NCBI RefSeq assembly: GCF_003111665.1
Contig: NZ_CP022188.1
Location: 4,030,001-4,094,000, forward strand
Reading direction: 5' to 3'
Length of the DNA stretch: 64,000 nt
From: Parazoarcus communis
Lineage (GTDB): Bacteria; Pseudomonadota; Gammaproteobacteria; Burkholderiales; Rhodocyclaceae
Below the pieces are notes generated by a model. That model worked only from the letters and a program-made list of their open reading frames with translations. It was not told the DNA's origin and searched no databases. Each line of letters begins with the position of its first letter. Position 1 is the first letter of the stretch. Shown in pieces: positions 1-64,000 of the stretch. The position numbers and the translations under genes are program-made.

Positions 1-84
1 ATGGATTTGTATGCTCATTCACATGCTGATGAGATTACTAGTTCCCCGGTCACTCGGCGACCGCGCGAATTTGAATCCAATTAA
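1..84 (+). CDS. possible 3' end of an unidentified gene (partial)
   Basis: An open frame of 27 codons runs from the first base of the window to a TAA at 82-84. It could be the tail of a gene that starts outside the window or chance. The short peptide has no recognisable domain, and the local base composition is less GC-rich than the rest of the window. Confidence 0.2.
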   Translation: MDLYAHSHADEITSSPVTRRPREFESN

Positions 85-134
85 TCCGTCATAACCAACC
101 ACGACTAGCCAACAGCAGCAGGAGAGCAAACGCG

Positions 135-368
135 ATGGGACACCTGATATTCATAATCCTGCACGCCACCGCTCTCCTATTCGGCGCAGTGCTTCTTTTT
201 CTCACGATTCCCGCGCACTTGATCTACGCAGCGGTGCGCACTAAGAAACACGATCCCGGCGCACCACGACCGAACACCCATGTTCGATGCCCAGATTGCA
301 AAGAGTTCGTGCGCAAAGAGGCCAAGGTGTGCAAACACTGCGGCTGCAAACTTATTCCACAAGCTTGA
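135..368 (+). CDS. small membrane-anchored zinc-ribbon protein
   Basis: The 77-residue product has one long hydrophobic segment (about residues 4-33) followed by a cytoplasmic tail. The tail contains a CPDC-x12-CKHC pattern, that is two CxxC knuckles (residues about 52-73), typical of small zinc ribbons. An AGGAG-like Shine-Dalgarno (caggagag) lies about 8 bases upstream of the ATG. The function is unknown; such proteins are usually annotated as zinc-ribbon domain proteins. It stands alone, upstream of another small hypothetical gene. Confidence 0.65.
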   Translation: MGHLIFIILHATALLFGAVLLFLTIPAHLIYAAVRTKKHDPGAPRPNTHVRCPDCKEFVRKEAKVCKHCGCKLIPQA

Positions 369-468
369 GGTTACTAACTTATATGCCTAAACCGATAGTT
401 TTCGCGACCTTCGACGCTCGTCCCGATAACTGACTCTCTTCATTATTGTGAGATATGAGAGGACTCGA

Positions 469-852
469 ATGAAATCGCTAATGTCCGCAAAGCATTGGGC
501 TTCGATCGTCGGCGCCTCAGTCTTTTGGGCGACTGCTCCTGCCGCCGCAAGTGAGCAGGACCACAAGCTAGATCGTATTTTGGAAGCCTTTTCCACATAC
601 AAACCTGTGCCCCGGAAAGATGTCGCCTGGGCTCCTTGTATCGACGAAATGGAGCGATCATCGGAAAGACGATGGGCTGCACGCAGGAATGCTGGTCCAA
701 AGTATCACGTGATAAAGGCTGGGGAGTCGCTATTTCATCTCGGCAAGATCCACTACCTACTTATTAAAGCAGTTGATGGGTCGCGTAGCTTCAGGGTTGA
801 GTGCTTTCAAACGACAGGGGGTGACGTGTGGAAACTCCAAGAAGTCGATTAA
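469..852 (+). CDS. hypothetical secreted protein
   Basis: The product has 127 residues if translation starts at the ATG at 469, which has a GAGAGGA Shine-Dalgarno just upstream; a GTG at 448 would add seven charged residues and looks less likely. The N-terminus (about residues 1-27) reads as a signal peptide with an alanine-rich cleavage region (PAAAS), so the protein is probably periplasmic. The mature part contains several tryptophans and two cysteines but no domain that I recognise. A REP-like sequence begins 23 bases after the stop. Confidence 0.55.
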   Translation: MKSLMSAKHWASIVGASVFWATAPAAASEQDHKLDRILEAFSTYKPVPRKDVAWAPCIDEMERSSERRWAARRNAGPKYHVIKAGESLFHLGKIHYLLIKAVDGSRSFRVECFQTTGGDVWKLQEVD

Positions 853-874
853 CGAAGGTAAAACCAATGAAACC

Positions 875-900
875 AAAGGGGTCAGAGTCGTTTGATTCCC
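875..900 (+). repeat. REP-like element, left copy
   Basis: This 26-base stretch (core GGGGTCAGAGTCG) resembles the repetitive extragenic sequences often associated with REP-type Y1 transposases in proteobacteria. Its reverse complement recurs with a single one-base indel at 5488-5512, so the two copies are in inverted orientation about 4.6 kb apart. No transposase is present nearby. Confidence 0.6.
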
Positions 901-982
901 GATGAGGTAGGATCAATCATCCACCCAAGGTCTGCCCCTCGATGACTAAACAATCATCAGACAAGTCCGACAGCGCGATTAA

Positions 983-1474
983 ATGAACACCGCACTCGTG
1001 ATTGCCATCCTGTCCCTCGCGGCGGGCGCTGTTGTCTTCGTAAAAATGCAACGGTGTCTGGGAAAACTGAAGCCCAACATCATCTCCCTGCAACTGACGT
1101 TCAGTGAAGCGAGCTTCCGCAACGTGCCGCAGCGCTGGGGAACGGACGGCGTTACGCGGTTCAAGGCGCACTTCGCGCTCGACTATGTCTTTCTGCTCAC
1201 CTACGCGATCTTTGGCTTTTCGCTGGGTGCGTGGCTCACCAGCTACATTTCGACACCAGGCGCACTCAGCGCAGTTCTTCCGTGGCTGTTCCCGGTTGCG
1301 GCAGTCTTTGACGCTGCAGAGAACGTCCTGCATCAGAGGCTCGCGTCAGCAGATCCGGGCAGCCAACCGGAAGTGCTGTTTATCGCCGCGGGGGTGGCAG
1401 CGTCCGTGAAGTGGCTGCTCCTGCTCTCATTTGTTCCAGTCGCCGCAGTTGCCGCGTTCGCAAACGCGGGGTGA
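983..1474 (+). CDS. hypothetical membrane protein
   Basis: The 163-residue product has hydrophobic segments at about residues 3-20, 68-88, 94-110 and 130-158, consistent with three or four membrane helices. A basic, soluble stretch lies between the first and second segments. I recognise no family. No strong ribosome binding site is visible before the ATG at 983. It sits between two REP-like sequences in the accessory patch. Confidence 0.5.
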   Translation: MNTALVIAILSLAAGAVVFVKMQRCLGKLKPNIISLQLTFSEASFRNVPQRWGTDGVTRFKAHFALDYVFLLTYAIFGFSLGAWLTSYISTPGALSAVLPWLFPVAAVFDAAENVLHQRLASADPGSQPEVLFIAAGVAASVKWLLLLSFVPVAAVAAFANAG

Positions 1475-1521
1475 GTCTTCGCCATATCGAAAAGGGGGCG
1501 AGTTGATTCGCCCTTGCGACA

Positions 1522-1551
1522 GATTGGGGACGGACTCGACTCATTTCGCTC
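1522..1551 (+). repeat. REP-like element, degenerate
   Basis: The sequence contains TTGGGGACGGACTCGACTCA, a divergent version of the GGGGTCAGAGTCG core seen at 875. Just upstream (about 1490-1515) is a short GGGCGA...TCGCCC inverted repeat. It lies directly downstream of the membrane protein gene. Confidence 0.4.
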
Positions 1552-1634
1552 AAACGCGCAGGCTGCCAGATCATGACGTACCAACACGATATGGATGACT
1601 GCTCGGCGCCGCACCCGCAATCTCATTCCGTGAG

Positions 1635-1660
1635 ATCAATGGGGTCTGACTCAATGCCCC
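1635..1660 (+). repeat. REP-like element, short copy
   Basis: The sequence ATCAATGGGGTCTGACTCAA is another variant of the same extragenic repeat. It precedes the DUF3175 gene by about 14 bases and may overlap its leader. Confidence 0.4.
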
Positions 1661-1673
1661 CGGAACTCCCGCC

Positions 1674-1994
1674 ATGCCTCGCGTAAAGCCTTCAACCGCA
1701 GTCCGCCCCGCAAAGGCGAAGTGGTCCCAGCAGATCACGCAGGACAGCAACGCCCTTGATCTCGAGTCCGGCGTTTTCACTCTGGAGGATCCGGTCGAGA
1801 TCGCTCGATCACTCAAGCGGTCGGCGGAAGCAAGCCAGCGTCTCAAGTCCACCCCGTTTCGGGCAGCGATGTCGATGCTTTGCTTCTATATCAACCGCGC
1901 CGGAAACCAGCTCTCCGACACGCAGCGCGCTCGACTCGAATCGGCAAAAGACGAACTCCGCGTGCTGTTCGGCCGACCGCGCCGCGGAGAATGA
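1674..1994 (+). CDS. DUF3175 family protein
   Basis: The 106-residue basic protein matches the DUF3175 pattern as I remember it: KWSQQIT...NALDLESGVFTLEDPVEIARSLKRSAE followed by PFRAAMSMLCFYINRAG and a C-terminal KDELRVLFGR. The family is widespread in soil proteobacteria and its function is unknown. The length is normal for the family and the gene appears intact. Its position among REP-like sequences suggests an accessory, possibly transferred, origin. Confidence 0.75.
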   Translation: MPRVKPSTAVRPAKAKWSQQITQDSNALDLESGVFTLEDPVEIARSLKRSAEASQRLKSTPFRAAMSMLCFYINRAGNQLSDTQRARLESAKDELRVLFGRPRRGE

Positions 1995-2004
1995 TCAAAC
2001 GTGA

Positions 2005-2055
2005 TCAAAGAGGTCCGAGTCGATTGAAATGCCCGTTCGACTCTGCCCCCTTTGA
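2005..2055. repeat. REP-like palindrome
   Basis: Arms at 2005-2023 and 2037-2055 form an imperfect inverted repeat (TCAAAGAGGTCCGAGTCGA against the complement of TCGACTCTGCCCCCTTTGA) around a 13-base loop. This is the only copy in the window with both arms in the hairpin arrangement expected of a REP element. It begins just after the DUF3175 stop codon. Confidence 0.6.
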
Positions 2056-2138
2056 CCGCCCCCACTGACAGAACCCGCTGATGCGCACCACCCATGACAC
2101 TTGGGCTACGATATGCCCCATGCCGCTCCAATACGCAG

Positions 2139-2366
2139 ATGACACGCATACGCGCCAGTGCGGTGCGCTCGAAGGAAAACGGATGGCCGGCGCTGTCGGC
2201 CCTTGGCTCCATGATCGTAATAAACAATCCATGGTTTGCCCTCCGAAACCACGGATGCCAGAAGCTGGGCGAACTCGTACGCAAACAACCCTATATTGAA
2301 ATCAAGGAAGTCTCGGCTGGTGACGGTTCGGCCATCGTCCATTTGTATGTGCGCCCCATAGCCTGA
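2139..2366 (+). pseudogene. orphan OST-HTH/LOTUS domain, probable 5'-truncated NYN-LOTUS gene
   Basis: The frame encodes about 75 residues. From residue 14 on they resemble the C-terminal OST-HTH (LOTUS) domain of bacterial NYN-domain proteins: NGWPALSALGS, then FALRNHGCQKLGELVRK, then IEIKEV and a final HLYVRP. In intact relatives this winged helix follows an N-terminal NYN RNase domain of about 150 residues, which is absent here. The frame stays open to an ATG at 2094, but no NYN motifs precede it, and a REP-like palindrome lies upstream. It may be a remnant or, less likely, a stand-alone LOTUS protein. The start is uncertain. Confidence 0.5.
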
Positions 2367-2454
2367 TTACCATGTGCGTCCGCTGCGTTAAGCCGACTCA
2401 GGCGGCGTCGACCAAGTCTGCGGACGCGCAGCGACTGGTGTTATCGCATCTGCC

Positions 2455-3324
2455 ATGAATACAACCGCTTTTGGCCTCGTCGTTACCGGTGCATTACTGC
2501 ATGCAATCTGGAACCTGTGCGCGAAAAAGGCCTCAGGCGGTCTGCCCTTCGTATGGCTGTTTGGTATCGTAAGCCTCGTTGTGTCCTTCCCCTTCGGATG
2601 GGTCGCCTGGTCCGAACACGCGCACCAACTCAGCTTTCAGGCATGGGTCGCCATCACTGCCAGCGCGGTCGTGCATGGAGGATATTCGCTTGTGCTGCAG
2701 AAGGGCTATCGTGAAAGCGACTTTTCGATTGTTTATCCATTGGCACGTGGAACGGGGCCTTTGTTCGCCGTCCTCGGTGCGATCATCGTTCTGGGTGAAG
2801 CACCCAGTCTGCGCGGCTGGCTGGGTATCCTCTCGATTCTGACCGGCATTTTCCTGATTTCCGGTGCGGCGCAGGCACTTCTCGTCCCGTCACCGACGGC
2901 CCGGGCGGGCCTGCTGTGGGGCGCCACCACAGGGCTGTTCATAGCCGGCTACACCGTCATTGACGGTTGGGCAATCAAGGCGCTCGGTATTGCACCCGTG
3001 CTCTACTACGTTCTGGTCCTCGCCTTGCGCACCGCCATGCTTGCGCCGCAGGCACTCCGCAACCCTGACAGCCTCCGCACTCAATGGTCTGCGAACGGCC
3101 GCTACATCGTTGCGGTCGGGGTACTGTCGCCTCTGGCATACGTCCTGGTCCTGTTCGCGCTGACAATCGCACCACTGAGTTACGTTGCGCCAGTTCGCGA
3201 ACTCTCCATGCTGCTCGGCGTTCTGTTTGGCGCCAAGTTGCTGCGCGAGTCATTTTCGCTCTCGCGTGGCATCGGTACGGCATGTATGGTCGCCGGCGTC
3301 GTCTTGTTGGCCGGCATACAGTGA
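2455..3324 (+). CDS. EamA-family (DMT superfamily) transporter
   Basis: This 289-residue protein has about ten hydrophobic helices in two repeated halves, the normal architecture and length of EamA/RhaT-type drug/metabolite exporters in the inner membrane. The N-terminal ALLHAIWNLCAKKA motif and the FSIVYPLARGTGPLF stretch at the end of helix 3 are family-like, as is the second-half LSYVAPVRELSMLLG. The substrate cannot be read from sequence. It is followed 47 bases later by a convergent hydrolase gene. Confidence 0.8.
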   Translation: MNTTAFGLVVTGALLHAIWNLCAKKASGGLPFVWLFGIVSLVVSFPFGWVAWSEHAHQLSFQAWVAITASAVVHGGYSLVLQKGYRESDFSIVYPLARGTGPLFAVLGAIIVLGEAPSLRGWLGILSILTGIFLISGAAQALLVPSPTARAGLLWGATTGLFIAGYTVIDGWAIKALGIAPVLYYVLVLALRTAMLAPQALRNPDSLRTQWSANGRYIVAVGVLSPLAYVLVLFALTIAPLSYVAPVRELSMLLGVLFGAKLLRESFSLSRGIGTACMVAGVVLLAGIQ

Positions 3325-3371
3325 GCACAACGGACCAATGGAGCGAGACTCCACGGGTCCTTGTCAGCGCT

Positions 3372-4022
3372 TCAGCCCAGCCTAGAGAAACGACCTGTTT
3401 CGAGAAACGCCCTCACCGCCCGATGGCATGAGCGGCTGACAAGCATCGCGGAGTGCCCCAGGCGCAGCTCGATGTGATCGCGCAGACCATCGATGCGGGT
3501 TTCGGCGACGCTCACCACGCCGTCGTTGGGTCGCCCGAGACCGGGAAAGAGCATCCCTGCACCGAAGCTGCGCGTCCCAGCGATCATGCCTGCCTCGATG
3601 CTTGCAGGGATTACGCCCGGCGCGGCCATCCATTCCCCAAGCACCCGTCCGGTGATCCATCTCAGCACAGCAATCCTCCGCAGCACGCGTGCGCAGTGGG
3701 AGCCGGCTACCGGCGAGCCCAGCAGCACCACCCGTCGGATCCGCGCATCGCGCCGTTGTGCGAGCATCGCCAGGATAACCAGACCGCCCTGACTGTGCCC
3801 CACAAGGTGAATCGGCGCGCCCTCGATTGCCGCGACGCGCTTCGCCAGCGCGCTGGCATTGTCTGCCAGCCCCCTGCGCACTGAGGGATAGGAGAAGGTC
3901 TCGACCCGGTAGCCAGCCTCTTCGAACCAGCGGCGATGAAGTGCGAACACGATGCCGTGCATCCACAGGCCGTGGACCAGCACAACGGTGGCGCGTGAGG
4001 ATGACGGGACTTGCTGTGACAT
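3372..4022 (-). CDS. alpha/beta hydrolase (lipase-like)
   Basis: The 216-residue protein has the beta-strand/oxyanion motif VVLVHGLWMHG (about residues 13-23) and the nucleophile elbow GHSQGG with Ser77. A possible Asp (RPNDGVVSV) and a C-terminal His (LGHSAM) complete a plausible catalytic triad. Most similar proteins are annotated as alpha/beta fold hydrolases or PGAP1-like lipases; the substrate is unknown. The start was set at the inner Met (MSQQVP) because the upstream extension adds only seven residues; 4043 is an alternative. No secretion signal is visible, so it is probably cytoplasmic. Confidence 0.75.
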   Translation of the reverse strand: MSQQVPSSSRATVVLVHGLWMHGIVFALHRRWFEEAGYRVETFSYPSVRRGLADNASALAKRVAAIEGAPIHLVGHSQGGLVILAMLAQRRDARIRRVVLLGSPVAGSHCARVLRRIAVLRWITGRVLGEWMAAPGVIPASIEAGMIAGTRSFGAGMLFPGLGRPNDGVVSVAETRIDGLRDHIELRLGHSAMLVSRSCHRAVRAFLETGRFSRLG

Positions 4023-4240
4023 GGCCGGTGCAGGATAGCGCATGTGGTGGCGTTTTCAGCTCGCAACGAGCCCCATTTCGAGCGGCGCTGATGCCGGAAC
4101 CACGTGCCTCGCTCAGCCAGGCAAGGGCCAGCGACTGATCGCATCGCAGTATGTAAAATGAAGCGATCCACTGCTGACAAACGCGAAAGGTTTTATCCGC
4201 CTTTCTACGCTGAAGCGTTCATCCAGAGGGCAAACACATC

Positions 4241-4630
4241 ATGGGCGTCCGGGTTGTTCGGTTGGGTACTCCAAGGGCTGACGGGGAAGGCACACGCATC
4301 GGCACGGTGAGGCGTCCTCCACGCGGCGTGCCCAGGAGCGAATTCGCTACGCAAAACTGGTATGACGTCTGGCTCCCCAATCTTTCACCAAGCGCTGAAC
4401 TCGTCAAGCTGGCCCTGGCGGCCGAGTCGGAGAAGGACTGGAGCGCCTTCGTCAGGAAATTCCGCGCTGAAATGGCCGAGCCGGAGAAGAGCCGGGTTCT
4501 TGATCTTCTTGCGGCCCTGTCTCACGGCAGCAATTTCTCTGTCGGCTGCTACTGTGAGAATGAAGCACGTTGTCACAGGTCCGTCTTGAAAGCGCTCCTG
4601 GAAGAGCGCGGAGCCAATTTTGACAGCTGA
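4241..4630 (+). CDS. DUF488 family protein
   Basis: The 129-residue product carries the DUF488 C-terminal signature CYCENEARCHRS followed by LKALLEERGA. The N-terminal VRVVRLGTPR and WYDVWLPNLSPS stretches are also typical of the short DUF488 branch. The family is cytoplasmic and uncharacterised; the conserved Cys and His residues suggest metal or nucleotide handling but nothing is established. It lies in the accessory patch. Confidence 0.75.
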   Translation: MGVRVVRLGTPRADGEGTRIGTVRRPPRGVPRSEFATQNWYDVWLPNLSPSAELVKLALAAESEKDWSAFVRKFRAEMAEPEKSRVLDLLAALSHGSNFSVGCYCENEARCHRSVLKALLEERGANFDS

Positions 4631-4740
4631 TTTCGACAGCTGATCGAGCGATTGAGATGCGCCCGCGGTTCATGCGGAAACCGCCTTCCCCCTTGTGACG
4701 CGTTCTTCCGGGACGCCCCAAACCAGCACAGGGAGGACAG

Positions 4741-5472
4741 ATGAGCGATACGGAATCCGGTACGGACAAGCGTTCGCTGTTATCTGCGTGGAAGGACGTG
4801 GTTTCGCTGCTGCGTGACACGCTGCTGCTTTGTCTGGGCGTTCTTCTCATCGTGTTTCCCACGACGTTCAACAACATCCTGGTTGGCGCCGGCTTTGAGG
4901 AAGGCAGCGTTGTCGGGTTCAAATGGAAGTCCCGCCTCGTTGAAGCGGATCAGGCCCTGAAGGATGCGCGCGCGAGCATCACGGACCTGACGATTCAGAA
5001 CGAAAAGCTGTCTGAAGCCCTGATCAAGGCCCAGGCAATGATCAATGACCCGGCCGAAGGCGAAAAGCTGGCCGAGCTTCAGGAAGAGAACAGCAGGCTC
5101 AAGCTCACATCAGAGAAAATCGAAGCCAGCGTCCAGGCCACGATCACGTCCAATGCCACCCTGGTCGAGAAAGCACAGACATCCATCGGTACGGCGAGCC
5201 AATGGGGTGTCGTCTATGGCGGCGACACGACCATTGCAGGCGCCCAGTACGAAGCCGGCCCGGTCGCCAAAAAGCTGGGGCTTCCGAACACGGGCATCTA
5301 TCTTCGCCAGGGCTCCTATCGCAGCGTGGCGCTCGCATCCAGCAGAGCGGAAGCGGAGCAGTTGCTCTATCTCGCCAAGAGTCGCCGAAGCGACGCCTAT
5401 GTTGTCGATATGAGCAGATGGTGCCCGCAATCAACACGAAAGGCGGACTTCCATGAATGCCTGCAGCCCTAG
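4741..5472 (+). CDS. membrane-anchored coiled-coil protein with SPOR-like C-terminus
   Basis: The start is supported by a strong GGGAGGA Shine-Dalgarno ending about five bases before the ATG. The 243-residue product has a cytoplasmic N-terminus, one membrane helix (about residues 22-42), a heptad-rich coiled coil (about 65-145) and a C-terminal globular part. The globular part (GIYLRQGSYRSVALASSRAEAEQLL...) resembles a SPOR-type fold, where residues like these contact denuded peptidoglycan, but the similarity is weak. Two cysteines near the C-terminus could form a disulfide. A cell-envelope role is a guess. Confidence 0.5.
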   Translation: MSDTESGTDKRSLLSAWKDVVSLLRDTLLLCLGVLLIVFPTTFNNILVGAGFEEGSVVGFKWKSRLVEADQALKDARASITDLTIQNEKLSEALIKAQAMINDPAEGEKLAELQEENSRLKLTSEKIEASVQATITSNATLVEKAQTSIGTASQWGVVYGGDTTIAGAQYEAGPVAKKLGLPNTGIYLRQGSYRSVALASSRAEAEQLLYLAKSRRSDAYVVDMSRWCPQSTRKADFHECLQP

Positions 5473-5487
5473 ACCTGGACGCAGCGG

Positions 5488-5528
5488 GATCAAACGACTC
5501 TGACCCCTTTGATTTGACCCCTTTGATT
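5488..5528 (-). repeat. REP-like element, right copy
   Basis: The sequence contains the reverse complement of the element at 875-900 (CGACTCTGACCCCTTTGAT) followed by a second, shorter TTTGACCCCTTTGAT copy. It begins 15 bases after the stop of the coiled-coil protein gene and marks the right edge of the accessory patch. Confidence 0.6.
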
Positions 5529-5538
5529 CTGCGTTGCT

Positions 5539-6675
5539 TCAGCGAATCAGACGCCCGTTGCGGTCCAGGATTGAGATGTCGGTGTAATCCGAGCCGGCAT
5601 GGTCGTTCTGCGCGTAGCGAATCGTCACCCCGCCGGCGTCATAGGTACCGAGGCCATTGAGGGCGGCGAGAATGCGCGAGGGCGTGGGTTCGCCTGCCCG
5701 TCTGATACCTTCCACCAGCACTTTGGCCATGACGTAGCCTTCGAGCACGGTATGGTTTGCCGAAGACTTGCTGTCGAGGCGCTTGAGGTCCTCATCAAGC
5801 TGACGCGTTACCGCGAGCGAGATCGATTGCGGCTTGGGGACGACCTGGACCACGCCAAGGCCGTGCGCAAGCGTGTTGCCGATTTTCTCAGCGACCTGCG
5901 GGCCTGCCGTCACCGACAGCGCAATCAGCATGGCCGAACTGCCGCGTTCGCGCATGTCCTTCACGAAGGCCGCGCTCGCTGCCGTGTTCGACACCATGAT
6001 CACGCCGTCGGGCGTGGCCGCAACGATCTTGCCGGCAGCGGCCGCCACGTTTGCCGTACCCTTCTCATAGCCTCCGGTCGCGACGAGTTCTAGCCCCGCC
6101 TTGGAAAGCGCTGCCTGCGCGGCCTTGAGTCCATCCTCACCAAAGGGGTCGTCCTGGTGAAACACCGCCACCCGCTTGATCCCCATGATGCCCATCTGCT
6201 GCACGATGGTGTTCACTTCGGCCGCGTAGCTGGCACGCGTATGAAAGACCCTGGCCGGAACCGGTGTTCGCAGCGCCGATGCGCCCGAACGCACGCCAAC
6301 CAGCGCCATGCCCGCGCGGTCCAGCGTTCCGGCCTTCAGCAAGGCATCGACGTTGCCCGTACCGACAAAACCGATCAGTGCGACCGGCGCATCACGTTCG
6401 ATGAGCTCGGTGGTTTGCTTGAGCGTATCTTCAACCTTGTATCCGTCGTCCCGGCTGACAAGCCGCAGCGTGTTTCCCCTGACGCCCCCCTCGGCATTGA
6501 CCCGCGCGAAATACGCCTGGATGCCGAGTTTCACATCGTTTCCAGTGGGTGCGAGGGTGCCGGTAAACGGCGCGACCTGACCGATCACGATTTCGGCCGC
6601 CGTCGCAGCGGGAATGGTGCCGGCGAGTGCGAGCGCAAACAGGGAACAGCAGAGGGATCGAAACGGATTCTTCAT
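5539..6675 (-). CDS. ABC transporter substrate-binding protein, LivK/Peripla_BP_6 type
   Basis: The 378-residue product begins with a clear signal peptide (MKNPFRS... cleaved after an ATAA-type site) and continues with IVIGQVAPFTGTLAPTGNDV, the start of the type I periplasmic binding fold used for branched-chain amino acids, urea and aromatic acids. The start at 6675 is chosen because an AAGGAG Shine-Dalgarno lies just upstream, although the frame remains open to 6738. No permease or ATPase genes are adjacent, so it is an orphan binding protein; the ligand is unknown. Confidence 0.85.
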   Translation of the reverse strand: MKNPFRSLCCSLFALALAGTIPAATAAEIVIGQVAPFTGTLAPTGNDVKLGIQAYFARVNAEGGVRGNTLRLVSRDDGYKVEDTLKQTTELIERDAPVALIGFVGTGNVDALLKAGTLDRAGMALVGVRSGASALRTPVPARVFHTRASYAAEVNTIVQQMGIMGIKRVAVFHQDDPFGEDGLKAAQAALSKAGLELVATGGYEKGTANVAAAAGKIVAATPDGVIMVSNTAASAAFVKDMRERGSSAMLIALSVTAGPQVAEKIGNTLAHGLGVVQVVPKPQSISLAVTRQLDEDLKRLDSKSSANHTVLEGYVMAKVLVEGIRRAGEPTPSRILAALNGLGTYDAGGVTIRYAQNDHAGSDYTDISILDRNGRLIR

Positions 6676-7054
6676 TATGTGTTGTCTCCTTGGTGTGGCG
6701 AATCGTGCGTCCGCGCCCGGATTATGACCGAATACCATTCCGCTGAAACAACCATATGTGGTCCTCTGCGCCTCGTGGATGCACCGCCGTGGCGTGCTCG
6801 TCTCATGAGCGGCGCATCAACAGCATCCAGCCTGCAGTGGCACCTCAAACAGCACTTCAGGCCACGGAGCATTTGCGGACAGGCACAACGTTGCACTTGA
6901 CGGCACATCCCGCGCCGACGCTTACTGGAACCCTCGATAGCGTGTTGGCCGGCACAGTCGCCTGCCCACCCCGCGCAGGAGCGATGACGATGGGTTCGAT
7001 CACACTCACGACCAGGATTCCGGGCCCTGCCAGCCAGTCCATCGTGGCACGGCC
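6676..7054. other. divergent intergenic region
   Basis: These 379 bases separate the divergently transcribed binding-protein gene and the C45 hydrolase gene and should hold both promoters. An open frame of 100 codons (6756-7058, plus strand) ends in an ATGA overlap with the hydrolase start. It has no recognisable domain or clear ribosome binding site, so I do not call it a gene. Confidence 0.4.
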
Positions 7055-8134
7055 ATGAGCGCGCCGCGCGTGCTTGAACTCGCCGGCTCTCCACACCAGA
7101 TGGGCTTCGCCCACGGATGTGCGTACGCCGACGATATCCGCCGCTACACCGCCGAGCGCGTGGCACTGGCCGGCAGCGAAACCTGGACCGGACACGCGAT
7201 GGATACCGACGCCGTGCTGGCACTGGCCGAAGCCTGCATCGGCGCGCACAAAGCCTACGCGCCCGACCTCATGGACGAACTGGCGGGCCTTGCGGAAGCC
7301 ACAGGCCTGAGCGTCGCAGCGCTGATCGTCACCAATGGGTTCACCGATTTCATCGATCTGGTCTATGCACAAGGCGGCAGCGCGACGGCAACCCGCGCGC
7401 TTGAAGACGACTGCACCGCCTTCATCGTCCCCGACCACCTCAGCGCCGATGGCAAGGGCTGGTTCGGGCAGACCTGGGACATGCACGCTGGCTCCGGCCC
7501 CCATGTGGTGTTGCTGCGCGGCCGGCCCGACGGTGCGCCCGCCTTCATGGCCTTCAGCCTGACGGGCTGCGTCGGCATGATCGGCATGAACGACGCGGGC
7601 ATCGCCGTCGGCATCAACAACCTCCTCGGCGCCGAGGGTCAGATCGGCGTCAGCTGGCCCTTCGTGGTGCGGAAAGCGCTGCAGCAGACCGACATCGACG
7701 CCGCGCTTGCATGCATCACCCGCGCCCAGCTGATGGGAGCGCACAATTTTCAGCTGTTCGACCGCCACGGCACCGGCATCAACATCGAAGCCATGCCCGG
7801 CCACTGCCATGTCACACGCAGCAATGCCGAAGCGCTGGTGCACAGCAACCACTGCCTTTCACCCGACACCCTGCGCCGCTGCCGCCCGCGCGCACCGGCA
7901 TCGCAAGCGTCCAGCGAAGCCCGCCTGTCTCGCGCGCAACATCTGCTGGGCAGCACCGGGGTGACGCCGGAAGACCTGATGGCGCTCACCCGCGACCCGG
8001 CGATCTGTGTCCGGGCCACACCGCCACTCGAGATGCAGACCTGCGGTGCAGCGATCATGCAGCCGGCAAGCGGGCGGTTCTGGGCGGCACAGGGCCTGCC
8101 GAGCGAAAACGGGTACGCTCGGTTCGACATCTGA
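7055..8134 (+). CDS. C45-family Ntn-hydrolase (acyl-CoA:6-APA acyltransferase-like)
   Basis: The 359-residue protein matches the C45 peptidase/acyltransferase family. The stretch LEDDCTAFIV positions Cys120 as the autoprocessing N-terminal nucleophile, followed by GKGWFGQTWDMHAG and a GCVGMIGMNDAGIAVGINNL core typical of the family. Fungal members make penicillin G; bacterial members are mostly uncharacterised amidohydrolases or acyltransferases. No signal peptide is evident, so a cytoplasmic location is likely. It is divergent from an orphan binding protein, which may deliver its substrate (inference). Confidence 0.8.
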   Translation: MSAPRVLELAGSPHQMGFAHGCAYADDIRRYTAERVALAGSETWTGHAMDTDAVLALAEACIGAHKAYAPDLMDELAGLAEATGLSVAALIVTNGFTDFIDLVYAQGGSATATRALEDDCTAFIVPDHLSADGKGWFGQTWDMHAGSGPHVVLLRGRPDGAPAFMAFSLTGCVGMIGMNDAGIAVGINNLLGAEGQIGVSWPFVVRKALQQTDIDAALACITRAQLMGAHNFQLFDRHGTGINIEAMPGHCHVTRSNAEALVHSNHCLSPDTLRRCRPRAPASQASSEARLSRAQHLLGSTGVTPEDLMALTRDPAICVRATPPLEMQTCGAAIMQPASGRFWAAQGLPSENGYARFDI

Positions 8135-8272
8135 GCAGGCGCGAATCATCGAACCGGAACCCGACGCAGCAGGGTCTGGCCGGCACGATTTGCGCCGTAC
8201 TCTCAGCCCGTGCCAAGGGACGCATCGCAGGGCTCTGATATGCTTTCCCGGACACGACATTGAAGGTCGAAG

Positions 8273-9406
8273 ATGAGAAGGCTGTATTTTTCCGTTTTTC
8301 TGGCTGCGGTCCTGGCGACCACGCTGGCAGTCGTCTGGAAACCCGCACCGATCGAGACCCAGCTCCTGCGCGTGCAACTGAACAGGCAACTGCCTGAGTA
8401 CGCGAACGCGCTGAGCATCGAGCCGCTCGAACTGCAGGCCTTGTTCCTCGATTACGCGAGCGATCCACTTCTTGCAGGCAAGGCCCGCCTGGCGATGCTG
8501 CGCTATCCGCAGATGACGCGGCCGGTGCTTGAACACTACGGTGCCGAACCCCTGTTTCAGCAAGCCCTCAAGGACTATGGCGATCAGGCGATCCCGCCGA
8601 TCTACTACTACCTCACGCACGAACTCGCATCGGTTACGGTGCGCAGGCGTGCGGAGGATCTGGCCACTTCGGCGGAGCAGACATGGCGAAACTTCTGGGG
8701 TGAGGCAGACGAGGCCGATGTGCCGGAGACCAGCGCACCGCGTGACGCCGCCAATACCGCCATGACCCCGGAGCGCCGCGGCTGGTATGCGGTTGGTTTC
8801 ATCCTCGAAGAAGGGCACGACTTTTTAGGGCAGTTTGTGGTCAAGGCGGATGGCGATGTGCACCAGGTCCAGACCGAACGCGTTCTGGAAGCGCTCAACT
8901 CATTCTTTGCGGGTGGCGTACGCGGGCTCGAATCCAAGTATCGACGCAGCGAACCCGTGGGGCTTGGCGATGTGGGCTGGGCGGGCGTCGATCTCGCAAT
9001 CGGGATCAGCGCGCTCAAGGTCCTGCGCATGGGGCGTACAGCCCGAGTTGGTGCGGGAGCGCGTGCAAGCGGTCTGGCCGAACGCAGCGCGGCACTGGGC
9101 TCTTCGCTGCTGCGCGGCAGCGCAATCGGACTTCGCGTGGCCAAATACGGTGCGCCGTTCGCACTGGGCTATATCGTCCTGCGTCATCCGAGCGTGCTCA
9201 ACGCCCTGTTCCGCGAGGTCGCCGAAGCGCTTGGGGCCCCCGTACCCCTGATACAGACCCTGGGGTGGACGCTCGCGCTGCTGCCGCTCCTGCTGCTAGC
9301 GCAGCTCCTGCTGCGCCCGCTTGCCGCGCTGTTGTCCGTATCATCCACCAGCCTGAGGTGGATTGAATCCGTGATCCGAGGTCGATCCCGATCCGCGATC
9401 AGGTGA
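8273..9406 (+). CDS. hypothetical membrane-associated protein
   Basis: The ATG at 8273 has a GAAGGTCGAAG ribosome-binding region. The 377-residue product has an N-terminal signal anchor (about residues 4-22), a long soluble part with a helical bundle appearance, a glycine/alanine-rich amphipathic stretch (about 245-300) and a strongly hydrophobic segment near the C-terminus (about 333-360). The topology suggests a periplasmic domain held by two membrane helices. I recognise no domain. It ends 109 bases before the dtd gene. Confidence 0.55.
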
Positions 9407-9515
9407 ACATCCGGCGCACCGAATGGCATCCTCCGGGCGCGCGCGGCGGGCACGGCCTGCCCTCGCACCCAGCATTCCCTCCCCTGACTTACTGAATGAA
9501 GGACAAGCAGAACCC

Positions 9516-9983
9516 ATGATGGCATTGCTCCAGCGCGTGTCCGAAGCGCGCGTCGTGATTGACGGCAAGGTGGCAGGTGAGATCGGCCACGGTTTTCTGG
9601 TACTCGTCTGCGCCGAGCAGGGCGACACCACTGCCGAGGCCGACAAGCTGCTGGCCAAGGTACTCAAGCTGCGGGTGTTTTCCGACGACGCCGGCAAGAT
9701 GAACCGCTCGGTGCAGGACCTTGAAGGCGGCCTGCTGATCGTCAGCCAGTTCACCCTCGCGGCCGATCTCAAGGGCGGCAATCGCCCCAGTTTCACCAAC
9801 GCGGCCCCCCCTGCCCTTGGACGCGAACTGTACGAATACGTGGTGGCGCAGGCAAAGATGCTGCACCCGGTCGTTGAGACGGGCGAATTCGGTGCAGACA
9901 TGAAGGTGCAGCTCATCAACGACGGTCCGGTCACCATCCCGATGCACTTCCCGCCATCGGCCAGCACCGGGCAGGCAGCCTGA
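9516..9983 (+). CDS. dtd: D-aminoacyl-tRNA deacylase
   Basis: DTD hydrolyses D-amino acids (and glycine from tRNA-Ala) off mischarged tRNAs in the cytoplasm. The 155-residue product has the usual length and the two active-site motifs: [17 protein letters not shown] (about residues 78-94) and the C-terminal cross-subunit NDGPVT with the Gly-Pro pair. The start at 9516 follows a GAAGGA sequence with a rather long spacer; the frame is open further upstream to 9423 but that extension is Arg/Pro-rich and not family-like. Confidence 0.92.
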
Positions 9984-10137
9984 GATGCAGTGCCGCCCGC
10001 CAGAAATGCGCCGAACACTGCGCCGGACTTGACCGATAACCAGTTGTGCAAGGCACAATACGACGTCCGGCGGAGAGCTTACCGTCAGGGGGCGCTGCTC
10101 GCAGTGCGACAAACATTCAATTTTCTTGGAGCTAGCC

Positions 10138-11226
10138 ATGGAATTGCGCGTCAAGATGCTGGCTGCGGTCCTCGCCGTAGTCACCACCACTGTTGCAGCC
10201 GAAGACAAGTCGCTCAACATCTACAACTGGAACGACTACATCGCCGAGGACACCATCCCCGCCTTCGAGAAGGCGACCGGCATCAAGGTCAATTACGACC
10301 TCTACGACAGCAATGCCACGCTGCAGTCCAAGCTCCTCACCGGCAGCAGCGGTTACGACGTGGTGTACCCGAGCGTTGAATACGCGGGCAAGCAGATCCA
10401 GGCAAAGATCTTCCAGCCGCTCGACAAGAGCAAGCTGCCGAACCTGACGAACATTGACCCGGTGATTCTCAAGGCCCTGGAGGCCGCCGATCCGGGCAAT
10501 CAGTACCTCGTCCCCTACATGTGGTTTACCACTGGCGTAGCGATCAACGTCGACAAGGTCACCCAGGCGCTGGGCGGCACCCTGCCCGACAATGCGTGGG
10601 ACCTGCTGTTCGATCCCAAGGTGACCGAGAAACTCAAGGGCTGCGGCATCTCGATGATGGACGAAGCCAGCGATCTGGTTCCGGCTGCAATGCTCTACGC
10701 CGGCAAGGACACCAAGAAGATGGCGAGCGCGGACATCAATGCCGCCATCGAGCAGATCCGCCCGGTGCGCAAGAACGTGCGCACCTTCAATTCCTCGCCG
10801 ATCGACCTCATGGCCAAGGGCAGCGTGTGCGTGGCCATGATGTTCTCGGGTGACGCGATGATCGCCGGGGACCGGGCGAAGGAATCGAATACCGGCGTCA
10901 AGGTGCAGTACATCATCCCCAAGACCGGGGCGATGATGTCGATCGACGTGATGGCGGTACCGAGCGATGCCAGGAACGTCGGCAATGCCCACGCATGGAT
11001 CAACACCATGATGGACCCGAAGGTGATCGCGCAGATCTCCAACGAGACCTTCTATTTCAGCGCCAACACCGCCGCACAACCGCTGATGTCGAAAGCGCTC
11101 ACCGACAATCCGATGCTCAACGTGCCCGCAGAGCTGAAGGCACTGCTGCATCCGAAGCCGGTGCTGACGCAAACCGTTCAGCGTGATCTGACGCGCGCGC
11201 TGAGCCGCTTCAAGACCGCAAAGTAA
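10138..11226 (+). CDS. potF: polyamine ABC transporter periplasmic binding protein
   Basis: This protein captures putrescine or spermidine in the periplasm and delivers it to the PotGHI transporter. The 362-residue product has a signal peptide ending near TTTVAAE and the family hallmark LNIYNWNDYIAEDTIPAFEK, followed by VYPSVEYAGKQ. The ATG at 10138 has a TTGGAG Shine-Dalgarno at good spacing; an in-frame start at 10126 is less likely. The gene is first in a four-gene operon with potG 17 bases downstream. Confidence 0.9.
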   Translation: MELRVKMLAAVLAVVTTTVAAEDKSLNIYNWNDYIAEDTIPAFEKATGIKVNYDLYDSNATLQSKLLTGSSGYDVVYPSVEYAGKQIQAKIFQPLDKSKLPNLTNIDPVILKALEAADPGNQYLVPYMWFTTGVAINVDKVTQALGGTLPDNAWDLLFDPKVTEKLKGCGISMMDEASDLVPAAMLYAGKDTKKMASADINAAIEQIRPVRKNVRTFNSSPIDLMAKGSVCVAMMFSGDAMIAGDRAKESNTGVKVQYIIPKTGAMMSIDVMAVPSDARNVGNAHAWINTMMDPKVIAQISNETFYFSANTAAQPLMSKALTDNPMLNVPAELKALLHPKPVLTQTVQRDLTRALSRFKTAK

Positions 11227-11243
11227 AGTCGAGCAGGAACCCG

Positions 11244-12356
11244 ATGGTGGCACAGCAAGCGGACAAGGGCGCAGCCTACCTGCGCATCGAAGGCGTCAAC
11301 AAGCGCTTCGGTCAGAATCACGTGGTGAAGGACGTTTCGCTCGAAATCGTGCGAAAGGAAATCTTCGCCCTGCTGGGCAGCTCCGGCTGCGGCAAGTCGA
11401 CCCTGCTGCGCATGCTCGCAGGGCTCGAAACCCCGAGCACAGGGCGCATCGTGCTCGACGGCGAAGACCTCGCCACGGTTCAGCCCCACCATCGGCCGAC
11501 CAACATGATGTTCCAGTCCTACGCGCTGTTTCCGCACCTCACGGTAGAGGACAACGTCGCTTTCGGACTGCGCCAGGAGCGCCCCCGGATCGCGCGCGAC
11601 GTCATCGCCGCGCGCGTGACCAAGATGCTCGACCTGGTGCAGATGCAGCGTTTCGCGCGGCGCAAGCCGCACGAACTCTCGGGCGGACAGCAGCAGCGCG
11701 TGGCCCTGGCACGCAGTCTCGCCAAGGAACCCAAGCTGCTGCTGCTCGACGAGCCGCTGGCGGCACTGGACAAGAAGATCCGCCAGGAAACCCAGCTCGA
11801 GCTCGTCCATCTCATTGAGCGTGTCGGCGTCACCTGCATCATGGTCACCCACGACCAGGAAGAGGCAATGACAATGGCCGACCGCATTGGCGTCATGTCT
11901 GACGGCGTGTTGCTGCAGGTGGGGACACCGGACGAGATCTACGAGCATCCGAACTGCCGCTTTACCGCCGAGTTCATTGGCGAAACCAACATGTTTCATG
12001 GCCGGCTCGGCCAGCAAGGGGTTGCCTGCAGCGATTTCCCTGCACCCATCATCATCCCGCCGCTGACCGATCACGCCGATGGCAGCGACGTCTCGGTGTC
12101 GGTGCGCCCGGAGCGCATCGTGCTCGGTCGTGAGAAGCCCGAGGCGGCCGACGGCACAATGAACCAGGCCGCAGGCGAGGTGGTGGATATTGCCTATCTG
12201 GGCAGCTATTCGATCTATCACGTCCGGGTCGGCACCTCACGTACCGTCATCGCCAGCGTGCCCTCCGCACGCTGGGGCGATGCGCCGCCGCCGACCTGGG
12301 GGGATTCTGTCTGGGTGTCGTGGAAGGCACCTGCCGGGGTGGTGCTCGGGCGATGA
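11244..12356 (+). CDS. potG: polyamine ABC transporter ATP-binding protein
   Basis: The 370-residue cytoplasmic ATPase has a Walker A GSSGCGKST (about residues 49-57), ABC signature LSGGQQQRVALARSL, Walker B LLLLDEPLAALD, an H-loop MVTHDQEEA and a C-terminal TOBE domain with VSVRPERIVLG. Together with PotF, PotH and PotI it forms a putrescine/spermidine importer. Its stop codon overlaps the potH start (ATGA), so the two are probably translationally coupled. Confidence 0.9.
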   Translation: MVAQQADKGAAYLRIEGVNKRFGQNHVVKDVSLEIVRKEIFALLGSSGCGKSTLLRMLAGLETPSTGRIVLDGEDLATVQPHHRPTNMMFQSYALFPHLTVEDNVAFGLRQERPRIARDVIAARVTKMLDLVQMQRFARRKPHELSGGQQQRVALARSLAKEPKLLLLDEPLAALDKKIRQETQLELVHLIERVGVTCIMVTHDQEEAMTMADRIGVMSDGVLLQVGTPDEIYEHPNCRFTAEFIGETNMFHGRLGQQGVACSDFPAPIIIPPLTDHADGSDVSVSVRPERIVLGREKPEAADGTMNQAAGEVVDIAYLGSYSIYHVRVGTSRTVIASVPSARWGDAPPPTWGDSVWVSWKAPAGVVLGR

Positions 12357-13297
12357 GCACGCGCAAACTGTTCCTGCTGCGTGGCCGTTTCTGGGTCGGA
12401 ATGCTGCCGTGGACCTGGCTGCTGCTGTTCTTCCTGCTGCCCTTCGTGCTGATCGTCAATGTCAGCCTGTCCACGCCCGAGCTCTCGATTCCGCCCTACG
12501 TGCCACCGCTGCACACCGCCGCCGATGGTACCGGGGTCGAGTTCGTGCCCGACCTGTCGAACTACCAGCGTCTGCAGGACGAATTCACCTCGATCGGCGA
12601 GGACGGCGCCTATCTGCTCTACCTGCGGGCCTACGGCAACTCGCTGCTGCTGGCCAGCCTGACCACGCTGTGCTGCCTGCTCATCGGCTACCCCTTCGCC
12701 TATCATATTGCGCGCGCCCGCGAATCCATCCGCAACGTGCTGCTGATGATGGTGATGCTGCCGTTCTGGACCTCGTTCCTGCTCCGCGTCTACGCCTGGA
12801 TGGGCCTGCTCGACAGCAGCGAAGTGGGGCTGATCAACCAGTTGCTGCTGGGGCTGGGCATCGTCGACGCGCCCCTGCCACTGCTTTACAACACCGGCGC
12901 GGTGCTGACCGGCATGATCTACAGCTACCTGCCCTTCATGGTGCTGCCGCTGTATGCCAACCTGGTCAAGCTCGACCCGCGCCTGCTCGAGGCCGCCAGC
13001 GATCTCGGCGCGCGTCCGCTGACTACCTTCCTGTCAGTCACGCTGCCGCTGTCGCGCAACGGCATCATTGCCGGCGCGATGATGGTGTTCATCCCGGCGG
13101 TGGGCGAATTCGTGATTCCCGACCTGCTCGGCGGCGGTGACGTACAGATGATCGGCCGCAACATCTGGGACGATTTCGGCCCCAACCAGGACTGGCCGAT
13201 GGCGGCTGCGGTTGCCGTGGTGATGGTGCTGCTGCTGATCGTGCCCATCATCATCTTCAACCGATCCAGCCGGCAGGAAGCGGAGGAACTGCGATGA
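12353..13297 (+). CDS. potH: polyamine ABC transporter permease
   Basis: The 314-residue inner-membrane protein has six predicted helices and the EAA loop (LEAASDLGARPLTTFLSVTLPLS), which contacts the ATPase. The start is the ATG at 12353 that overlaps the potG stop; an in-frame ATG at 12320 would lie inside potG and is less likely. The long periplasmic loop after helix 1 is typical of PotH. It overlaps the next gene by four bases. Confidence 0.9.
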   Translation: MSTRKLFLLRGRFWVGMLPWTWLLLFFLLPFVLIVNVSLSTPELSIPPYVPPLHTAADGTGVEFVPDLSNYQRLQDEFTSIGEDGAYLLYLRAYGNSLLLASLTTLCCLLIGYPFAYHIARARESIRNVLLMMVMLPFWTSFLLRVYAWMGLLDSSEVGLINQLLLGLGIVDAPLPLLYNTGAVLTGMIYSYLPFMVLPLYANLVKLDPRLLEAASDLGARPLTTFLSVTLPLSRNGIIAGAMMVFIPAVGEFVIPDLLGGGDVQMIGRNIWDDFGPNQDWPMAAAVAVVMVLLLIVPIIIFNRSSRQEAEELR

Positions 13298-14124
13298 GCG
13301 TCGCGGCAAACCGGTGGGGCGCACGCAGCTGGCTGGTGCTGGTGTTCGCCTTCCTCTACATCCCGATCCTGTGTCTGGTGGTGTTTTCCTTCACCTCGGG
13401 CGAGATCACCACGCAATTCGACGGCTTCTCGCTGCGCTGGTACGAGGCGCTGCTCGAAGACCGCGAGATCCAGTCCGCGGTGTGGCTGTCGCTGCGCATC
13501 GGCGCCATGGCGGCGACCGCCGCGGTGGTGGTCGGGTCAGCTGCGGCATTCGTGTTGACGCGTTACCGGCCTTATTTCGGCAGCAGCTTCTTCGCCGGGA
13601 TGACGACGGCACCGATGGTGATGCCGGAAGTGGTGACCGGTCTGTCGCTGGTGCTGCTGTTCACCCACCCCGCCCTGTCCTTTCTCGGCGGACGCGGCGC
13701 GCTCGCGATCTGGGCCGCGCACACCACGCTGTGCGCAGCCTACGCCGCCGTACTCGTGCAGTCGCGCCTGCGCGAGGTGGACCGTTCGCTGGAAGAGGCC
13801 GCGCTCGACCTCGGCTGCCCACCGTTCAAGGTGTTCTTCATCATCACCGTGCCGGTGATCGCCCCGGCACTCATATCCGCCTGGTTGCTGACCTTCACCC
13901 TGTCCATGGACGATTTCGTGCTCGCCGCGATGCTCTCCGACCCGGGCAGCACCACACTGCCAGTGCTGATCTTCGCCCGTCTGCATCATGGCCTGAAGCC
14001 CGAGATCAACGCCCTCGCCACCATCATCGTCGTGGTTGTGTCGATCGCAGTGCTTACTGCGAACCACATGATGATGTCGTCACAACGGGCGCGGATGCGG
14101 GCGCGGGAACTCGCCCAGGGCTGA
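13294..14124 (+). CDS. potI: polyamine ABC transporter permease
   Basis: The 276-residue product is the second membrane subunit, with six helices, an EEAALDLGCPPFKVFFIITVPVI EAA loop and the start LVFAFLYIPILCLVVFSF typical of PotI. An ATGA overlap with potH indicates coupled translation. It completes the operon potFGHI and is followed by two GC-rich hairpins before a convergent gene. Confidence 0.9.
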   Translation: MSVAANRWGARSWLVLVFAFLYIPILCLVVFSFTSGEITTQFDGFSLRWYEALLEDREIQSAVWLSLRIGAMAATAAVVVGSAAAFVLTRYRPYFGSSFFAGMTTAPMVMPEVVTGLSLVLLFTHPALSFLGGRGALAIWAAHTTLCAAYAAVLVQSRLREVDRSLEEAALDLGCPPFKVFFIITVPVIAPALISAWLLTFTLSMDDFVLAAMLSDPGSTTLPVLIFARLHHGLKPEINALATIIVVVVSIAVLTANHMMMSSQRARMRARELAQG

Positions 14125-14266
14125 TTCTTCGTGCATCTGCATGCCACGACGAGTGCGCGACTCGTCGTGCGCAAGCCCCCCGAGCGCTTGCCCGGGGCCG
14201 AGCTGCAGCGCTGAACACGCCTCGGCCGCGCCGGCGATCACATCACGCGACACCCGGAATGCACGC

Positions 14267-14295
14267 GGCCGCGGCGCCAGTGAGGCGCCGCGGCC
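14267..14295. terminator. perfect GC-rich hairpin between convergent genes
   Basis: A 12-bp perfect stem (GGCCGCGGCGCC / GGCGCCGCGGCC) with a five-base loop lies between potI and the convergent symporter gene. A second, imperfect hairpin follows at about 14322-14346. Neither is followed by a T-tract, so rho-independent termination is uncertain; a barrier to read-through from both sides is plausible. Confidence 0.45.
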
Positions 14296-14367
14296 GGCGA
14301 ATAACAGCACATGCCGCCCGGGCCGCAGGTTTGACTGCCGGCCCGGCGCAGCATGCAGCGCTGCGAC

Positions 14368-15801
14368 TTACTTCCGCTTCACCCAGAAATCCGCGTTACG
14401 GATGCCGAGTTTTTCGGGATCGAAGGTCGGGTCCTTGCCTTCCTTCTTCTGCTGCTCGTAGTCCTTGAGCGCAAGCAGCGCGGGCTTCTGGATGATCAGG
14501 ATGGCGATGATGTTGAGCCAGGCCATGATGCCCACACCGACGTCGCCCAGATCCCATGCCGCACCGGCACTCTTTACCGAACCGTAGGTCACGGCCACCA
14601 TGACGGCGATCTTGAGCACGAAGTACAGCCACGGACGGTGCACCTTGCGGTTGATGTAGGCGATGTTGGTTTCGGCCATGTAGTAGTAAGCCACGATGGT
14701 CGTGAAGGCGAAGAAGAACAGCGCCAGTGCGACGAAGGTGCTGCCGAAGCCCGGCAGAACGGATTCGACCGCGGCCTGGGTGTAGCCAGGGCCGGCTTCC
14801 ATGCCCGGCAGGCCATTCACAAGCATCGCGCCGTCCGGCCCCTGCACGTTGTACATGCCGGTCGACAGCAGCATGAAGGCGGTTGCCGAGCACACGAACA
14901 GGGTGTCGATATACACCGAGAAAGCCTGCACATAGCCCTGCTTTGCCGGATGCGATACCTCGGCTGCGGCGGCGGGATGCGGGCCGGAACCCTGGCCGGC
15001 TTCGTTGGAATACACCCCGCGCTTCACGCCCCACTGCACGGCCAGGCCGAGCACCGCGCCAAAGCCCGCCTCAAGACCGAAAGCGCTCTTGAAGATCAGT
15101 GCGATCATGCCCGGCACCGCCTCGATGTTCAGCAGCACGATCACCATCGCCACCAGGATGTAGGCCAGCGCCATGAAAGGCACGACGATCTCGGCAAACA
15201 GCGCGATCCGCTTCACCCCGCCAAAGATGATGAAGCCGAGCAGCAGCACGATGCAGGTCGCGCTGACCGCGGTGTCGATACCCCACGCGTTCTGCAGACC
15301 CGAGGCGATGCTGTTGGCTTGCACGCCCGGCAGCAGCAGGCCCATCGCGATTGCGGTCGACACCGCAAAGATCCACGCGTACCACTTCTGCCCCATGCAC
15401 TTCTCGATGTAGTACGCCGGGCCGCCGCGGTACATGCCCTCGTCGTCCTTCTCCTTGTAGATCTGGGCGAGGGTCGACTCAATATAGGCGGTGGAGGCGC
15501 CGAGGAAGGCCACCGTCCACATCCAGAACACCGCACCCGGGCCACCGAAGGTGATGGCGGTGGCCACACCGGCGATGTTGCCGGTACCGACCCGGCCCGA
15601 CAGCGACATGGTGAGTGCCTGGAACGACGACACGCCGGCGTCCGACGCCTTGCCGGTGAAGGTCAGGCGGATCATCTCGCCAAGGCCGCGCACCTGCATG
15701 AAGCGGGTACGGATCGAAAAGTACAGACCGGCGCCAAGGCACAGATAAATCAGGGCCGGGCTCCAGATGATGCCGTTAAGCATGCTGACAAACTCATTCA
15801 C
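14368..15801 (-). CDS. alanine/glycine:cation symporter (AGCS family)
   Basis: The 477-residue transporter couples uptake of alanine or glycine to Na+ (family knowledge). It begins NEFVSMLNGIIWSPALIYLCLGAGLYFSIRTRF and contains the family motif GRVGTGNIAGVATAITFGGPGA. About ten hydrophobic helices are visible. I place the start at the GTG at 15801 because GGAG lies about eight bases upstream and the protein then starts as relatives do; an ATG at 15822 or the open frame to 16002 are alternatives. A possible TATAAAT -10 box lies about 45 bases upstream on the minus strand. Confidence 0.85.
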   Translation of the reverse strand: MNEFVSMLNGIIWSPALIYLCLGAGLYFSIRTRFMQVRGLGEMIRLTFTGKASDAGVSSFQALTMSLSGRVGTGNIAGVATAITFGGPGAVFWMWTVAFLGASTAYIESTLAQIYKEKDDEGMYRGGPAYYIEKCMGQKWYAWIFAVSTAIAMGLLLPGVQANSIASGLQNAWGIDTAVSATCIVLLLGFIIFGGVKRIALFAEIVVPFMALAYILVAMVIVLLNIEAVPGMIALIFKSAFGLEAGFGAVLGLAVQWGVKRGVYSNEAGQGSGPHPAAAAEVSHPAKQGYVQAFSVYIDTLFVCSATAFMLLSTGMYNVQGPDGAMLVNGLPGMEAGPGYTQAAVESVLPGFGSTFVALALFFFAFTTIVAYYYMAETNIAYINRKVHRPWLYFVLKIAVMVAVTYGSVKSAGAAWDLGDVGVGIMAWLNIIAILIIQKPALLALKDYEQQKKEGKDPTFDPEKLGIRNADFWVKRK

Positions 15802-16181
15802 TGCTGCTTCTCCGTGAAACATGACGGCAGGTTGTCCTGCGTCCAATTTATAGTTAGGTCGGATCGAAACGGACCACAGCATTTTTCGCTCGATGCCACG
15901 CGTGCCGGTCCCGTTTCGGGAACTGGCCACGAAGGATTCAACACCATTGGGATCGAAAAATGCCGGGCCTGAATTGTTCCGGTTGATGCACTGCAAAACC
16001 ATGCGCGCAAGGCATTATTCTATGTGTTCTGCGCATAACCTTGCATCAAAAAAATCGGGTTGCTCACCCGCACCGAGTCACATCAGCACGTGACTCCGCT
16101 GCCTGCCATGCTTGCTTTCAGGCGGTTCGCCGGGCTGAATCACCGCCTCGTCTTCGTCGTCCCGACGCCTGCCGTAAGGAC
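15802..16181. other. intergenic region upstream of the symporter gene
   Basis: These 380 bases separate two genes on the minus strand. They contain the terminator of the upstream permease gene (16048-16071) and the promoter/leader of the symporter. I looked for a glycine riboswitch, common before such symporters in related bacteria, and did not see its conserved blocks. The frame upstream of the symporter is open but looks non-coding. Confidence 0.4.
16048..16071 (-). terminator. rho-independent terminator of the permease gene
   Basis: On the minus strand the sequence reads CGGGT-GAGCA-ACCCG followed by ATTTTTTT: a five-bp G+C-rich stem, five-base loop and a run of seven T. It lies about 110 bases after the permease stop. 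Confidence 0.7.
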
Positions 16182-17486
16182 TCACAGGCCACGCCACCAT
16201 GCGACGATGAACAGCACCACCACCGCCGCTACATAGGCCTGCAGGCTGTAGCGCACGTTGCCGCGTGCCAACTCACCTCCCGACACGCCGTAGCGCCCCT
16301 GCAAAGCCAGGTGGATTCCCGACATGGGACTGGCCGCCAGGCCGATGGCCCAGCACTGCACATAGACCACCGCCATCAGCACCGGGTCGGGGTTGAGCGG
16401 CGCCAGCCAGGCCGCGACGGTGGCGATGGAGATGACCGCATGGATGCCGAGCACACACAGGAAGATCATGCCTGCAAGCACCAGTGCCGCCTGTGGCGCC
16501 CCCACATGCGCCATGGGCAGCCAGCCGCCACTGCTGGCGATGAGCGCATCCAGCCCGGTTGCGAACACGGCGGCGGCAAGAAACAGCGACATCTCGCCAC
16601 GCATCGCGGGCAGACGACGCACCACATGGCGTGCCATTTGCGTTCCCCCTTCGACCACTCCCGCGCGCACGATCAGCACGGTTACGGCCATCACGGGCGC
16701 GGCAAAGGTGACAACCGCCAGCGTCGACCAAGACGGGACGAGCCAGTGCCCGACGATAACCATCAAGGCCAGCAGCGCCGGCACCCAAAGCGCAGCGGGG
16801 CGCATTGGGTAGCCGACGAAGTCGCGCCCAAGCGCGGGGTCGCGCAAGAGGTCGCGCGCTGCGAGAACGATCATCACCAAGGCAAGCGGAATGCCTGCTG
16901 CAGCCAATTCGGCCAGCGTGGCGCCAGGCGCGTAGGTGAGCGCAACCGCCGTAGCAGCGAAGAACGGTGACCACAGCGCCCCACCCAGAAAACCGCGCGT
17001 AAGCGCATTGAGTTGCACGATCGAGGGCGACTTCCCACCCCCCATGCGATCTCCCATGATGAAGACCGCGGACAGATTGATCACGGCGCCAAAGGCGTGA
17101 ACACCCGCAATCGTGCGCCACAGGGCCCCCGGTCCGCGCGGTGCCTCCCCCGCCTCACCCAGACCGAGCAGTTGCAGGAAGCTGACCCCGGCCAGCATCC
17201 CCAGCAGTGCGATGTTCTTTGTCAGCACACCGGTCCATGGCCACTGACCACTTTGCAGGCCGGACCAGACCAGCGCGGCCACCCCGATGATGATCAGCAG
17301 AAGGGCCACCCGGCGCTGACGGCGATGCAGCCCCGCCCACATCAGGGCCACCGCCCCCCAGGCCGCCACACCGCCGATCCATTCGGGCACACCGGTGGCC
17401 GCCCCCGAAAGGATGGCAATGAATGTCATGAACAGGATCAGCAGCGCGGCAAGGCGATCGGCGAGTTTGCGCGTAAAGAGGGGCAT
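16182..17486 (-). CDS. multi-pass membrane permease of unknown substrate
   Basis: The 434-residue product is very hydrophobic, with about eleven or twelve membrane helices. The middle contains NLSAVFIMGDRMGGGKSPSI, a polar loop reminiscent of the re-entrant substrate loops of ion-transporter superfamily permeases, and the C-terminal half has LAASPMSGIHLAL, a similar loop in the second half. I cannot name the family or substrate. The start at 17486 (MPLFTRKLADRL) is chosen because the membrane helices begin there; no clear ribosome binding site is seen. It is divergent from mnmC. Confidence 0.55.
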   Translation of the reverse strand: MPLFTRKLADRLAALLILFMTFIAILSGAATGVPEWIGGVAAWGAVALMWAGLHRRQRRVALLLIIIGVAALVWSGLQSGQWPWTGVLTKNIALLGMLAGVSFLQLLGLGEAGEAPRGPGALWRTIAGVHAFGAVINLSAVFIMGDRMGGGKSPSIVQLNALTRGFLGGALWSPFFAATAVALTYAPGATLAELAAAGIPLALVMIVLAARDLLRDPALGRDFVGYPMRPAALWVPALLALMVIVGHWLVPSWSTLAVVTFAAPVMAVTVLIVRAGVVEGGTQMARHVVRRLPAMRGEMSLFLAAAVFATGLDALIASSGGWLPMAHVGAPQAALVLAGMIFLCVLGIHAVISIATVAAWLAPLNPDPVLMAVVYVQCWAIGLAASPMSGIHLALQGRYGVSGGELARGNVRYSLQAYVAAVVVLFIVAWWRGL

Positions 17487-17699
17487 GTAGCAGGATGACC
17501 ATGGGAAGTTCGGGCTCCCCGGAGCGTACACCGGAAGCGTGTTCCACGTCCCATGTTGGGCGCAGCGCAATGGCCAATGCACGCATGTCCGACTCGGGAA
17601 TGCGCTGGAAGGGATAAGATGTCGGCCGATTCACACAGCGCATGCGCCGGAGCCTGTCCCGATCCGTGAGCGCCGCGTCAACACCTCGCCCAATCTGCC

Positions 17700-19640
17700 A
17701 TGCCAATCCTGCCTGCCAGCTACACCCTTGCCGACGACGGCACACCCTACTCCGACACCTTCGAAGACGTCTATCATTCCGCCGCCGGTGCGATCGGGCA
17801 GGCGGAGCACGTTTTCCTCGGTGGCAACGGACTGCCTGGGCGCTGGCGCGGGCGCGACCGCTTCGTCATTGTCGAGACCGGCTTCGGGCTCGGGCTGAAT
17901 TTTCTCGTGGTCTGGGCGGCATGGCGCGCCGACCCCGAGCGCGCTGCAACCCTGCATTTCGTCTCCTGCGAGCTGCACCCGTTCGCGGTCGAAGACCTCG
18001 CTGTGCTGCATGCGCGCTGGCCCGAGTTTGCACCGCTCGCGGCAGAACTCCAGGCGGCCTGGCCCAGCCTGACACCCGGTGTGCACCGACTGCATCTGGA
18101 CAAGGACCGGGTGTTTCTCACCCTGTATTTCGGCGATGCGCGGGACGGCCTGGCGCAACTCGACGCCCGCGCTGACGCCTTCCTGCTCGACGGTTTCTCG
18201 CCTGCTTGCAATCCGGACCTGTGGTCGCAGAAGGTCTTTCACCTGCTTGGGCGGATGGCTGCGCCGGGCGCGACGCTGGCAACGTGGTCGGTTGCCGGTG
18301 AAGTGCGCGAAGGCCTGCGCCGCGCCGGCTTTGAAGTGCAGAAGGCGCCCGGCTTCGCCGGCAAGCGTCAGATGCTGCGCGGCCATCACCCCGGGCCTCG
18401 TGGCGGACAGGCGGAAGCGCCCCCCCTGCCCCCCGAATCCGATGCGCCGCAGACCGTGCGCCACGCCATCGTGATCGGCGCCGGCGTTGCCGGCAGTTCG
18501 GCGGCCGAGCGCCTTGCAGCACGTGGCTGGACCGTAGATGTCATCGACGCAGCCGACCGCCCCGGTCAGGGCGCCTCGGGCAACCACGCCGGCGTGCTGC
18601 GGCCGCTGCCGAGTCTGGACGACAACCGGATGAGCAGGCTGACACGCGCCGGTACCCTTTATGGCTGGCGCCACATTCGTCGCCTGCGGGCGCACGGCAT
18701 CAGCGTCCGGGCCGAGGACTGCGGCGTGCTGCATCTGGCGCGCGACGCTGCGCAGCTGGACAAGATGCGGGCGGTGGTCGAACGCCTCGCCCTGCCCGCG
18801 TCACTGCTGCGTTTCGTCGATGCGGACGAAGCTGAACGCATCGGTGGCTGGCCCGTACCGCTGGGTGGCTGGTGGTTCTCCGACAGCGGCTGGGTGCAGC
18901 CCCCGACCCTGTGCGCTGCCAATCTGGCCGCACACCCGCAGCAGATCCGCACCCACTTCGGCTGCCCGGTCGCGCAGATCGAACGTGTCGAGGACGACTG
19001 GCGAGTGCTCGATGCAGACGGACGCCTCATTGCCGCCGCGCCTGTCCTCATCATGGCAGCCGGAACAGGGCTGTGCGACTTTCCGCTGGCCGAAGCACTG
19101 CCGATGGTCAGCGCCCGGGGCCAGGTAAGCCTGCTTGAGGCTGCCACCGGCAGTGCGCCCAGGGTCGTGATGTGTCGCATGGGCTATGTCAGCCCCGAGG
19201 TAGATGGCCTGCGCTGCGCCGGCGCGACCTTCGATGTCGGGGACGATGACACGCATCTGCGTGAGCGTGACCACCGTGAAAACATCGACAAGCTCGAAGC
19301 CATGCTGCCCGGCTACACCACCCAGCTCGGCCCGACCGCACTGCGCGGGCGCGTGGGATTTCGCCCGGCATCGCCCGACCGCCTGCCCATGGTCGGCGCG
19401 ATCCCGTCCGTCAGCAGCGTCGCACCGCGTACCCCACTTTCGGAAATACCGCGCCACGCCGGGCTGTACGCGCTCTCCGGCTTCGGCGCCCGCGGCCTTG
19501 TGTGGGCTGCGCTGGCGGGGGAGTTGATGGCTTCCCTTATTTGCGGGGAGCCCGCACCGGTGGAGAATGACCTTATCGCGGCGGTGGATCCTGCACGTTT
19601 TATACTGCGTCCTGTGCGCCAATCAGCCACCGACGACTGA
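17700..19640 (+). CDS. mnmC: bifunctional tRNA mnm5s2U34 methyltransferase / FAD-dependent oxidoreductase
   Basis: MnmC completes the 5-methylaminomethyl-2-thiouridine at tRNA wobble position 34: the FAD domain removes the carboxymethyl group and the methyltransferase domain methylates. The 646-residue protein shows both parts: an N-terminal SAM methyltransferase with FVIVETGFGLGLNFL and DAFLLDGFSPACNPDLW (about residues 55-175), and a C-terminal FAD domain starting VIGAGVAGSSAAERLAARGW (about 257) and ending GLYALSGFGARGLVWAALAGE. Length and order are normal for the fused bacterial enzyme. Confidence 0.93.
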   Translation: MPILPASYTLADDGTPYSDTFEDVYHSAAGAIGQAEHVFLGGNGLPGRWRGRDRFVIVETGFGLGLNFLVVWAAWRADPERAATLHFVSCELHPFAVEDLAVLHARWPEFAPLAAELQAAWPSLTPGVHRLHLDKDRVFLTLYFGDARDGLAQLDARADAFLLDGFSPACNPDLWSQKVFHLLGRMAAPGATLATWSVAGEVREGLRRAGFEVQKAPGFAGKRQMLRGHHPGPRGGQAEAPPLPPESDAPQTVRHAIVIGAGVAGSSAAERLAARGWTVDVIDAADRPGQGASGNHAGVLRPLPSLDDNRMSRLTRAGTLYGWRHIRRLRAHGISVRAEDCGVLHLARDAAQLDKMRAVVERLALPASLLRFVDADEAERIGGWPVPLGGWWFSDSGWVQPPTLCAANLAAHPQQIRTHFGCPVAQIERVEDDWRVLDADGRLIAAAPVLIMAAGTGLCDFPLAEALPMVSARGQVSLLEAATGSAPRVVMCRMGYVSPEVDGLRCAGATFDVGDDDTHLRERDHRENIDKLEAMLPGYTTQLGPTALRGRVGFRPASPDRLPMVGAIPSVSSVAPRTPLSEIPRHAGLYALSGFGARGLVWAALAGELMASLICGEPAPVENDLIAAVDPARFILRPVRQSATDD

Positions 19641-19667
19641 AATCCAATCCACTGGAACCGCCCAATC

Positions 19668-20606
19668 ATGGACGCCATCGCACTTTTCTTCGTACTGGGT
19701 TTCGCTGCGCGCCTGGCCCGCTCTGACCTCAAGCTTCCGGCCCAGCTCTACGAGGCGCTTTCCATCTATCTGCTGCTCGCCATCGGCCTCAAGGGCGGCA
19801 TGGAGCTGGCCAAGCAGTCACCGATGGACGTCCTTCCCCAGGCAGTGGCCGTGATCGCGCTGGGCATCGTCATCCCGCTGGTCGCCTTTCCCATCCTGCA
19901 CAAGCTCGGTCGTCTCGACCGCTTCAACGCCGCATCCATCGCCGGGCACTACGGCTCGGTGAGCGTGGTCACCTTTGCGGTGGGTATCGACTACCTGAGC
20001 GCGCGCCAGCTGGCCTACGAGCCCTACCTGCCGCTGTTCCTGGTCTTGCTCGAAATGCCCGGCATCGCGGTCGGCGTGCTGCTGGCGCGACTTGGTGGCA
20101 ATACCGGCTCGGTGCGCTGGGGCCCCTTGCTGCACGAAATCTTTCTCGGCAAAAGCATGGTGCTGCTCGCCGGTGGCCTGCTCATTGGCTGGGCGGCAGG
20201 ACCAAAGGGGCTCGCACCACTGGAACCCTTCTTCTTCGGCCTGTTCAAGGGCGCGCTGTGCCTCTTCCTGCTGGAGATGGGCCTGGTGGCTGCCGCCCAG
20301 GCGGGTGCGCTGCGCACCAGCGGGGCCTTTCTCGCCGGCTTCGCCATCGTGATGCCGATCCTCTCTGCGGTATTCGGCACCGTCGTCGGTACCGCAATCG
20401 GGCTCTCCGCGGGCGGCACCCTGCTCCTGGCCACGCTGGCTGCGAGCGCGTCCTATATCGCCGCACCCGCCGCAATGCGGATCGCCGTGCCGGAGGCGAA
20501 TCCGGGACTCTCGATCACTGCGGCGCTGGTCATTACCTTCCCCTTCAACATCCTTGTGGGCATCCCGCTCTACCACCGCATCGTCGGTCTGATCCACGGA
20601 AGCTGA
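19668..20606 (+). CDS. sbtA: SbtA-type sodium-dependent bicarbonate transporter
   Basis: The 312-residue membrane protein matches the SbtA family (Na+-dependent HCO3- uptake in cyanobacteria): ALSIYLLLAIGLKGGMEL near the N-terminus, AGHYGSVSVVTFAVG in the middle, and the repeated helices of two five-helix halves. The next gene starts four bases after its stop and encodes the PII-like regulator, as in cyanobacterial sbtAB. In heterotrophic proteobacteria the physiological substrate is not proven but bicarbonate for carboxylation is likely. Confidence 0.85.
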   Translation: MDAIALFFVLGFAARLARSDLKLPAQLYEALSIYLLLAIGLKGGMELAKQSPMDVLPQAVAVIALGIVIPLVAFPILHKLGRLDRFNAASIAGHYGSVSVVTFAVGIDYLSARQLAYEPYLPLFLVLLEMPGIAVGVLLARLGGNTGSVRWGPLLHEIFLGKSMVLLAGGLLIGWAAGPKGLAPLEPFFFGLFKGALCLFLLEMGLVAAAQAGALRTSGAFLAGFAIVMPILSAVFGTVVGTAIGLSAGGTLLLATLAASASYIAAPAAMRIAVPEANPGLSITAALVITFPFNILVGIPLYHRIVGLIHGS

Positions 20607-20610
20607 AACC

Positions 20611-20922
20611 ATGCCTAATACCCATCCTTGCAAGCTCGTCGTCCTCATCACCGAAAGGGCGCTCGAGGAAAAACTGGCCCAAGACGTCATGCATCTCGGC
20701 GCGCACGGATACACCGTGGCCGATGTGCGCGGAAGCGGCAGCCATGGCAACCGCGCCGGCACCTGGGATGCCGACCGCTCGATCCGCATGGAAGTGCTGT
20801 GCGACACCAACACCGCGGTCACCATCACCACGCATGTAGAAGCCCGTTACTTCGAGCACTACGCCATGGTCGCCTTCGTCGCAGACGTAGGCGTGCTGCG
20901 ACCGCAGAAATTCGCCGGCTGA
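20611..20922 (+). CDS. sbtB: SbtB-like PII-family regulatory protein
   Basis: The 103-residue product has the PII ferredoxin-like fold pattern (CKLVVLITERALEEKLAQDVMHLGAHGYTVADVRG) with the loop GSGSHGNRAGTWDADRSIRMEVL, as in SbtB, which binds adenyl nucleotides and closes SbtA. The C-terminal redox-active CGPEGC extension of cyanobacterial SbtB is absent. Translation is probably coupled to sbtA, from which it is separated by four bases. Confidence 0.82.
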   Translation: MPNTHPCKLVVLITERALEEKLAQDVMHLGAHGYTVADVRGSGSHGNRAGTWDADRSIRMEVLCDTNTAVTITTHVEARYFEHYAMVAFVADVGVLRPQKFAG

Positions 20923-21027
20923 AGCGGACCGCGTGGCGCACTGTTCGGGCAGCTGCTTGACGTTCGTCACGAATGATTCGCGAAGACCGGGCTAGACTTC
21001 GTTTGATCAACGCCCGGTCGTAATGTC

Positions 21028-23094
21028 GTGCCTTACAAGCTTGTCGTCCTGATTGCCAGCACTGCCCTTGCTGCACTTTTCGCGGGTGGCGCAGTGTTAT
21101 CGCTGCAACAGCATGACAATCGACTGAAGCTTCAGCTCGAGACACAAGCCGTACGACTGCAGAGCATTTACGAAGTGTCCATGGACGAGCTCGAGCATGA
21201 AGCACGGGCGCTCGCATACAACATGGCCGCCGACCCCGAAATTGCACGCATTCTTGGGGAAGCAAACCACTTCCTCCGCGCAGGCGGTGAAAGCAATGAC
21301 GCGCGCGCAGTCGAGTTGCGTGCCGCACTCACCGCCAAGCTGGATCTGCAGTGGCAGGACATGCATCGCATGTTCGACCTGCGCCAGTTTCAGTTTCTCC
21401 TCACCCCCGACCTGCGCTCTTTCCTCCGCTTTCATGCCACGGAACGCTACGGCGACAGCCTGATGGAACTCAGGCCGATGATGCGCAGCATTCAAAGTGA
21501 CCGTATTCCACGCAGCGGCTTCGAGATCGGTCGTGCATTTGCCGGCATACGTGGCGGCGCCCCCGTCATCCGGTCCTACGCCGATGGACACACGGCGCCG
21601 GTCGATGCACAGCAAGCCGGCGAAACGGGCGAGCATGTCGGCACACTTGAGGTTGGCATCGGAATCGATGGCCTGCTCAAGCGACTGAGCGAAAAGCTCG
21701 ATATCGGCATCGCAGTCCTGCTGAGGCCCGAACGTGTCACACAGGCGATGTGGTCGCTTTATCAGCCTGCGACCCGCGCCCCCGAGCGCAGCAACTGCTG
21801 CTTTCTGCTGTCGGCATCCCGCCCCGAGGCCGCCGCCTGGCTTGCCGCCGCCCTGATCGGGCGTGGCAAGCCGGAGCCGGAGTCGTGGCTCCAGACCTGG
21901 GAGCAGAAGCGATTTCAAGTGATCCGCTTTCCGCTGTTCGATTTCCTCGGCAAGCAGAATCCGGCAAGACCCCCGGCCGGCAGCATCCTGATCTGGCGCA
22001 ACGCAGAGACCGAGCTCACCGCGCACACGAAAGCCCGAAGCATCACCCTCAGGAATGCGTTCGCAGGCTATGCCCTGGTGCAGTTGATCGTGCTGCTGTT
22101 GCTGAACCTGTCGCGCAGGGAATGGAAGCGCCAGCTCGATTTGCAGACCGCCGCGATCAGTCGCTTGTCGCAGCAGAATGCCCTGCTGCTGAACACGGCC
22201 GGCGAAGGCATCTACGGTGTGGAGCCGAATGGCGTGACGAGCTTTATCAACCCTGCCGCGCTCACGATGCTTGGCTACACCGCGGCACAAGTCGTCGGCG
22301 TAAACCAGCACCGGCTGTTTCATCATCATCACGCGGACGGATCACCCTATCCGGACGAAGCCTGCCCGATATTTCAGACGCTGCACGATGGCAAGCGCAG
22401 AAGCTGCGAAGACTGGTTCATCCGGGCCGACGGCACCGCATTCCCGGTGGCAATGACCGTTGCGCCGATCGACGATGGCGATCAACAGGGCGGCGCCGTC
22501 GTGGTGTTTCGCGACATTTCCGAGCTGAAGGAACAACGGGAAGCATTGCTGCAACTGGCCACCACCGACTCTCTGACGGGCGCATCGAACCGGCGCCAGT
22601 TTCTGGAGAGACTGGATGAGGAGCTCGCCCGCCTGAAACGCAAGGGCGGCACGGCCTCGATACTGATGGCCGACCTTGACCACTTCAAGCACGTCAACGA
22701 CACCCACGGCCACGCGGCGGGTGATGCTGTGCTGAAGCACTTCGTCGAGATCGTGCGCCAGACCCTGCGCAAGACCGATGTGATCGGACGCCTGGGTGGC
22801 GAAGAGTTTGCAATCCTGCTGCCCGGCGATGGCATCGAGGGCGCGCGCGATTTCGCCGAACGGCTGTGCGAGGCCGTGAAAACCTCACCATCGAGCTTTG
22901 AACGCACACCGATACCGATCAGCGTGAGCATCGGGATCGCAAGCCTGAACACGCGCGATGGCTCGGCAGAAGCCTCGCTGCAGCGCGCAGACAAGGCGCT
23001 CTACGACGCCAAGAAAGCCGGGCGCGACCAGGTCAGGATTCACACGCCCGGGGAATCAGGCACAGGCCGGGCCACCCCAGAGGCAGCCCGCTGA
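21028..23094 (+). CDS. membrane diguanylate cyclase with periplasmic sensor and PAS domain
   Basis: The 688-residue protein makes c-di-GMP from two GTP. It has an N-terminal membrane helix (about residues 3-24), a periplasmic sensor region, a second helix near residues 347-362, a PAS domain (about 385-500) and a C-terminal GGDEF domain (about 515-680). The active site reads GGEEF (about 590-594), and RKTD five residues earlier is the canonical inhibitory I-site, so product inhibition is expected. The start is a GTG at 21028 with a weak ribosome binding site. Confidence 0.88.
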   Translation: MPYKLVVLIASTALAALFAGGAVLSLQQHDNRLKLQLETQAVRLQSIYEVSMDELEHEARALAYNMAADPEIARILGEANHFLRAGGESNDARAVELRAALTAKLDLQWQDMHRMFDLRQFQFLLTPDLRSFLRFHATERYGDSLMELRPMMRSIQSDRIPRSGFEIGRAFAGIRGGAPVIRSYADGHTAPVDAQQAGETGEHVGTLEVGIGIDGLLKRLSEKLDIGIAVLLRPERVTQAMWSLYQPATRAPERSNCCFLLSASRPEAAAWLAAALIGRGKPEPESWLQTWEQKRFQVIRFPLFDFLGKQNPARPPAGSILIWRNAETELTAHTKARSITLRNAFAGYALVQLIVLLLLNLSRREWKRQLDLQTAAISRLSQQNALLLNTAGEGIYGVEPNGVTSFINPAALTMLGYTAAQVVGVNQHRLFHHHHADGSPYPDEACPIFQTLHDGKRRSCEDWFIRADGTAFPVAMTVAPIDDGDQQGGAVVVFRDISELKEQREALLQLATTDSLTGASNRRQFLERLDEELARLKRKGGTASILMADLDHFKHVNDTHGHAAGDAVLKHFVEIVRQTLRKTDVIGRLGGEEFAILLPGDGIEGARDFAERLCEAVKTSPSSFERTPIPISVSIGIASLNTRDGSAEASLQRADKALYDAKKAGRDQVRIHTPGESGTGRATPEAAR

Positions 23095-23104
23095 TCGCGA
23101 GGTC

Positions 23105-24502
23105 TCAGCCGCAACGCGCCAGGCGCGACAACACGCGCTCGCGGCCCAGCACCTCGAGCACCGCGTCAATTGACGGTGTCTGCGGGACGCCGAGGACGGC
23201 CACCCGCAGCGGAATCGCGACCTGCGGCATCTTCAGGCCATGCTCGGCCATGGTGTCCTTGATCGCCTGGCTCAGCACGGCCTTTTCCCACACAGCGGAC
23301 TCGAAACGTGTGCGCAGGCTCGCCAGTGCCGCACGTGCGGTCTCGGTGAGATGCTGACCGACCACTTCAGGTGCCGGGTGCACATCGGCACAGAAGAGTT
23401 CGGCGGAATCCGTCAGCTCGTTGAGGGTGGCTGCGCGATCCTTGTAAAGCGCCACCACGGCATCCAGCGCCGGGCCGGCTTCCGGGTCCACGCCACGACG
23501 GGCAAGGCGGCTTGCCACTTCGCCAGCCAGGCGGCTGTTGTCTGCCTGCTTGATGTAATGGGCGTTGAGCCAGTTGAGCTTCTCGGTATTGAACTGAGCG
23601 GCCGAGGGCGTGATGTGATCGAGATCGAACCACGCGACGAACTGCTCGCGGGTGAAGACTTCGTCGTCGCCGTGACTCCAGCCCAAGCGTGCCAGATAGT
23701 TGATGACCGCCTCGGGCAGGTAGCCTTCGTCGTCGTACTGCATCACGCTCACGGCGCCATGGCGCTTCGAGAGCTTGGTACCGTCGTCGCCGAGAATCAT
23801 CGACAGGTGGGCGTACTGCGGCACCTGCGCGCCGAGCGCCTTCAGAATGTTGATCTGGCGCGGCGTGTTGTTCACATGGTCGTCACCGCGAATCACCTGG
23901 GTGATGCCCATGTCCCAGTCGTCCACAACCACGCAGAAATTGTAGGTCGGCGTGCCGTCGGGACGGGCGATGATGAGGTCGTCCATTTCCGCATTGGCGA
24001 TCTCGATGCGGCCCTTGACCAGGTCGTCCCACGCCACCACACCGTCGATCGGATTGCAGAAGCGCACAACCGGCTTCACGCCTTCCGGCACCGGCGGCAG
24101 CACCTTGCCCGGCGCGGGACGCCAGCGGCCGTCGTAGCGCGGTTTTTCGCCACGTGCGCGCTGAGCCTCACGCAGCTGGTCGAGCTCATCCGGGCTGGTG
24201 TAGCAGTGATAGGCCGTGCCGGCGGCAAGCATCTGATCGACCACTTCCTTGTAGCGATCCATGCGCTGCATCTGGTAAAACGGGCCTTCGTCCGCGTCGA
24301 GCCCCAGCCACTTCATGCCGTCGAGGATGGCCTGAACCGCCTCGGGCGTGGAGCGGGCAACATCGGTGTCCTCGATGCGCAGCACGAAATCACCCTTGTG
24401 GTGACGGGCATAGGCCCATGAGAACAGGGCGGTGCGGGCGCCGCCGATATGCAGATAACCCGTGGGGCTTGGCGCGAAGCGGGTGCGAACGTGAGCAGTC
24501 AT
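23105..24502 (-). CDS. gltX: glutamate--tRNA ligase
   Basis: GltX charges tRNA-Glu with glutamate in the cytoplasm. The 465-residue product has the class I signatures HIGG (18-21, usual HIGH region) and KLSKR (243-247), with the [15 protein letters not shown] start. The ATG at 24502 has a GGGGATATTCG leader. The open frame extends upstream through both tRNA genes but that is an artefact. It lies downstream of the tRNA-Val pair and their terminator on the same strand. Confidence 0.95.
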
Positions 24503-24562
24503 CGAATATCCCCTGGCATTGGGCGCGGACAAGCTCGGTGCAAGGACGTCGCCACAGTCTGA

Positions 24563-24600
24563 AAATAAAAAAACCCCGCCGTCGAGACGACGTCGGGGTT
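24563..24600 (-). terminator. terminator after the tRNA-Val genes
   Basis: On the minus strand a stem of about eleven pairs (AACCCCGACGTC with GACGGCGGGGTT, loop TCTC, one mismatch) is followed by a run of seven T. It lies between the tRNA genes and gltX. Confidence 0.8.
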
Positions 24601-24606
24601 GGTATC

Positions 24607-24681
24607 TGGTGGGCGGTACTGGGATCGAACCAGTGACCCCTGCCGTGTGAAGGCAGTGCTCTACCGCTGAGCTAACCGCCC
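24607..24681 (-). tRNA. tRNA-Val (anticodon CAC), copy 2
   Basis: A 75-base gene including encoded CCA. Acceptor stem GGGCGGT pairs with ACCGCCC, the D arm is GCTC-AGCGGTA-GAGC, the anticodon stem CTGCC/GGCAG holds loop TTCACAC (anticodon CAC reading GUG), and the T arm is ACTGG-TTCGATC-CCAGT. It is identical to the copy at 24733-24807. Confidence 0.97.
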
Positions 24682-24732
24682 GGTCAGCGGGGATCAATCC
24701 CTCTGCCGGCTTTCGCAACGAGTTCCCACCGT

Positions 24733-24807
24733 TGGTGGGCGGTACTGGGATCGAACCAGTGACCCCTGCCGTGTGAAGGCAGTGCTCTACCGCTGAGCTA
24801 ACCGCCC
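24733..24807 (-). tRNA. tRNA-Val (anticodon CAC), copy 1
   Basis: The same 75-base sequence as the neighbouring copy, with encoded CCA, all four stems intact and anticodon CAC. The two are separated by 51 bases and are probably co-transcribed on the minus strand. Confidence 0.97.
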
Positions 24808-24887
24808 TTCGCGAAAGAGGCCGGATTGTAGAAGCCGGGCCGGATAACGTCAATAGCCACGCACAGTGTTCGCGACCACCGGCGTCG

Positions 24888-25943
24888 TCAATCCAGCGCC
24901 AGCTCGGTCAGCACACGGTTGCGACCACTGTTCTTGGCGGCATACAGCGCCTTGTCGGCGCGCTCGAAAATGCCGTCAAAGGCTTCGTCGTCGTGCCGGG
25001 ACGCCACGCCGAGCGAAACCGTGAATGGATCGAGCGCGAGTTTGTCCTGACGCCGGATGAGGCGCAGGCGCTCGACCTTGACCCGTATCGATTCAGCCAG
25101 CACTTCTGCCTCGTGAAGACTGCGTCGCGGCATCAGGATGACGAACTCCTCGCCACCGAAGCGCACGGTCACATCCTCCGGGCAAACCGCGGTCCGCATC
25201 ACCTTGGCAACATGACGAATCACGACATCGCCGACCGCATGGCCGTAGGTATCGTTGATGCGCTTGAAATGATCGATATCGAGGACGACCACCGAGAGCG
25301 GCTCACGCGCACCGGAAACCGCCATCTCGTCGAGGTGATACTCCATGCCGCGGCGGTTGAGCAGGCCGGTCAGGGGGTCGCTGAGTGCCTCACGCCGATG
25401 GCGCTCAAGCTCGTCGCGAAGCTTTCGCGCTTCCTGGTCGGCGGAGTCGAGACGCGCCTTCAGGGTTGTGTTACTTGAATGCACCTTGGCAGTGGCCGCC
25501 AGCAGATCCGCGGCAATCGCGGTCACCGCCTCGCTGTCGTTCCTGCGCTTCAACAGGCTGATGTTGTTTTCCACTGCAGAGTGGAAACCCGAAGCGTGCT
25601 CCCCTGCTTCGCTGATATCGCCGATCAGCCCGTCGACCAGTTCCTGCAGGCTTCCGCCCAGACCGCGCAGATTGCGGAACTGTTCGATCGCGAGATGCTC
25701 GTCGTAAAGCTCGCGCATCAGCAGATCGTCGAGTCGCTTGTCCGCCGCGAGATGGGCGTCGACGCGGGCGTTCAGCGCAGCATCGCCCCCCATCCGGTAC
25801 TCGTAGGCAACGGCGTAGTTGATCGGGCTGGGATGAAGAGCATGAACGATCAGAAACTCGATCACCTCATGAGCGAGCACCCGGGCATCGCTATGGGTTG
25901 CACCCGGCTGCACCGCAGCGGGCTCGGCACTGACACCACTCAT
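24888..25943 (-). CDS. diguanylate cyclase (GGDEF domain), soluble
   Basis: The 351-residue protein has an uncharacterised helical N-terminal half (about residues 1-185, ending in a coiled coil) and a GGDEF domain with active site GGEEF (about 260-264) and the [19 protein letters not shown] start. The I-site position reads CPED rather than RxxD, so product inhibition through the canonical site is unlikely. No membrane helix is visible. The same N-terminal half occurs in other proteobacterial diguanylate cyclases as far as I recall, but its ligand is unknown. Confidence 0.87.
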
Positions 25944-26017
25944 CTGACCACCGGTTAACTACGTTATTCACGAAATTCATGCAAATACCATTCACGACGC
26001 ACCAAGGAGGTGCAGTC

Positions 26018-26059
26018 ATGCCTGTCTACATGGCTGTTTTAATGAGTTTAACGCGATGA
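26018..26059 (+). CDS. possible 13-codon leader ORF with near-perfect Shine-Dalgarno
   Basis: AAGGAGGTG, matching the 16S anti-Shine-Dalgarno almost perfectly, ends five bases before an ATG that opens a 13-residue frame (MPVYMAVLMSLTR). Its stop overlaps the start of a second frame (ATGA at 26056). It sits on the plus strand between a minus-strand cyclase gene and minus-strand thrC. It is too short for homology, so the ribosome binding site is the only support. Confidence 0.4.
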   Translation: MPVYMAVLMSLTR

Positions 26060-26160
26060 GGATGACAACTCCAACCGAAGTCATCAAAAGCCCTAAAACC
26101 GCAGGCGCTGTATCGGAAAGCGCCTGCCAGACCCCCTGTCTCAGACCCGCTCAGCGATGA
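26056..26160 (+). CDS. possible 34-residue small protein coupled to the leader ORF
   Basis: This frame starts at the ATG overlapping the stop of the 13-codon ORF and runs 34 codons, ending 20 bases inside the 3' end of thrC on the other strand. A second in-frame ATG at 26062 is possible. The peptide has two cysteines and no known motif. It also reads through the thrC terminator hairpin, which weakens the case. Confidence 0.25.
   Translation: MRMTTPTEVIKSPKTAGAVSESACQTPCLRPAQR
26099..26128 (-). terminator. terminator of thrC
   Basis: On the minus strand GCAGGCGCT and AGCGCCTGC form a nine-bp stem with a nine-base loop, followed by GGTTTTAGGGCTTTT. It lies 13 bases after the thrC stop codon. 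Confidence 0.7.
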
Positions 26161-27589
26161 AGCGCTTGATCTGCTCGCCGTCAGGCGCCATCACTTCGAC
26201 GCGCTGAGGCAGTGTCTCGAGCCCCTGCAGATCAGCCGGCACCTCGGGGTCGCGCCCGAGCGCTTCGCGGATGGTTTCGGCAAACTTCACCGGCAGCGCC
26301 GTTTCCAGCACCAGCAGGGGCACACCCGCCGGGACTTCGGCTGCGAGTTCGCGCGCAACCTTGACGCCATCGGCGGTGTGGGTGTCGATCATCACGCCGT
26401 AGGTTTCGTAGATGCTGCGGATGGTGTCCAGACGGTCGGCGTGACTGCTGCTGCCCGACACAAAGGCAAAGTCGTCCAGACGGGCAAACCACGGCGTGGT
26501 GCTGAGATCGAAAGCCCGACCGGCATCGACCTCCGCCCACAGCTCGGCCACCTTCTTCGGGTCGCGGCCGACGAGGTCGAACACGAAGCGCTCGAAGTTG
26601 GACGCCTTCGAGATATCCATCGACGGGCTCGAGGTCACGCTGGTCTCTGCGGTCTTGCGCGGGCGATACACACCGGTGCGGAAGAACTCGTCGAGCACGT
26701 TGTTCTCGTTGGTGGCGAGAATCAGCTTTGCCACCGGCAGGCCCATCTGTCGGGCGATATGACCGGCGCAGATGTTGCCGAAGTTGCCCGAGGGCACGCA
26801 GAACGCGACCTGCTCGTCGTTCGACTTCGTGGCCTCGAAATAGCCCTTGAAGTAATACACGATCTGGGCTGCAACGCGCGCCCAGTTGATCGAATTCACC
26901 GCGCCGATCTTGTGCTTCGCCTTGAAGGCGTGATCGTTGGAGACCGCCTTCACGATGTCCTGCGCATCATCGAACATGCCGGTAACGGCAATATTGAAGA
27001 TGTTGTCGTCCTGCAGCGAGTACATCTGCGCACGCTGGAAGGCGCTCATCTTGCCGTGCGGCGACAGCATGAACACCCGCACGCCCTGTTTGCCGCGCAT
27101 CGCGTATTCGGCCGCAGAGCCGGTGTCGCCCGAAGTCGCGCCGAGGATGTTGATGCTCTCCCCGCGCTTGGCCAGCACGTACTCGAACAGGTTGCCGAGC
27201 AGCTGCATGGCCATGTCCTTGAAGGCCAGCGTGGGGCCATTGGACAGCTCCAGCAGACCCAGCTTGCCGTCCTCGAGCCAGCGCACCGGCGTGATGTCGG
27301 CCGCGTTGTCGCCGGGGCGCACGTGGCAGTACACCGCTGCGGTGTAGGTCTTGTCACAGATCGCCTTCAGGTCTGCAGCGGGAATGTCGGTGATGAACTT
27401 CGACAGAATCGCAAAGGCAAGCTCCGCATAGGACAGCGAGCGCCAGGCGTCGAGCTCTTCCCGGCCGATCAGCGGATAGGACTCCGGCAGGTAGAGACCG
27501 CCGTCGGGGGCGAGGCCGCCGAGCAGGATGTCGCAGAATTCCGGATTGGCGGGCTGGCCGGCATGGCCACGGGTGGAGATGTACTTCAC
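26141..27589 (-). CDS. thrC: threonine synthase
   Basis: ThrC converts O-phosphohomoserine to threonine with PLP, the last step of threonine synthesis. The 482-residue product is the long bacterial form (beginning MKYISTRGH) with PLP lysine K124 in TLAFKDMAMQ, a phosphate-binding SGDTGSAAEYA loop and SGNFGNICAGH. The start is a GTG with a GAGGAC-type binding site. In many relatives thrC directly follows hom; here hom is about 19 kb away. A terminator follows the gene. Confidence 0.95.
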   Translation of the reverse strand: MKYISTRGHAGQPANPEFCDILLGGLAPDGGLYLPESYPLIGREELDAWRSLSYAELAFAILSKFITDIPAADLKAICDKTYTAAVYCHVRPGDNAADITPVRWLEDGKLGLLELSNGPTLAFKDMAMQLLGNLFEYVLAKRGESINILGATSGDTGSAAEYAMRGKQGVRVFMLSPHGKMSAFQRAQMYSLQDDNIFNIAVTGMFDDAQDIVKAVSNDHAFKAKHKIGAVNSINWARVAAQIVYYFKGYFEATKSNDEQVAFCVPSGNFGNICAGHIARQMGLPVAKLILATNENNVLDEFFRTGVYRPRKTAETSVTSSPSMDISKASNFERFVFDLVGRDPKKVAELWAEVDAGRAFDLSTTPWFARLDDFAFVSGSSSHADRLDTIRSIYETYGVMIDTHTADGVKVARELAAEVPAGVPLLVLETALPVKFAETIREALGRDPEVPADLQGLETLPQRVEVMAPDGEQIKRFIAERV

Positions 27590-28043
27590 GGAACAGTCCT
27601 CGGAGTCAGCTGATTCTGCGCACGCCGATCACCGGCGCACGAATGCGAAGGCGTGAGTTTAACGAAAGTGCGTGGAGATTCGCAGGTTTGTGCATCACGC
27701 CGGCACGGTGACAACCGACATCCGCGCCGCTTGCAGCGCCATGAGCGACGCGGCCGACACCCGGAGCGGGTTCAGAGCCATTGAAGAAGGTCCATCGCCT
27801 CACACCCGTCACGCCACTGCCGCGGCGCGCCGAAACCCGGTCAACGGTGTTTTGCTGGCGCAACATGATCGACCTTTCGCATTAGAATTTCACTTTCACG
27901 ACGCCCTCATCCCCAGACTTGACCATGACCCGCCAGCTCTCCGTGCGCCTGACCACTGCCCTGCTCTCCGAGGCCCACCGCAGCGTTCGACACTGCCTCG
28001 CGAACGGCTTGTGCACTGCAGCGCAGCCTGCGCCGGGCCGCCC
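27590..28043. other. intergenic region between thrC and pabB
   Basis: These 454 bases should hold the divergent promoters of thrC and pabB. The pabB reading frame is open far upstream (to 27672), but that extension does not resemble PabB. A 40-codon frame at 27925-28047 starts with ATG and ends in a GTGA overlap with the chosen pabB start, so a translated leader is possible. Nothing else is recognised. Confidence 0.35.
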
Positions 28044-29852
28044 GTGACAACGCCCCTTGCCCCTGACGAAACAGCGAACCCGGGCTGGGCCCTGTTTGAC
28101 GACAACCTTCCCGACGGCGAGCACCTGTGGCTGACCGACCTGCAGTACACGCTGTGCTGCCGCTCGCCAGGCGAGATCGAATCCACGTTCGGCAAGATCG
28201 AGGCTGCGCGCAGGCAAGGCCAGTGGGTTGCGGTGGCCGCAGCCTACGAACTGGGTTATGCACTCGAACCCCGGCTGCAGGCCTTGCTCCCCGCCGACGA
28301 CGCCCCGCTGCTCCGTGCCTGGGTGTTTGCAGAGGGCGAACGCCTGTCACAGGCCGAGAGTCTGGTCCGGATAGAGGAAGAACTGTCGCTCCTCGACGAG
28401 CACCTGCAGAACGCAGGTGTGGCAGCGCTTGAGCGCGGCATCGAACGGGCTGACTACCTTGCGGCCATCGGTCGCATCCGCGAACTGATCCACGCCGGGG
28501 ACTGCTATCAGGTCAACTTCACCTGGCCGCTCACCGGCACGATCTATGGCTCGCCACTGGCGCTGTACCGGCGCCTGATGGAGGCGCAGCCGGTCGGTCA
28601 CGGCGGATACATCGCGGATGCCGGCGGCGCCATCCTGTCGCGCTCGCCCGAACTCTTCGTCGAGCGCAGCGGCAAACGGCTGAGCTGCCGCCCGATGAAA
28701 GGCACGGCGCCGCGCTCGAGCGACCCGAACGCACTGGCAAGCTCGACGAAGGATCGCGCCGAAAACGTGATGATCGTCGACCTCATCCGCAACGACCTTG
28801 GTCGCCTCGCGCCCGCAGGTGGCGTCAAGGTCGAATCGCTCTGCACGATCGAACCCTACCCGTCGGTGTGGCAGATGACATCGTCCGTCCATGCAGAGCC
28901 GGTCGATGCCGATCTGATCACGGTATTCCGCGCCCTGTTTCCCTGCGGTTCGGTCACCGGTGCGCCGAAGATCCGCGCGATGGAGATCATCCGCGAACTC
29001 GAGCGCGAGCCGCGCGGCCTGTACTGCGGTGCGCTCGGGTGGGTCGCACCCGATGGCGACTTCAGCTTCAACGTGCCGATCCGGACGCTGAACGTGCAAC
29101 CCGACGGCCGCTTCCGGCTGAACCTCGGGAGCGGCGTAGTGGCGGACTCGGACGCTGAGTCCGAATGGGAAGAATGCCTGCTGAAAGGGCGCTTCCTGAC
29201 TGCCCTCGGCGCACCGTTCGGCCTCATCGAGACCCTGCGCTGCGAAGTGGGCGCCGAACCCACCTTCCCCCTTCTCGAGGCGCACCTGTCCCGACTGCTG
29301 CGCTCATCGCGGCATTTCGGCCACACCTGCGACATCGGTGCGCTGCGGTCGGCCCTGCTGGCCCATGGACGCACGCTGACGCCCGGCATTCACCGGGTCC
29401 GGCTGGAGCTCTCGTACGCAGGACGTTTCGTGATCGCCAGTCAAGTGCTGGATGCACCGCCCGATACGCCACCGGAAATCGTGCAATGGCCCGAACGGGT
29501 CGACAGCGCGGACATGCTACTGAGGTACAAGACGACGGCGCGCGAGGCCTATGATCACGCACTGCACGACGTGCTGGGCCGCGGGTATTTCGACGCGGTA
29601 TTCCTGAACGAAAGAAACGAAGTGACCGAGGGCGCTCGCAGCACGGTCTTCATCGACACCGGCGACGGCATCCTGCACACACCGCCATTGTCGGCGGGCG
29701 TGCTGGACGGCGTGCTGCGACGGCAGCTGCTAGGAGACGGGCGCGCAATCGAACGCACGCTGTCGATGGACGACTTGCGCAGCGCCCGGGCAATCTACGT
29801 CGGCAACGCCCTGCGTGGATTGCAGCGGGTGACGCTGGCAGCGCCGGCTTGA
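28044..29852 (+). CDS. pabB: aminodeoxychorismate synthase component I fused to aminodeoxychorismate lyase-like domain
   Basis: PabB converts chorismate and ammonia to 4-amino-4-deoxychorismate on the way to p-aminobenzoate and folate. The 602-residue product has an N-terminal chorismate-binding domain with the signatures AENVMIVDLIRNDLGR and PCGSVTGAPKIRAMEII (up to about residue 380), fused to a C-terminal PLP class IV aminotransferase-like domain (about 390-602, starting FGLIETLRCE) similar to PabC lyase. This fusion is common in betaproteobacteria. The start is a GTG at 28044; the binding site is weak. Confidence 0.88.
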   Translation: MTTPLAPDETANPGWALFDDNLPDGEHLWLTDLQYTLCCRSPGEIESTFGKIEAARRQGQWVAVAAAYELGYALEPRLQALLPADDAPLLRAWVFAEGERLSQAESLVRIEEELSLLDEHLQNAGVAALERGIERADYLAAIGRIRELIHAGDCYQVNFTWPLTGTIYGSPLALYRRLMEAQPVGHGGYIADAGGAILSRSPELFVERSGKRLSCRPMKGTAPRSSDPNALASSTKDRAENVMIVDLIRNDLGRLAPAGGVKVESLCTIEPYPSVWQMTSSVHAEPVDADLITVFRALFPCGSVTGAPKIRAMEIIRELEREPRGLYCGALGWVAPDGDFSFNVPIRTLNVQPDGRFRLNLGSGVVADSDAESEWEECLLKGRFLTALGAPFGLIETLRCEVGAEPTFPLLEAHLSRLLRSSRHFGHTCDIGALRSALLAHGRTLTPGIHRVRLELSYAGRFVIASQVLDAPPDTPPEIVQWPERVDSADMLLRYKTTAREAYDHALHDVLGRGYFDAVFLNERNEVTEGARSTVFIDTGDGILHTPPLSAGVLDGVLRRQLLGDGRAIERTLSMDDLRSARAIYVGNALRGLQRVTLAAPA

Positions 29853-29897
29853 GCCGGGAGGTCCGGCGCTGCCCCAGCGAGCAGCCCCGGGCAGACC

Positions 29898-30944
29898 TTA
29901 CTTCTTGCTCTTGCTCTTGCCCTTGGTCACGACGGGCAGGGAATCGAGCACCGCGACCAGCTCTTTTGCCGAACGCTCGCCCAGCAGTTTGAGACCGGCA
30001 CGCAGCACTTCGGACTTTGTTGCCAGCCGTCCGGCACGTGCCAGCGCGGTACGTATTTTCTTGAGCGCAGCCTGCTCGCTCTTGGGCATCGAGAACGAAT
30101 CCCGTACCACCTTGCCCGCCTTTTCCTTCTTCGGCTCGACGCTCGCAGCCGGGAGCTTGATGACTGCAGGACCGGCGACCGACTTCTTCGCACCGCCGGA
30201 CGTGCCGGCCACGGCTTTCGCAGGCGCCACCTTCGCCGCCGCTGTTCCAGCGGACTTGACCTTGGCCGCCTTGGGCTTGGCTGCTGCCGGTTTAGCTGCT
30301 GCCGGTTTGGCTGCGGCGGATTTGGCCGCTGCCGGTTTGGCCGCTGCCGGTTTGGCCGCTGCTGGTTTGGCCGCTGCTGGTTTGGCCGCTGCCGGTTTGG
30401 TTGCTGCCGGTTTGGTTGCTGCCGGTTTGGTTGCTGCCGGTTTGGTTGCTGCCGGCTTGGTTGCTGCCGGCTTGTCCTCTGCTTTCGCCCCGGCTTCGGC
30501 CTTGGGCTTTACAGGCGTCTTTTCTGCAGCGGGTTTCGCCACCGCAGCACGCGTCGCGACCGCGGCAGGCTTGGCCGGCGCAGGCTTCTTCGCCGCGCTT
30601 GCACGACGTCGGGCCGGGGCCTTGGAAGTCGCCGTCGCAGCGGGTGCGGCCGCAGCAGCAGACGCGGGAGCCGTCACCCGCTCGGCAGCCGGCTCGGCAG
30701 CCGCGACCGGTTTCGCCGCGACCGGCGCTGCCGGCGCAGGCTTTGCTGTCGCGGGCTTGCGAGCACGCGGGGCCCGCGGCGTCACGGGCTTTGCCGCGGG
30801 CTTCGCGGCAGGCTTCGCAGCCTGAGCGGACCTGGTCGCCGTCGCCGCGACCGCGGCCACTTCGGGCAAGCGTCCGGCAACCGAGGCGTCTTCCTGCTTG
30901 AGCGTGGCACGCAGTGCCGACTGCGTCTTGTTGCGTGTGGTCAT
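29898..30944 (-). CDS. Lys/Ala/Pro-rich repeat protein with ribbon-helix-helix-like C-terminus (AlgP/histone H1-like)
   Basis: The 348-residue product is dominated by a basic, disordered, low-complexity region, including about thirteen tandem pentapeptides (KPAAT five times, then KPAAA and one KSAAA) near residues 155-220, as in AlgP and histone H1-like proteins that bind DNA non-specifically. The last 68 residues (from about 281) are different: RDSFSMPKSEQAALKKI, then LATKSEVLRAGLKLLGER. The strand-helix-helix layout with SEVLRAGLKLL resembles ribbon-helix-helix DNA-binding domains. A GGAG sequence inside the upstream parA-like gene serves its ATG, which overlaps that gene's stop. Function is unknown. 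Confidence 0.7.
   Translation of the reverse strand: MTTRNKTQSALRATLKQEDASVAGRLPEVAAVAATATRSAQAAKPAAKPAAKPVTPRAPRARKPATAKPAPAAPVAAKPVAAAEPAAERVTAPASAAAAAPAATATSKAPARRRASAAKKPAPAKPAAVATRAAVAKPAAEKTPVKPKAEAGAKAEDKPAATKPAATKPAATKPAATKPAATKPAAAKPAAAKPAAAKPAAAKPAAAKSAAAKPAAAKPAAAKPKAAKVKSAGTAAAKVAPAKAVAGTSGGAKKSVAGPAVIKLPAASVEPKKEKAGKVVRDSFSMPKSEQAALKKIRTALARAGRLATKSEVLRAGLKLLGERSAKELVAVLDSLPVVTKGKSKSKK
30280..30475. repeat. 15-bp tandem repeats inside the AlgP-like gene
   Basis: About thirteen 15-base units (plus-strand core GCTGCCGGTTTGGYT) encode the KPAAA/KPAAT pentapeptides. Neighbouring units are nearly identical at the nucleotide level and group into two blocks differing in the Thr/Ala codon, a sign of recent unit duplication. 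Copy number is likely to vary between strains without breaking the frame. Confidence 0.85.
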
Positions 30945-31606
30945 TTTGTTTCTCCTGTCAGTTCAAGGACCGCCGCTACGAGACGGTCCACTTCATCACG
31001 GGCCTGCCCGGCACTGCGCCCCAGCCGATATACCGACCCGCCTTCGACTGCGCTCTGGGCGTAGGCATTACGCTGGGCCAGGCTCGCAGCCACCACGGGC
31101 AAGGTGAATTCGCCAAGCACCTCGAGCACGTCCCCTGCCAGTGCAGTGCGCTGCACCCGGTTCGGCAGCAAGGCCGCGCGCAAGCCCGGACGGCGCGCCA
31201 TGGTTGCAACCACCAGGCGCTCGACCGCACGCGTCGACCACAGGTCGGTTGGGCTGGGCACAACTGGAATCAGGATGACGTCGGCCAACTCGAGTGCGGC
31301 GAGCGTATGCGCGTGTTCGATGGATGGCGGGCAATCCAGCAGCAGCATGTCCGAACGGCAGCCGACATTGCCAACCTGCGTTTCGAGTGAGGCCAGATCG
31401 CCCTGCATGCTCATCACCGATGCCGGAAAGGGGTCAGCCGGATTCGCCGCGGCAGCCCATCGCGCCGCGCTCTCCTGTGGATCGAGATCGCACACCGAGA
31501 TCCGGTAACCCGCACCTGCGAGCCCCTCTGCCAACTGCATGGCGACGGTCGTTTTTCCGACGCCGCCTTTTTGCGATAACAGGGCAATGACGCTGCACTG
31601 TTTCAT
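30941..31606 (-). CDS. ParA/MinD-family ATPase
   Basis: The 221-residue cytoplasmic protein has the deviant Walker A KGGVGKTT (about residues 13-20, including the signature lysine), Walker A-prime VCDLDPQESAARWA and Walker B LLLDCPPS. Such ATPases position plasmids, chromosomes, carboxysomes, chemoreceptors or other cargo on the nucleoid, always with a partner. No parB or repA is nearby; the partner is probably the basic protein whose start overlaps its stop (ATGA). The start at 31606 follows AGAGGAGAT; the frame is open upstream to 31696. Confidence 0.85.
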   Translation of the reverse strand: MKQCSVIALLSQKGGVGKTTVAMQLAEGLAGAGYRISVCDLDPQESAARWAAAANPADPFPASVMSMQGDLASLETQVGNVGCRSDMLLLDCPPSIEHAHTLAALELADVILIPVVPSPTDLWSTRAVERLVVATMARRPGLRAALLPNRVQRTALAGDVLEVLGEFTLPVVAASLAQRNAYAQSAVEGGSVYRLGRSAGQARDEVDRLVAAVLELTGETK

Positions 31607-31806
31607 TGTTACATCTCCTCTGTTGCCCAATGCGGATGCAGACACATGTCTGCTGCATTTCCGATCCGCATCAAGTAATACTTTATTATTGTCCACTCGG
31701 GCCCGACTCGTGACAAGCGCGGCGCCCCTTTCATCATTTCAAGCTATTTCGATATCTCTCGCGCTCTGGATATACTCCTCCGACACTTTCAGAGGGGACC
31801 CTAAGA

Positions 31807-33078
31807 ATGAAACTCGAAACAATCGCCGTGCACGGTGGCTACTCTCCCGACCCGACCACCAAGGCGGTCGCAGTACCGATTTACCAGACAACCTCCTACG
31901 CTTTCGACGACACCCAGCATGGTGCCGACCTGTTCGATCTGAAGGTGGCCGGCAACATTTACACCCGTATCATGAACCCTACCACTGCCGTGCTGGAACA
32001 GCGCGTCGCAGAAATGGAAGGCGGTATTGCGGGCCTGGCGGTTGCCTCAGGCATGTCGGCGATTACCTACGCGATCCAGACCATTGCCGAAGCCGGTGAC
32101 AACATCATTTCGGCGGCGACGCTGTATGGCGGCACCTACAACCTCTTCGCGCACACCTTTCCGCAACTCGGTATCGAAGTGCGCTTTGCCGACTATCGCG
32201 ACCCCGACGCTTTCGCCAAGCTGATCGACGACCGCACCAAGGCCATTTTCTGCGAATCGGTCGGCAACCCGCTGGGCAACGTCACCGACTTCGAGCGCCT
32301 CGCCGAGATCGCCCACAAGGCCGGCATCCCGCTGATCGTCGACAACACAGTGCCCTCGCCCTACCTGTGCCGCCCGATCGAGCACGGTGCCGACATCGTC
32401 GTGCATTCGCTCACCAAGTACCTTGGCGGTCACGGCACCTCGATCGGCGGCGTCATCGTGGATTCGGGCAAATTCCCCTGGGCCGAGCACAAGACGCGCT
32501 TCCGCCGCCTGAACGAACCCGACGTGTCCTATCACGGCGTGGTCTATACCGAAGCGCTCGGCGCTGCAGCCTACATCGGGCGCGCCCGTGTCGTCCCGCT
32601 GCGCAACATGGGTGCAGCGATCTCGCCCTTCAACGCCTTCCTGATTCTGCAAGGCATCGAAACGGTTGCGCTGCGCATGGACCGCATCTGCGAAAACGCG
32701 CTTGCCGTCGCTACCTACCTGAAGACGCACGCCAAGGTATCGTGGGTGAATTACGCCGGCCTGCCGGACCACCCGGACCATGGCCTTGTGCAGAAGTACA
32801 TGGGCGGTCGTGCCTCGGGCATTCTGTCCTTCGGCGTTCAGGGTGGTATCGAAGGCGGCGGCCGTTTCCAGGATGCGCTCAAGCTGGTCACGCGCCTGGT
32901 GAACATCGGTGACGCAAAGTCGCTCGCCTGCCACCCGGCGTCCACCACTCACCGTCAGCTCACGCCGGAAGAAATGGCCAAGGCTGGTGTGTCGCCCGAC
33001 ATGGTTCGCCTGTCGATCGGCATTGAGCATATCGACGACATCCTCGCCGATCTCGAACAGGCGCTCGCCGCAGTCTGA
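31807..33078 (+). CDS. metY: O-acetylhomoserine sulfhydrylase (aminocarboxypropyltransferase)
   Basis: This PLP enzyme joins O-acetylhomoserine and sulfide to give homocysteine for methionine synthesis. The 423-residue product is the usual length and has PLP lysine in HSLTKYLGGHGTSIGG (about residue 204) and the Cys/Met-metabolism family start LETIAVHGGYSPDPTTKAVAVPIYQTTSY. An AGAGGGGACC region precedes the ATG. Other members of the fold include cystathionine gamma-synthase, but the long C-terminal half and HPASTTHRQLTPEE motif favour MetY. Confidence 0.9.
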   Translation: MKLETIAVHGGYSPDPTTKAVAVPIYQTTSYAFDDTQHGADLFDLKVAGNIYTRIMNPTTAVLEQRVAEMEGGIAGLAVASGMSAITYAIQTIAEAGDNIISAATLYGGTYNLFAHTFPQLGIEVRFADYRDPDAFAKLIDDRTKAIFCESVGNPLGNVTDFERLAEIAHKAGIPLIVDNTVPSPYLCRPIEHGADIVVHSLTKYLGGHGTSIGGVIVDSGKFPWAEHKTRFRRLNEPDVSYHGVVYTEALGAAAYIGRARVVPLRNMGAAISPFNAFLILQGIETVALRMDRICENALAVATYLKTHAKVSWVNYAGLPDHPDHGLVQKYMGGRASGILSFGVQGGIEGGGRFQDALKLVTRLVNIGDAKSLACHPASTTHRQLTPEEMAKAGVSPDMVRLSIGIEHIDDILADLEQALAAV

Positions 33079-33190
33079 GTGAAGTGAAATGACGTCCGGC
33101 CGTGTTCATGCATGGCCGGACGCCAAAACCCTCGCTGCCGTAGTAGACTCGCGGATTGTTTCGTTTCGCCCCTCGCACGGGCACCCCGAC

Positions 33191-33742
33191 ATGCCGCTCA
33201 TTCCTCAGGCACAAGATGCCGCACTTGCCGGCGATGCTTCACGCCGCCGCGCCAGCATCTGTCTCCTCCTCTCGCTGCTGGCAACACCTGCCTCGACCTG
33301 GCTGTTTCTCAATCTCGACATGATCTGGCCGCAGATCATGCAACTCGAAGGCGCGTCCTTCATGCTCGGCGCCACCGTGCTCGGTACGGTGCTGGCGCTC
33401 ACGCCACTCGTGGCGGGCCTGGGTTTTCTGCTGGCCGTCTGGTATGGGGTTGAGAGCGTCTACCTGCCGCGGCGGAGCCCATCACCGCTGATCGACAAGG
33501 TCATCGTCGCCGGCGGCCTGCTGGTATGGTTCTCGCCAGCGCTGGCAGCAGCAGCGTCGATCGTCATGGGCCTGGTCCAGGGCCGCGTCCATTTCACCCG
33601 CCCGCCTCGCGATTACTTCCTCGCAACCGACCCGATCGCGTTCTGGGAAGGCATCGGTTTCTGGCTCATCATGGGCACCCTGTTCGGCCTCCTGGCCTGG
33701 CGCTACTGGCGCAACAAGCTGCTGAAGAAGGAAGCGGTGTAA
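33191..33742 (+). CDS. hypothetical membrane protein
   Basis: The 183-residue product has three or four hydrophobic segments (about residues 20-40, 52-80, 98-122 and 152-172) and a basic C-terminus. I recognise no family. The ATG at 33191 is chosen over an upstream frame (33089) because the extension overlaps the space right after metY and looks non-coding. A clear terminator follows. Confidence 0.55.
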   Translation: MPLIPQAQDAALAGDASRRRASICLLLSLLATPASTWLFLNLDMIWPQIMQLEGASFMLGATVLGTVLALTPLVAGLGFLLAVWYGVESVYLPRRSPSPLIDKVIVAGGLLVWFSPALAAAASIVMGLVQGRVHFTRPPRDYFLATDPIAFWEGIGFWLIMGTLFGLLAWRYWRNKLLKKEAV

Positions 33743-33783
33743 GCCGCCTTTCCGGGGCTTCAATCACCCGCAGCGGCAAAGCT

Positions 33784-33820
33784 GGGCCGGCGACCTCACG
33801 GATGCCGGCCCTTTTGATTT
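33784..33820 (+). terminator. rho-independent terminator
   Basis: GGGCCGGC (33784-33791) and GCCGGCCC (33804-33811) form a perfect eight-bp stem with a 12-base loop, followed by TTTTGATTTTT. It ends the membrane protein gene and lies between convergent genes. Confidence 0.85.
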
Positions 33821-33840
33821 TTGCTGTCGTTTTATCAGAC

Positions 33841-35643
33841 TCAGTGCCCCAGCCAGCCCTTCCGCAGACGGCGCACCGAGGCTGCAGCCTTCTCGTCCAC
33901 GGCCAGTTTGACCGCATCACTGGCGGCCGCTGCGAGTTCGACATCGAAGCACATCAACTCGTCGCGGCGGAAGGCGTGGACTTCGATTGAATCACCCGCC
34001 TGATGACGCTCGAGCATGCTGTCGAGGTTGGCAGCGCTGACCTTGAGCCCGTCGATGGCGAGCAGCACATCACCCGCTGACAGCCCGGCGAGCTGAGCCG
34101 CGCCGCCGTCATACGCGGTCGCAATCTTCGCTTCGCCCTTTCCGTTTCCACCCGCGAGCTTGATGCCGAGCGTTGGCTTCGCGCCCGGCGCCTCGGGCTG
34201 ATACGCCACGCCGAAGGGCTTGAGCAGGCGTGCCAGCGGCAGGTCGTCCGTACCTTCGACCGCCTTGCGCAGCCAGCGCGCCAGCCGTGCGCCACAATCC
34301 TTGCCACCGACCTCCTCGACGATGGCAAAGATGCCGTCCTCGGCAACACCGACGCCGGTCTGTCCATGACGCAGCCACAGCAGCCGCATCACGTCATCCA
34401 GGCTGCGCTTGCCGCCGGTCTCGCTGCGCAGCTGCAGGTCGAGCGCGAGTGCGATCAGCGAGCCCTTGGCGTAGTAGCTGACGATTGCGTTCGGCGAATT
34501 TTCGTCCTGCCGGTAGTACTTGCTCCAGGCCTCGAACGAGGATTCCGCCACGCTCTGCCGATGACGACCAGGACCGCGCAGTACGGCAGAGACCGTCTTG
34601 CCCACCAGACCAAGATAGTCGGCCGGCGAGATCACGCCGGAGCGCACCAGCACCAGATCGTCGTAATAGGACGTGAAGCCCTCGAAGGCCCACAGCAGCC
34701 GGGTATAGTTTTCGACCGCCAGGTCGTAGGGCACGAAGGCGGCAGGTTTGATGCGCTTGATGTTCCAGGTGTGGAAGTATTCGTGACTGCACAGGCCAAG
34801 GAAGGTCTTGTAGCCGTCGGGCAGACCGGTCATGCCTTTCCACGGCAGGTCTGCCCGGCTGGCCAGCAGCGCGGTGGATGCGCGGTGTTCCAGCCCGCCG
34901 TAGCCGTCACCGACCAGCTGCGTCAGAAAGACGTAATAGTCCATCGGCGGCGGCGCACCGAAGAGCTCGATCTGGAATTGGCAGATGCGTTCGAGATCGG
35001 CTGCAAGGCGCTCGGTATCGCAGTCGTGGCGACCGGTGAGCACGATATCGTGGCGCACCCCGCCCGCCTCGAAATCGGCAAGCGTGAATGTGCCCATCTC
35101 GACCGGGTGATCGACCAGTTCGTCGTAATTCTCCGCCCGGTACAGCCCGAATCCGTAAGCAAACGCCGCACCGATTTCGCCGCTGGCACGCGGCAGGGCA
35201 GTCGCCACTTTCCAGTCGCGATAAGCCATGCCTTCCGGGCTCTCGATCTCGACCAGACAGGGCCGGTCGGTGCGTCCCTCCACTGCAAGAAACACACTGG
35301 TGCCGTTGAAGAAGCCATGCGTCTGGTCAAGATGAGCCGCGCGCACCGACAGATCCCATGCATACACTTCGTAGTGCAGCGTCAGCGGTTTTCCCGCTGC
35401 AAGCCCGGTGACGAGCCAGGTGTGCTTGTCGAGTTTTTCGACCTTCGCGGCCTTGTCACCCGACTCTGCGCGCAGGCTCACGACGTGACGCGCGAACTCA
35501 CGAATCATGTAGCTGCCCGGAATCCAGGCCGGCAGGCTGAAACGCTGGCCTGCGGGGTCCGGATCACTGACCGTGCAGCGCAGCTCGAACACATGGGCTT
35601 CAGGACGCGAGGGGCGGATGAAATAGCGGATCGGGGCAGTCAT
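33841..35643 (-). CDS. M61-family metallopeptidase with PDZ domain
   Basis: The 600-residue protein matches the glycyl aminopeptidase (M61) family: an N-terminal beta domain (IRYFIRPSRPEAHVFEL...), a zinc-binding HEYFH in GLCSHEYFHTWNIKRIKP (about residue 285) with a downstream Glu in LWAFEGFTSYYDDL, and a C-terminal PDZ domain (about 500-575, GLSAGDVLLAIDGLKV). No signal peptide is evident. Members cleave N-terminal Gly or Ala from peptides. The length is normal. Confidence 0.88.
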   Translation of the reverse strand: MTAPIRYFIRPSRPEAHVFELRCTVSDPDPAGQRFSLPAWIPGSYMIREFARHVVSLRAESGDKAAKVEKLDKHTWLVTGLAAGKPLTLHYEVYAWDLSVRAAHLDQTHGFFNGTSVFLAVEGRTDRPCLVEIESPEGMAYRDWKVATALPRASGEIGAAFAYGFGLYRAENYDELVDHPVEMGTFTLADFEAGGVRHDIVLTGRHDCDTERLAADLERICQFQIELFGAPPPMDYYVFLTQLVGDGYGGLEHRASTALLASRADLPWKGMTGLPDGYKTFLGLCSHEYFHTWNIKRIKPAAFVPYDLAVENYTRLLWAFEGFTSYYDDLVLVRSGVISPADYLGLVGKTVSAVLRGPGRHRQSVAESSFEAWSKYYRQDENSPNAIVSYYAKGSLIALALDLQLRSETGGKRSLDDVMRLLWLRHGQTGVGVAEDGIFAIVEEVGGKDCGARLARWLRKAVEGTDDLPLARLLKPFGVAYQPEAPGAKPTLGIKLAGGNGKGEAKIATAYDGGAAQLAGLSAGDVLLAIDGLKVSAANLDSMLERHQAGDSIEVHAFRRDELMCFDVELAAAASDAVKLAVDEKAAASVRRLRKGWLGH

Positions 35644-35702
35644 GGGCAGGACGGGCGACAGCGGCCGGAAAACGGAGAAGTCACGATTTTAGGCGCTTTG
35701 CG

Positions 35703-36275
35703 AGGAGCTGCCTATTTATTGTGCAGCACGAAAAAATCCTGTTGCTTCAAGGCGTTTGAACGCTCCCTCACACCTTGTCCACAGCTTCGCCCACGGCCTT
35801 CGGGGATAAACCCGATGGGTCGGGCCTGTTTTCCACACCCCGGGCAAGAAATTCGTGCGAATCGCCACGAAAAACACTGGACAAACGTCAAACCTGGCCA
35901 AAAGACAGGTCTGAGCCTCCACTTCTCCGGACTTGCCTCATTTTTAGGCAGACGATGAAATCCCTTTCGATTCAAGGAGGTTTCGGCTTCCCTCACACCT
36001 TGTCCACAGCTTCACCCACGCCGCACGGGGATAAACAGGATTGATCGAACACACAATCCACAGGCCGCGCAGAAAATACGTAGAAACCGCAGCAGAAAAC
36101 AGTGGACAAATCGCCAACAAGGCCCGGAAACGGTCTTGAAACCACCATTTCATGGGACTGCCTCATTTTTAGGCAAGCCTCGAAAAGCCTGTTGATTCAA
36201 GGCCGTTGTGGACTCCCCCACACCTTGTCCACAGCTTCATTCACCTTGATCGTGGATAAACACAGTTGATCAAAG
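35703..36275. repeat. 225-bp tandem repeats with DnaA-box-like motifs (two full, one partial copy)
   Basis: Two complete and one truncated copy (about 35703-35927, 35928-36152, 36153-36275) repeat with a period of 225 bases. The invariant core CACACCTTGTCCACAGCTTC recurs at 35769, 35994 and 36219. Each full copy carries four DnaA-box-like 9-mers at fixed places and on alternating strands: TTGTCCACA; the complement of GGGGATAA or GTGGATAA; TTTTCCACA or CAATCCACA; and the complement of a TGGACAA. Copies are otherwise diverged, so the 9-mers are the conserved part. On the minus strand two copies also carry related 68-69 codon frames. Function is unknown. Confidence 0.8.
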
Positions 36276-36365
36276 AAAGGGCCGGCATCGAATCCACTCT
36301 GCGCTTTGTTGGTGCAGCGCGCTTGGCAGATAATCCGGCACGGAATTTCACAAAGGTACAGATCG

Positions 36366-37328
36366 ATGCCCCCATTCAACGCCGTCTTCCTGGACATCAC
36401 CCCGCTCGACCAGAACGATCTCGACCTTACTTCGCTGCGGGAAGCATTTTCTGGCTTTCAGACTTACGAGCACACCCCGGCTGAGCACGTGATCAGCCGC
36501 CTGCAGGGGGCCCAGGTCGCGATCGTCAACAAGGTCAATCTGACGGCTGAAGTGCTTGCGGCCTGCCCGCAGCTTGAACTCGTGCTGGTTTCCGCGACCG
36601 GTCTGAACAACGTGGATCTGGACGCGGCGAAGGCACGCGGGATTGCCGTGTTCAACTGTCAGGGCTACGGCACCGCCACCGTTGCGCAACACACGCTGAT
36701 GCTGTTGCTGGCGCTGGCGACCCGGCTACCGGATTATCAGGCTGCGGTAAAAGCGGGCCAATGGCAGCAGGCAAAGCATTTCTGTCTGCTCGATTTTCCG
36801 ATTGTCGAACTGGCGGGCAAGACCCTTGGCGTGCTTGGCCAGGGCGAACTCGGCGGCGCAGTAACGCGACTGGCCGAGGCATTGGGCATGCGCGTGGTGG
36901 TCGGCAATCTTCCCGGGCGTCCGCCGAAGGTGGATCGTCTGTCCCTGGATGCCTTGCTGCCCGAGGTCGATGCGCTCACGCTGCACTGCCCGCTCACCGA
37001 GCAAACTCGCAATCTGATCGGCGCACGCGAGCTCGCACTGATGAAACCCGGCGCCTTCCTGATCAATACCGCGCGTGGCGGACTGGTTGAAGAGCAGGCG
37101 CTGGCCGATGCGCTGCGACGCGGACATCTCGGCGGCGCCGCAACCGATGTGCTGATTCAGGAGCCCCCGGTCGCTGGCAACCCCCTGCTGGCCGACGACA
37201 TACCACGCCTGATCGTCACGCCACACAGCGCCTGGGGCAGCCGCGAGGCACGTCAGCGCATCGTCGATCAGCTGGTCGAGAACACGCACGCGTTCAGGTC
37301 GGGGAACGCGCTGCGTCGGGTTGCGTGA
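36366..37328 (+). CDS. D-isomer-specific 2-hydroxyacid dehydrogenase (hydroxypyruvate reductase-like)
   Basis: The 320-residue NAD(P)-dependent enzyme has the Rossmann motif GVLGQGELGG (about residues 148-157), the catalytic Arg in LINTARGGLVEE and His in VTPHSAWGS, with a GTATVAQHTLML segment before the cofactor domain as in glycerate dehydrogenases (HprA-like). The exact substrate (glycerate/hydroxypyruvate or another 2-oxo acid) is not certain. The ATG at 36366 follows an AAAGG sequence and lies 90 bases after the 225-bp repeat block. Confidence 0.85.
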   Translation: MPPFNAVFLDITPLDQNDLDLTSLREAFSGFQTYEHTPAEHVISRLQGAQVAIVNKVNLTAEVLAACPQLELVLVSATGLNNVDLDAAKARGIAVFNCQGYGTATVAQHTLMLLLALATRLPDYQAAVKAGQWQQAKHFCLLDFPIVELAGKTLGVLGQGELGGAVTRLAEALGMRVVVGNLPGRPPKVDRLSLDALLPEVDALTLHCPLTEQTRNLIGARELALMKPGAFLINTARGGLVEEQALADALRRGHLGGAATDVLIQEPPVAGNPLLADDIPRLIVTPHSAWGSREARQRIVDQLVENTHAFRSGNALRRVA

Positions 37329-37412
37329 GACGGATAAGGCCTCGCTGAGCAGGATGGTACGCGCGGGTCCGGCGGCCCGCGCCACACGGAATCATGTGGA
37401 TTGCCGTTGTGA

Positions 37413-37428
37413 CTGTATTTATTTACAG
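37413..37428 (+). promoter_or_regulatory. LexA (SOS) box upstream of dnaE2
   Basis: CTGTATTTATTTACAG is a CTGT-N8-ACAG palindrome matching the gammaproteobacterial/betaproteobacterial SOS box. It ends seven bases before the dnaE2 start, so LexA would block both transcription and initiation. A wider inverted repeat (ATCATGTGGA at about 37392 and TCCACACATGAT at 37429) surrounds it. Confidence 0.85.
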
Positions 37429-37435
37429 TCCACAC

Positions 37436-40400
37436 ATGATCCCGCGCTTTGCCGAACTCCATTGCCTGTCTAACTTCAGCTTCCAGCGTGGCGCTTCGCA
37501 TCCCGAAGAGCTGGCCACGCAGGCGGCGGCCTTCGGTTATGAGGCGCTTGCCATCACCGATGAATGTTCGCTGGCGGGGGTTGTGCGTGCGCATCGCTGC
37601 ATTCGCGAACATGCGCTGCCAGTGCGGCTCATCATCGGCAGCGAGATCCGGCTCGAGGATGGCCCGGCGCTGGTGCTCGTGGCCTGCACGCGCAAGGGAT
37701 ACGGTCAGCTCTCGCGGCTGATCACCCGCGGCCGCCGCGCCGCCGAAAAGGGGCATTACCGGCTGCTGCGCAGCGATCTCGAACACGGGCTGGACGATTG
37801 CCTGGCCGTGCTGCTGCCACCCGACCTGCCCGACGAAAACACCGAGGCCGCCGCCCACTGGCTCGCCAGTTGTTTTCCCGGTGCAGCCTGGATGGCCTTC
37901 ATGCAGACACTGGATGGCCGCGACGCTACCCGTCTGACGCAACTGCGCCTGATCGGCGCACGCACCGGCCTGCGCCTCATCGCCAGCACCGGTGCGCTGA
38001 TGCACGACGCCAGCCGCCGCCCGCTGGCCGATGTACTCACTGCGACGCGCTTGCTCACCACCGTGGCCGATGCCGGGCTGGCGCTCGCCGCCAATGCCGA
38101 GCGCCGGTTGCAGGCGCGTGAAGTGCTCGGGCGCCGCTTTCCACCCGATCTGCTGGCCGAAACCCTGGTACTCGCCGAACGCTGCAACTTCACGCTCGAC
38201 GAACTGCGCTACGAGTATCCGGAAGAGCTCGTCCCTGCGACCGAAACGCCCGCCTCCTGGCTGCGCAAGCTGGTCGAAGCGGGGCTGCGCTGGCGCTACC
38301 GCAAGGCAGCCTCAGCCGAACACGCCCTCGCCTGCGCAGCCCGTACGGAAGACGACCCGGCGCCCGCCAGGGTTCGTCACCAGATCGAGACCGAACTCGC
38401 CCTGATCGGCGAACTCGCCTATGAAGCGTATTTCCTCACCGTGCACGACATCGTCCGCTTTGCCCGCAGCGCCGGCATCCTGTGTCAGGGGCGCGGCTCC
38501 GCTGCCAACTCGGTGGTTTGCTGGGCGCTGGGCATTACCGAAGTCGACCCTTCGCTTGGCATCATGCTGGTCGAACGCTTCATCTCGCGCGAGCGCCAGG
38601 AACCGCCCGACATCGACGTCGACTTCGAGCACTCGCGCCGCGAAGAGGTCATCCAGTACATCTATCGCAAGTACGGCCGTGAGCGTGCCGCGCTGGCCGG
38701 CACCGTCATCAGCTACCGCTCGCGCAGCGCGCTGCGCGATGTGGGTCGGGCGCTGGGTTTCGAAGCCGCACAGATCGAGCGCCTGACCCGCGACCGCTAC
38801 TGGTTCGACGACGGACAGATCATTCCCGAACGGGTCCGCGAGGCCGGTTTCGATCCCGACAGCCCGCAGCTCATCCAGCTGCTGTCGCTCACCCACGCCC
38901 TGATCGGCTTTCCGCGCCACCTGTCGCAGCACGTCGGCGGCTTCGTGATTGCGCGCGGCCGGCTCGATGAGCTGGTCCCGATCGAAAACGCCGCCATGCC
39001 CGACCGCACCGTGCTGCAGTGGGACAAGGACGACCTCGACACCCTCGGCCTGCTCAAGGTCGACGTGCTCGCGCTCGGCATGCTCTCCGCACTGCGCCGT
39101 GCGCTCGACATGGTATCGGCGTGGCGTGGCACCCCGCTCAGCCTGGCCAGCATCCCGCGCGAGGAGGAAGCGGTGTATGCCATGCTGTCGCGCGCCGACA
39201 CCATCGGCGTGTTCCAGATCGAATCGCGCGCGCAGATGACCATGCTGCCACGGCTCAAGCCGACGCGTTTCTACGACCTGGTCGTCGAGGTCGCCATCGT
39301 GCGCCCGGGCCCGATCCAGGGCGGCATGGTCCATCCCTATCTCGAAGCGCGCACACGCAAGGCCCGCGGCGATGATCCGATGGCCGGTCTGCGGCATGAG
39401 ATCCGCGCCGTGCTGGAACGCACGCTGGGGGTGCCGATCTTTCAGGAGCAGGTGATGCAGCTCGCGGTGGCGGCGGCCGGCTTCACCGGCGGCGAGGCTG
39501 ATCAGCTGCGCCGCTCGATGGGCGCATGGCGGCGCAAGGGCGAACTCGAGCGTTACCGCAACAAGCTGCTGCAAGGCATGGCCGCCAACGGCTACGAAGC
39601 AGAATTTGCCGAACGCCTGTGCAAGCAGATCGAAGGCTTCGGCAGCTATGGTTTTCCGGAATCCCATGCGGCCAGCTTCGCCTTGCTGGTCTATGCCTCG
39701 GCCTGGCTCAAGTGCTTCGAACCCGCAGCCTTCCTGTGTGCCCTGCTCAACAGCCAGCCGATGGGCTTCTATTCGCCCTCGCAACTGATACAGGACGCAC
39801 GCCGCCATCAGGTCGAGGTCCGCAGCGCGGACGTCAATGCCAGCGACAGGGAATGCACACTGGAGGCGATTGACGATGAGGAGCCCGGTCCTGATCGTGC
39901 ACACACGAACCCTGCCGTGCGTCTGGGCCTGTGCATGATCCGCGGGCTCGGCACCGAGACCGCCACCCGCATTGCCACCGCCCGCGCCACACGGCCCTTT
40001 GCCGACGTGGCCGACCTCGCCACGCGCGCCGGCCTGGATGCCGCCACCCTGCAACGCCTGGCCGCGGCCGACGCCCTCAAATCACTGGCCGGCAACCGCC
40101 GCCAGGCCTTGTGGCAGGCCACCGGCAACAGCCCGCTGCCCGGCATGCTCAAAGGCGCAGCCGGCTACGAAAACGCACTTCGCTTCGCCCCGCCCTCGGA
40201 AGCAGAGGATCTGCGTGCCGACTACAACAGGCTCGGTTTCACCCTCGGTCGCCACCCGCTGAGCCTGTTGCGCACAACCCTGCGTGGCATGCGCTTTCTG
40301 GACGCCACCGAGATCATGCACTGCCCCGACCGCATGCTCGCCCGCGCCGCTGGCATCGTGACCTGCCGCCAGCGCCCCGGCACCGCCAATGGCACGATGT

Positions 40401-40615
40401 TCATCACCCTGGAAGACGAAGCAGGCCTGATCAACATCATCGTTCGCCCCGAGCTGGTCGAACGTCAGCGCCGGCAGCTTCTGGGCGCGAAGCTGCTGGG
40501 GGTGTACGGACAGATCAGCCGCCAAGGCCAGGTGGTGCACCTCATCGCCGGCCGCGTGGTCGACCACTCCGCCCTGCTTGGCCAGCTCGAGACCCACAGC
40601 AGGGACTTCCATTGA
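37436..40615 (+). CDS. dnaE2: error-prone DNA polymerase III alpha subunit (DnaE2/ImuC)
   Basis: DnaE2 performs mutagenic translesion synthesis during the SOS response. The 1059-residue protein has an N-terminal PHP domain (FAELHCLSNFSFQRGASHPEEL), the palm motif GRGSAANS, catalytic aspartates in PDIDVDFEHSRR (about residue 391-397) and a C-terminal OB fold, but lacks the C-terminal beta/tau extensions of replicative DnaE. A LexA box sits directly upstream. The usual cassette partners imuA and imuB are not adjacent. The ATG at 37436 is chosen because the LexA box would otherwise be inside the coding region. Confidence 0.92.
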   Translation: MIPRFAELHCLSNFSFQRGASHPEELATQAAAFGYEALAITDECSLAGVVRAHRCIREHALPVRLIIGSEIRLEDGPALVLVACTRKGYGQLSRLITRGRRAAEKGHYRLLRSDLEHGLDDCLAVLLPPDLPDENTEAAAHWLASCFPGAAWMAFMQTLDGRDATRLTQLRLIGARTGLRLIASTGALMHDASRRPLADVLTATRLLTTVADAGLALAANAERRLQAREVLGRRFPPDLLAETLVLAERCNFTLDELRYEYPEELVPATETPASWLRKLVEAGLRWRYRKAASAEHALACAARTEDDPAPARVRHQIETELALIGELAYEAYFLTVHDIVRFARSAGILCQGRGSAANSVVCWALGITEVDPSLGIMLVERFISRERQEPPDIDVDFEHSRREEVIQYIYRKYGRERAALAGTVISYRSRSALRDVGRALGFEAAQIERLTRDRYWFDDGQIIPERVREAGFDPDSPQLIQLLSLTHALIGFPRHLSQHVGGFVIARGRLDELVPIENAAMPDRTVLQWDKDDLDTLGLLKVDVLALGMLSALRRALDMVSAWRGTPLSLASIPREEEAVYAMLSRADTIGVFQIESRAQMTMLPRLKPTRFYDLVVEVAIVRPGPIQGGMVHPYLEARTRKARGDDPMAGLRHEIRAVLERTLGVPIFQEQVMQLAVAAAGFTGGEADQLRRSMGAWRRKGELERYRNKLLQGMAANGYEAEFAERLCKQIEGFGSYGFPESHAASFALLVYASAWLKCFEPAAFLCALLNSQPMGFYSPSQLIQDARRHQVEVRSADVNASDRECTLEAIDDEEPGPDRAHTNPAVRLGLCMIRGLGTETATRIATARATRPFADVADLATRAGLDAATLQRLAAADALKSLAGNRRQALWQATGNSPLPGMLKGAAGYENALRFAPPSEAEDLRADYNRLGFTLGRHPLSLLRTTLRGMRFLDATEIMHCPDRMLARAAGIVTCRQRPGTANGTMFITLEDEAGLINIIVRPELVERQRRQLLGAKLLGVYGQISRQGQVVHLIAGRVVDHSALLGQLETHSRDFH

Positions 40616-40709
40616 GGCAGCCCCGGGGGGCACCGCGCCGCACGCATGACGTTGGACGCGGCTCCGGATCTGCGCCAGAGTTCACCCTTTGCACACAACA
40701 GAGACAACA

Positions 40710-41864
40710 GTGAACTCGGAAACGCAGGCTCGAACCGATGCGGACTTCATCATTGTCGGCGCGGGCATTGCCGGTGCCTCGATCGGATACTGGCTGGCGC
40801 CCTTCGGCCGCGTCCTCATCCTCGAACGCGAATCGCAGCCCGGCTATCACGCCACCGGACGCTCCGCCGCGATCTTCGTGCCAAGTTACGGAAACGCTCA
40901 GGTGCGGGCACTCACCCGCGCAAGCCTGTCTTTCATGCAGTCGCCCCCTGCAGGCTTCACCGGCCACCCCTTGCTGAGCCCGCGCGGGGTGCTGGTCGTG
41001 GCCACACCGGACCAGTTGCCACACCTCGATGACTTCTGGCGCGAGCTGCAGACCACCTCATCCACCGCCCGCCGTCTGTCTGCGGCCGAGGCCTGCGCAA
41101 TGGTGCCGGTCCTGCGTCCGTCGCAGGTCGCGGCTGCGGTGTATGAAGAGGGCGCCTTCGATATCGACGTCAACGCATTGCATCAGGGCTTTCTCAAGGG
41201 GGTACGCCACGCCGGCGGTCAGGTCGTGTGCGACGCCGAGTTCAGCGCCGTCGAGCGCAGCGGCGAGGTCTGGACCCTTAGCGCCGGCACACGCAACTGG
41301 ACGGCACCGGTGCTGATCGATGCCGCCGGCGCCTGGGCCGACATCGTCGCCGGGCTGGCGGGCGTCGCACCGCTGGGACTGGTGCCGAAACGACGCACGG
41401 CCTGCATCCTGCCCGCACCCGCCGACATCCCCACCGCACACTGGCCGATGGTGCTCGGCGCAGCGGAGGACTGGTACATCAAGCCCGATGCAGGCGCCTT
41501 GCTCGCCTCACCCGCAAACGCCGACCCGGTGCCGCCGCAGGATGTACAGCCCGAAGACCTGGATATCGCCCTGGCGATGTACCGCGTCGAAGAGATGACC
41601 ACGCTGGACGCAAGCCGCCCGCGAACCCCGTGGGCCGGCCTGCGCACATTCGCTTCCGACGGCGGGCTGGTCGGCGGTTTCGATGATCGGGTGCCCGGTT
41701 TCTTCTGGGTGGCCGCACAGGGTGGCTACGGCATCCAGACCGCCGCTGCAATGGGTGAAGCCTGCGCAGCGCTGGTGCGACAACTGCCGCTGCCGGCCCA
41801 CATTGCGGCCGAAGGGATCAGCGAGGCCGCGCTCGGACCTGCCCGCATCCGCAACGCGCAGTAA
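40710..41864 (+). CDS. FAD-dependent oxidoreductase (D-amino acid oxidase/DadA-like)
   Basis: The 384-residue protein has an N-terminal FAD-binding motif IIVGAGIAGASIGYWLAPFG with ERESQPGYHATGRSA, as in glycine/D-amino acid oxidases, and a C-terminal GFFWVAAQGGYGIQTAAAMGEA. Probable cytoplasmic or membrane-associated deaminating dehydrogenase; the substrate is unknown. The start is a GTG at 40710 (an upstream TTG at 40689 is possible); neither has a convincing ribosome binding site. It follows dnaE2 by 94 bases on the same strand. Confidence 0.82.
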   Translation: MNSETQARTDADFIIVGAGIAGASIGYWLAPFGRVLILERESQPGYHATGRSAAIFVPSYGNAQVRALTRASLSFMQSPPAGFTGHPLLSPRGVLVVATPDQLPHLDDFWRELQTTSSTARRLSAAEACAMVPVLRPSQVAAAVYEEGAFDIDVNALHQGFLKGVRHAGGQVVCDAEFSAVERSGEVWTLSAGTRNWTAPVLIDAAGAWADIVAGLAGVAPLGLVPKRRTACILPAPADIPTAHWPMVLGAAEDWYIKPDAGALLASPANADPVPPQDVQPEDLDIALAMYRVEEMTTLDASRPRTPWAGLRTFASDGGLVGGFDDRVPGFFWVAAQGGYGIQTAAAMGEACAALVRQLPLPAHIAAEGISEAALGPARIRNAQ

Positions 41865-41927
41865 GTGCGCCTCATGCTGCCGGGCGCACTGCCGCCCGCA
41901 GCGCGCGCACTCGCCAGCGGGCTGGCA

Positions 41928-42833
41928 TCACGCACCCACCGCGAGTTGATCGATCCGCCCTTGCAGATGCTGGCGCAGCAACTGCACCGCAGGGCCGATC
42001 TGGCGCCGGCTGGCACACAGCAGGTTGAGCGGGCTGGACTCCCCCGACCATGCAGTGCACAGCGCCACCAAGCGCCCATCGCGCAGGTCCTGCTCGGTGT
42101 CGAGCCGCGACTTGTAGGCGATCCCATGCCCGGCCACGGCCCAGCGCCTCACCGTCTCGCCATCGTCGGCGATGCGGTTGCCCCTGACGTTGACCAGGCT
42201 CTCTTCGCCATCACGTGAAAAGCGCCAGCGATCGTGCACCTGATCGCTGAGCATGAAGCACAGGCAGTTGTGGCGAACGAGATCGGCAGGCGTCTCGGGC
42301 CTGCCATGACGTTCGAGATAGGCCGGCGATGCGCACAACACCCGCCGGTTGCCGGGCGCGAGGGGCAAGGCCACCATCCTCGAGTCCGGCGGATTGCCGT
42401 AGCGGATCGCAATATCCACCGGCTGCTGAAACACATCCGCAACCCGGTCCGACACCTGCACCCGCAACTGCAGGCGCGGATAGTCCGCAACAAACTCGTC
42501 CAGCCAGGGCAACAGCAGACGCCGCCCGATGTCTGACGGGATGGATAGCTGCAGGCTGCCACTGAGTTCGAGTTGTCCGGCCGTTGCCGCCCGTCTGCCC
42601 TGATCAAGCAACTCCAGCGCCTGCAGACAATGCTGCAGATAGGCTTCCCCCTCCTGCGACAGTCGCTGACTCCGTGTGGAGCGCACAAAGAGCCGCACGC
42701 CGAGATCGGCTTCGAGCCGTTTGAGTGAGGCGCTTGCCGCAGCCGGGGTGATGTCCATCATGCGCGCCGCGGCGCTGAGGCTGCCGCCCTGAACGGTGCG
42801 GACGAAGATTTCGAGATCCTTGAGCGCAATCAT
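41928..42833 (-). CDS. LysR-family transcriptional regulator
   Basis: The 301-residue regulator has the N-terminal winged helix-turn-helix (LKDLEIFVRTVQGGSLSAAARMMDITPAAASASLKRLEADLG) and a type 2 periplasmic-binding effector domain. It is divergently transcribed from the dehydrogenase gene starting at 42943, the classical arrangement for a LysR regulator and its target. The ATG at 42833 is used; a TTG two codons upstream is possible. The inducer is unknown. Confidence 0.9.
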   Translation of the reverse strand: MIALKDLEIFVRTVQGGSLSAAARMMDITPAAASASLKRLEADLGVRLFVRSTRSQRLSQEGEAYLQHCLQALELLDQGRRAATAGQLELSGSLQLSIPSDIGRRLLLPWLDEFVADYPRLQLRVQVSDRVADVFQQPVDIAIRYGNPPDSRMVALPLAPGNRRVLCASPAYLERHGRPETPADLVRHNCLCFMLSDQVHDRWRFSRDGEESLVNVRGNRIADDGETVRRWAVAGHGIAYKSRLDTEQDLRDGRLVALCTAWSGESSPLNLLCASRRQIGPAVQLLRQHLQGRIDQLAVGA

Positions 42834-42942
42834 TATCAAATCTTGTTTGAAATACCTTCTTCATTATCGGCGTTTTTCCGCGCAATGAAGTCGTGCATCA
42901 TCCAGACATTCGCAACGCACCGATCACGAAGAAGGAATCAGC

Positions 42943-43962
42943 ATGAAAGCCATCGCCTATCAGAACGCCCACCCGATCGCCGATGAAAACGGCCTGCAGG
43001 ATGTCGTCCTGCCCGAACCCGTTGCCACCGGTCGCGATCTGCTGGTCGAGGTCAAGGCCATTTCGGTCAATCCGGTGGATACCAAGGTCCGGGCCAACGC
43101 CAGCGCAGAGGCCGGTGGATGGAAAGTGCTGGGCTGGGATGCCACCGGGGTTGTGCGTGCAGCAGGTCCTGACGTAACGCAGTTCAAGGTCGGTGACCGC
43201 GTCTGGTACGCCGGCGACATCACCCGTCCGGGCACCAATGCCGAACTCCACCTGGTGGACGAGCGCATTGTCGGTCACATGCCCGCATCGCTCGATTTCG
43301 CGCAGGCCGCAGCCCTGCCGCTGACCTCGATCACGGCGTGGGAGATGCTTTTCGACCGTCTGCGCCTGAAGGCCGACACCACGCCGACCAACGAGCGTCT
43401 GCTGATCATTGGCGCGTCTGGTGGCGTCGGTTCGATCATGACCCAGCTCGCCCGTCGTCTCACCGGCGCCACGGTGATCGGCACCGCATCGCGGCCCGAG
43501 ACCGAGGCCTGGGTGCGCGAACTGGGGGCGCATCACGTCATCAATCACACCCGTCCGCTCGCCGAAGAGCTCAAGCGCATCGGCATTGACCAGGTGACCC
43601 ACGTCGTCAGCCTGACCAAGACCGACCAGCATTTCCCGCACATCGTCGAAGCCATCGCGCCGCAGGGCAAGTTCGGTCTCATCGACGACCCTGAGCCCAT
43701 CGACGTCCGCCTGCTCAAGCGCAAGAGCGTGTCGCTGCACTGGGAACTGATGTTCACGCGCTCGATGTTTGGCACCGAGGACATGATCGCCCAGCACCGC
43801 CTGCTCGACGAAATGGCCCGTCTGGTCGACGCCGGCACGATCCGCAGCACGGCCGCCGAACACTTCGGCAGCATCAACGCCGCCAACCTGAAACGGGCAC
43901 ATGCGCTGCTCGAGTCCGGCAAGGCACGTGGAAAGATCGTGCTCGAGGGCTTCACCGGCTAA
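42943..43962 (+). CDS. zinc-type alcohol dehydrogenase-like / quinone oxidoreductase (MDR family)
   Basis: The 339-residue product is a medium-chain dehydrogenase/reductase: MKAIAYQNAHPI..., GWDATGVVRAAGPDV, the cofactor motif LIIGASGGVGSIMTQLARRL (about residues 151-170) and a C-terminal RGKIVLEGF. The zinc-ligand cysteines of classical alcohol dehydrogenases are absent, so it is a zinc-independent NADPH:quinone reductase-like enzyme (ZADH subgroup). An AGAAGGAATCAGC binding site precedes the ATG. Control by the divergent LysR gene is likely. Confidence 0.88.
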   Translation: MKAIAYQNAHPIADENGLQDVVLPEPVATGRDLLVEVKAISVNPVDTKVRANASAEAGGWKVLGWDATGVVRAAGPDVTQFKVGDRVWYAGDITRPGTNAELHLVDERIVGHMPASLDFAQAAALPLTSITAWEMLFDRLRLKADTTPTNERLLIIGASGGVGSIMTQLARRLTGATVIGTASRPETEAWVRELGAHHVINHTRPLAEELKRIGIDQVTHVVSLTKTDQHFPHIVEAIAPQGKFGLIDDPEPIDVRLLKRKSVSLHWELMFTRSMFGTEDMIAQHRLLDEMARLVDAGTIRSTAAEHFGSINAANLKRAHALLESGKARGKIVLEGFTG

Positions 43963-44096
43963 ACGATGGCCCGAACGCGGACCTGACCGGCTCGCCGGTT
44001 CGACGGCTGCAAGGCATCGATCTGGCACTCATCCTGCTTTCCGGGTCACGGGAGGGGTGCAGGCGTCTGCGCCCTCGCGACCAAATGGAGCGCATC

Positions 44097-44384
44097 ATGC
44101 AGGCACTTGCCAGCCGTACCGACAAGCACGGAAACCCTGTCCAGATCGGCGATGAGGTTCGCATTCTCAGCATCAGCATGGATTCCGACATCGACGACGA
44201 TGAACGCGAGATGTTCGAATTCATGCTGGGCGCGATCTGCGAGATCGAACGCTTCGATGCGGACGGCCGCGCCTGGGTGTCGATGTGGTGGAGCACCGGC
44301 GAGGGCAACGCCACAACCAGTGTCGGACTCGCGACACACGAAATGGAGCGGGTCACCAGCCACTGCCCCAAACCGTCCGCCTGA
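44097..44384 (+). CDS. hypothetical small acidic protein
   Basis: The product has 95 residues from the ATG at 44097, which has GGAGCG six bases upstream; an ATG at 44085 would add four residues. It begins QALASRTDKHGNPVQIGDEVRILSI, a small beta-barrel-like start, followed by the acidic DSDIDDDERE and a WVSMWWSTGEG motif. No domain is recognised. It may be a small conserved protein of betaproteobacteria. Confidence 0.5.
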   Translation: MQALASRTDKHGNPVQIGDEVRILSISMDSDIDDDEREMFEFMLGAICEIERFDADGRAWVSMWWSTGEGNATTSVGLATHEMERVTSHCPKPSA

Positions 44385-44393
44385 AGCGGCGGC

Positions 44394-45392
44394 TCAGCCG
44401 GCCTCGCGCGCGACCGGGGCGCTTGCGGTCATGGAGTCCACCGCATTCACGGCGGCCTTGACCGCAACCGGGTCAAGCGTCAGCGCAATGTGACCGAGGC
44501 CGGGTATCAGCACCACCGGCACGTCCCTGCCCGCGCTGCTAAACACTTCGGCAAAGCGGTCGGCATGGAAGGCCTCGTCGTTTTCACCTGCCAGCACAGA
44601 GAGCGGCACATCCGCCGTATTACGGATGTTGGCGCGATAGTCCTGCTGCGGACGAAAATTCTGTGCGAGCGGAAAACTGTAGGACGCCGTGAGCTGCGCC
44701 TTCGACGCCTCGTCCAGCGCGAAGCGGGTGACGGGAAGCGCATTGAACGCACGCACCCCGGCAGCATTCAGTACCCCGAGCGCAATGTATCGGGGCAGCC
44801 CGACGCTGACCCAGCCACCACTGTTGGGGCGTTGACTGCGCGCGTCCTGGCTGATGAAGGGCGACAGCAGCAGGTAGCCGGAAAACAGCGCCCTGAGCGG
44901 GCTTCCCGCAACACGCAGCACAAAGCCGCCCCCCGAAGAAAAGCCCGCCAGCGTCACCGGTTGCGGCGGCGCGACCACGCGCACGAAATCCTCGAGGTCG
45001 TCTTCAAGCTGTCCCACATAGTCGATCCGGCCCTTGTTACCGGACTCGCCGTGGCCCCGCACATCGAGCGCACAGGCAACATAGCCGGCCGCAGCAAAGG
45101 CGCTCGCCATCACATGCATGCTCTGACTGCTCGCAGAGGAGCCGTGCACCAGCACCACGCTGCCCTTGCGGTCGTGTTCGCCAGACATGTAGGTGCGATA
45201 CGCGAGCGCGCTGCCGTCGCGCGCCCGATAGCGCTGCAGATCAGGCAAGCCCGAGTAATCCACCGCCTTGAACGGCGCACCGATGCTGTCCATCGGACGC
45301 GGCTCGGCAGGACCGCCGAAGGCGATCGCCAGCCCCGCAAGCGAGACCACGATGCATGCACTGACAAGCAAGGTGATAAGCAACACGTTCAT
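44394..45392 (-). CDS. alpha/beta hydrolase with N-terminal membrane anchor
   Basis: The 332-residue protein has an N-terminal hydrophobic helix (about residues 3-24) that could anchor it to the inner membrane or act as an uncleaved signal. The hydrolase domain shows VVLVHGSSASSQSM, the nucleophile elbow GFSSGG, an acid in LAGENDEAF and a C-terminal His in GLGHIALTLDP. It resembles lysophospholipase/Aes-like hydrolases; the substrate is unknown. A GGAG leader precedes the ATG at 45392. Confidence 0.78.
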   Translation of the reverse strand: MNVLLITLLVSACIVVSLAGLAIAFGGPAEPRPMDSIGAPFKAVDYSGLPDLQRYRARDGSALAYRTYMSGEHDRKGSVVLVHGSSASSQSMHVMASAFAAAGYVACALDVRGHGESGNKGRIDYVGQLEDDLEDFVRVVAPPQPVTLAGFSSGGGFVLRVAGSPLRALFSGYLLLSPFISQDARSQRPNSGGWVSVGLPRYIALGVLNAAGVRAFNALPVTRFALDEASKAQLTASYSFPLAQNFRPQQDYRANIRNTADVPLSVLAGENDEAFHADRFAEVFSSAGRDVPVVLIPGLGHIALTLDPVAVKAAVNAVDSMTASAPVAREAG

Positions 45393-45474
45393 TCGGTGAG
45401 GTCTCCAGCGTCGGCAGCACGTCCGGACCTGCCGGACGGCGATGAACCCGGCCGCCGTGCTCCGCCGGGCAGGA

Positions 45475-46164
45475 TCAGACCATGACGCCGAACAGGGCAC
45501 CGACCCCGGCGGTCAGCGCCATGGCGAGTGCGCCCCAGAAACCGACGCGGATGACTGAGGTGAGAACCGGCGCCCCGCCCGCATTGGCCGCAAGCGCCCC
45601 GAGCAGGGCAAGAAAAAGAAGCGAACTGCCTGATACCGACCACATCAGCGCCGACACCGGCACCAGCAACACCACGAGCAGCGGCAGCGCCGCCCCGACC
45701 GAGAACGCTGCGGCGGAAGACAGCGCCGCCTGAACCGGCCGCGCCGTGACCGTATCCGAGATGCCGAGTTCGTCGCGTGCATGGGCGCCGAGCGCATCAT
45801 GGGTCATCAGCTGGGCGGCGACCTGCCCCGCAAGCTCGCGATCGAGCCCACGCCCGACGTAGATGGAGGTCAGCTCCATCAGCTCGTGCTCGGGGTCAGC
45901 GAGGAGCTCCCTGCGCTCGCGCTCGATGTCGGCCCGTTCGGTGTCGGACTGCGAGCTCACCGAAACGTATTCACCTGCGGCCATCGACATCGCCCCGGCG
46001 ACCATGCCGGCCACACCTGCAATCAGGATGCTGGAGGAGGACGCCTCTGCCGCTGCCACGCCGAGGATGAGGCTGGAGGTGGACACGATGCCGTCGTTGG
46101 CACCGAGCACCGCCGCTCGAAGCCAGCCGATGCGTTGGGTGTGATGCTTCTCTACATGTCGCAT
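45475..46164 (-). CDS. VIT1/CCC1-family metal transporter
   Basis: The 229-residue protein is a VIT-family (vacuolar iron transporter-like) membrane protein: LRAAVLGANDGIVSTSSLILGVAAA in helix 1, MVAGAMSMAAGEYVSVSSQSDTERADIERER at the cytoplasmic metal-binding domain, and three C-terminal helices. Family members export or sequester Fe2+ or Mn2+. The ATG at 46164 (MRHVEKHHTQR) is preferred to one six codons upstream. It lies between the hydrolase and hom on the same strand. Confidence 0.87.
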   Translation of the reverse strand: MRHVEKHHTQRIGWLRAAVLGANDGIVSTSSLILGVAAAEASSSSILIAGVAGMVAGAMSMAAGEYVSVSSQSDTERADIERERRELLADPEHELMELTSIYVGRGLDRELAGQVAAQLMTHDALGAHARDELGISDTVTARPVQAALSSAAAFSVGAALPLLVVLLVPVSALMWSVSGSSLLFLALLGALAANAGGAPVLTSVIRVGFWGALAMALTAGVGALFGVMV

Positions 46165-46224
46165 GCGGGTCGCTCCACGCACGGCATGGACCGCATGCCG
46201 TCAGAAAAAGTGGCGCCAGAAAGC

Positions 46225-46250
46225 AGAACCGCGCCCTGGGGCGCGGTTCT
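46225..46250 (-). terminator. hairpin terminator after hom
   Basis: AGAACCGCGCC and GGCGCGGTTCT form an eleven-bp stem with a four-base loop just after the hom stop. The minus-strand continuation CTGCTTTCTGG... has only a short T-rich stretch, so termination strength is uncertain. Confidence 0.6.
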
Positions 46251-46260
46251 GGGACTCAGA

Positions 46261-47568
46261 TCAGAGCGTTTCGAGACGAAGTCGGGTGACCTTGCCTTCG
46301 ACAACGTCCAGAGCCTCGATGCGGGCAATGGCGGCGTTGGCGTTCTTCTCCACCGTCTGATGCGTGAGCATGATGATGTCGGTCTGCGACTCGCCCTCGG
46401 CCGGTTCCTTCTGGATCATCGCGTCGATCGAGATGTCGCTGTCGGCCAGAATACGGGTGATGTCGGCCAGCACGCCCGGCTGGTCCTCGACCCGCATGCG
46501 CAGGTAGTAGGAGGTGATGATCTCGTCGATCGGCAGCACCGAAAGATCCTGCACCTGATCGGGCTGGAAGGCCAGATGCGGTACACGGTGCTCGGGATCG
46601 GCGGTGTGCAGGCGGGTGACATCGACCAGGTCGGCGATCACGGCCGAAGCGGTCGGCTCGGCGCCGGCGCCCTTGCCGTAATACAGGGTGGCGCCAACGG
46701 CATCGCCCTGCACCAGCACTGCGTTCATCGGGCCTTCGACGTTGGCGATCAGACGCTTCTCGGGGATCAGGGTCGGATGCACGCGCAGCTCGACGCCATC
46801 GTCACGCTTCTTGGCAATGCCGAGCAGCTTGATGCGATAGCCGAGTTGTTCGGCGTAGCTGATGTCAATCGACTCGAGCTTGGTGATGCCCTCGATGTGC
46901 GCCTTGTCGAACTGCATCGGGATACCGAATGCAATGGCGCTCATGATGGTGGCCTTGTGCGCGGCGTCGACGCCTTCGATGTCGAAGGTGGGGTCGGCTT
47001 CGGCGTAGCCCAGCGCCTGCGCTTCCTTGAGCACTTCGGCAAACGGCAGCCCGCGGTCGCGCATCTCGGACAGGATGAAGTTGGTGGTGCCGTTGATGAT
47101 GCCCGCCAGCCACTGGATGCGGTTGGCCGACAGACCTTCGCGCAGTGCCTTGATGATGGGGATGCCACCGGCCACTGCGGCCTCGAACGCCACCATCACG
47201 CCCTTTTCCTGGGCTGCGGCGAAGATCTCGTTGCCATGCACGGCGAGCAGCGCCTTGTTGGCCGTGACCACATGCTTGCCGTTTTCGATGGCCTTGAGCA
47301 CGAGTTCGCGCGCCACACCATAGCCACCGATCAGCTCGATGACGATGTCGATTTCGGGGTCGGTAACCACGGAGAAGGCGTCGTCGGTCAGCTTGACGTC
47401 GTCACCCGCGACTTCGCGCGCGAGAACGAGGTTCTTGTCCGCCACCGTGGTAATACGAATCGGCCGACCTGCGCGACGGGTAATTTCCTCTTCGTTGCGT
47501 TTGAGGACGGTAAAGGTGCCGCCGCCGACGGTACCGATGCCCAGCAGGCCCACGTTGATCGGTTTCAT
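46261..47568 (-). CDS. hom: homoserine dehydrogenase
   Basis: Hom reduces aspartate semialdehyde to homoserine, the precursor of threonine and methionine. The 435-residue product has an N-terminal NAD(P) motif GLLGIGTVGGG, the catalytic domain (GILSANR-like AGIINGTTNFIL) and a C-terminal ACT domain (about residues 350-430, YLRMRVEDQPGVLADI), the usual site of threonine feedback. It lies 44 bases downstream of alaA on the same strand, probably in one operon; thrC is elsewhere in the window. Confidence 0.95.
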   Translation of the reverse strand: MKPINVGLLGIGTVGGGTFTVLKRNEEEITRRAGRPIRITTVADKNLVLAREVAGDDVKLTDDAFSVVTDPEIDIVIELIGGYGVARELVLKAIENGKHVVTANKALLAVHGNEIFAAAQEKGVMVAFEAAVAGGIPIIKALREGLSANRIQWLAGIINGTTNFILSEMRDRGLPFAEVLKEAQALGYAEADPTFDIEGVDAAHKATIMSAIAFGIPMQFDKAHIEGITKLESIDISYAEQLGYRIKLLGIAKKRDDGVELRVHPTLIPEKRLIANVEGPMNAVLVQGDAVGATLYYGKGAGAEPTASAVIADLVDVTRLHTADPEHRVPHLAFQPDQVQDLSVLPIDEIITSYYLRMRVEDQPGVLADITRILADSDISIDAMIQKEPAEGESQTDIIMLTHQTVEKNANAAIARIEALDVVEGKVTRLRLETL

Positions 47569-47612
47569 TCAGTGCTTCCGTGTTGGTCGTTGAAGAATTG
47601 GAACACCACGGC

Positions 47613-48911
47613 TCAGGTGCCGTGACGTTTGCGATAGTTTTCGAGGAAGCGGGCAATGCGCCCGACTGCGTCGCGCAGGTCGTCTTCATGCGGCAGGAAG
47701 ACGAGGCGGAAGTGGTCCGGTTGCGGCCAGTTGAAGCCGGTGCCCTGCACCAGCAGCACGCGCTCTTCCTCAAGCAGTTCGGCGATGAAGGCCTGATCGT
47801 CGACGATCGGATAGACCTTCGGATCGAGCTTCGGGAACATGTAGAGCGTGGCCTGCGGCTTGACGCAGCTCACCCCCGGGATGGCGTTGATCAGCTCCCA
47901 AGCGAGGTCACGCTGACGGCGCATGCGCCCGCCTTCGGCCACGAGGTCGTTGATGCTCTGATAGCCGCCGAGCGCAGTCTGGATGGCGTACTGCCCGGGA
48001 ACGTTGGCACACAGTCGCATCGAGGCCAGCATGTTGAGGCCTTCGATGTAATCCTGTGCATGACGCTTGTCACCACACACCACCATCCAGCCGGCGCGAT
48101 AGCCGCAGGAGCGGTAGTTCTTCGACAGGCCGTTGAAGATGATGGTGAGCACGTCTTCGGACAGCGCAGCCAGCGAAGTGTGTTCGATGCCGTCGTACAG
48201 CACCTTGTCGTACACCTCGTCCGAGTACAGGATCAGGTCGTGTTCGCGTGCGAGCGCGACGATCTGCTTCAGCACCGAATCCGGATACACCGCGCCGGTC
48301 GGGTTGTTCGGGTTGATGACCACGATCGCCCGCGTATTGGGGGTGATCCGGGCGCGCATGTCTTCGATGTCGGGCAGCCAGCCTGCGGCCTCGTCGCACA
48401 TGTAGTGCACCGGCTTGCCGCCGGACAGACTCACCGCAGCGGTCCACAGCGGGTAATCGGGGGCTGGAACCAGCACCTCGTCACCGGCGTTGAGCAGCGC
48501 ATTCATCGCCATGACGATGAGCTCGGAGACGCCGTTGCCGATGTAGATATCCTCGATTCCTACATTCTTGATGTTCTTCTGCTGCGTGTAGTGCATCACT
48601 GCCTTGCGCGCAGCGAAGATGCCCTTCGAATCCGAATAGCCTGCCGAATTGGGCAGGTTGCGGATCATGTCCATCTGGATTTCTTCGGGCGAGTCGAAGC
48701 CGAACGCGGCCAGATTGCCGATGTTCAGCTTGATGATCTTGAGACCTTCGTCTTCCATCTGCTTGGCGCGAACGAGCACCGGCCCGCGGATGTCGTAACA
48801 GACGTCGGCGAGCTTGGCAGACTTGCGAATCGGACGCGCGGCGGCGGCCTCGGCCCGGAGCACAGGTTCCGTGGGTGCCGTTGCCAGATTCAAAGTCGTT
48901 GCCGCTTTCAT
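47613..48911 (-). CDS. alaA: alanine/glutamate-type aminotransferase (AlaA-like)
   Basis: The 432-residue PLP-dependent class I aminotransferase closely resembles E. coli AlaA (YfbQ): KLADVCYDIRGPVLVRAK, KLNIGNLAAFGFDSPEE, INPNNPTGAVY and the PLP lysine in FNGLSKNYR. AlaA makes alanine from pyruvate and glutamate. In betaproteobacteria this gene commonly precedes hom, as here. An AAAGGACGAAGGACATG context precedes the ATG. The short hydrophilic N-terminal extension of about twenty-five residues is normal in this group. Confidence 0.92.
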   Translation of the reverse strand: MKAATTLNLATAPTEPVLRAEAAAARPIRKSAKLADVCYDIRGPVLVRAKQMEDEGLKIIKLNIGNLAAFGFDSPEEIQMDMIRNLPNSAGYSDSKGIFAARKAVMHYTQQKNIKNVGIEDIYIGNGVSELIVMAMNALLNAGDEVLVPAPDYPLWTAAVSLSGGKPVHYMCDEAAGWLPDIEDMRARITPNTRAIVVINPNNPTGAVYPDSVLKQIVALAREHDLILYSDEVYDKVLYDGIEHTSLAALSEDVLTIIFNGLSKNYRSCGYRAGWMVVCGDKRHAQDYIEGLNMLASMRLCANVPGQYAIQTALGGYQSINDLVAEGGRMRRQRDLAWELINAIPGVSCVKPQATLYMFPKLDPKVYPIVDDQAFIAELLEEERVLLVQGTGFNWPQPDHFRLVFLPHEDDLRDAVGRIARFLENYRKRHGT

Positions 48912-49071
48912 GTCCTTCGTCCTTTATGTCTGCCCCCGGAATACCGCGGAGCGCCGGTTCGCCACCTGTGACAGGAAAGTCCTGCTCGCGCAAATGGAGA
49001 AAAGGTTGCTATCTTAGCCCCGCCGCCCCGGCGCGGCAATTTGCCCCGACCTACTTCTCGAATGTAAAGCC

Positions 49072-49452
49072 ATGAAGCTACATCAAGACCAGCCTGACAG
49101 CATCAACACCGTGACCGGCTACGGTGCAGACCATGTCCTGATCAACAAGGTCCGCCACGATGGCAACCTGATCCTCACCGCCGAGCGCATCGTCGCCGAC
49201 TGGGCGCCGGGCGGCTTTGCCGGGCTCAGTGCCGACGATCTCGCTCAGGTCTGCTCGGTGGACGTGGAAATCGTGCTCATCGGCACCGGCACCCGCCAGC
49301 GCTTCCCGTCGCCCGCCCTGCTGCGCCCGCTCATCGACGCCCGGATTGGCTTCGAAATCATGGATTTGCCCGCTGCGTGCCGCACCTACAACGTCCTCGT
49401 CGGCGAGGGGCGTTCGGTGGCAGCCGCCCTGCTCTTCGACCCTGCACAGTAA
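49072..49452 (+). CDS. Mth938-like domain protein (DUF498)
   Basis: The 126-residue protein matches the Mth938/NDUFAF3-like fold: MKLHQDQPDSINTVTGYGADHVLIN, then ILTAERIVADWAP, DVEIVLIGTGTRQRFP and a C-terminal CRTYNVLVGEGRSVAAAL. The human homologue assists complex I assembly; the bacterial function is not established. It is the first gene of a plus-strand run leading to the peroxiredoxin and PhoH genes. Confidence 0.87.
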   Translation: MKLHQDQPDSINTVTGYGADHVLINKVRHDGNLILTAERIVADWAPGGFAGLSADDLAQVCSVDVEIVLIGTGTRQRFPSPALLRPLIDARIGFEIMDLPAACRTYNVLVGEGRSVAAALLFDPAQ

Positions 49453-49541
49453 GCCTGAGGCGACGCCCAGTCATCTTGCGGTAATTGTCATGAATACCCT
49501 CTGTCCGGTACGCTGCGCCAACACCCACGACAGGAGACGCA

Positions 49542-49997
49542 ATGACAGCAATCCCCCCCGCCGATTTCAGTCTTCCCGCCACCAGTGGCCAGACTGTGAG
49601 CTTGTCGGCTTTGCGCGGAAAGAAAGTCGTGCTGTACTTTTATCCTAAGGACAACACGCCCGGCTGCACCAACGAAACGCGGGACTTCGGCGCGCTGCAC
49701 GCAGCGTTTGCGGCGGCCGGTTGTGAAGTGTTCGGCATTTCCCGGGACAGTCTGAAGTCACACGAAAACTTCAAGGCCAAGCTCGAACTGCCGTTCGAGC
49801 TGATCTCGGACGCCGACGAAACCGCCTGCACCATCTTCGACGTGATCAAGATGAAAAACATGTATGGCAAGCAGGTGCGCGGCATTCAGCGCAGCACCTT
49901 CGTGCTCTCCACCGACGGCTCGGTGGCGCGCGAGTGGCGCGGGGTCAAGGTACCCGGCCATGCAGAGGAAGTCCTCGCTTTTGTCCAGTCGCTCTGA
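49542..49997 (+). CDS. bcp: thioredoxin-dependent peroxiredoxin (BCP/PrxQ family)
   Basis: The 151-residue peroxiredoxin reduces hydroperoxides. The peroxidatic Cys lies in YPKDNTPGCTNETRDF (about residue 46). The resolving Cys that E. coli BCP has five residues later is replaced here by Arg, so resolution must use another Cys (for example in AAGCEVFG or ETACTIF) or a small thiol. A GGAGACGCA leader precedes the ATG. The PhoH gene starts 22 bases downstream. Confidence 0.9.
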   Translation: MTAIPPADFSLPATSGQTVSLSALRGKKVVLYFYPKDNTPGCTNETRDFGALHAAFAAAGCEVFGISRDSLKSHENFKAKLELPFELISDADETACTIFDVIKMKNMYGKQVRGIQRSTFVLSTDGSVAREWRGVKVPGHAEEVLAFVQSL

Positions 49998-50019
49998 TCC
50001 CGCCCAAAGGTCCTCGAAA

Positions 50020-51447
50020 ATGCCAGCTGCCACTACGAAAAAGACGACCCGCCGCCGCGCCGCCCCGAAGACCAAACTCTTCGTCCTCGACACCAACGTG
50101 CTGATGCACGACCCGACCAGCCTCTACCGTTTTGAAGAGCACGACATCTACGTGCCGATCATGACGCTCGAAGAGCTCGACAACAACAAGAAGGGCATGT
50201 CCGAAGTCGCGCGCAACGCCCGCCAGGCCAGTCGCATGATGGACGAGATCGTCACCGCCTCGCCCGACGGCATCGAGGCGGGGATCGAGCTCAAGGGCCC
50301 GTCGCGCGACCTCGCGACCGGCAAGCTCTTCCTGCAGACCGAAGCGATCAATGTCACCCTGCCGGCAGCGCTGCCCACGGCCAAGGGCGACAACCAGATC
50401 TTGGCTGTCGTCATGTTCCTGGCCGAAAAGGAACCGGGCCGTGGCGTGATCCTGGTGTCCAAGGACATCAACATGCGGATCAAGGCCCGCGCGCTCGGCC
50501 TTGAGGCGCAGGACTACTTCAACGACAAGGTGCTCGAGGATACCGATCTCCTCTACACCGGCACGCGCGAACTGCCCGCGGACTTCTGGGAGACCCACGC
50601 CAAGGGCATGGAGTCGTGGAAGAACGACGGCCACACCTACTACCGCCTGCAGGGCCCGCTGACTGCAGACCTGCAGGTCAACGAGTTCCTTTACCAGGAT
50701 GGCGAAACACCGCTCGAAACGCTGGTGAAGGAGCAAAGCGGTCGCGTCGTGGTGCTGGAAACCCTCACCGACTACAGCCACCAGAAGAACAACATCTGGG
50801 GGATTACCTCGCGCAACCGTGAGCAGAATTTCGCCCTCAACCTGCTGATGAACCCCGAGATCGATTTCGTCACCCTGCTCGGCCAGGCCGGCACGGGCAA
50901 GACGCTGCTGACGCTGGCAGCAGGTCTGACCCAGGTGCTCGAGACCAAGCGTTACTCCGAGATCATCATGACCCGGGTCACCGTGCCGGTGGGCGAGGAC
51001 ATCGGCTTTCTGCCCGGCACCGAGGAAGAGAAGATGGCGCCGTGGATGGGCGCGCTCGAGGACAACCTTGACGTGCTCAACGGCACGACGGGCGAAGGTG
51101 GGGACTGGGGTCGCGCCGCAACACGTGACCTGATCCGCAGCCGGATCAAGATCAAGAGCCTGAACTTCATGCGCGGGCGCACCTTCATCAACAAGTTCCT
51201 GATCATCGATGAAGCGCAGAACCTGACGCCCAAGCAGATGAAGACCCTGATCACCCGCGCCGGTCCGGGCACCAAGGTGGTCTGCCTGGGCAACGTCGCC
51301 CAGATCGACACGCCCTACCTCACCGAAGGCTCGTCCGGCCTCACGTTTGCGGTCGATCGTTTCAAGGGCTGGTTGCATTCGGGCCACATCACCCTGCAGC
51401 GCGGCGAACGCTCCCGCCTCGCCGACCACGCCGCAGAAGTGCTCTAA
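50020..51447 (+). CDS. PIN-PhoH family protein (RNase/RNA helicase-like)
   Basis: The 475-residue protein has an N-terminal PIN nuclease domain (KLFVLDTNVLMHDPTSLYRFEEHDIYVP, about residues 15-140, with acidic residues D22 and later) and a C-terminal PhoH ATPase (Walker A GQAGTGKTLL about 287, Walker B FLIIDEAQNLTPKQMK). This PhoH2/YlaK architecture couples helicase and ribonuclease activities in actinobacterial homologues. The start at 50020 follows AAAGG; the frame is open upstream to 49864 through the bcp gene. A strong hairpin follows. Confidence 0.88.
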   Translation: MPAATTKKTTRRRAAPKTKLFVLDTNVLMHDPTSLYRFEEHDIYVPIMTLEELDNNKKGMSEVARNARQASRMMDEIVTASPDGIEAGIELKGPSRDLATGKLFLQTEAINVTLPAALPTAKGDNQILAVVMFLAEKEPGRGVILVSKDINMRIKARALGLEAQDYFNDKVLEDTDLLYTGTRELPADFWETHAKGMESWKNDGHTYYRLQGPLTADLQVNEFLYQDGETPLETLVKEQSGRVVVLETLTDYSHQKNNIWGITSRNREQNFALNLLMNPEIDFVTLLGQAGTGKTLLTLAAGLTQVLETKRYSEIIMTRVTVPVGEDIGFLPGTEEEKMAPWMGALEDNLDVLNGTTGEGGDWGRAATRDLIRSRIKIKSLNFMRGRTFINKFLIIDEAQNLTPKQMKTLITRAGPGTKVVCLGNVAQIDTPYLTEGSSGLTFAVDRFKGWLHSGHITLQRGERSRLADHAAEVL

Positions 51448-51469
51448 GTCAGCCGGTAAGGCACAACCC

Positions 51470-51527
51470 GGGGTCACCCGGGCCGGGCGCGAAGGCGCTC
51501 AGGCCCGGGTGACCCCGGTTCCGTTTT
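51470..51527 (+). terminator. terminator after phoH
   Basis: A perfect 15-bp inverted repeat (GGGGTCACCCGGGCC at 51470-51484 and its complement at 51502-51516) with a 17-base loop is followed by GGTTCCGTTTTGCG. The hairpin is very stable; the T-tract is modest. Confidence 0.75.
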
Positions 51528-51593
51528 GCGTCCTTGTTACGCACACGGACGCTCATCGACAGCGCCCTTGCGGGATGCTGTCCCGTTGAAAAT

Positions 51594-51621
51594 TCAAGTT
51601 TTGCCGGCATCACGCCGTTAA
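51594..51621 (+). promoter_or_regulatory. sigma-28 (FliA) promoter of the chemoreceptor gene
   Basis: TCAAGTTT and GCCGTTAA, separated by 12 bases, closely match the FliA consensus (TAAAGTTT-N11-GCCGATAA). The site lies about 85 bases before the receptor start, in the only long intergenic gap upstream. Confidence 0.75.
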
Positions 51622-51705
51622 CCAGACATTCCCGCCCGACAACTGCTGCCAGGCCCCGGCCGGGCATGGGTTGCCGGGCCCTCCGCCAATACGGAAGCGC
51701 GCCCC

Positions 51706-53295
51706 ATGAGCACTACGAACACCAGAGCAACGGGGAAGGAATCCTTTCTCGACCCGCGACGCCCCATCGTCACCAAGACCGATCTCAAGGGTGTCATCAC
51801 CTACGCCAATCCGGCCTTCGTCCAGATCAGCGAGTACAGCCGCGACGAGCTCATCGGCTCGAACCACAATATCGTTCGTCATCCCGACATGCCCAGGGCT
51901 GCGTTCGCCGACCTCTGGCGAACCATCGCAGCGGGTGCGCCATGGCGCGGAATGGTGAAAAACAGGACCAAGTCCGGGGGCTTCTACTGGGTGGACGCCT
52001 ACATCACCCCGGTAACCGATGACGGCCGGCACATCGGCTACATGTCGGTACGCAGCGCGCCCACTCAGCAGGCACGAAGCGAAGCGGAAGCCCTCTACCG
52101 TGCGGTCAGTGAAGGCCGCCAGACACTGCAGCCGACCGCCATCGGTGGAGGCGTGTCGCTCGGCGCAACAAGTGCTGTCGGCCTCGCGCTGATCCTTGCA
52201 CTGGCCGCGGCTCAGGCCTTCGTGGACGGATGGGTGGGGTTTGCGCTGCTGGGCGTTCAGGCGGTGCTCGCTCTCGCGCTGTGGATGTCGATCAAGGCAG
52301 CCGTGGTCACGCCGCTGAAGAACATGCTCGGCCTGTTCCGCCAGATTGCCGAAGGCAATCTCAAGGCCGAGGTCGCCGACGCCGGCTGCCGCGAAGTCCG
52401 CGATCTGCGCTCGGCCCTGCGTTCGATGCAGGTGAGCCTGCGCGCCCTGATCGGCGATGTGGTTGCATCCGCCAGCGACACTTCAGCGGAAGCAAGCGTG
52501 CTGCATCGGGGCGCCAACAAACTGCATCAGGGCTCGTCCGATCAGGCGGATCAGGTGTCGTCCTCCGCCGCGGCGATGGAGCAGCTTGCGGTATCGGTAG
52601 GCGAAATCGCCAGCGCAACCGAAGACAGCGCCAAACAGGCCAGTCAGGCGCTGAAGATCACGCAGGACGGGCAACGCAACATGTCGCTGGCAGCCGAGAA
52701 CACGCGCCTCGTGGTGTCCGCCGTCGAGGAGAACCAGCGCATGATGGCGGCGCTGGGTGCCTCAGTGAAGAAGATCGGGGCGGTTGCCGAGGCCATCAGC
52801 GGCATTGCCAAGCGCACCAACCTGCTCGCACTCAATGCGGCGATCGAGGCCGCCCGTGCAGGCGAGCAGGGCCGCGGCTTTGCGGTGGTGGCGGGCGAAG
52901 TCACCGAACTGGCCGGTCAGACCCAGCGCAGCACCGAAGATATTGCCCGCCTGGTGACCGAGATCGCGGAGCGTGAGTCCAGCGTCACCGAGAGCATGGC
53001 CGGCCTTCAGTCCGGCGTGAGTCGCAGCGTCGAGGCGATTCAGACGCTTGCCGGCGAACTCGAGCAGATCTCGATTGCCAACACCGCCGTGTCATCGAAT
53101 GCCGAGGACGTGAAGCACATGCTGTCGCAACAGCAACAGGCGTCGACCGACGTCGCCGGCATCATGGAGCGCATGAGCGGAATCACCGAGCGCAATCTCG
53201 GCACGGTGGCCGACGTCGAAGCGGCTGCGGCAGGCCTGGAAGACACTGCGCGCGAGCTCAAACTGCTGGTGGCGCACTTCGAACAGCGGATCTGA
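51706..53295 (+). CDS. Aer-like methyl-accepting chemotaxis protein with PAS domain
   Basis: The 529-residue receptor has an N-terminal PAS domain (about residues 25-130; [29 protein letters not shown]), two membrane helices (about 150-195), a HAMP-like region and a cytoplasmic signalling domain with the conserved hairpin [33 protein letters not shown]. The PAS domain resembles E. coli Aer, which binds FAD and senses energy/oxygen; cofactor binding here is inferred. Control by a sigma-28 promoter fits a flagellar regulon gene. Confidence 0.88.
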
Positions 53296-53396
53296 GGCGC
53301 TCGCAATCCGCTCAGGCACCCGGGCTTGTCGCAGATCAGTCCCGGGGTGCCGGGTCAAAGCCTATAATCCGTCGATTGATATCTGATTCACAGGCC

Positions 53397-55295
53397 ATGA
53401 CTGTTACAGCCCCCGACATGCTGGTCGGCGCCAGCTCTGACTTCCTGAAGCGCTTCTCCCCCTTCAACCGGATGGAGCCGGAAGCGCTGGCGTTTCTGGC
53501 GCAACGGGCTGCGCTGGCTTTCCATGCGCGCGGCAGCGAGATTCTGACCCCGGAAATGGGGCAGGCGAGGCACTTCTACATCATCCAGCGCGGCAAGGTG
53601 CAGTCGCGTCAGACCGGCGCAACCGTGGTCACCGAATACGCCAGCATGTCGATGGGCCCCGGCGAGTGCTTCCCGATCGGCGCCATTTCGGCCAGCCGGC
53701 CCTCGACCAACGCCTACGTGGCGGTCGAAGACAGCTTCTGCTTCCAGATCACCGCCGACGACTTCATGCAGCTGATGCAGATGAGCCCGGTCTTCCATCT
53801 CTTCTGCACCCAGTACATTGCCAGTCTGCTCAACCAGTCGCGACAGCAGCTCCAGACCACCTTCTCGCAGCGTGCGGCAGAACAGCAGACCATGACCACG
53901 CCGCTGGCCCAGCTGGTCAAGCAGGAGCCGGTCTTCGTCGGCCCGGATTGCAGCACTCGTGAAGCACTGGAAAAGATGGCAGAGCTTCACATCGGCTGCA
54001 TGGTCATCGCCGATGCCGAGCAGCGTCCGCTCGGGGTGCTCACCCAGAGCGACCTTCTGCCACGCTTGCTGCTGCCTGGCGTAGACCTGTCCCTCCCGAT
54101 CAGCGAGGTCATGACCGCCAACCCGCACGAGCTGCTCAGCACGGCTTCGGCCTATGATGCCGCCCTCGCGATGGCGACCCACGGCGTTCGCCACCTGCTG
54201 GTCATCGACGCCGATGGCAGGCTGCAAGGCGTGGTGTCGGAACGCGATCTGTTCTCCCTGCAACGCATCAGCCTGCGTCAGATCCGCGCCGGCATCGAGA
54301 GTGCAACCGACGCCAAGGCACTGCAACGCGCAAGCCAGGACATCCGTCAGCTGGCGCTGAACCTGATCGCCCAGGGCATCGGCGCCGAACAGCTCACGCA
54401 GTTCATCTCCGCGCTCAACGATGCGCTGACGCGCCGCATCATCAGCCTCGCACTTGAACATCACGACCTGTACGGCATTGATTTCGCGTGGCTGTCCTTC
54501 GGCTCCGAGGGGCGACATGAGCAGACGCTGTCGACCGACCAGGATAACGGCATCATCTGGGTCTGCCCCGAACTGCAGGAGCTCGAGAAACTGCGGGTCC
54601 GGCTGGTCAAGTTTGCGCGCGAGGTCAATGACAATCTTGCCGCCTGCGGTTTCCCGCTGTGCAAGGGCAACATCATGGCGAGCAACCCCGACCTGTGCCT
54701 CACGCTGGACGAATGGCGCAGCCGTTTCGGCAGCTGGATTCGCGAGCCCGATCCGCAAGCCCTGCTCAATGCGTCCATTTTTTTCGACTTCCGCGTCCTC
54801 TACGGCAACGAACGGCTGGGCGACCACCTGCGCGCCTGGCTCAACAAGAGCGCAAAATCGAACGCCACCTTCCAGCGCATGATGGCAAGCAATGCGCTGC
54901 AGGTCGTGCCGCCACTGGGCCGCATCCGCGACTTCGTGCTCGACGATGACGGCATGATCGACCTGAAGAAGTCCGGCGCACGCCTCTTCGTCGACGTCGC
55001 CCGCATCCTTGCACTGCGCACCGGCGCCGAATCGAGCAGCACGGTCCAGCGCCTGCGACGGGCAGCGGTCAAGATGGGCGTGCCCAACGAAGAAGTGTCG
55101 GCCATCATCGACGGCTTTCACTTCATCCAGCTTCTGCGCCTGCGCTCGCAGCATCTCGATACCGAGCACGACGACGTCACCGACAACAAGGTGAACCCCG
55201 AGACGCTTAACGAACTCGACCGTCGCATCCTTAAGGAAGCCTTCCGCCAGGCACGCAAGCTGCAATTGCGCCTCAAACTGGATTACCAGCTATGA
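53397..55295 (+). CDS. cNMP-binding/CBS/DUF294 nucleotidyltransferase-like signalling protein
   Basis: The 632-residue cytoplasmic protein has a cyclic-nucleotide-binding domain (about residues 15-135), two CBS domains (about 165-285; MVIADAEQRPLGVLTQSDLLP and HLLVIDADGRLQGVVSERDL), a DUF294 nucleotidyltransferase-like domain (about 300-450; SFGSEGRHEQTLSTDQDNGII) and a C-terminal substrate-binding-like domain. In pseudomonads and relatives such proteins are encoded beside a 3'-5' exonuclease-fold gene, as here. The TTG at 53376 is an alternative start; the ATG at 53397 is preferred. The stop overlaps the next start (ATGA). Confidence 0.88.
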   Translation: MTVTAPDMLVGASSDFLKRFSPFNRMEPEALAFLAQRAALAFHARGSEILTPEMGQARHFYIIQRGKVQSRQTGATVVTEYASMSMGPGECFPIGAISASRPSTNAYVAVEDSFCFQITADDFMQLMQMSPVFHLFCTQYIASLLNQSRQQLQTTFSQRAAEQQTMTTPLAQLVKQEPVFVGPDCSTREALEKMAELHIGCMVIADAEQRPLGVLTQSDLLPRLLLPGVDLSLPISEVMTANPHELLSTASAYDAALAMATHGVRHLLVIDADGRLQGVVSERDLFSLQRISLRQIRAGIESATDAKALQRASQDIRQLALNLIAQGIGAEQLTQFISALNDALTRRIISLALEHHDLYGIDFAWLSFGSEGRHEQTLSTDQDNGIIWVCPELQELEKLRVRLVKFAREVNDNLAACGFPLCKGNIMASNPDLCLTLDEWRSRFGSWIREPDPQALLNASIFFDFRVLYGNERLGDHLRAWLNKSAKSNATFQRMMASNALQVVPPLGRIRDFVLDDDGMIDLKKSGARLFVDVARILALRTGAESSSTVQRLRRAAVKMGVPNEEVSAIIDGFHFIQLLRLRSQHLDTEHDDVTDNKVNPETLNELDRRILKEAFRQARKLQLRLKLDYQL

Positions 55296-55936
55296 ACTGG
55301 CTGGCCAAACTCATGGGCGGCCGCGACGGCGCCACAAGCCCCGACACCAACGTCCTGCAGACCATAGCGGACTGGAAAGCCCTCCCCGCCTGCGACCCAA
55401 ACCGCCCGCATTTCGAAGCGAGATACACCATCGTCAATACCGAGGCGAGCGGTCTCAACCTCGATCACGACACCCTGCTGTCGGTTGCCGCGATCGGTCT
55501 CAACGAAGGCATCCTCACCCCCGACGACAGCTTCTACGCGGCCCTGGAACCACACCCCGCGGCAACACTGGCCGAGTTGCTCAGGTTTGCAGGCAAGGAA
55601 CCGCTGGTGGTCTTCAATGCGGGATTCAACCGCAGCATGCTCGAGCGCGCCTTCGACACCCACCTCGGCTTCGTTCCGGAGCTGATCTGGCTCGATCTCT
55701 TCATTCTGCTGCCGACGCTCTTCCCCGACCGGATCAACCGCAACGCGCGGCTTGCCGACTGGATGGAAGCCTTCGACATCGAAACCTTCCAGCGCCATCA
55801 TGCGCTCGGCGACGCATTCGTGATTGCCCAGCTCATGCTTGCCGCGCAGGCCCGTGCGCTGGCACAAGGCGTCAGTACGCCACGTGCGCTGGTCGAGATG
55901 GAGCGGGCGCGACGCCAGCTGCAGCGCCACACCTGA
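55292..55936 (+). CDS. 3'-5' exonuclease-fold (DnaQ-like) protein with degraded active site
   Basis: The 214-residue protein has the DEDDh exonuclease layout but key residues differ. The usual D-x-E of motif I reads VNTEASGL, so the first Asp is Asn49 while Glu51 stays. The motif II Asp in the usual HNA.FD pattern is Asn113 (NAGFNRSML). Motif III keeps His (HHALGDA, about 169-170) and Asp174. With two of four metal ligands lost, catalytic activity is doubtful. Its start overlaps the DUF294 gene stop, so both proteins are probably made in a fixed ratio. Relatives of this pair often keep the catalytic residues, as far as I recall. Confidence 0.85.
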   Translation: MNWLAKLMGGRDGATSPDTNVLQTIADWKALPACDPNRPHFEARYTIVNTEASGLNLDHDTLLSVAAIGLNEGILTPDDSFYAALEPHPAATLAELLRFAGKEPLVVFNAGFNRSMLERAFDTHLGFVPELIWLDLFILLPTLFPDRINRNARLADWMEAFDIETFQRHHALGDAFVIAQLMLAAQARALAQGVSTPRALVEMERARRQLQRHT

Positions 55937-56037
55937 CGCACTGCAGCACGCGTTCATCGTGCCGGTTCGGGCCACCGGGTAGTCTTGCGTCATCTTCGCG
56001 GTTTACAGGCACCGCCGTGGTGCGTATAGTCCGGGCG

Positions 56038-56586
56038 ATGCGAATTTCCGTCCACCTTCTGCCCCTGCTGCTAAGCGCGCTGCTCGCGCTACCGGCAACC
56101 GTCTCCGCGCAGACGGCACCCACGGACGAAGTGACGGAACAGACAAACCTCATCGGGCGCTACACCAGCGCTGCCCAGAACCTCGTCAACGAGAGCATGG
56201 GCTACCTCGGGATTGGCTACCGTTTTGGCGGCACCTCGCCCGAAACCGGCTTCGACTGCAGTGGTCTGGTTCAGGCCGTCTTCCGCAACGCCCTCGGCCT
56301 TGACCTGCCGCGTACCGCCCATGAAATGGCAAACCGTGGCGACAAGGTAGCGAAACAGGAACTCAAGCCTGGCGATCTGGTGTTCTTCAACACCATGCGT
56401 CGCGCTTTCTCGCATGTCGGCATCTATCTCGGCGACGGACGTTTCGTGCATTCGCCGTCCAGCGGCGGCAGCGTGCGGGTCGAGAGCATGAGCACCAGCT
56501 ACTGGGCCAAACGCTTCAACGGCGCCCGCCGACTGCTCGACGACGACGCATCCGGCACGGGCTCAAGCGCCACACTCACCAACTGA
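56038..56586 (+). CDS. NlpC/P60 family peptidoglycan hydrolase
   Basis: The 182-residue protein has a signal peptide (cleavage after about TVSAQ) and an NlpC/P60 (C40) domain with the catalytic Cys74 in FDCSGLV, His126 in FSHVGIYLG and a third His138 in FVHSP. It should cleave D-gamma-Glu-mDAP or similar bonds of peptidoglycan in the periplasm. The ATG at 56038 is chosen over a GTG at 56017 because it gives a clean signal peptide. Confidence 0.9.
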   Translation: MRISVHLLPLLLSALLALPATVSAQTAPTDEVTEQTNLIGRYTSAAQNLVNESMGYLGIGYRFGGTSPETGFDCSGLVQAVFRNALGLDLPRTAHEMANRGDKVAKQELKPGDLVFFNTMRRAFSHVGIYLGDGRFVHSPSSGGSVRVESMSTSYWAKRFNGARRLLDDDASGTGSSATLTN

Positions 56587-56682
56587 GCGGTGGCGGCAGC
56601 CGCTGCCGCCTGACGCAAGCGAGCGGTTCTGCTTCCCCGCTCCCCCCTTCCCAGCCTTAACATTCTTCGCACGACTGCGCGC

Positions 56683-57033
56683 TCAATGCCTGCGCCGGCC
56701 GGTTGCGCTCCGCTCGGGGCAGGCAGCGCAGCGATCGCAACTGTCCATCGCAATCCGTTTGCCCAAAGCCTGCTGCAGTGCGCACACCGAGCGCCGGCAA
56801 CAGACCAGGCTCACCCCTTCGCGGCTGGCCGCCTCGCGGAAGCGCTGCATCACGTTGTGCCCGATGAAGTCGGTAAACAGAATCACCATCTCGATGCCCG
56901 CGGGCAAGGGCGCACTGCGCCGCTGGTGCGCACTGTCCCTGCCACTGACGTGCGCAGCGATCCGGATTCCGAACTGCTGCAACACATCGGGAATGTTTCC
57001 CAGACGATCGGCGCCAACGAGCAGGGCATTCAT
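56683..57033 (-). CDS. DUF2325 family protein
   Basis: The 116-residue product matches DUF2325: MNALLVGADRLGNIPDVLQQFGIRI, a HxSGRDSA motif, MVILFTDFIGHNVMQRFREAA and a CRRSVCALQQAL segment with cysteines. AAGGA lies six bases before the ATG. It is divergent from the iron-binding protein gene and shares a Fur-like palindrome with it, which suggests an iron-related role. The C-terminal CDRCAACPE motif could bind metal. Confidence 0.8.
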   Translation of the reverse strand: MNALLVGADRLGNIPDVLQQFGIRIAAHVSGRDSAHQRRSAPLPAGIEMVILFTDFIGHNVMQRFREAASREGVSLVCCRRSVCALQQALGKRIAMDSCDRCAACPERSATGRRRH

Positions 57034-57051
57034 GACGAGTCCTTATTGAGA

Positions 57052-57066
57052 ATGATTCGCAATCAT
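57052..57066. promoter_or_regulatory. Fur box between DUF2325 and the iron-binding protein gene
   Basis: ATGATTCGCAATCAT is a perfect 6-3-6 palindrome inside a GAGAATGATTCGCAATCATG stretch, matching the Fur consensus core (GATAATGATAATCATTATC). It lies 18 bases before the DUF2325 start and 88 bases before the iron-binding protein start, so both could be iron-repressed. Confidence 0.75.
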
Positions 57067-57154
57067 GATGACCATAACAAGATCCATTTGCAAGTGCGAA
57101 TTAATCTCGTTACCATCCAGACATCGACAACTCGCTCTGTAAGGCAAACACTTC

Positions 57155-58177
57155 ATGATCAGAAAGGCTCTCGCATCCGCCCTGCTCGCAGGCTTTGGCA
57201 TTTACGGTGCTCAGGCTCTTGCGGCCGACAACGAGGTCAACATCTACTCGGCACGGCACTACCAGACCGATGAAGCGCTCTACGGCAACTTCACCAAGCA
57301 GACCGGCATCAAGGTCAACCGGATCGAAGCCAAGGAAGACGAATTGCTCGAGCGTATCCGCAACGAAGGCGCGAACAGCCCTGCGGACGTCTTCATCGCG
57401 GTAGACGCTTCGCGCCTCGCCAACGCCGACGAAATGGGCATCTTCGCCCCGGTGAAGTCGAAGCTGCTTGAGGAGCGCATCCCAGCACATCTGCGTGCCG
57501 ACAACTGGTTTTCGTACTCCACCCGTGCCCGCGTCATCGTCTACAACAAGGACATGGTGAAGGCCGAGCAGGCGCAGACCTATGAAGGCCTTGCTGACCC
57601 GGCGCTGAAAGGCATGGTGTGCACCCGTTCCGGCAGCCACCCCTACAACCTCTCGCTCGGCGCAGCGCTGGTGCAGCACGACGGCGCGGCCAAGACCGAG
57701 GAATGGGCCAAGGGCATCGTCGCCAACTTTGCGCGCGCACCCAAGGGCGGCGACACCGATCAGATCAAGGCGGTTGCCGCTGGCGAGTGTGGCATTGCCA
57801 TCGCCAACAGCTACTACCTCGCCCGCCTGATGAACTCGACCAAGCCCGACGATCAGGCCGTGGTCGCCAAGATCACGCCGGTATGGCCCAACCAGAAGTC
57901 CTGGGGCACCCATATCAACGTATCCGGTGCGGGCATGCTGAAGACGTCCCCGAACAAGGCGGCTGCAGTCAAGTTCCTCGAGTACCTGGCATCCGATGAA
58001 GCCCAGGTGTATTTCGCCGATGGCAACAACGAATGGCCGGTGGTCGCCAGCGTGAAGGTCAGCAATCCCGCACTCGACAAGCTCGGTGCATTCAAGGCCG
58101 ACACCCTGCCAATCCAGAAACTGGCCGACACGGTCGGTGAAGCGCAGAAGATCTTCGACCGCGCCGGCTATCGCTGA
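57155..58177 (+). CDS. fbpA: Fe(3+) ABC transporter periplasmic binding protein
   Basis: The 340-residue ferric-binding protein has a signal peptide (about residues 1-23) followed by NEVNIYSARHYQTDEALYGNF, typical of FutA/FbpA, and paired tyrosine iron ligands in NSYYLARL (about 219-220). It delivers Fe3+ to the FbpBC transporter encoded 0.3 kb downstream on the other strand. A GTAAGGC sequence precedes the ATG and a strong terminator follows. Confidence 0.9.
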   Translation: MIRKALASALLAGFGIYGAQALAADNEVNIYSARHYQTDEALYGNFTKQTGIKVNRIEAKEDELLERIRNEGANSPADVFIAVDASRLANADEMGIFAPVKSKLLEERIPAHLRADNWFSYSTRARVIVYNKDMVKAEQAQTYEGLADPALKGMVCTRSGSHPYNLSLGAALVQHDGAAKTEEWAKGIVANFARAPKGGDTDQIKAVAAGECGIAIANSYYLARLMNSTKPDDQAVVAKITPVWPNQKSWGTHINVSGAGMLKTSPNKAAAVKFLEYLASDEAQVYFADGNNEWPVVASVKVSNPALDKLGAFKADTLPIQKLADTVGEAQKIFDRAGYR

Positions 58178-58495
58178 TCACGCGTCCGCGAACGCAAACA
58201 GCCCACGCCACCCTTCCGGGGTGACGTGGGCTGTTTTTCTTCATGCCTCGCCAGCACAGCGGGCGCAAGGCCTGATCCACAAGCACTCATCCAGCCTTTG
58301 AATCCCTGCCTAGCGCATCGCGCTTCCGTGGCAGCGCGGCTTCCTCCCCCCGGTCATCGATCACTGCACGCTCTACCGGCACACCGCACAGCCGACGAAG
58401 CGTGCCCATGGCAAGCGCAGCACGCGCCCCCGCCCGACCCATCAAGCTGCCGGGAGCGAGGCTCCGACGAAAGGCTGCTGCGACGCTCCAGCGCC
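58178..58495. other. convergent intergenic region
   Basis: These 318 bases lie between the iron-binding protein gene and the convergent permease gene. Apart from the terminator at 58197-58237 I see no gene, repeat or motif in them. Confidence 0.4.
58197..58237 (+). terminator. rho-independent terminator after fbpA
   Basis: AACAGCCCACGCCACC and GGTGACGTGGGCTGTT form a 16-bp stem with one mismatch and a short CTTCCGG-type loop, followed by a T-run. The stem ends directly in TTTTTCTT. Confidence 0.9.
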
Positions 58496-60160
58496 TCAGC
58501 CTGCGCGCCGCCCCTTGAGGATCTGCTGCGAAATCACGAACATCGGCAACAGCCCCACGACGACGATGGTCAGGGCCGCAGTCGAGGCCTCGGTCAGACG
58601 CTCGTCAGAGGCGAGCGTGTGCGCCTGCGTGGCCAGCGTATCGAAGTTGAAGGGGCGGATCACCAGCGTGGCAGGCAGTTCCTTCATCACATCGACAAAC
58701 ACCAGCAGCGAGGCGGTCAGCAAGCTGCCGCGCAGAATCGGAACATGCACCCGCCGCAGCGTTGCCCACTTCCCGTAGCCGAGGCTGCGTGATGCGTCGT
58801 CCATGCTCAGCGTGACCTTGCCCAGCGAGGACTCCACCGTCTGCAGGGATACGGTCAGGAAGCGCGCAAGATAGGCGTACACCAGTGCCGCGATGCCGCC
58901 CGTCAGAAGCAGCCCGGGATTCACACCGAACGCGGCTTCCCACCACGCGATCAGCCAGTTGTCGAGCCGCGTCACCGGAATCAGCACGCCGACCGCAATC
59001 ACGGAGCCCGGGACTGCATAGCCCAGCCCGACGATCCGGTTCAGCACCAGCGGCAGCCGCGAACGTGCCATGCGTGCAGCGTAGGCCAGCACCACCGCCA
59101 GCACCACCGCCAGCACTGCCGTCACCGCCGCCAGGGTGAAGCTGTTGCTCGCGAGTTGCACGAAACGCTCGCCGAACTGCGCATCGCCATCGCCGAAGGC
59201 CATCCGCAACAGCAGGCCCGCCGGCAGCAGAAAGCCGAAGAACAGCGGCATGAAGCACGCAAATGCCGCAACTGCGCCCGCCAGCGGCGAGAGCCGATGC
59301 CGTATCGTCGAACCGGCATTGCGCGATGTGTTGTTGAAACGCGCCCGCCCACGCGTCGCTCGTTCGAGCGCCAGCACGATGACCACGAACAGCAGCAGTG
59401 CGGCCGACAGCTGAGCGGCGGCAATGCGGTCACCGAGCGAAAACCAGGCACGATAGATACCGGTGGTGAAGGTCTGTACGCCGAAGTAGGCAACCGTGCC
59501 GAAATCGGCAAGCGTCTCCATCAGGGCCAGGGCAGTGCCGGCGACCACCGCCGGACGGGCCAGCGGCAGCGACACGCGGAAGAAGCATCCCCACGGCCCG
59601 AGACCAAGCGAACGCCCCGCCTCGAGCATGCCGCCGGCCCGCTCCAGAAAGGCAGAGCGCGAAATCATGTAGGCGTAGGGATAGAGCACGAACATGAACA
59701 TGACCACCGCGCCACCCACCGTTCGTACGTCAGGAAACCAGTAGTCGGCCCGGGTCCAGCCAAACGTGTCGCGAAGCCAGGTCTGTACCGGCCCGACAAA
59801 CTGCAGAAAGTCCGTATACACATAGGCCATGACGTAGGCCGGCACGGCCAGCGGCAGGATCAGCGCCCACTCGAAGACGCGCCGCCCGGGAAAGTCATGC
59901 ATGGTCGTCAGCCACGCGGTGGTCACCCCGATCGAGGACACGCCAAGACCGACGCCAATGCACAGAATGACCGTATTGCTCACGAACTCGCCCAGCACCG
60001 TGTCGGCCAGATGCGACCACGTGGCGGTCGTCCCGCCAACGAATACGTTCGAGAACACCGACAGCACCGGCGCTGCGATCAGCATCGCGATGACGACGGC
60101 CACCGCTGTCAGCCACGACATGCGCAAACCAAAGCGCCCTTCCCATCCCCTGACTCTCAT
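58496..60160 (-). CDS. fbpB: Fe(3+) ABC transporter permease
   Basis: The 554-residue inner-membrane protein is the fused two-domain permease typical of FbpB/FutB, with about twelve helices and two EAA loops (LEAGRSLGLGPWGCFFRVSLPLARP in the first half, MDDASRSLGYGKWATLRRVHVPIL in the second). The ATG at 60160 is chosen because GGGAG lies just before it, with short spacing; an ATG at 60187 is an alternative. It is divergent from the ATPase gene, with an AT-rich shared promoter region. Confidence 0.88.
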   Translation of the reverse strand: MRVRGWEGRFGLRMSWLTAVAVVIAMLIAAPVLSVFSNVFVGGTTATWSHLADTVLGEFVSNTVILCIGVGLGVSSIGVTTAWLTTMHDFPGRRVFEWALILPLAVPAYVMAYVYTDFLQFVGPVQTWLRDTFGWTRADYWFPDVRTVGGAVVMFMFVLYPYAYMISRSAFLERAGGMLEAGRSLGLGPWGCFFRVSLPLARPAVVAGTALALMETLADFGTVAYFGVQTFTTGIYRAWFSLGDRIAAAQLSAALLLFVVIVLALERATRGRARFNNTSRNAGSTIRHRLSPLAGAVAAFACFMPLFFGFLLPAGLLLRMAFGDGDAQFGERFVQLASNSFTLAAVTAVLAVVLAVVLAYAARMARSRLPLVLNRIVGLGYAVPGSVIAVGVLIPVTRLDNWLIAWWEAAFGVNPGLLLTGGIAALVYAYLARFLTVSLQTVESSLGKVTLSMDDASRSLGYGKWATLRRVHVPILRGSLLTASLLVFVDVMKELPATLVIRPFNFDTLATQAHTLASDERLTEASTAALTIVVVGLLPMFVISQQILKGRRAG

Positions 60161-60279
60161 CCTGCTCCCGATATCCCGTATCGCCATGGGCTGAGGCGAT
60201 CTTACAAGTAAATTATAATTGATCGCATTTCGATCGCTGCAATGCAATAATCCCACAACCTGCACTGGACCGTTAAATC
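60161..60279. promoter_or_regulatory. AT-rich divergent promoter region of fbpB and fbpC
   Basis: The gap contains the palindrome AATTATAATT (60211-60220), which could supply a -10 box (TATAAT) in either direction. No good -35 box or Fur palindrome is evident, so the call rests on position and base composition. Confidence 0.35.
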
Positions 60280-61386
60280 ATGTCCCTTCTGCAACTCGTC
60301 GACATCGATCTGGCATACGCCGGCAACCGTGTTGTCAAAAGCCTGTCGCTCAGCCTCGAAAAAGGCAGCATCGGCTGCCTGCTGGGTCCGTCCGGCTGCG
60401 GCAAGACCACGGTGCTCAGGTGCATCGCCGGTTTCGAACCGGTGTCTGCGGGTGAAATCCTGCTCGACGGAGCGGTCGTGAGTCGCAAGGGCTACAACCT
60501 CGCCCCCGAGCGCCGGCGCGTGGGCATGGTATTCCAGGACTACGCCCTCTTCCCCCACCTCACCGTCGCCGAGAACATCGCCTTCGGTCTGCGTGACCGC
60601 GGACGCGACGAGAAGCGCGACCGGGTGGACGAATTGCTGGCGCTGGTCGGGCTCGGCACGCAGGGCAACAAGTATCCGCACGAGATGTCGGGCGGTCAGC
60701 AACAGCGCGTCGCCCTTGCACGCGCACTCGCACCGGCGCCGAGCCTGCTGCTGCTCGACGAGCCCTTCTCCAACCTCGACGTGGAACTGCGCGAGCGTCT
60801 TTCGCACGAGGTGCGCGACATCATCAAGGCCACCGGGACGACAGCGATTCTCGTGACCCATGACCAGCATGAGGCATTCGCGGTCGCCGATGAGATCGGC
60901 ATCATGCACGAGGGCCGGATCCAGCAGTGGGACACCCCCTACAATCTTTATCACCGTCCGCAGAATCGCTTCGTCGCCGACTTCATCGGCCAGGGCGTGT
61001 TTCTGCCCGGCATGGTGCTCAACGACGGCCGGGTACAGGTCGAGATCGGCACCCTGCGCAGCGACGTGCCCATCGAATGCACTACCAGTTGCGACAACTG
61101 CGAACGCAATTGCAGCCTCGACGTATTGCTGCGCCCCGACGATGTCGTGCATGACGACGCCAGCCCGATGCGCGGCGAGGTGGTGCACAAGGCCTTTCGC
61201 GGCGCGGACATCCTGTACACCCTGAAGCTCGCCAGCGGGGCGAAAGTGCTCTCGCTGGTACCCAGCCACCACAACCACGCCATCGGGGAGCGCATCGGCA
61301 TCCGCCTGGACGTGGACCACGTCGTGACCTTCAGGGGCAGCGAGGCCGGCGCAGGCACCCTGCAACTCGTTCAGCTCCCGGGATGA
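60280..61386 (+). CDS. fbpC: Fe(3+) ABC transporter ATP-binding protein with C-terminal Cys cluster
   Basis: The 368-residue ATPase has Walker A GPSGCGKTT (about residues 36-44), the signature MSGGQQQRVALARAL, Walker B LLLLDEPFSNLD and H-loop VTHDQHEAFAVADEIG, followed by a regulatory TOBE-type domain. That domain holds four cysteines, C267, C271, C274 and C278 (CTTSCDNCERNC), arranged CX3CX2CX3C, which looks like a metal- or Fe-S-binding site and could sense iron (inference). Its stop overlaps the aat start (ATGA). Confidence 0.88.
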   Translation: MSLLQLVDIDLAYAGNRVVKSLSLSLEKGSIGCLLGPSGCGKTTVLRCIAGFEPVSAGEILLDGAVVSRKGYNLAPERRRVGMVFQDYALFPHLTVAENIAFGLRDRGRDEKRDRVDELLALVGLGTQGNKYPHEMSGGQQQRVALARALAPAPSLLLLDEPFSNLDVELRERLSHEVRDIIKATGTTAILVTHDQHEAFAVADEIGIMHEGRIQQWDTPYNLYHRPQNRFVADFIGQGVFLPGMVLNDGRVQVEIGTLRSDVPIECTTSCDNCERNCSLDVLLRPDDVVHDDASPMRGEVVHKAFRGADILYTLKLASGAKVLSLVPSHHNHAIGERIGIRLDVDHVVTFRGSEAGAGTLQLVQLPG

Positions 61387-62150
61387 TTCCATGGCTGGCC
61401 GGCGCACCGGCATTTCCGCCCCTTGAATCCGCGCTTGTGGAACCGAACGGCCTGCTTGCGGCTGGCGGCGCGCTGACACCCGAATGGCTGCTGGCCGCAT
61501 ACCACCGGGGCATCTTTCCCTGGTTCAGTGGTGGCGAACCCATTCTGTGGTGGAGCCCCGACCCTCGCCTGGTACTGACACCCGGAGACGTGCGGATTCG
61601 GCGCTCACTGCTCAAAGTCCTGCGCCAGAGACGGTTCGAGGTCCGGGTCGACACGGCTTTCGCCGCCGTGATGGCCGAATGTGCAGCCCCCCGGGAACCT
61701 GAGGGCGGGACCTGGATCACACCGGACATCCAGGCTGCCTATCACCGCATGCATGAGCTCGGCTATGCCCACAGCGTGGAATGCTGGCGCGAAGGCGAAC
61801 TCGTGGGCGGGCTCTACGGCATGGCGGTCGGGCGGGCATTTTTCGGCGAGTCGATGTTTTCGCGCGAGACGGACGCCTCGAAAGTGGCCCTCGCACACCT
61901 CGCCCGCCTGCTTGAACAGCGCGATTTCGCCGTGATAGATTGCCAGATGACAACGCCTCACCTGCTTTCAATGGGAGCGCGTGAGATTCGTCGCAGCGAG
62001 TTTGCCGCAGGTCTGGAACGATGGACGCGGGAAGGCGAGCCGCCGGGACAATGGCCATCCGGGCCGTTGCAGGGAATCGACTGGAACCATAACGCCGCTG
62101 CAGGAGCTACAGGCGAACATCTATGCAACAGGACTACCCCTACGCTCTGA
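61383..62150 (+). CDS. aat: leucyl/phenylalanyl-tRNA--protein transferase
   Basis: Aat adds Leu or Phe to proteins with N-terminal Lys or Arg, marking them for ClpS/ClpAP degradation. The 255-residue product has the family motifs [26 protein letters not shown] (about residues 22-47), WWSPDPR, SVECW and [18 protein letters not shown]. The start is the ATG overlapping the fbpC stop, so it is probably co-translated with the iron ATPase. The next gene overlaps by 28 bases. Confidence 0.93.
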
Positions 62151-62848
62151 TCCAGTTTTACGCGACAGCGCCGTATGCCTGCTCCTATCTTCCCGACCGC
62201 GTCGCGCGCTCGCAGGTGGCCACGCCCGGGCATCTGATCGACCCTCAGGTGTACAGCGACCTCGTTCGCAGGGGTTTCCGTCGCAGCGGGCTGTTTACCT
62301 ACCGCCCCCACTGTGATCACTGCCAGTCCTGCGTACCGGTGCGAATCGCCGTCAACCGCTTCACCCCCGACCGCAGCCAGCGCCGTGCCTGGTCCCGTCA
62401 TTCCGGCCTCGAAACCAATGAATGCGGGCTAGAGTTTTCCGAAGAGCACTACCGGCTGTATCAGCGCTACCAGGCATCGCGCCACGCGGGCGGCGGCATG
62501 GATCTGGACAATCGCGAGCAATACACACACTTCCTGCTGCAAAGCCATGTCGATACCCGGATCGTCGAATTCCGCGACGAAGGCAAGCTGTGCATGGTCA
62601 GCGTCATCGACCGCCTGACCGACGGCCTGTCCAGCGTCTACACCTTTTACGATCCGGACGCGGAGCGCTGCGCCTTCGGCACCTACGGCATCCTGTGGCA
62701 GATCGAAGTCTGCCGCCGCCTTCGCCTGCCCTATCTATACTTGGGCTACTGGATCGCCGAGAGCCAGAAAATGGCCTACAAGGCGCGTTTCCGCCCGATT
62801 GAAGCCTATCGGCGCGGGGAATGGGGCCCGCTTGACGTCGAGGCTTAA
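62123..62848 (+). CDS. bpt: aspartate/glutamate leucyltransferase
   Basis: Bpt transfers Leu from tRNA to proteins with N-terminal Asp or Glu, the second arm of the bacterial N-degron pathway. The 241-residue product has the ATE-type N-terminal cysteines ([17 protein letters not shown] and [15 protein letters not shown]) and the C-terminal GNAT-like domain with [22 protein letters not shown]. It overlaps aat and is followed by pyrD after 68 bases. Confidence 0.93.
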
Positions 62849-62916
62849 GCGCTGCACTGATACATTGCGGACAGCCGCATCGCTTAGCACCGGCCGAATC
62901 GTTACAATCCGGCCCC

Positions 62917-63921
62917 ATGCTCTACACCATCGCCCGCCCGCTCCTGTTTTCGCTCGACGCGGAAACCGCCCACGAGTTCACCCTCGCCTCGCTCAACCTC
63001 GCCGGTCGCATCCTGCCTGCCGGCAAACCGGCCGCTTCCGAAGCGGTCGAGGTGATGGGCCTGAACTTCCCCAACCGTATCGGCCTCGCTGCCGGTCTGG
63101 ACAAGAATGGCGAAGCCATCGACGGGCTCGCTCTGATGGGCTTCGGTTTCATCGAGATCGGCACCATCACGCCGCGCCCGCAGCCGGGCAATCCGCGTCC
63201 GCGAATGTTCCGCCTGCCCGAAGTGCGCGGCATCATCAACCGCATGGGCTTCAACAACCATGGTGTTGATGCACTGGTCGCCAACGTCAGCAGGGTCAAG
63301 TTCAAGGGCATTCTCGGCATCAACATCGGCAAGAATTTCGACACGCCAATGGAGAACGCAGCGGACGACTACCTGATCTGCCTCGACAAGGTCTATCCGC
63401 ACGCAAGCTACGTCACCGTCAATATTTCGTCGCCGAACACCAAGAACCTGCGACAACTTCAGGGCGAGTCGGAGCTCGACGACCTGCTCGGCAAGCTCAA
63501 GGCCGCGCAGACCCGCTTGGCCGACACCCACGGCCGCTACGTCCCGCTGACGCTGAAGATTGCGCCCGACCTCGAACCCGAACAGGTCATCAATATTGCA
63601 GATGCACTGCGCCGCCACCGCATCGACGGCGTGATTGCCACCAACACCACCATCGCACGCGACAAGGTGCAGGGCGTGCGCTACGGCGAACAGCAGGGCG
63701 GCCTGTCGGGTGCGCCAGTGTTCGAAGCCTCAACCGCGGTCGTGCGCCAGTTGGCACAGGCGCTTGGCGGCGAGTTGCCGATCATCGCCGCCGGCGGCGT
63801 GCTCGACGGCCGTGGCGCCAAGGCAAAGATCGACGCCGGAGCGAGCCTCGTTCAGCTCTATAGCGGACTGGTCTATCGCGGCCCCGAACTCGTGCGCGAA
63901 TGCGTGCGTGCAAGCGCCTGA
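62917..63921 (+). CDS. pyrD: dihydroorotate dehydrogenase (quinone), class 2
   Basis: PyrD oxidises dihydroorotate to orotate in pyrimidine synthesis, passing electrons to quinone at the membrane. The 334-residue product has the class 2 N-terminal membrane-associating helix, [16 protein letters not shown], the FMN site around [28 protein letters not shown] and [32 protein letters not shown]. The last 79 bases of the window contain no recognisable gene. Confidence 0.94.
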
Positions 63922-64000
63922 GGCGCTTACGCACTTAAATGCATAAAGCTATAACGCGTCCGGGCTTGAGTGGCCCGGTGCTCAAGGGGATAATCCAGCG

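Follow-up and report, generated by a model that had tools for sequence, protein, structure and literature searches.

What does a short intergenic array do, in which 9-mers resembling DnaA boxes recur with a fixed period far away from dnaA? The resetting of DnaA between initiations has been worked out mainly in E. coli, and how far the DnaA-reactivating elements called DARS reach beyond the relatives of E. coli has been little tested. The array described here lies in a 64,000-nucleotide stretch of DNA, below called the window, which corresponds to positions 4030001-4094000 of a complete 4,886,933-base chromosome.

Structure of the array

The 225-bp repeat array spans positions 35705-36262 and consists of three copies of a module of about 100 bp, arranged head to tail; copy 3 retains the initial part of the 225-bp unit and lacks the rest. 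The periodicity reported in the first-pass annotation was reproduced exactly: the 20-mer CACACCTTGTCCACAGCTTC starts at 35769, 35994 and 36219, in steps of exactly 225. The array was absent from the output of Tandem Repeats Finder. It is intergenic between two divergent genes; beyond the hydroxyacid dehydrogenase gene comes a DNA polymerase III alpha-like gene, and dnaA is, as the annotation had said, not nearby but 2.0 Mb away. The sites predicted from the sequence are listed below together with the flanking genes.

33841..35643, minus strand: M61 glycyl aminopeptidase gene (Pfam), flank, given as context outside the element
35710..35724, no strand: Fis-like site, copy 1 (GCCTATTTATTGTGC), matching GNNYANNNNNTRNNC at all 6 specified positions, block -65..-51
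35745..35757, plus strand: IHF-like site, copy 1 (CTTCAAGGCGTTT), 6 of 9 to WATCARNNNNTTR, A-tract just upstream, TCA and T fixed in the family
35775..35783, plus strand: predicted DnaA box III, copy 1 (TTGTCCACA)
35787..35795, plus strand: DnaA box II, copy 1 (TCGCCCACG), degenerate; distant families have TTATCCACA at the same place
35801..35809, minus strand: DnaA box I, copy 1 (minus strand reads TTATCCCCG), facing box II head to head across 5 bp
35829..35837, plus strand: accessory DnaA box A, copy 1 (TTTTCCACA), seen in the genus of the window
35876..35884, minus strand: accessory DnaA box B, copy 1 (TTGTCCAGT), seen in the genus of the window
35935..35949, no strand: Fis-like site, copy 2 (GCCTCATTTTTAGGC), 5 of 6
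35970..35982, plus strand: IHF-like site, copy 2 (ATTCAAGGAGGTT), 6 of 9
36000..36008, plus strand: DnaA box III, copy 2 (TTGTCCACA)
36012..36020, plus strand: DnaA box II, copy 2 (TCACCCACG)
36026..36034, minus strand: DnaA box I, copy 2 (TTATCCCCG)
36054..36062, plus strand: accessory box A, copy 2 (CAATCCACA), weaker
36101..36109, minus strand: accessory box B, copy 2 (TTGTCCACT)
36160..36174, no strand: Fis-like site, copy 3 (GCCTCATTTTTAGGC), 5 of 6
36195..36207, plus strand: IHF-like site, copy 3 (ATTCAAGGCCGTT), 6 of 9
36225..36233, plus strand: DnaA box III, copy 3 (TTGTCCACA)
36237..36245, plus strand: DnaA box II, copy 3 (TCATTCACC)
36251..36259, minus strand: DnaA box I, copy 3 (TTATCCACG)
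36366..37328, plus strand: D-isomer 2-hydroxyacid dehydrogenase gene (Pfam), flank, given as context

Each copy thus has the order Fis-like site, IHF-like site, box III(+), 3 bp, box II(+), 5 bp, box I(-). The four box-like 9-mers of the first-pass annotation, at 35775(+), 35801-35809(-), 35829(+) and 35876-35884(-), are present with the same offsets in copy 2; its list contained boxes III and I, while box II (+12 to +20) and the Fis-like and IHF-like sites were absent from it.

Whole-unit identity among the three copies is 0.49-0.64, and 0.71-0.75 over the first 107 bases. Columns identical in all three copies make up 9/9 of box III, 8/9 of box I and 5/9 of box II, whereas none of the five columns of the gap between boxes II and I is identical, so the earlier remark that the spacers have diverged more than the motifs holds. 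The lengths are constant though the letters vary, which is expected of protein sites kept in register. Box II is degenerate in the window, copies 1, 2 and 3 having 5, 6 and 6 of 9 positions of TTATCCACA (by eye). Copies 1 and 2 agree in their accessory boxes (A 6/9, B 8/9), neither of which is preserved in copy 3. The motif TTNTCCAC occurs 11 times in the window vs. 4.7 expected, a count reached by one of 100 shuffles, and six of the 11 occurrences are concentrated in 485 bp. For TTGTCCACA with at most one mismatch the window as a whole showed no enrichment (13 vs. 9.4, 10 of 100 shuffles reaching 13).

Elsewhere in the window, at 30277-30474, there is a 15-base tandem repeat of 13.2 copies inside a minus-strand ORF rich in Ala, Lys and Pro.

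Conserved anatomy of the unit

Fifty-one units were extracted and 44, which align without gaps, were used for the consensus; 43 were retained in alignment A1, which omits units of G139, G312, G125 and G118 plus three near-duplicates. Counted from the first base of box III as 0, the unit has GCCTnATTTTTGnGC at -65..-51, an A-tract at -44..-40, TCA at -28..-26 and T at -19 in the place of IHF, CACA at -6..-3, then box III at 0..8, box II at 12..20 and, on the opposite strand, box I at 26..34. The first-pass annotation had suggested comparing the conservation of the 9-mers with that of the rest of the unit, and the comparison came out in their favour: each of the 24 columns invariant among the 43 aligned units belongs to a proposed site or to the ACA that immediately precedes box III.

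The identity of the two upstream blocks was evaluated with the Fis and IHF consensus strings as given in the accessible part of PMC4245941, with R permitted for the second A of IHF. In 86 units, taken from loci retrieved by core-only patterns, the best fit among approximately 105 upstream positions was at -65 for Fis (z 5.5) and at -30 for IHF (z 5.0). Both scores exceeded each of 200 composition shuffles, and permuted motifs equalled the observed fit in 0.2-0.3% (Fis) and 0.8-1.4% (IHF) of 20000 trials.

A broader alignment, A2, comprised 59 of 108 nonredundant units; Pseudomonas units, other less similar ones and some near-duplicates were omitted by choice. The 108 units were chosen by a core regex with at most two substitutions, therefore their core conservation is partly by construction, but the upstream blocks are free of this effect. 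At the IHF place A2 has TCAnGGnnTTG, and in one distant genome (L257) the match to WATCARNNNNTTR at this place is perfect. Distant families have TTATCCACA as box II, and all three of their boxes are near consensus at the same places.

Comparison with DARS1 and DARS2 of E. coli

According to the available parts of the literature, DARS1 and DARS2 share a core of three equally spaced DnaA boxes, in which box I is opposed to boxes II and III, and the head-to-head placing of boxes I and II is essential. DARS1 is described there as active in vitro without added factors, while DARS2, in the accessible text of PMC4245941, depends in addition on IHF bound at IBS1-2 and on Fis bound at FBS2-3; the core comes first, then IBS, then FBS. 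The III-II pairs of both elements are printed in Table 1 of PMC11317965, and the same source, as far as available, states that E. coli DnaA favours box pairs 2-3 bp apart. DARS2 boxes I-III lie between the replacement primers of PMC4585315 (mapped by eye on the part of that paper at hand), and these primers together with the Table place the K-12 DARS2 core at L174 3136-3170.

Written as III-II-I, the K-12 core is TAATACACA-3-TTATCCACA-5-AGTGGATAA in DARS1 and TTCTTCACA-3-CTATCCACA-5-GGTGAATAA in DARS2, and one window copy reads TTGTCCACA-3-TCGCCCACG-5-CGGGGATAA, the other two being alike. The window units thus have the core geometry of DARS1, from which they differ by their IHF-like and Fis-like sites. 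With DARS2 they share the spacing and orientation of the boxes, the order of IHF and then Fis upstream of box III (with a window IHF match of 6/9), and further DnaA boxes nearby. The scan of K-12 DARS2 found IHF at -71..-59 (one mismatch, same orientation), with a partner 3 bp beyond, and the sole perfect Fis consensus at -125..-111, which we infer to be FBS2-3. There are also differences: the window unit is about 100 bp long vs. 455 bp for DARS2, has one IHF-like site instead of two, and carries Fis and IHF nearer to the core (IHF to box III 17 bp vs. 58); its box II is degenerate and it occurs in tandem copies. The window units and their relatives have no fixed distance from dnaA; a conserved distance is reported for E. 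coli strains (PMC5010248, in the part available) and lies outside the mechanism.

A profile, R2, for which 59 units and no E. coli DNA were used, was run on 200 kb of K-12 DNA containing oriC, datA, DARS1 and DARS2. Its top match was DARS1 (15.8 bits, E 0.0013) and the second DARS2 (10.2 bits, E 0.073, not significant alone), both in register; the remaining three of the five matches (6.6 bits) were also in the DARS2 region, and there was no match in the oriC or datA stretches. The narrower profile R1 found neither DARS1 nor DARS2 in these 200 kb. When 99 gap pairs were scored on the same DNA, the top triple had gaps (3,5) and 22 of 24, although among the 12 triples scoring at least 20 gaps (3,5) and (1,5) were equal, with 2 each.

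Because box I is opposed to boxes II and III with the same gaps of 5 and 3 bp as in DARS1 and DARS2, and the IHF- and Fis-like sites follow the order of DARS2, we think that the array probably consists of three head-to-tail compact DARS2-type elements, which reactivate DnaA by regenerating ATP-DnaA. A Fis homologue was found in 29 of 29 genomes; the one in the window's own genome (C1:2650774-2650989) shows 46% identity across 72 residues. With 55% identity to its E. coli counterpart, the DnaA of this genome retains D269, L290, R281, R285, R334 and F46; DnaA L290 and D269 are named for DARS2 and DARS1 in the part of the literature available to us.

Occurrence in other genomes

By DNA similarity the array was found in 6 of 61 genomes, the own genome included. 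Pattern search showed that Parazoarcus communis SWub3 carries the same unit as a relative (G004) within the genus of the window. The core-only pattern TTRTCCACAG N7 CAC N7 GNGGATAA, with one mismatch, matched 73 of 297 family genomes in 22 of 68 genera, and the reversed control gave 0 in every row. Tandem copies, spaced 134-225 bp, occur in seven genera (g1, 225; g27, 193-204; g85, 173-183; g61, 156-205; g69, 134-135; g82, 194; g74, 151 bp). With a second pattern 56 stretches were found in named genomes, including Aromatoleum, Zoogloea, Denitromonas, Thauera and Pseudothauera; it also matched Paraburkholderia, Noviherbaspirillum, Paucimonas and Pseudomonas, and its single matches in Sphingomonas, Roseomonas and a Cytophagaceae MAG may be due to chance.

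The profiles extended this range, with E-values that are rough throughout. R1 matched 108 of 297 family genomes at E <= 1e-6 (25 of 68 genera) and 19 of 274 genomes of the class at E <= 1e-3. In the order, which is GTDB Burkholderiales as read from the genome names, R2 matched 317 of 399 genomes at E <= 1e-4, in 138 of 159 genera, any overlaps with oriC being counted in. The cores of 26 order loci scored 17-23 of 24, and at the fixed offsets at least 7/9 of IHF was seen in only 6 and at least 5/6 of Fis in only 9 of them; in some loci these blocks are displaced by one base. The upstream scores are partly circular because R2 contains the upstream blocks. Clustered core units, in which inspection by eye showed no clear IHF or Fis blocks, were also seen in a gammaproteobacterial MAG (L221 811-1948) and in a Pseudomonas contig (L190 563-2952).

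The order matches have recurrent neighbours: in 20 flanking frames at 12 loci, xseA adjoins the match at four loci (L239, L247, L253, L260) and hemE at two, L248, where priA is on the other side, and L255. The window's own genome has a single unit-like element between hemE and priA (29.3 bits, L017 5545-5641; G000:C1 about 1169544-1170640), with the neighbours found at L248 and approximately 17 kb from dnaA; it may represent a further DARS or belong to an origin. Three more single, weaker unit-like elements were seen in this genome, at G000:C1:3321460-3321557, 4766409-4766513 and about 4570317-4570416.

A candidate oriC unlinked from dnaA was also noticed: clusters of TTATCCACA and AT-rich stretches around rdgC (L019 14850-15110 and 17600-17860), at about 1.281-1.284 Mb of G000:C1, near a GC-skew switch and some 95 kb from dnaA.

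The search of relatives proposed in the first-pass annotation recovered the module in many genomes of the family, and it revealed no constant chromosomal place. In the 11 of 29 genomes that could be placed, the fraction of the half chromosome from dnaA ranged over 0.25-0.97, with 0.79-0.82 in g1, 0.34-0.36 in g27, 0.65-0.97 in g69 and 0.25 in g85; the 11 include G312 and G139, which have single weak units each, and G236, placed on contig 1 of 2. The array has an M61 gene beside it in g1, g69, g74 and g82; in g1 and g69 a gene resembling that of DNA polymerase III alpha is close by as well. Among the 17 of 40 flanking ORFs that were scanned, the flanks were LysR and ArsA in g85, an amidohydrolase in g61 and a methylmalonyl-CoA mutase in g27.

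Alternative explanations

The first-pass annotation had put datA-like and DARS-like sites forward together. A datA-like or plain titration array would sequester DnaA or, together with IHF, stimulate hydrolysis of the ATP bound to DnaA; the multiple DnaA boxes with an IHF-like site are features shared with datA, which also has a double box of the III-II kind (PMC11317965, available part), and tandem copies would suit titration. However, the essential boxes of datA all point in one direction, as described in the accessible literature, whereas box I of the window is opposed to II and III across a gap fixed at 5 bp, the letters of which are free; moreover, a Fis-like block belongs to the window unit and R2 passed over the datA stretch. 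We therefore retain the DARS half of that proposal, by box geometry and the order of IHF and Fis, and regard the datA half, disfavoured by the box directions, as unlikely. That the boxes form a DnaA-controlled promoter for the M61 peptidase, the hydroxyacid dehydrogenase or the downstream DNA polymerase III alpha-like gene seems improbable to us. The array does lie between divergent genes, double DnaA boxes are reported for E. coli promoters (same source, same part), and the M61 and polymerase genes recur beside it in the genera named above, but the scanned flanking proteins are different in g85, g61 and g27, and some order-wide matches are by xseA or hemE.

DnaA boxes with an IHF-like site would also fit an alternative or cryptic replication origin, as had been suggested earlier, but in 26 sampled stretches the GC skew switches sign at 1.286-1.32 Mb and 3.62-3.84 Mb, not at 4.07 Mb, and the E. 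coli oriC stretch is missed by R2; we find an origin here scarcely credible. Very improbable, too, is that another protein uses sites merely resembling DnaA boxes: boxes II and I deviate from TTATCCACA in the window's family, yet at the corresponding positions in distant families all three boxes come near the consensus, and the geometry equals that of DARS.

Some other ideas were set aside. The Fis-like block was considered as a hairpin or RNA, its arms covarying in a few copies (by eye); Rfam at gathering thresholds gave two tRNAs in the window and nothing at the array. For a plasmid origin, the array had no match in the plasmid collection. For a dif-linked site, a gamma-type dif pattern with at most 3 mismatches had no match in the own genome, and another dif is possible.

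Proposed mechanism and significance

From the observed architecture we infer that the array would bind DnaA and promote the release of ADP. DnaA would occupy boxes III and II as a double box, and ADP-DnaA molecules on boxes II and I would meet head to head, by which ADP would be loosened. IHF may bend the DNA and Fis may switch the site on in fast growth. Apo-DnaA would then depart and bind ATP, so that more ATP-DnaA would be available when initiation next occurs. The presence of three copies would increase the capacity, and the extra boxes between the copies might act like boxes IV-VI of DARS2.

According to the available part of PMC4245941, conservation of Fis and of the DARS2 core is specific to those gamma-proteobacteria that are related to E. 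coli. At the level of sequence, the Fis homologues and the order-wide R2 matches speak against this restriction. Our literature search found no paper joining DARS2 with Betaproteobacteria, and among the matches listed for DARS, DnaA, IHF and Rhodocyclaceae none combined them with Rhodocyclaceae; literature on 'DARS-like' with 'DnaA box' concerned V. cholerae. Since a review citing Fujimitsu 2009 says, in the excerpt available, that DARS1- and DARS2-like sequences are conserved in many proteobacterial species, and the species in Fujimitsu 2009 may include betaproteobacteria, what we regard as new is the compact cassette of Fis, IHF and core in tandem, and not DARS outside enterics as such.

With a confidence a little short of even, we suggest that DARS-type reactivation is old and order-wide, with recurrent single elements beside xseA and hemE-priA, and that this family condensed Fis, IHF and core to a cassette of about 100 bp and amplified it into tandem arrays at new locations; reactivation capacity would then be set by the number of copies and not by chromosomal position. 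The ungapped comparison across genera amounts to a natural mutagenesis of DARS, in which the spacings (3 and 5 bp) were held and the free letters were revealed. A three-copy intergenic target, together with relatives in 138 of 159 genera of the order, makes the reach of DARS directly testable.
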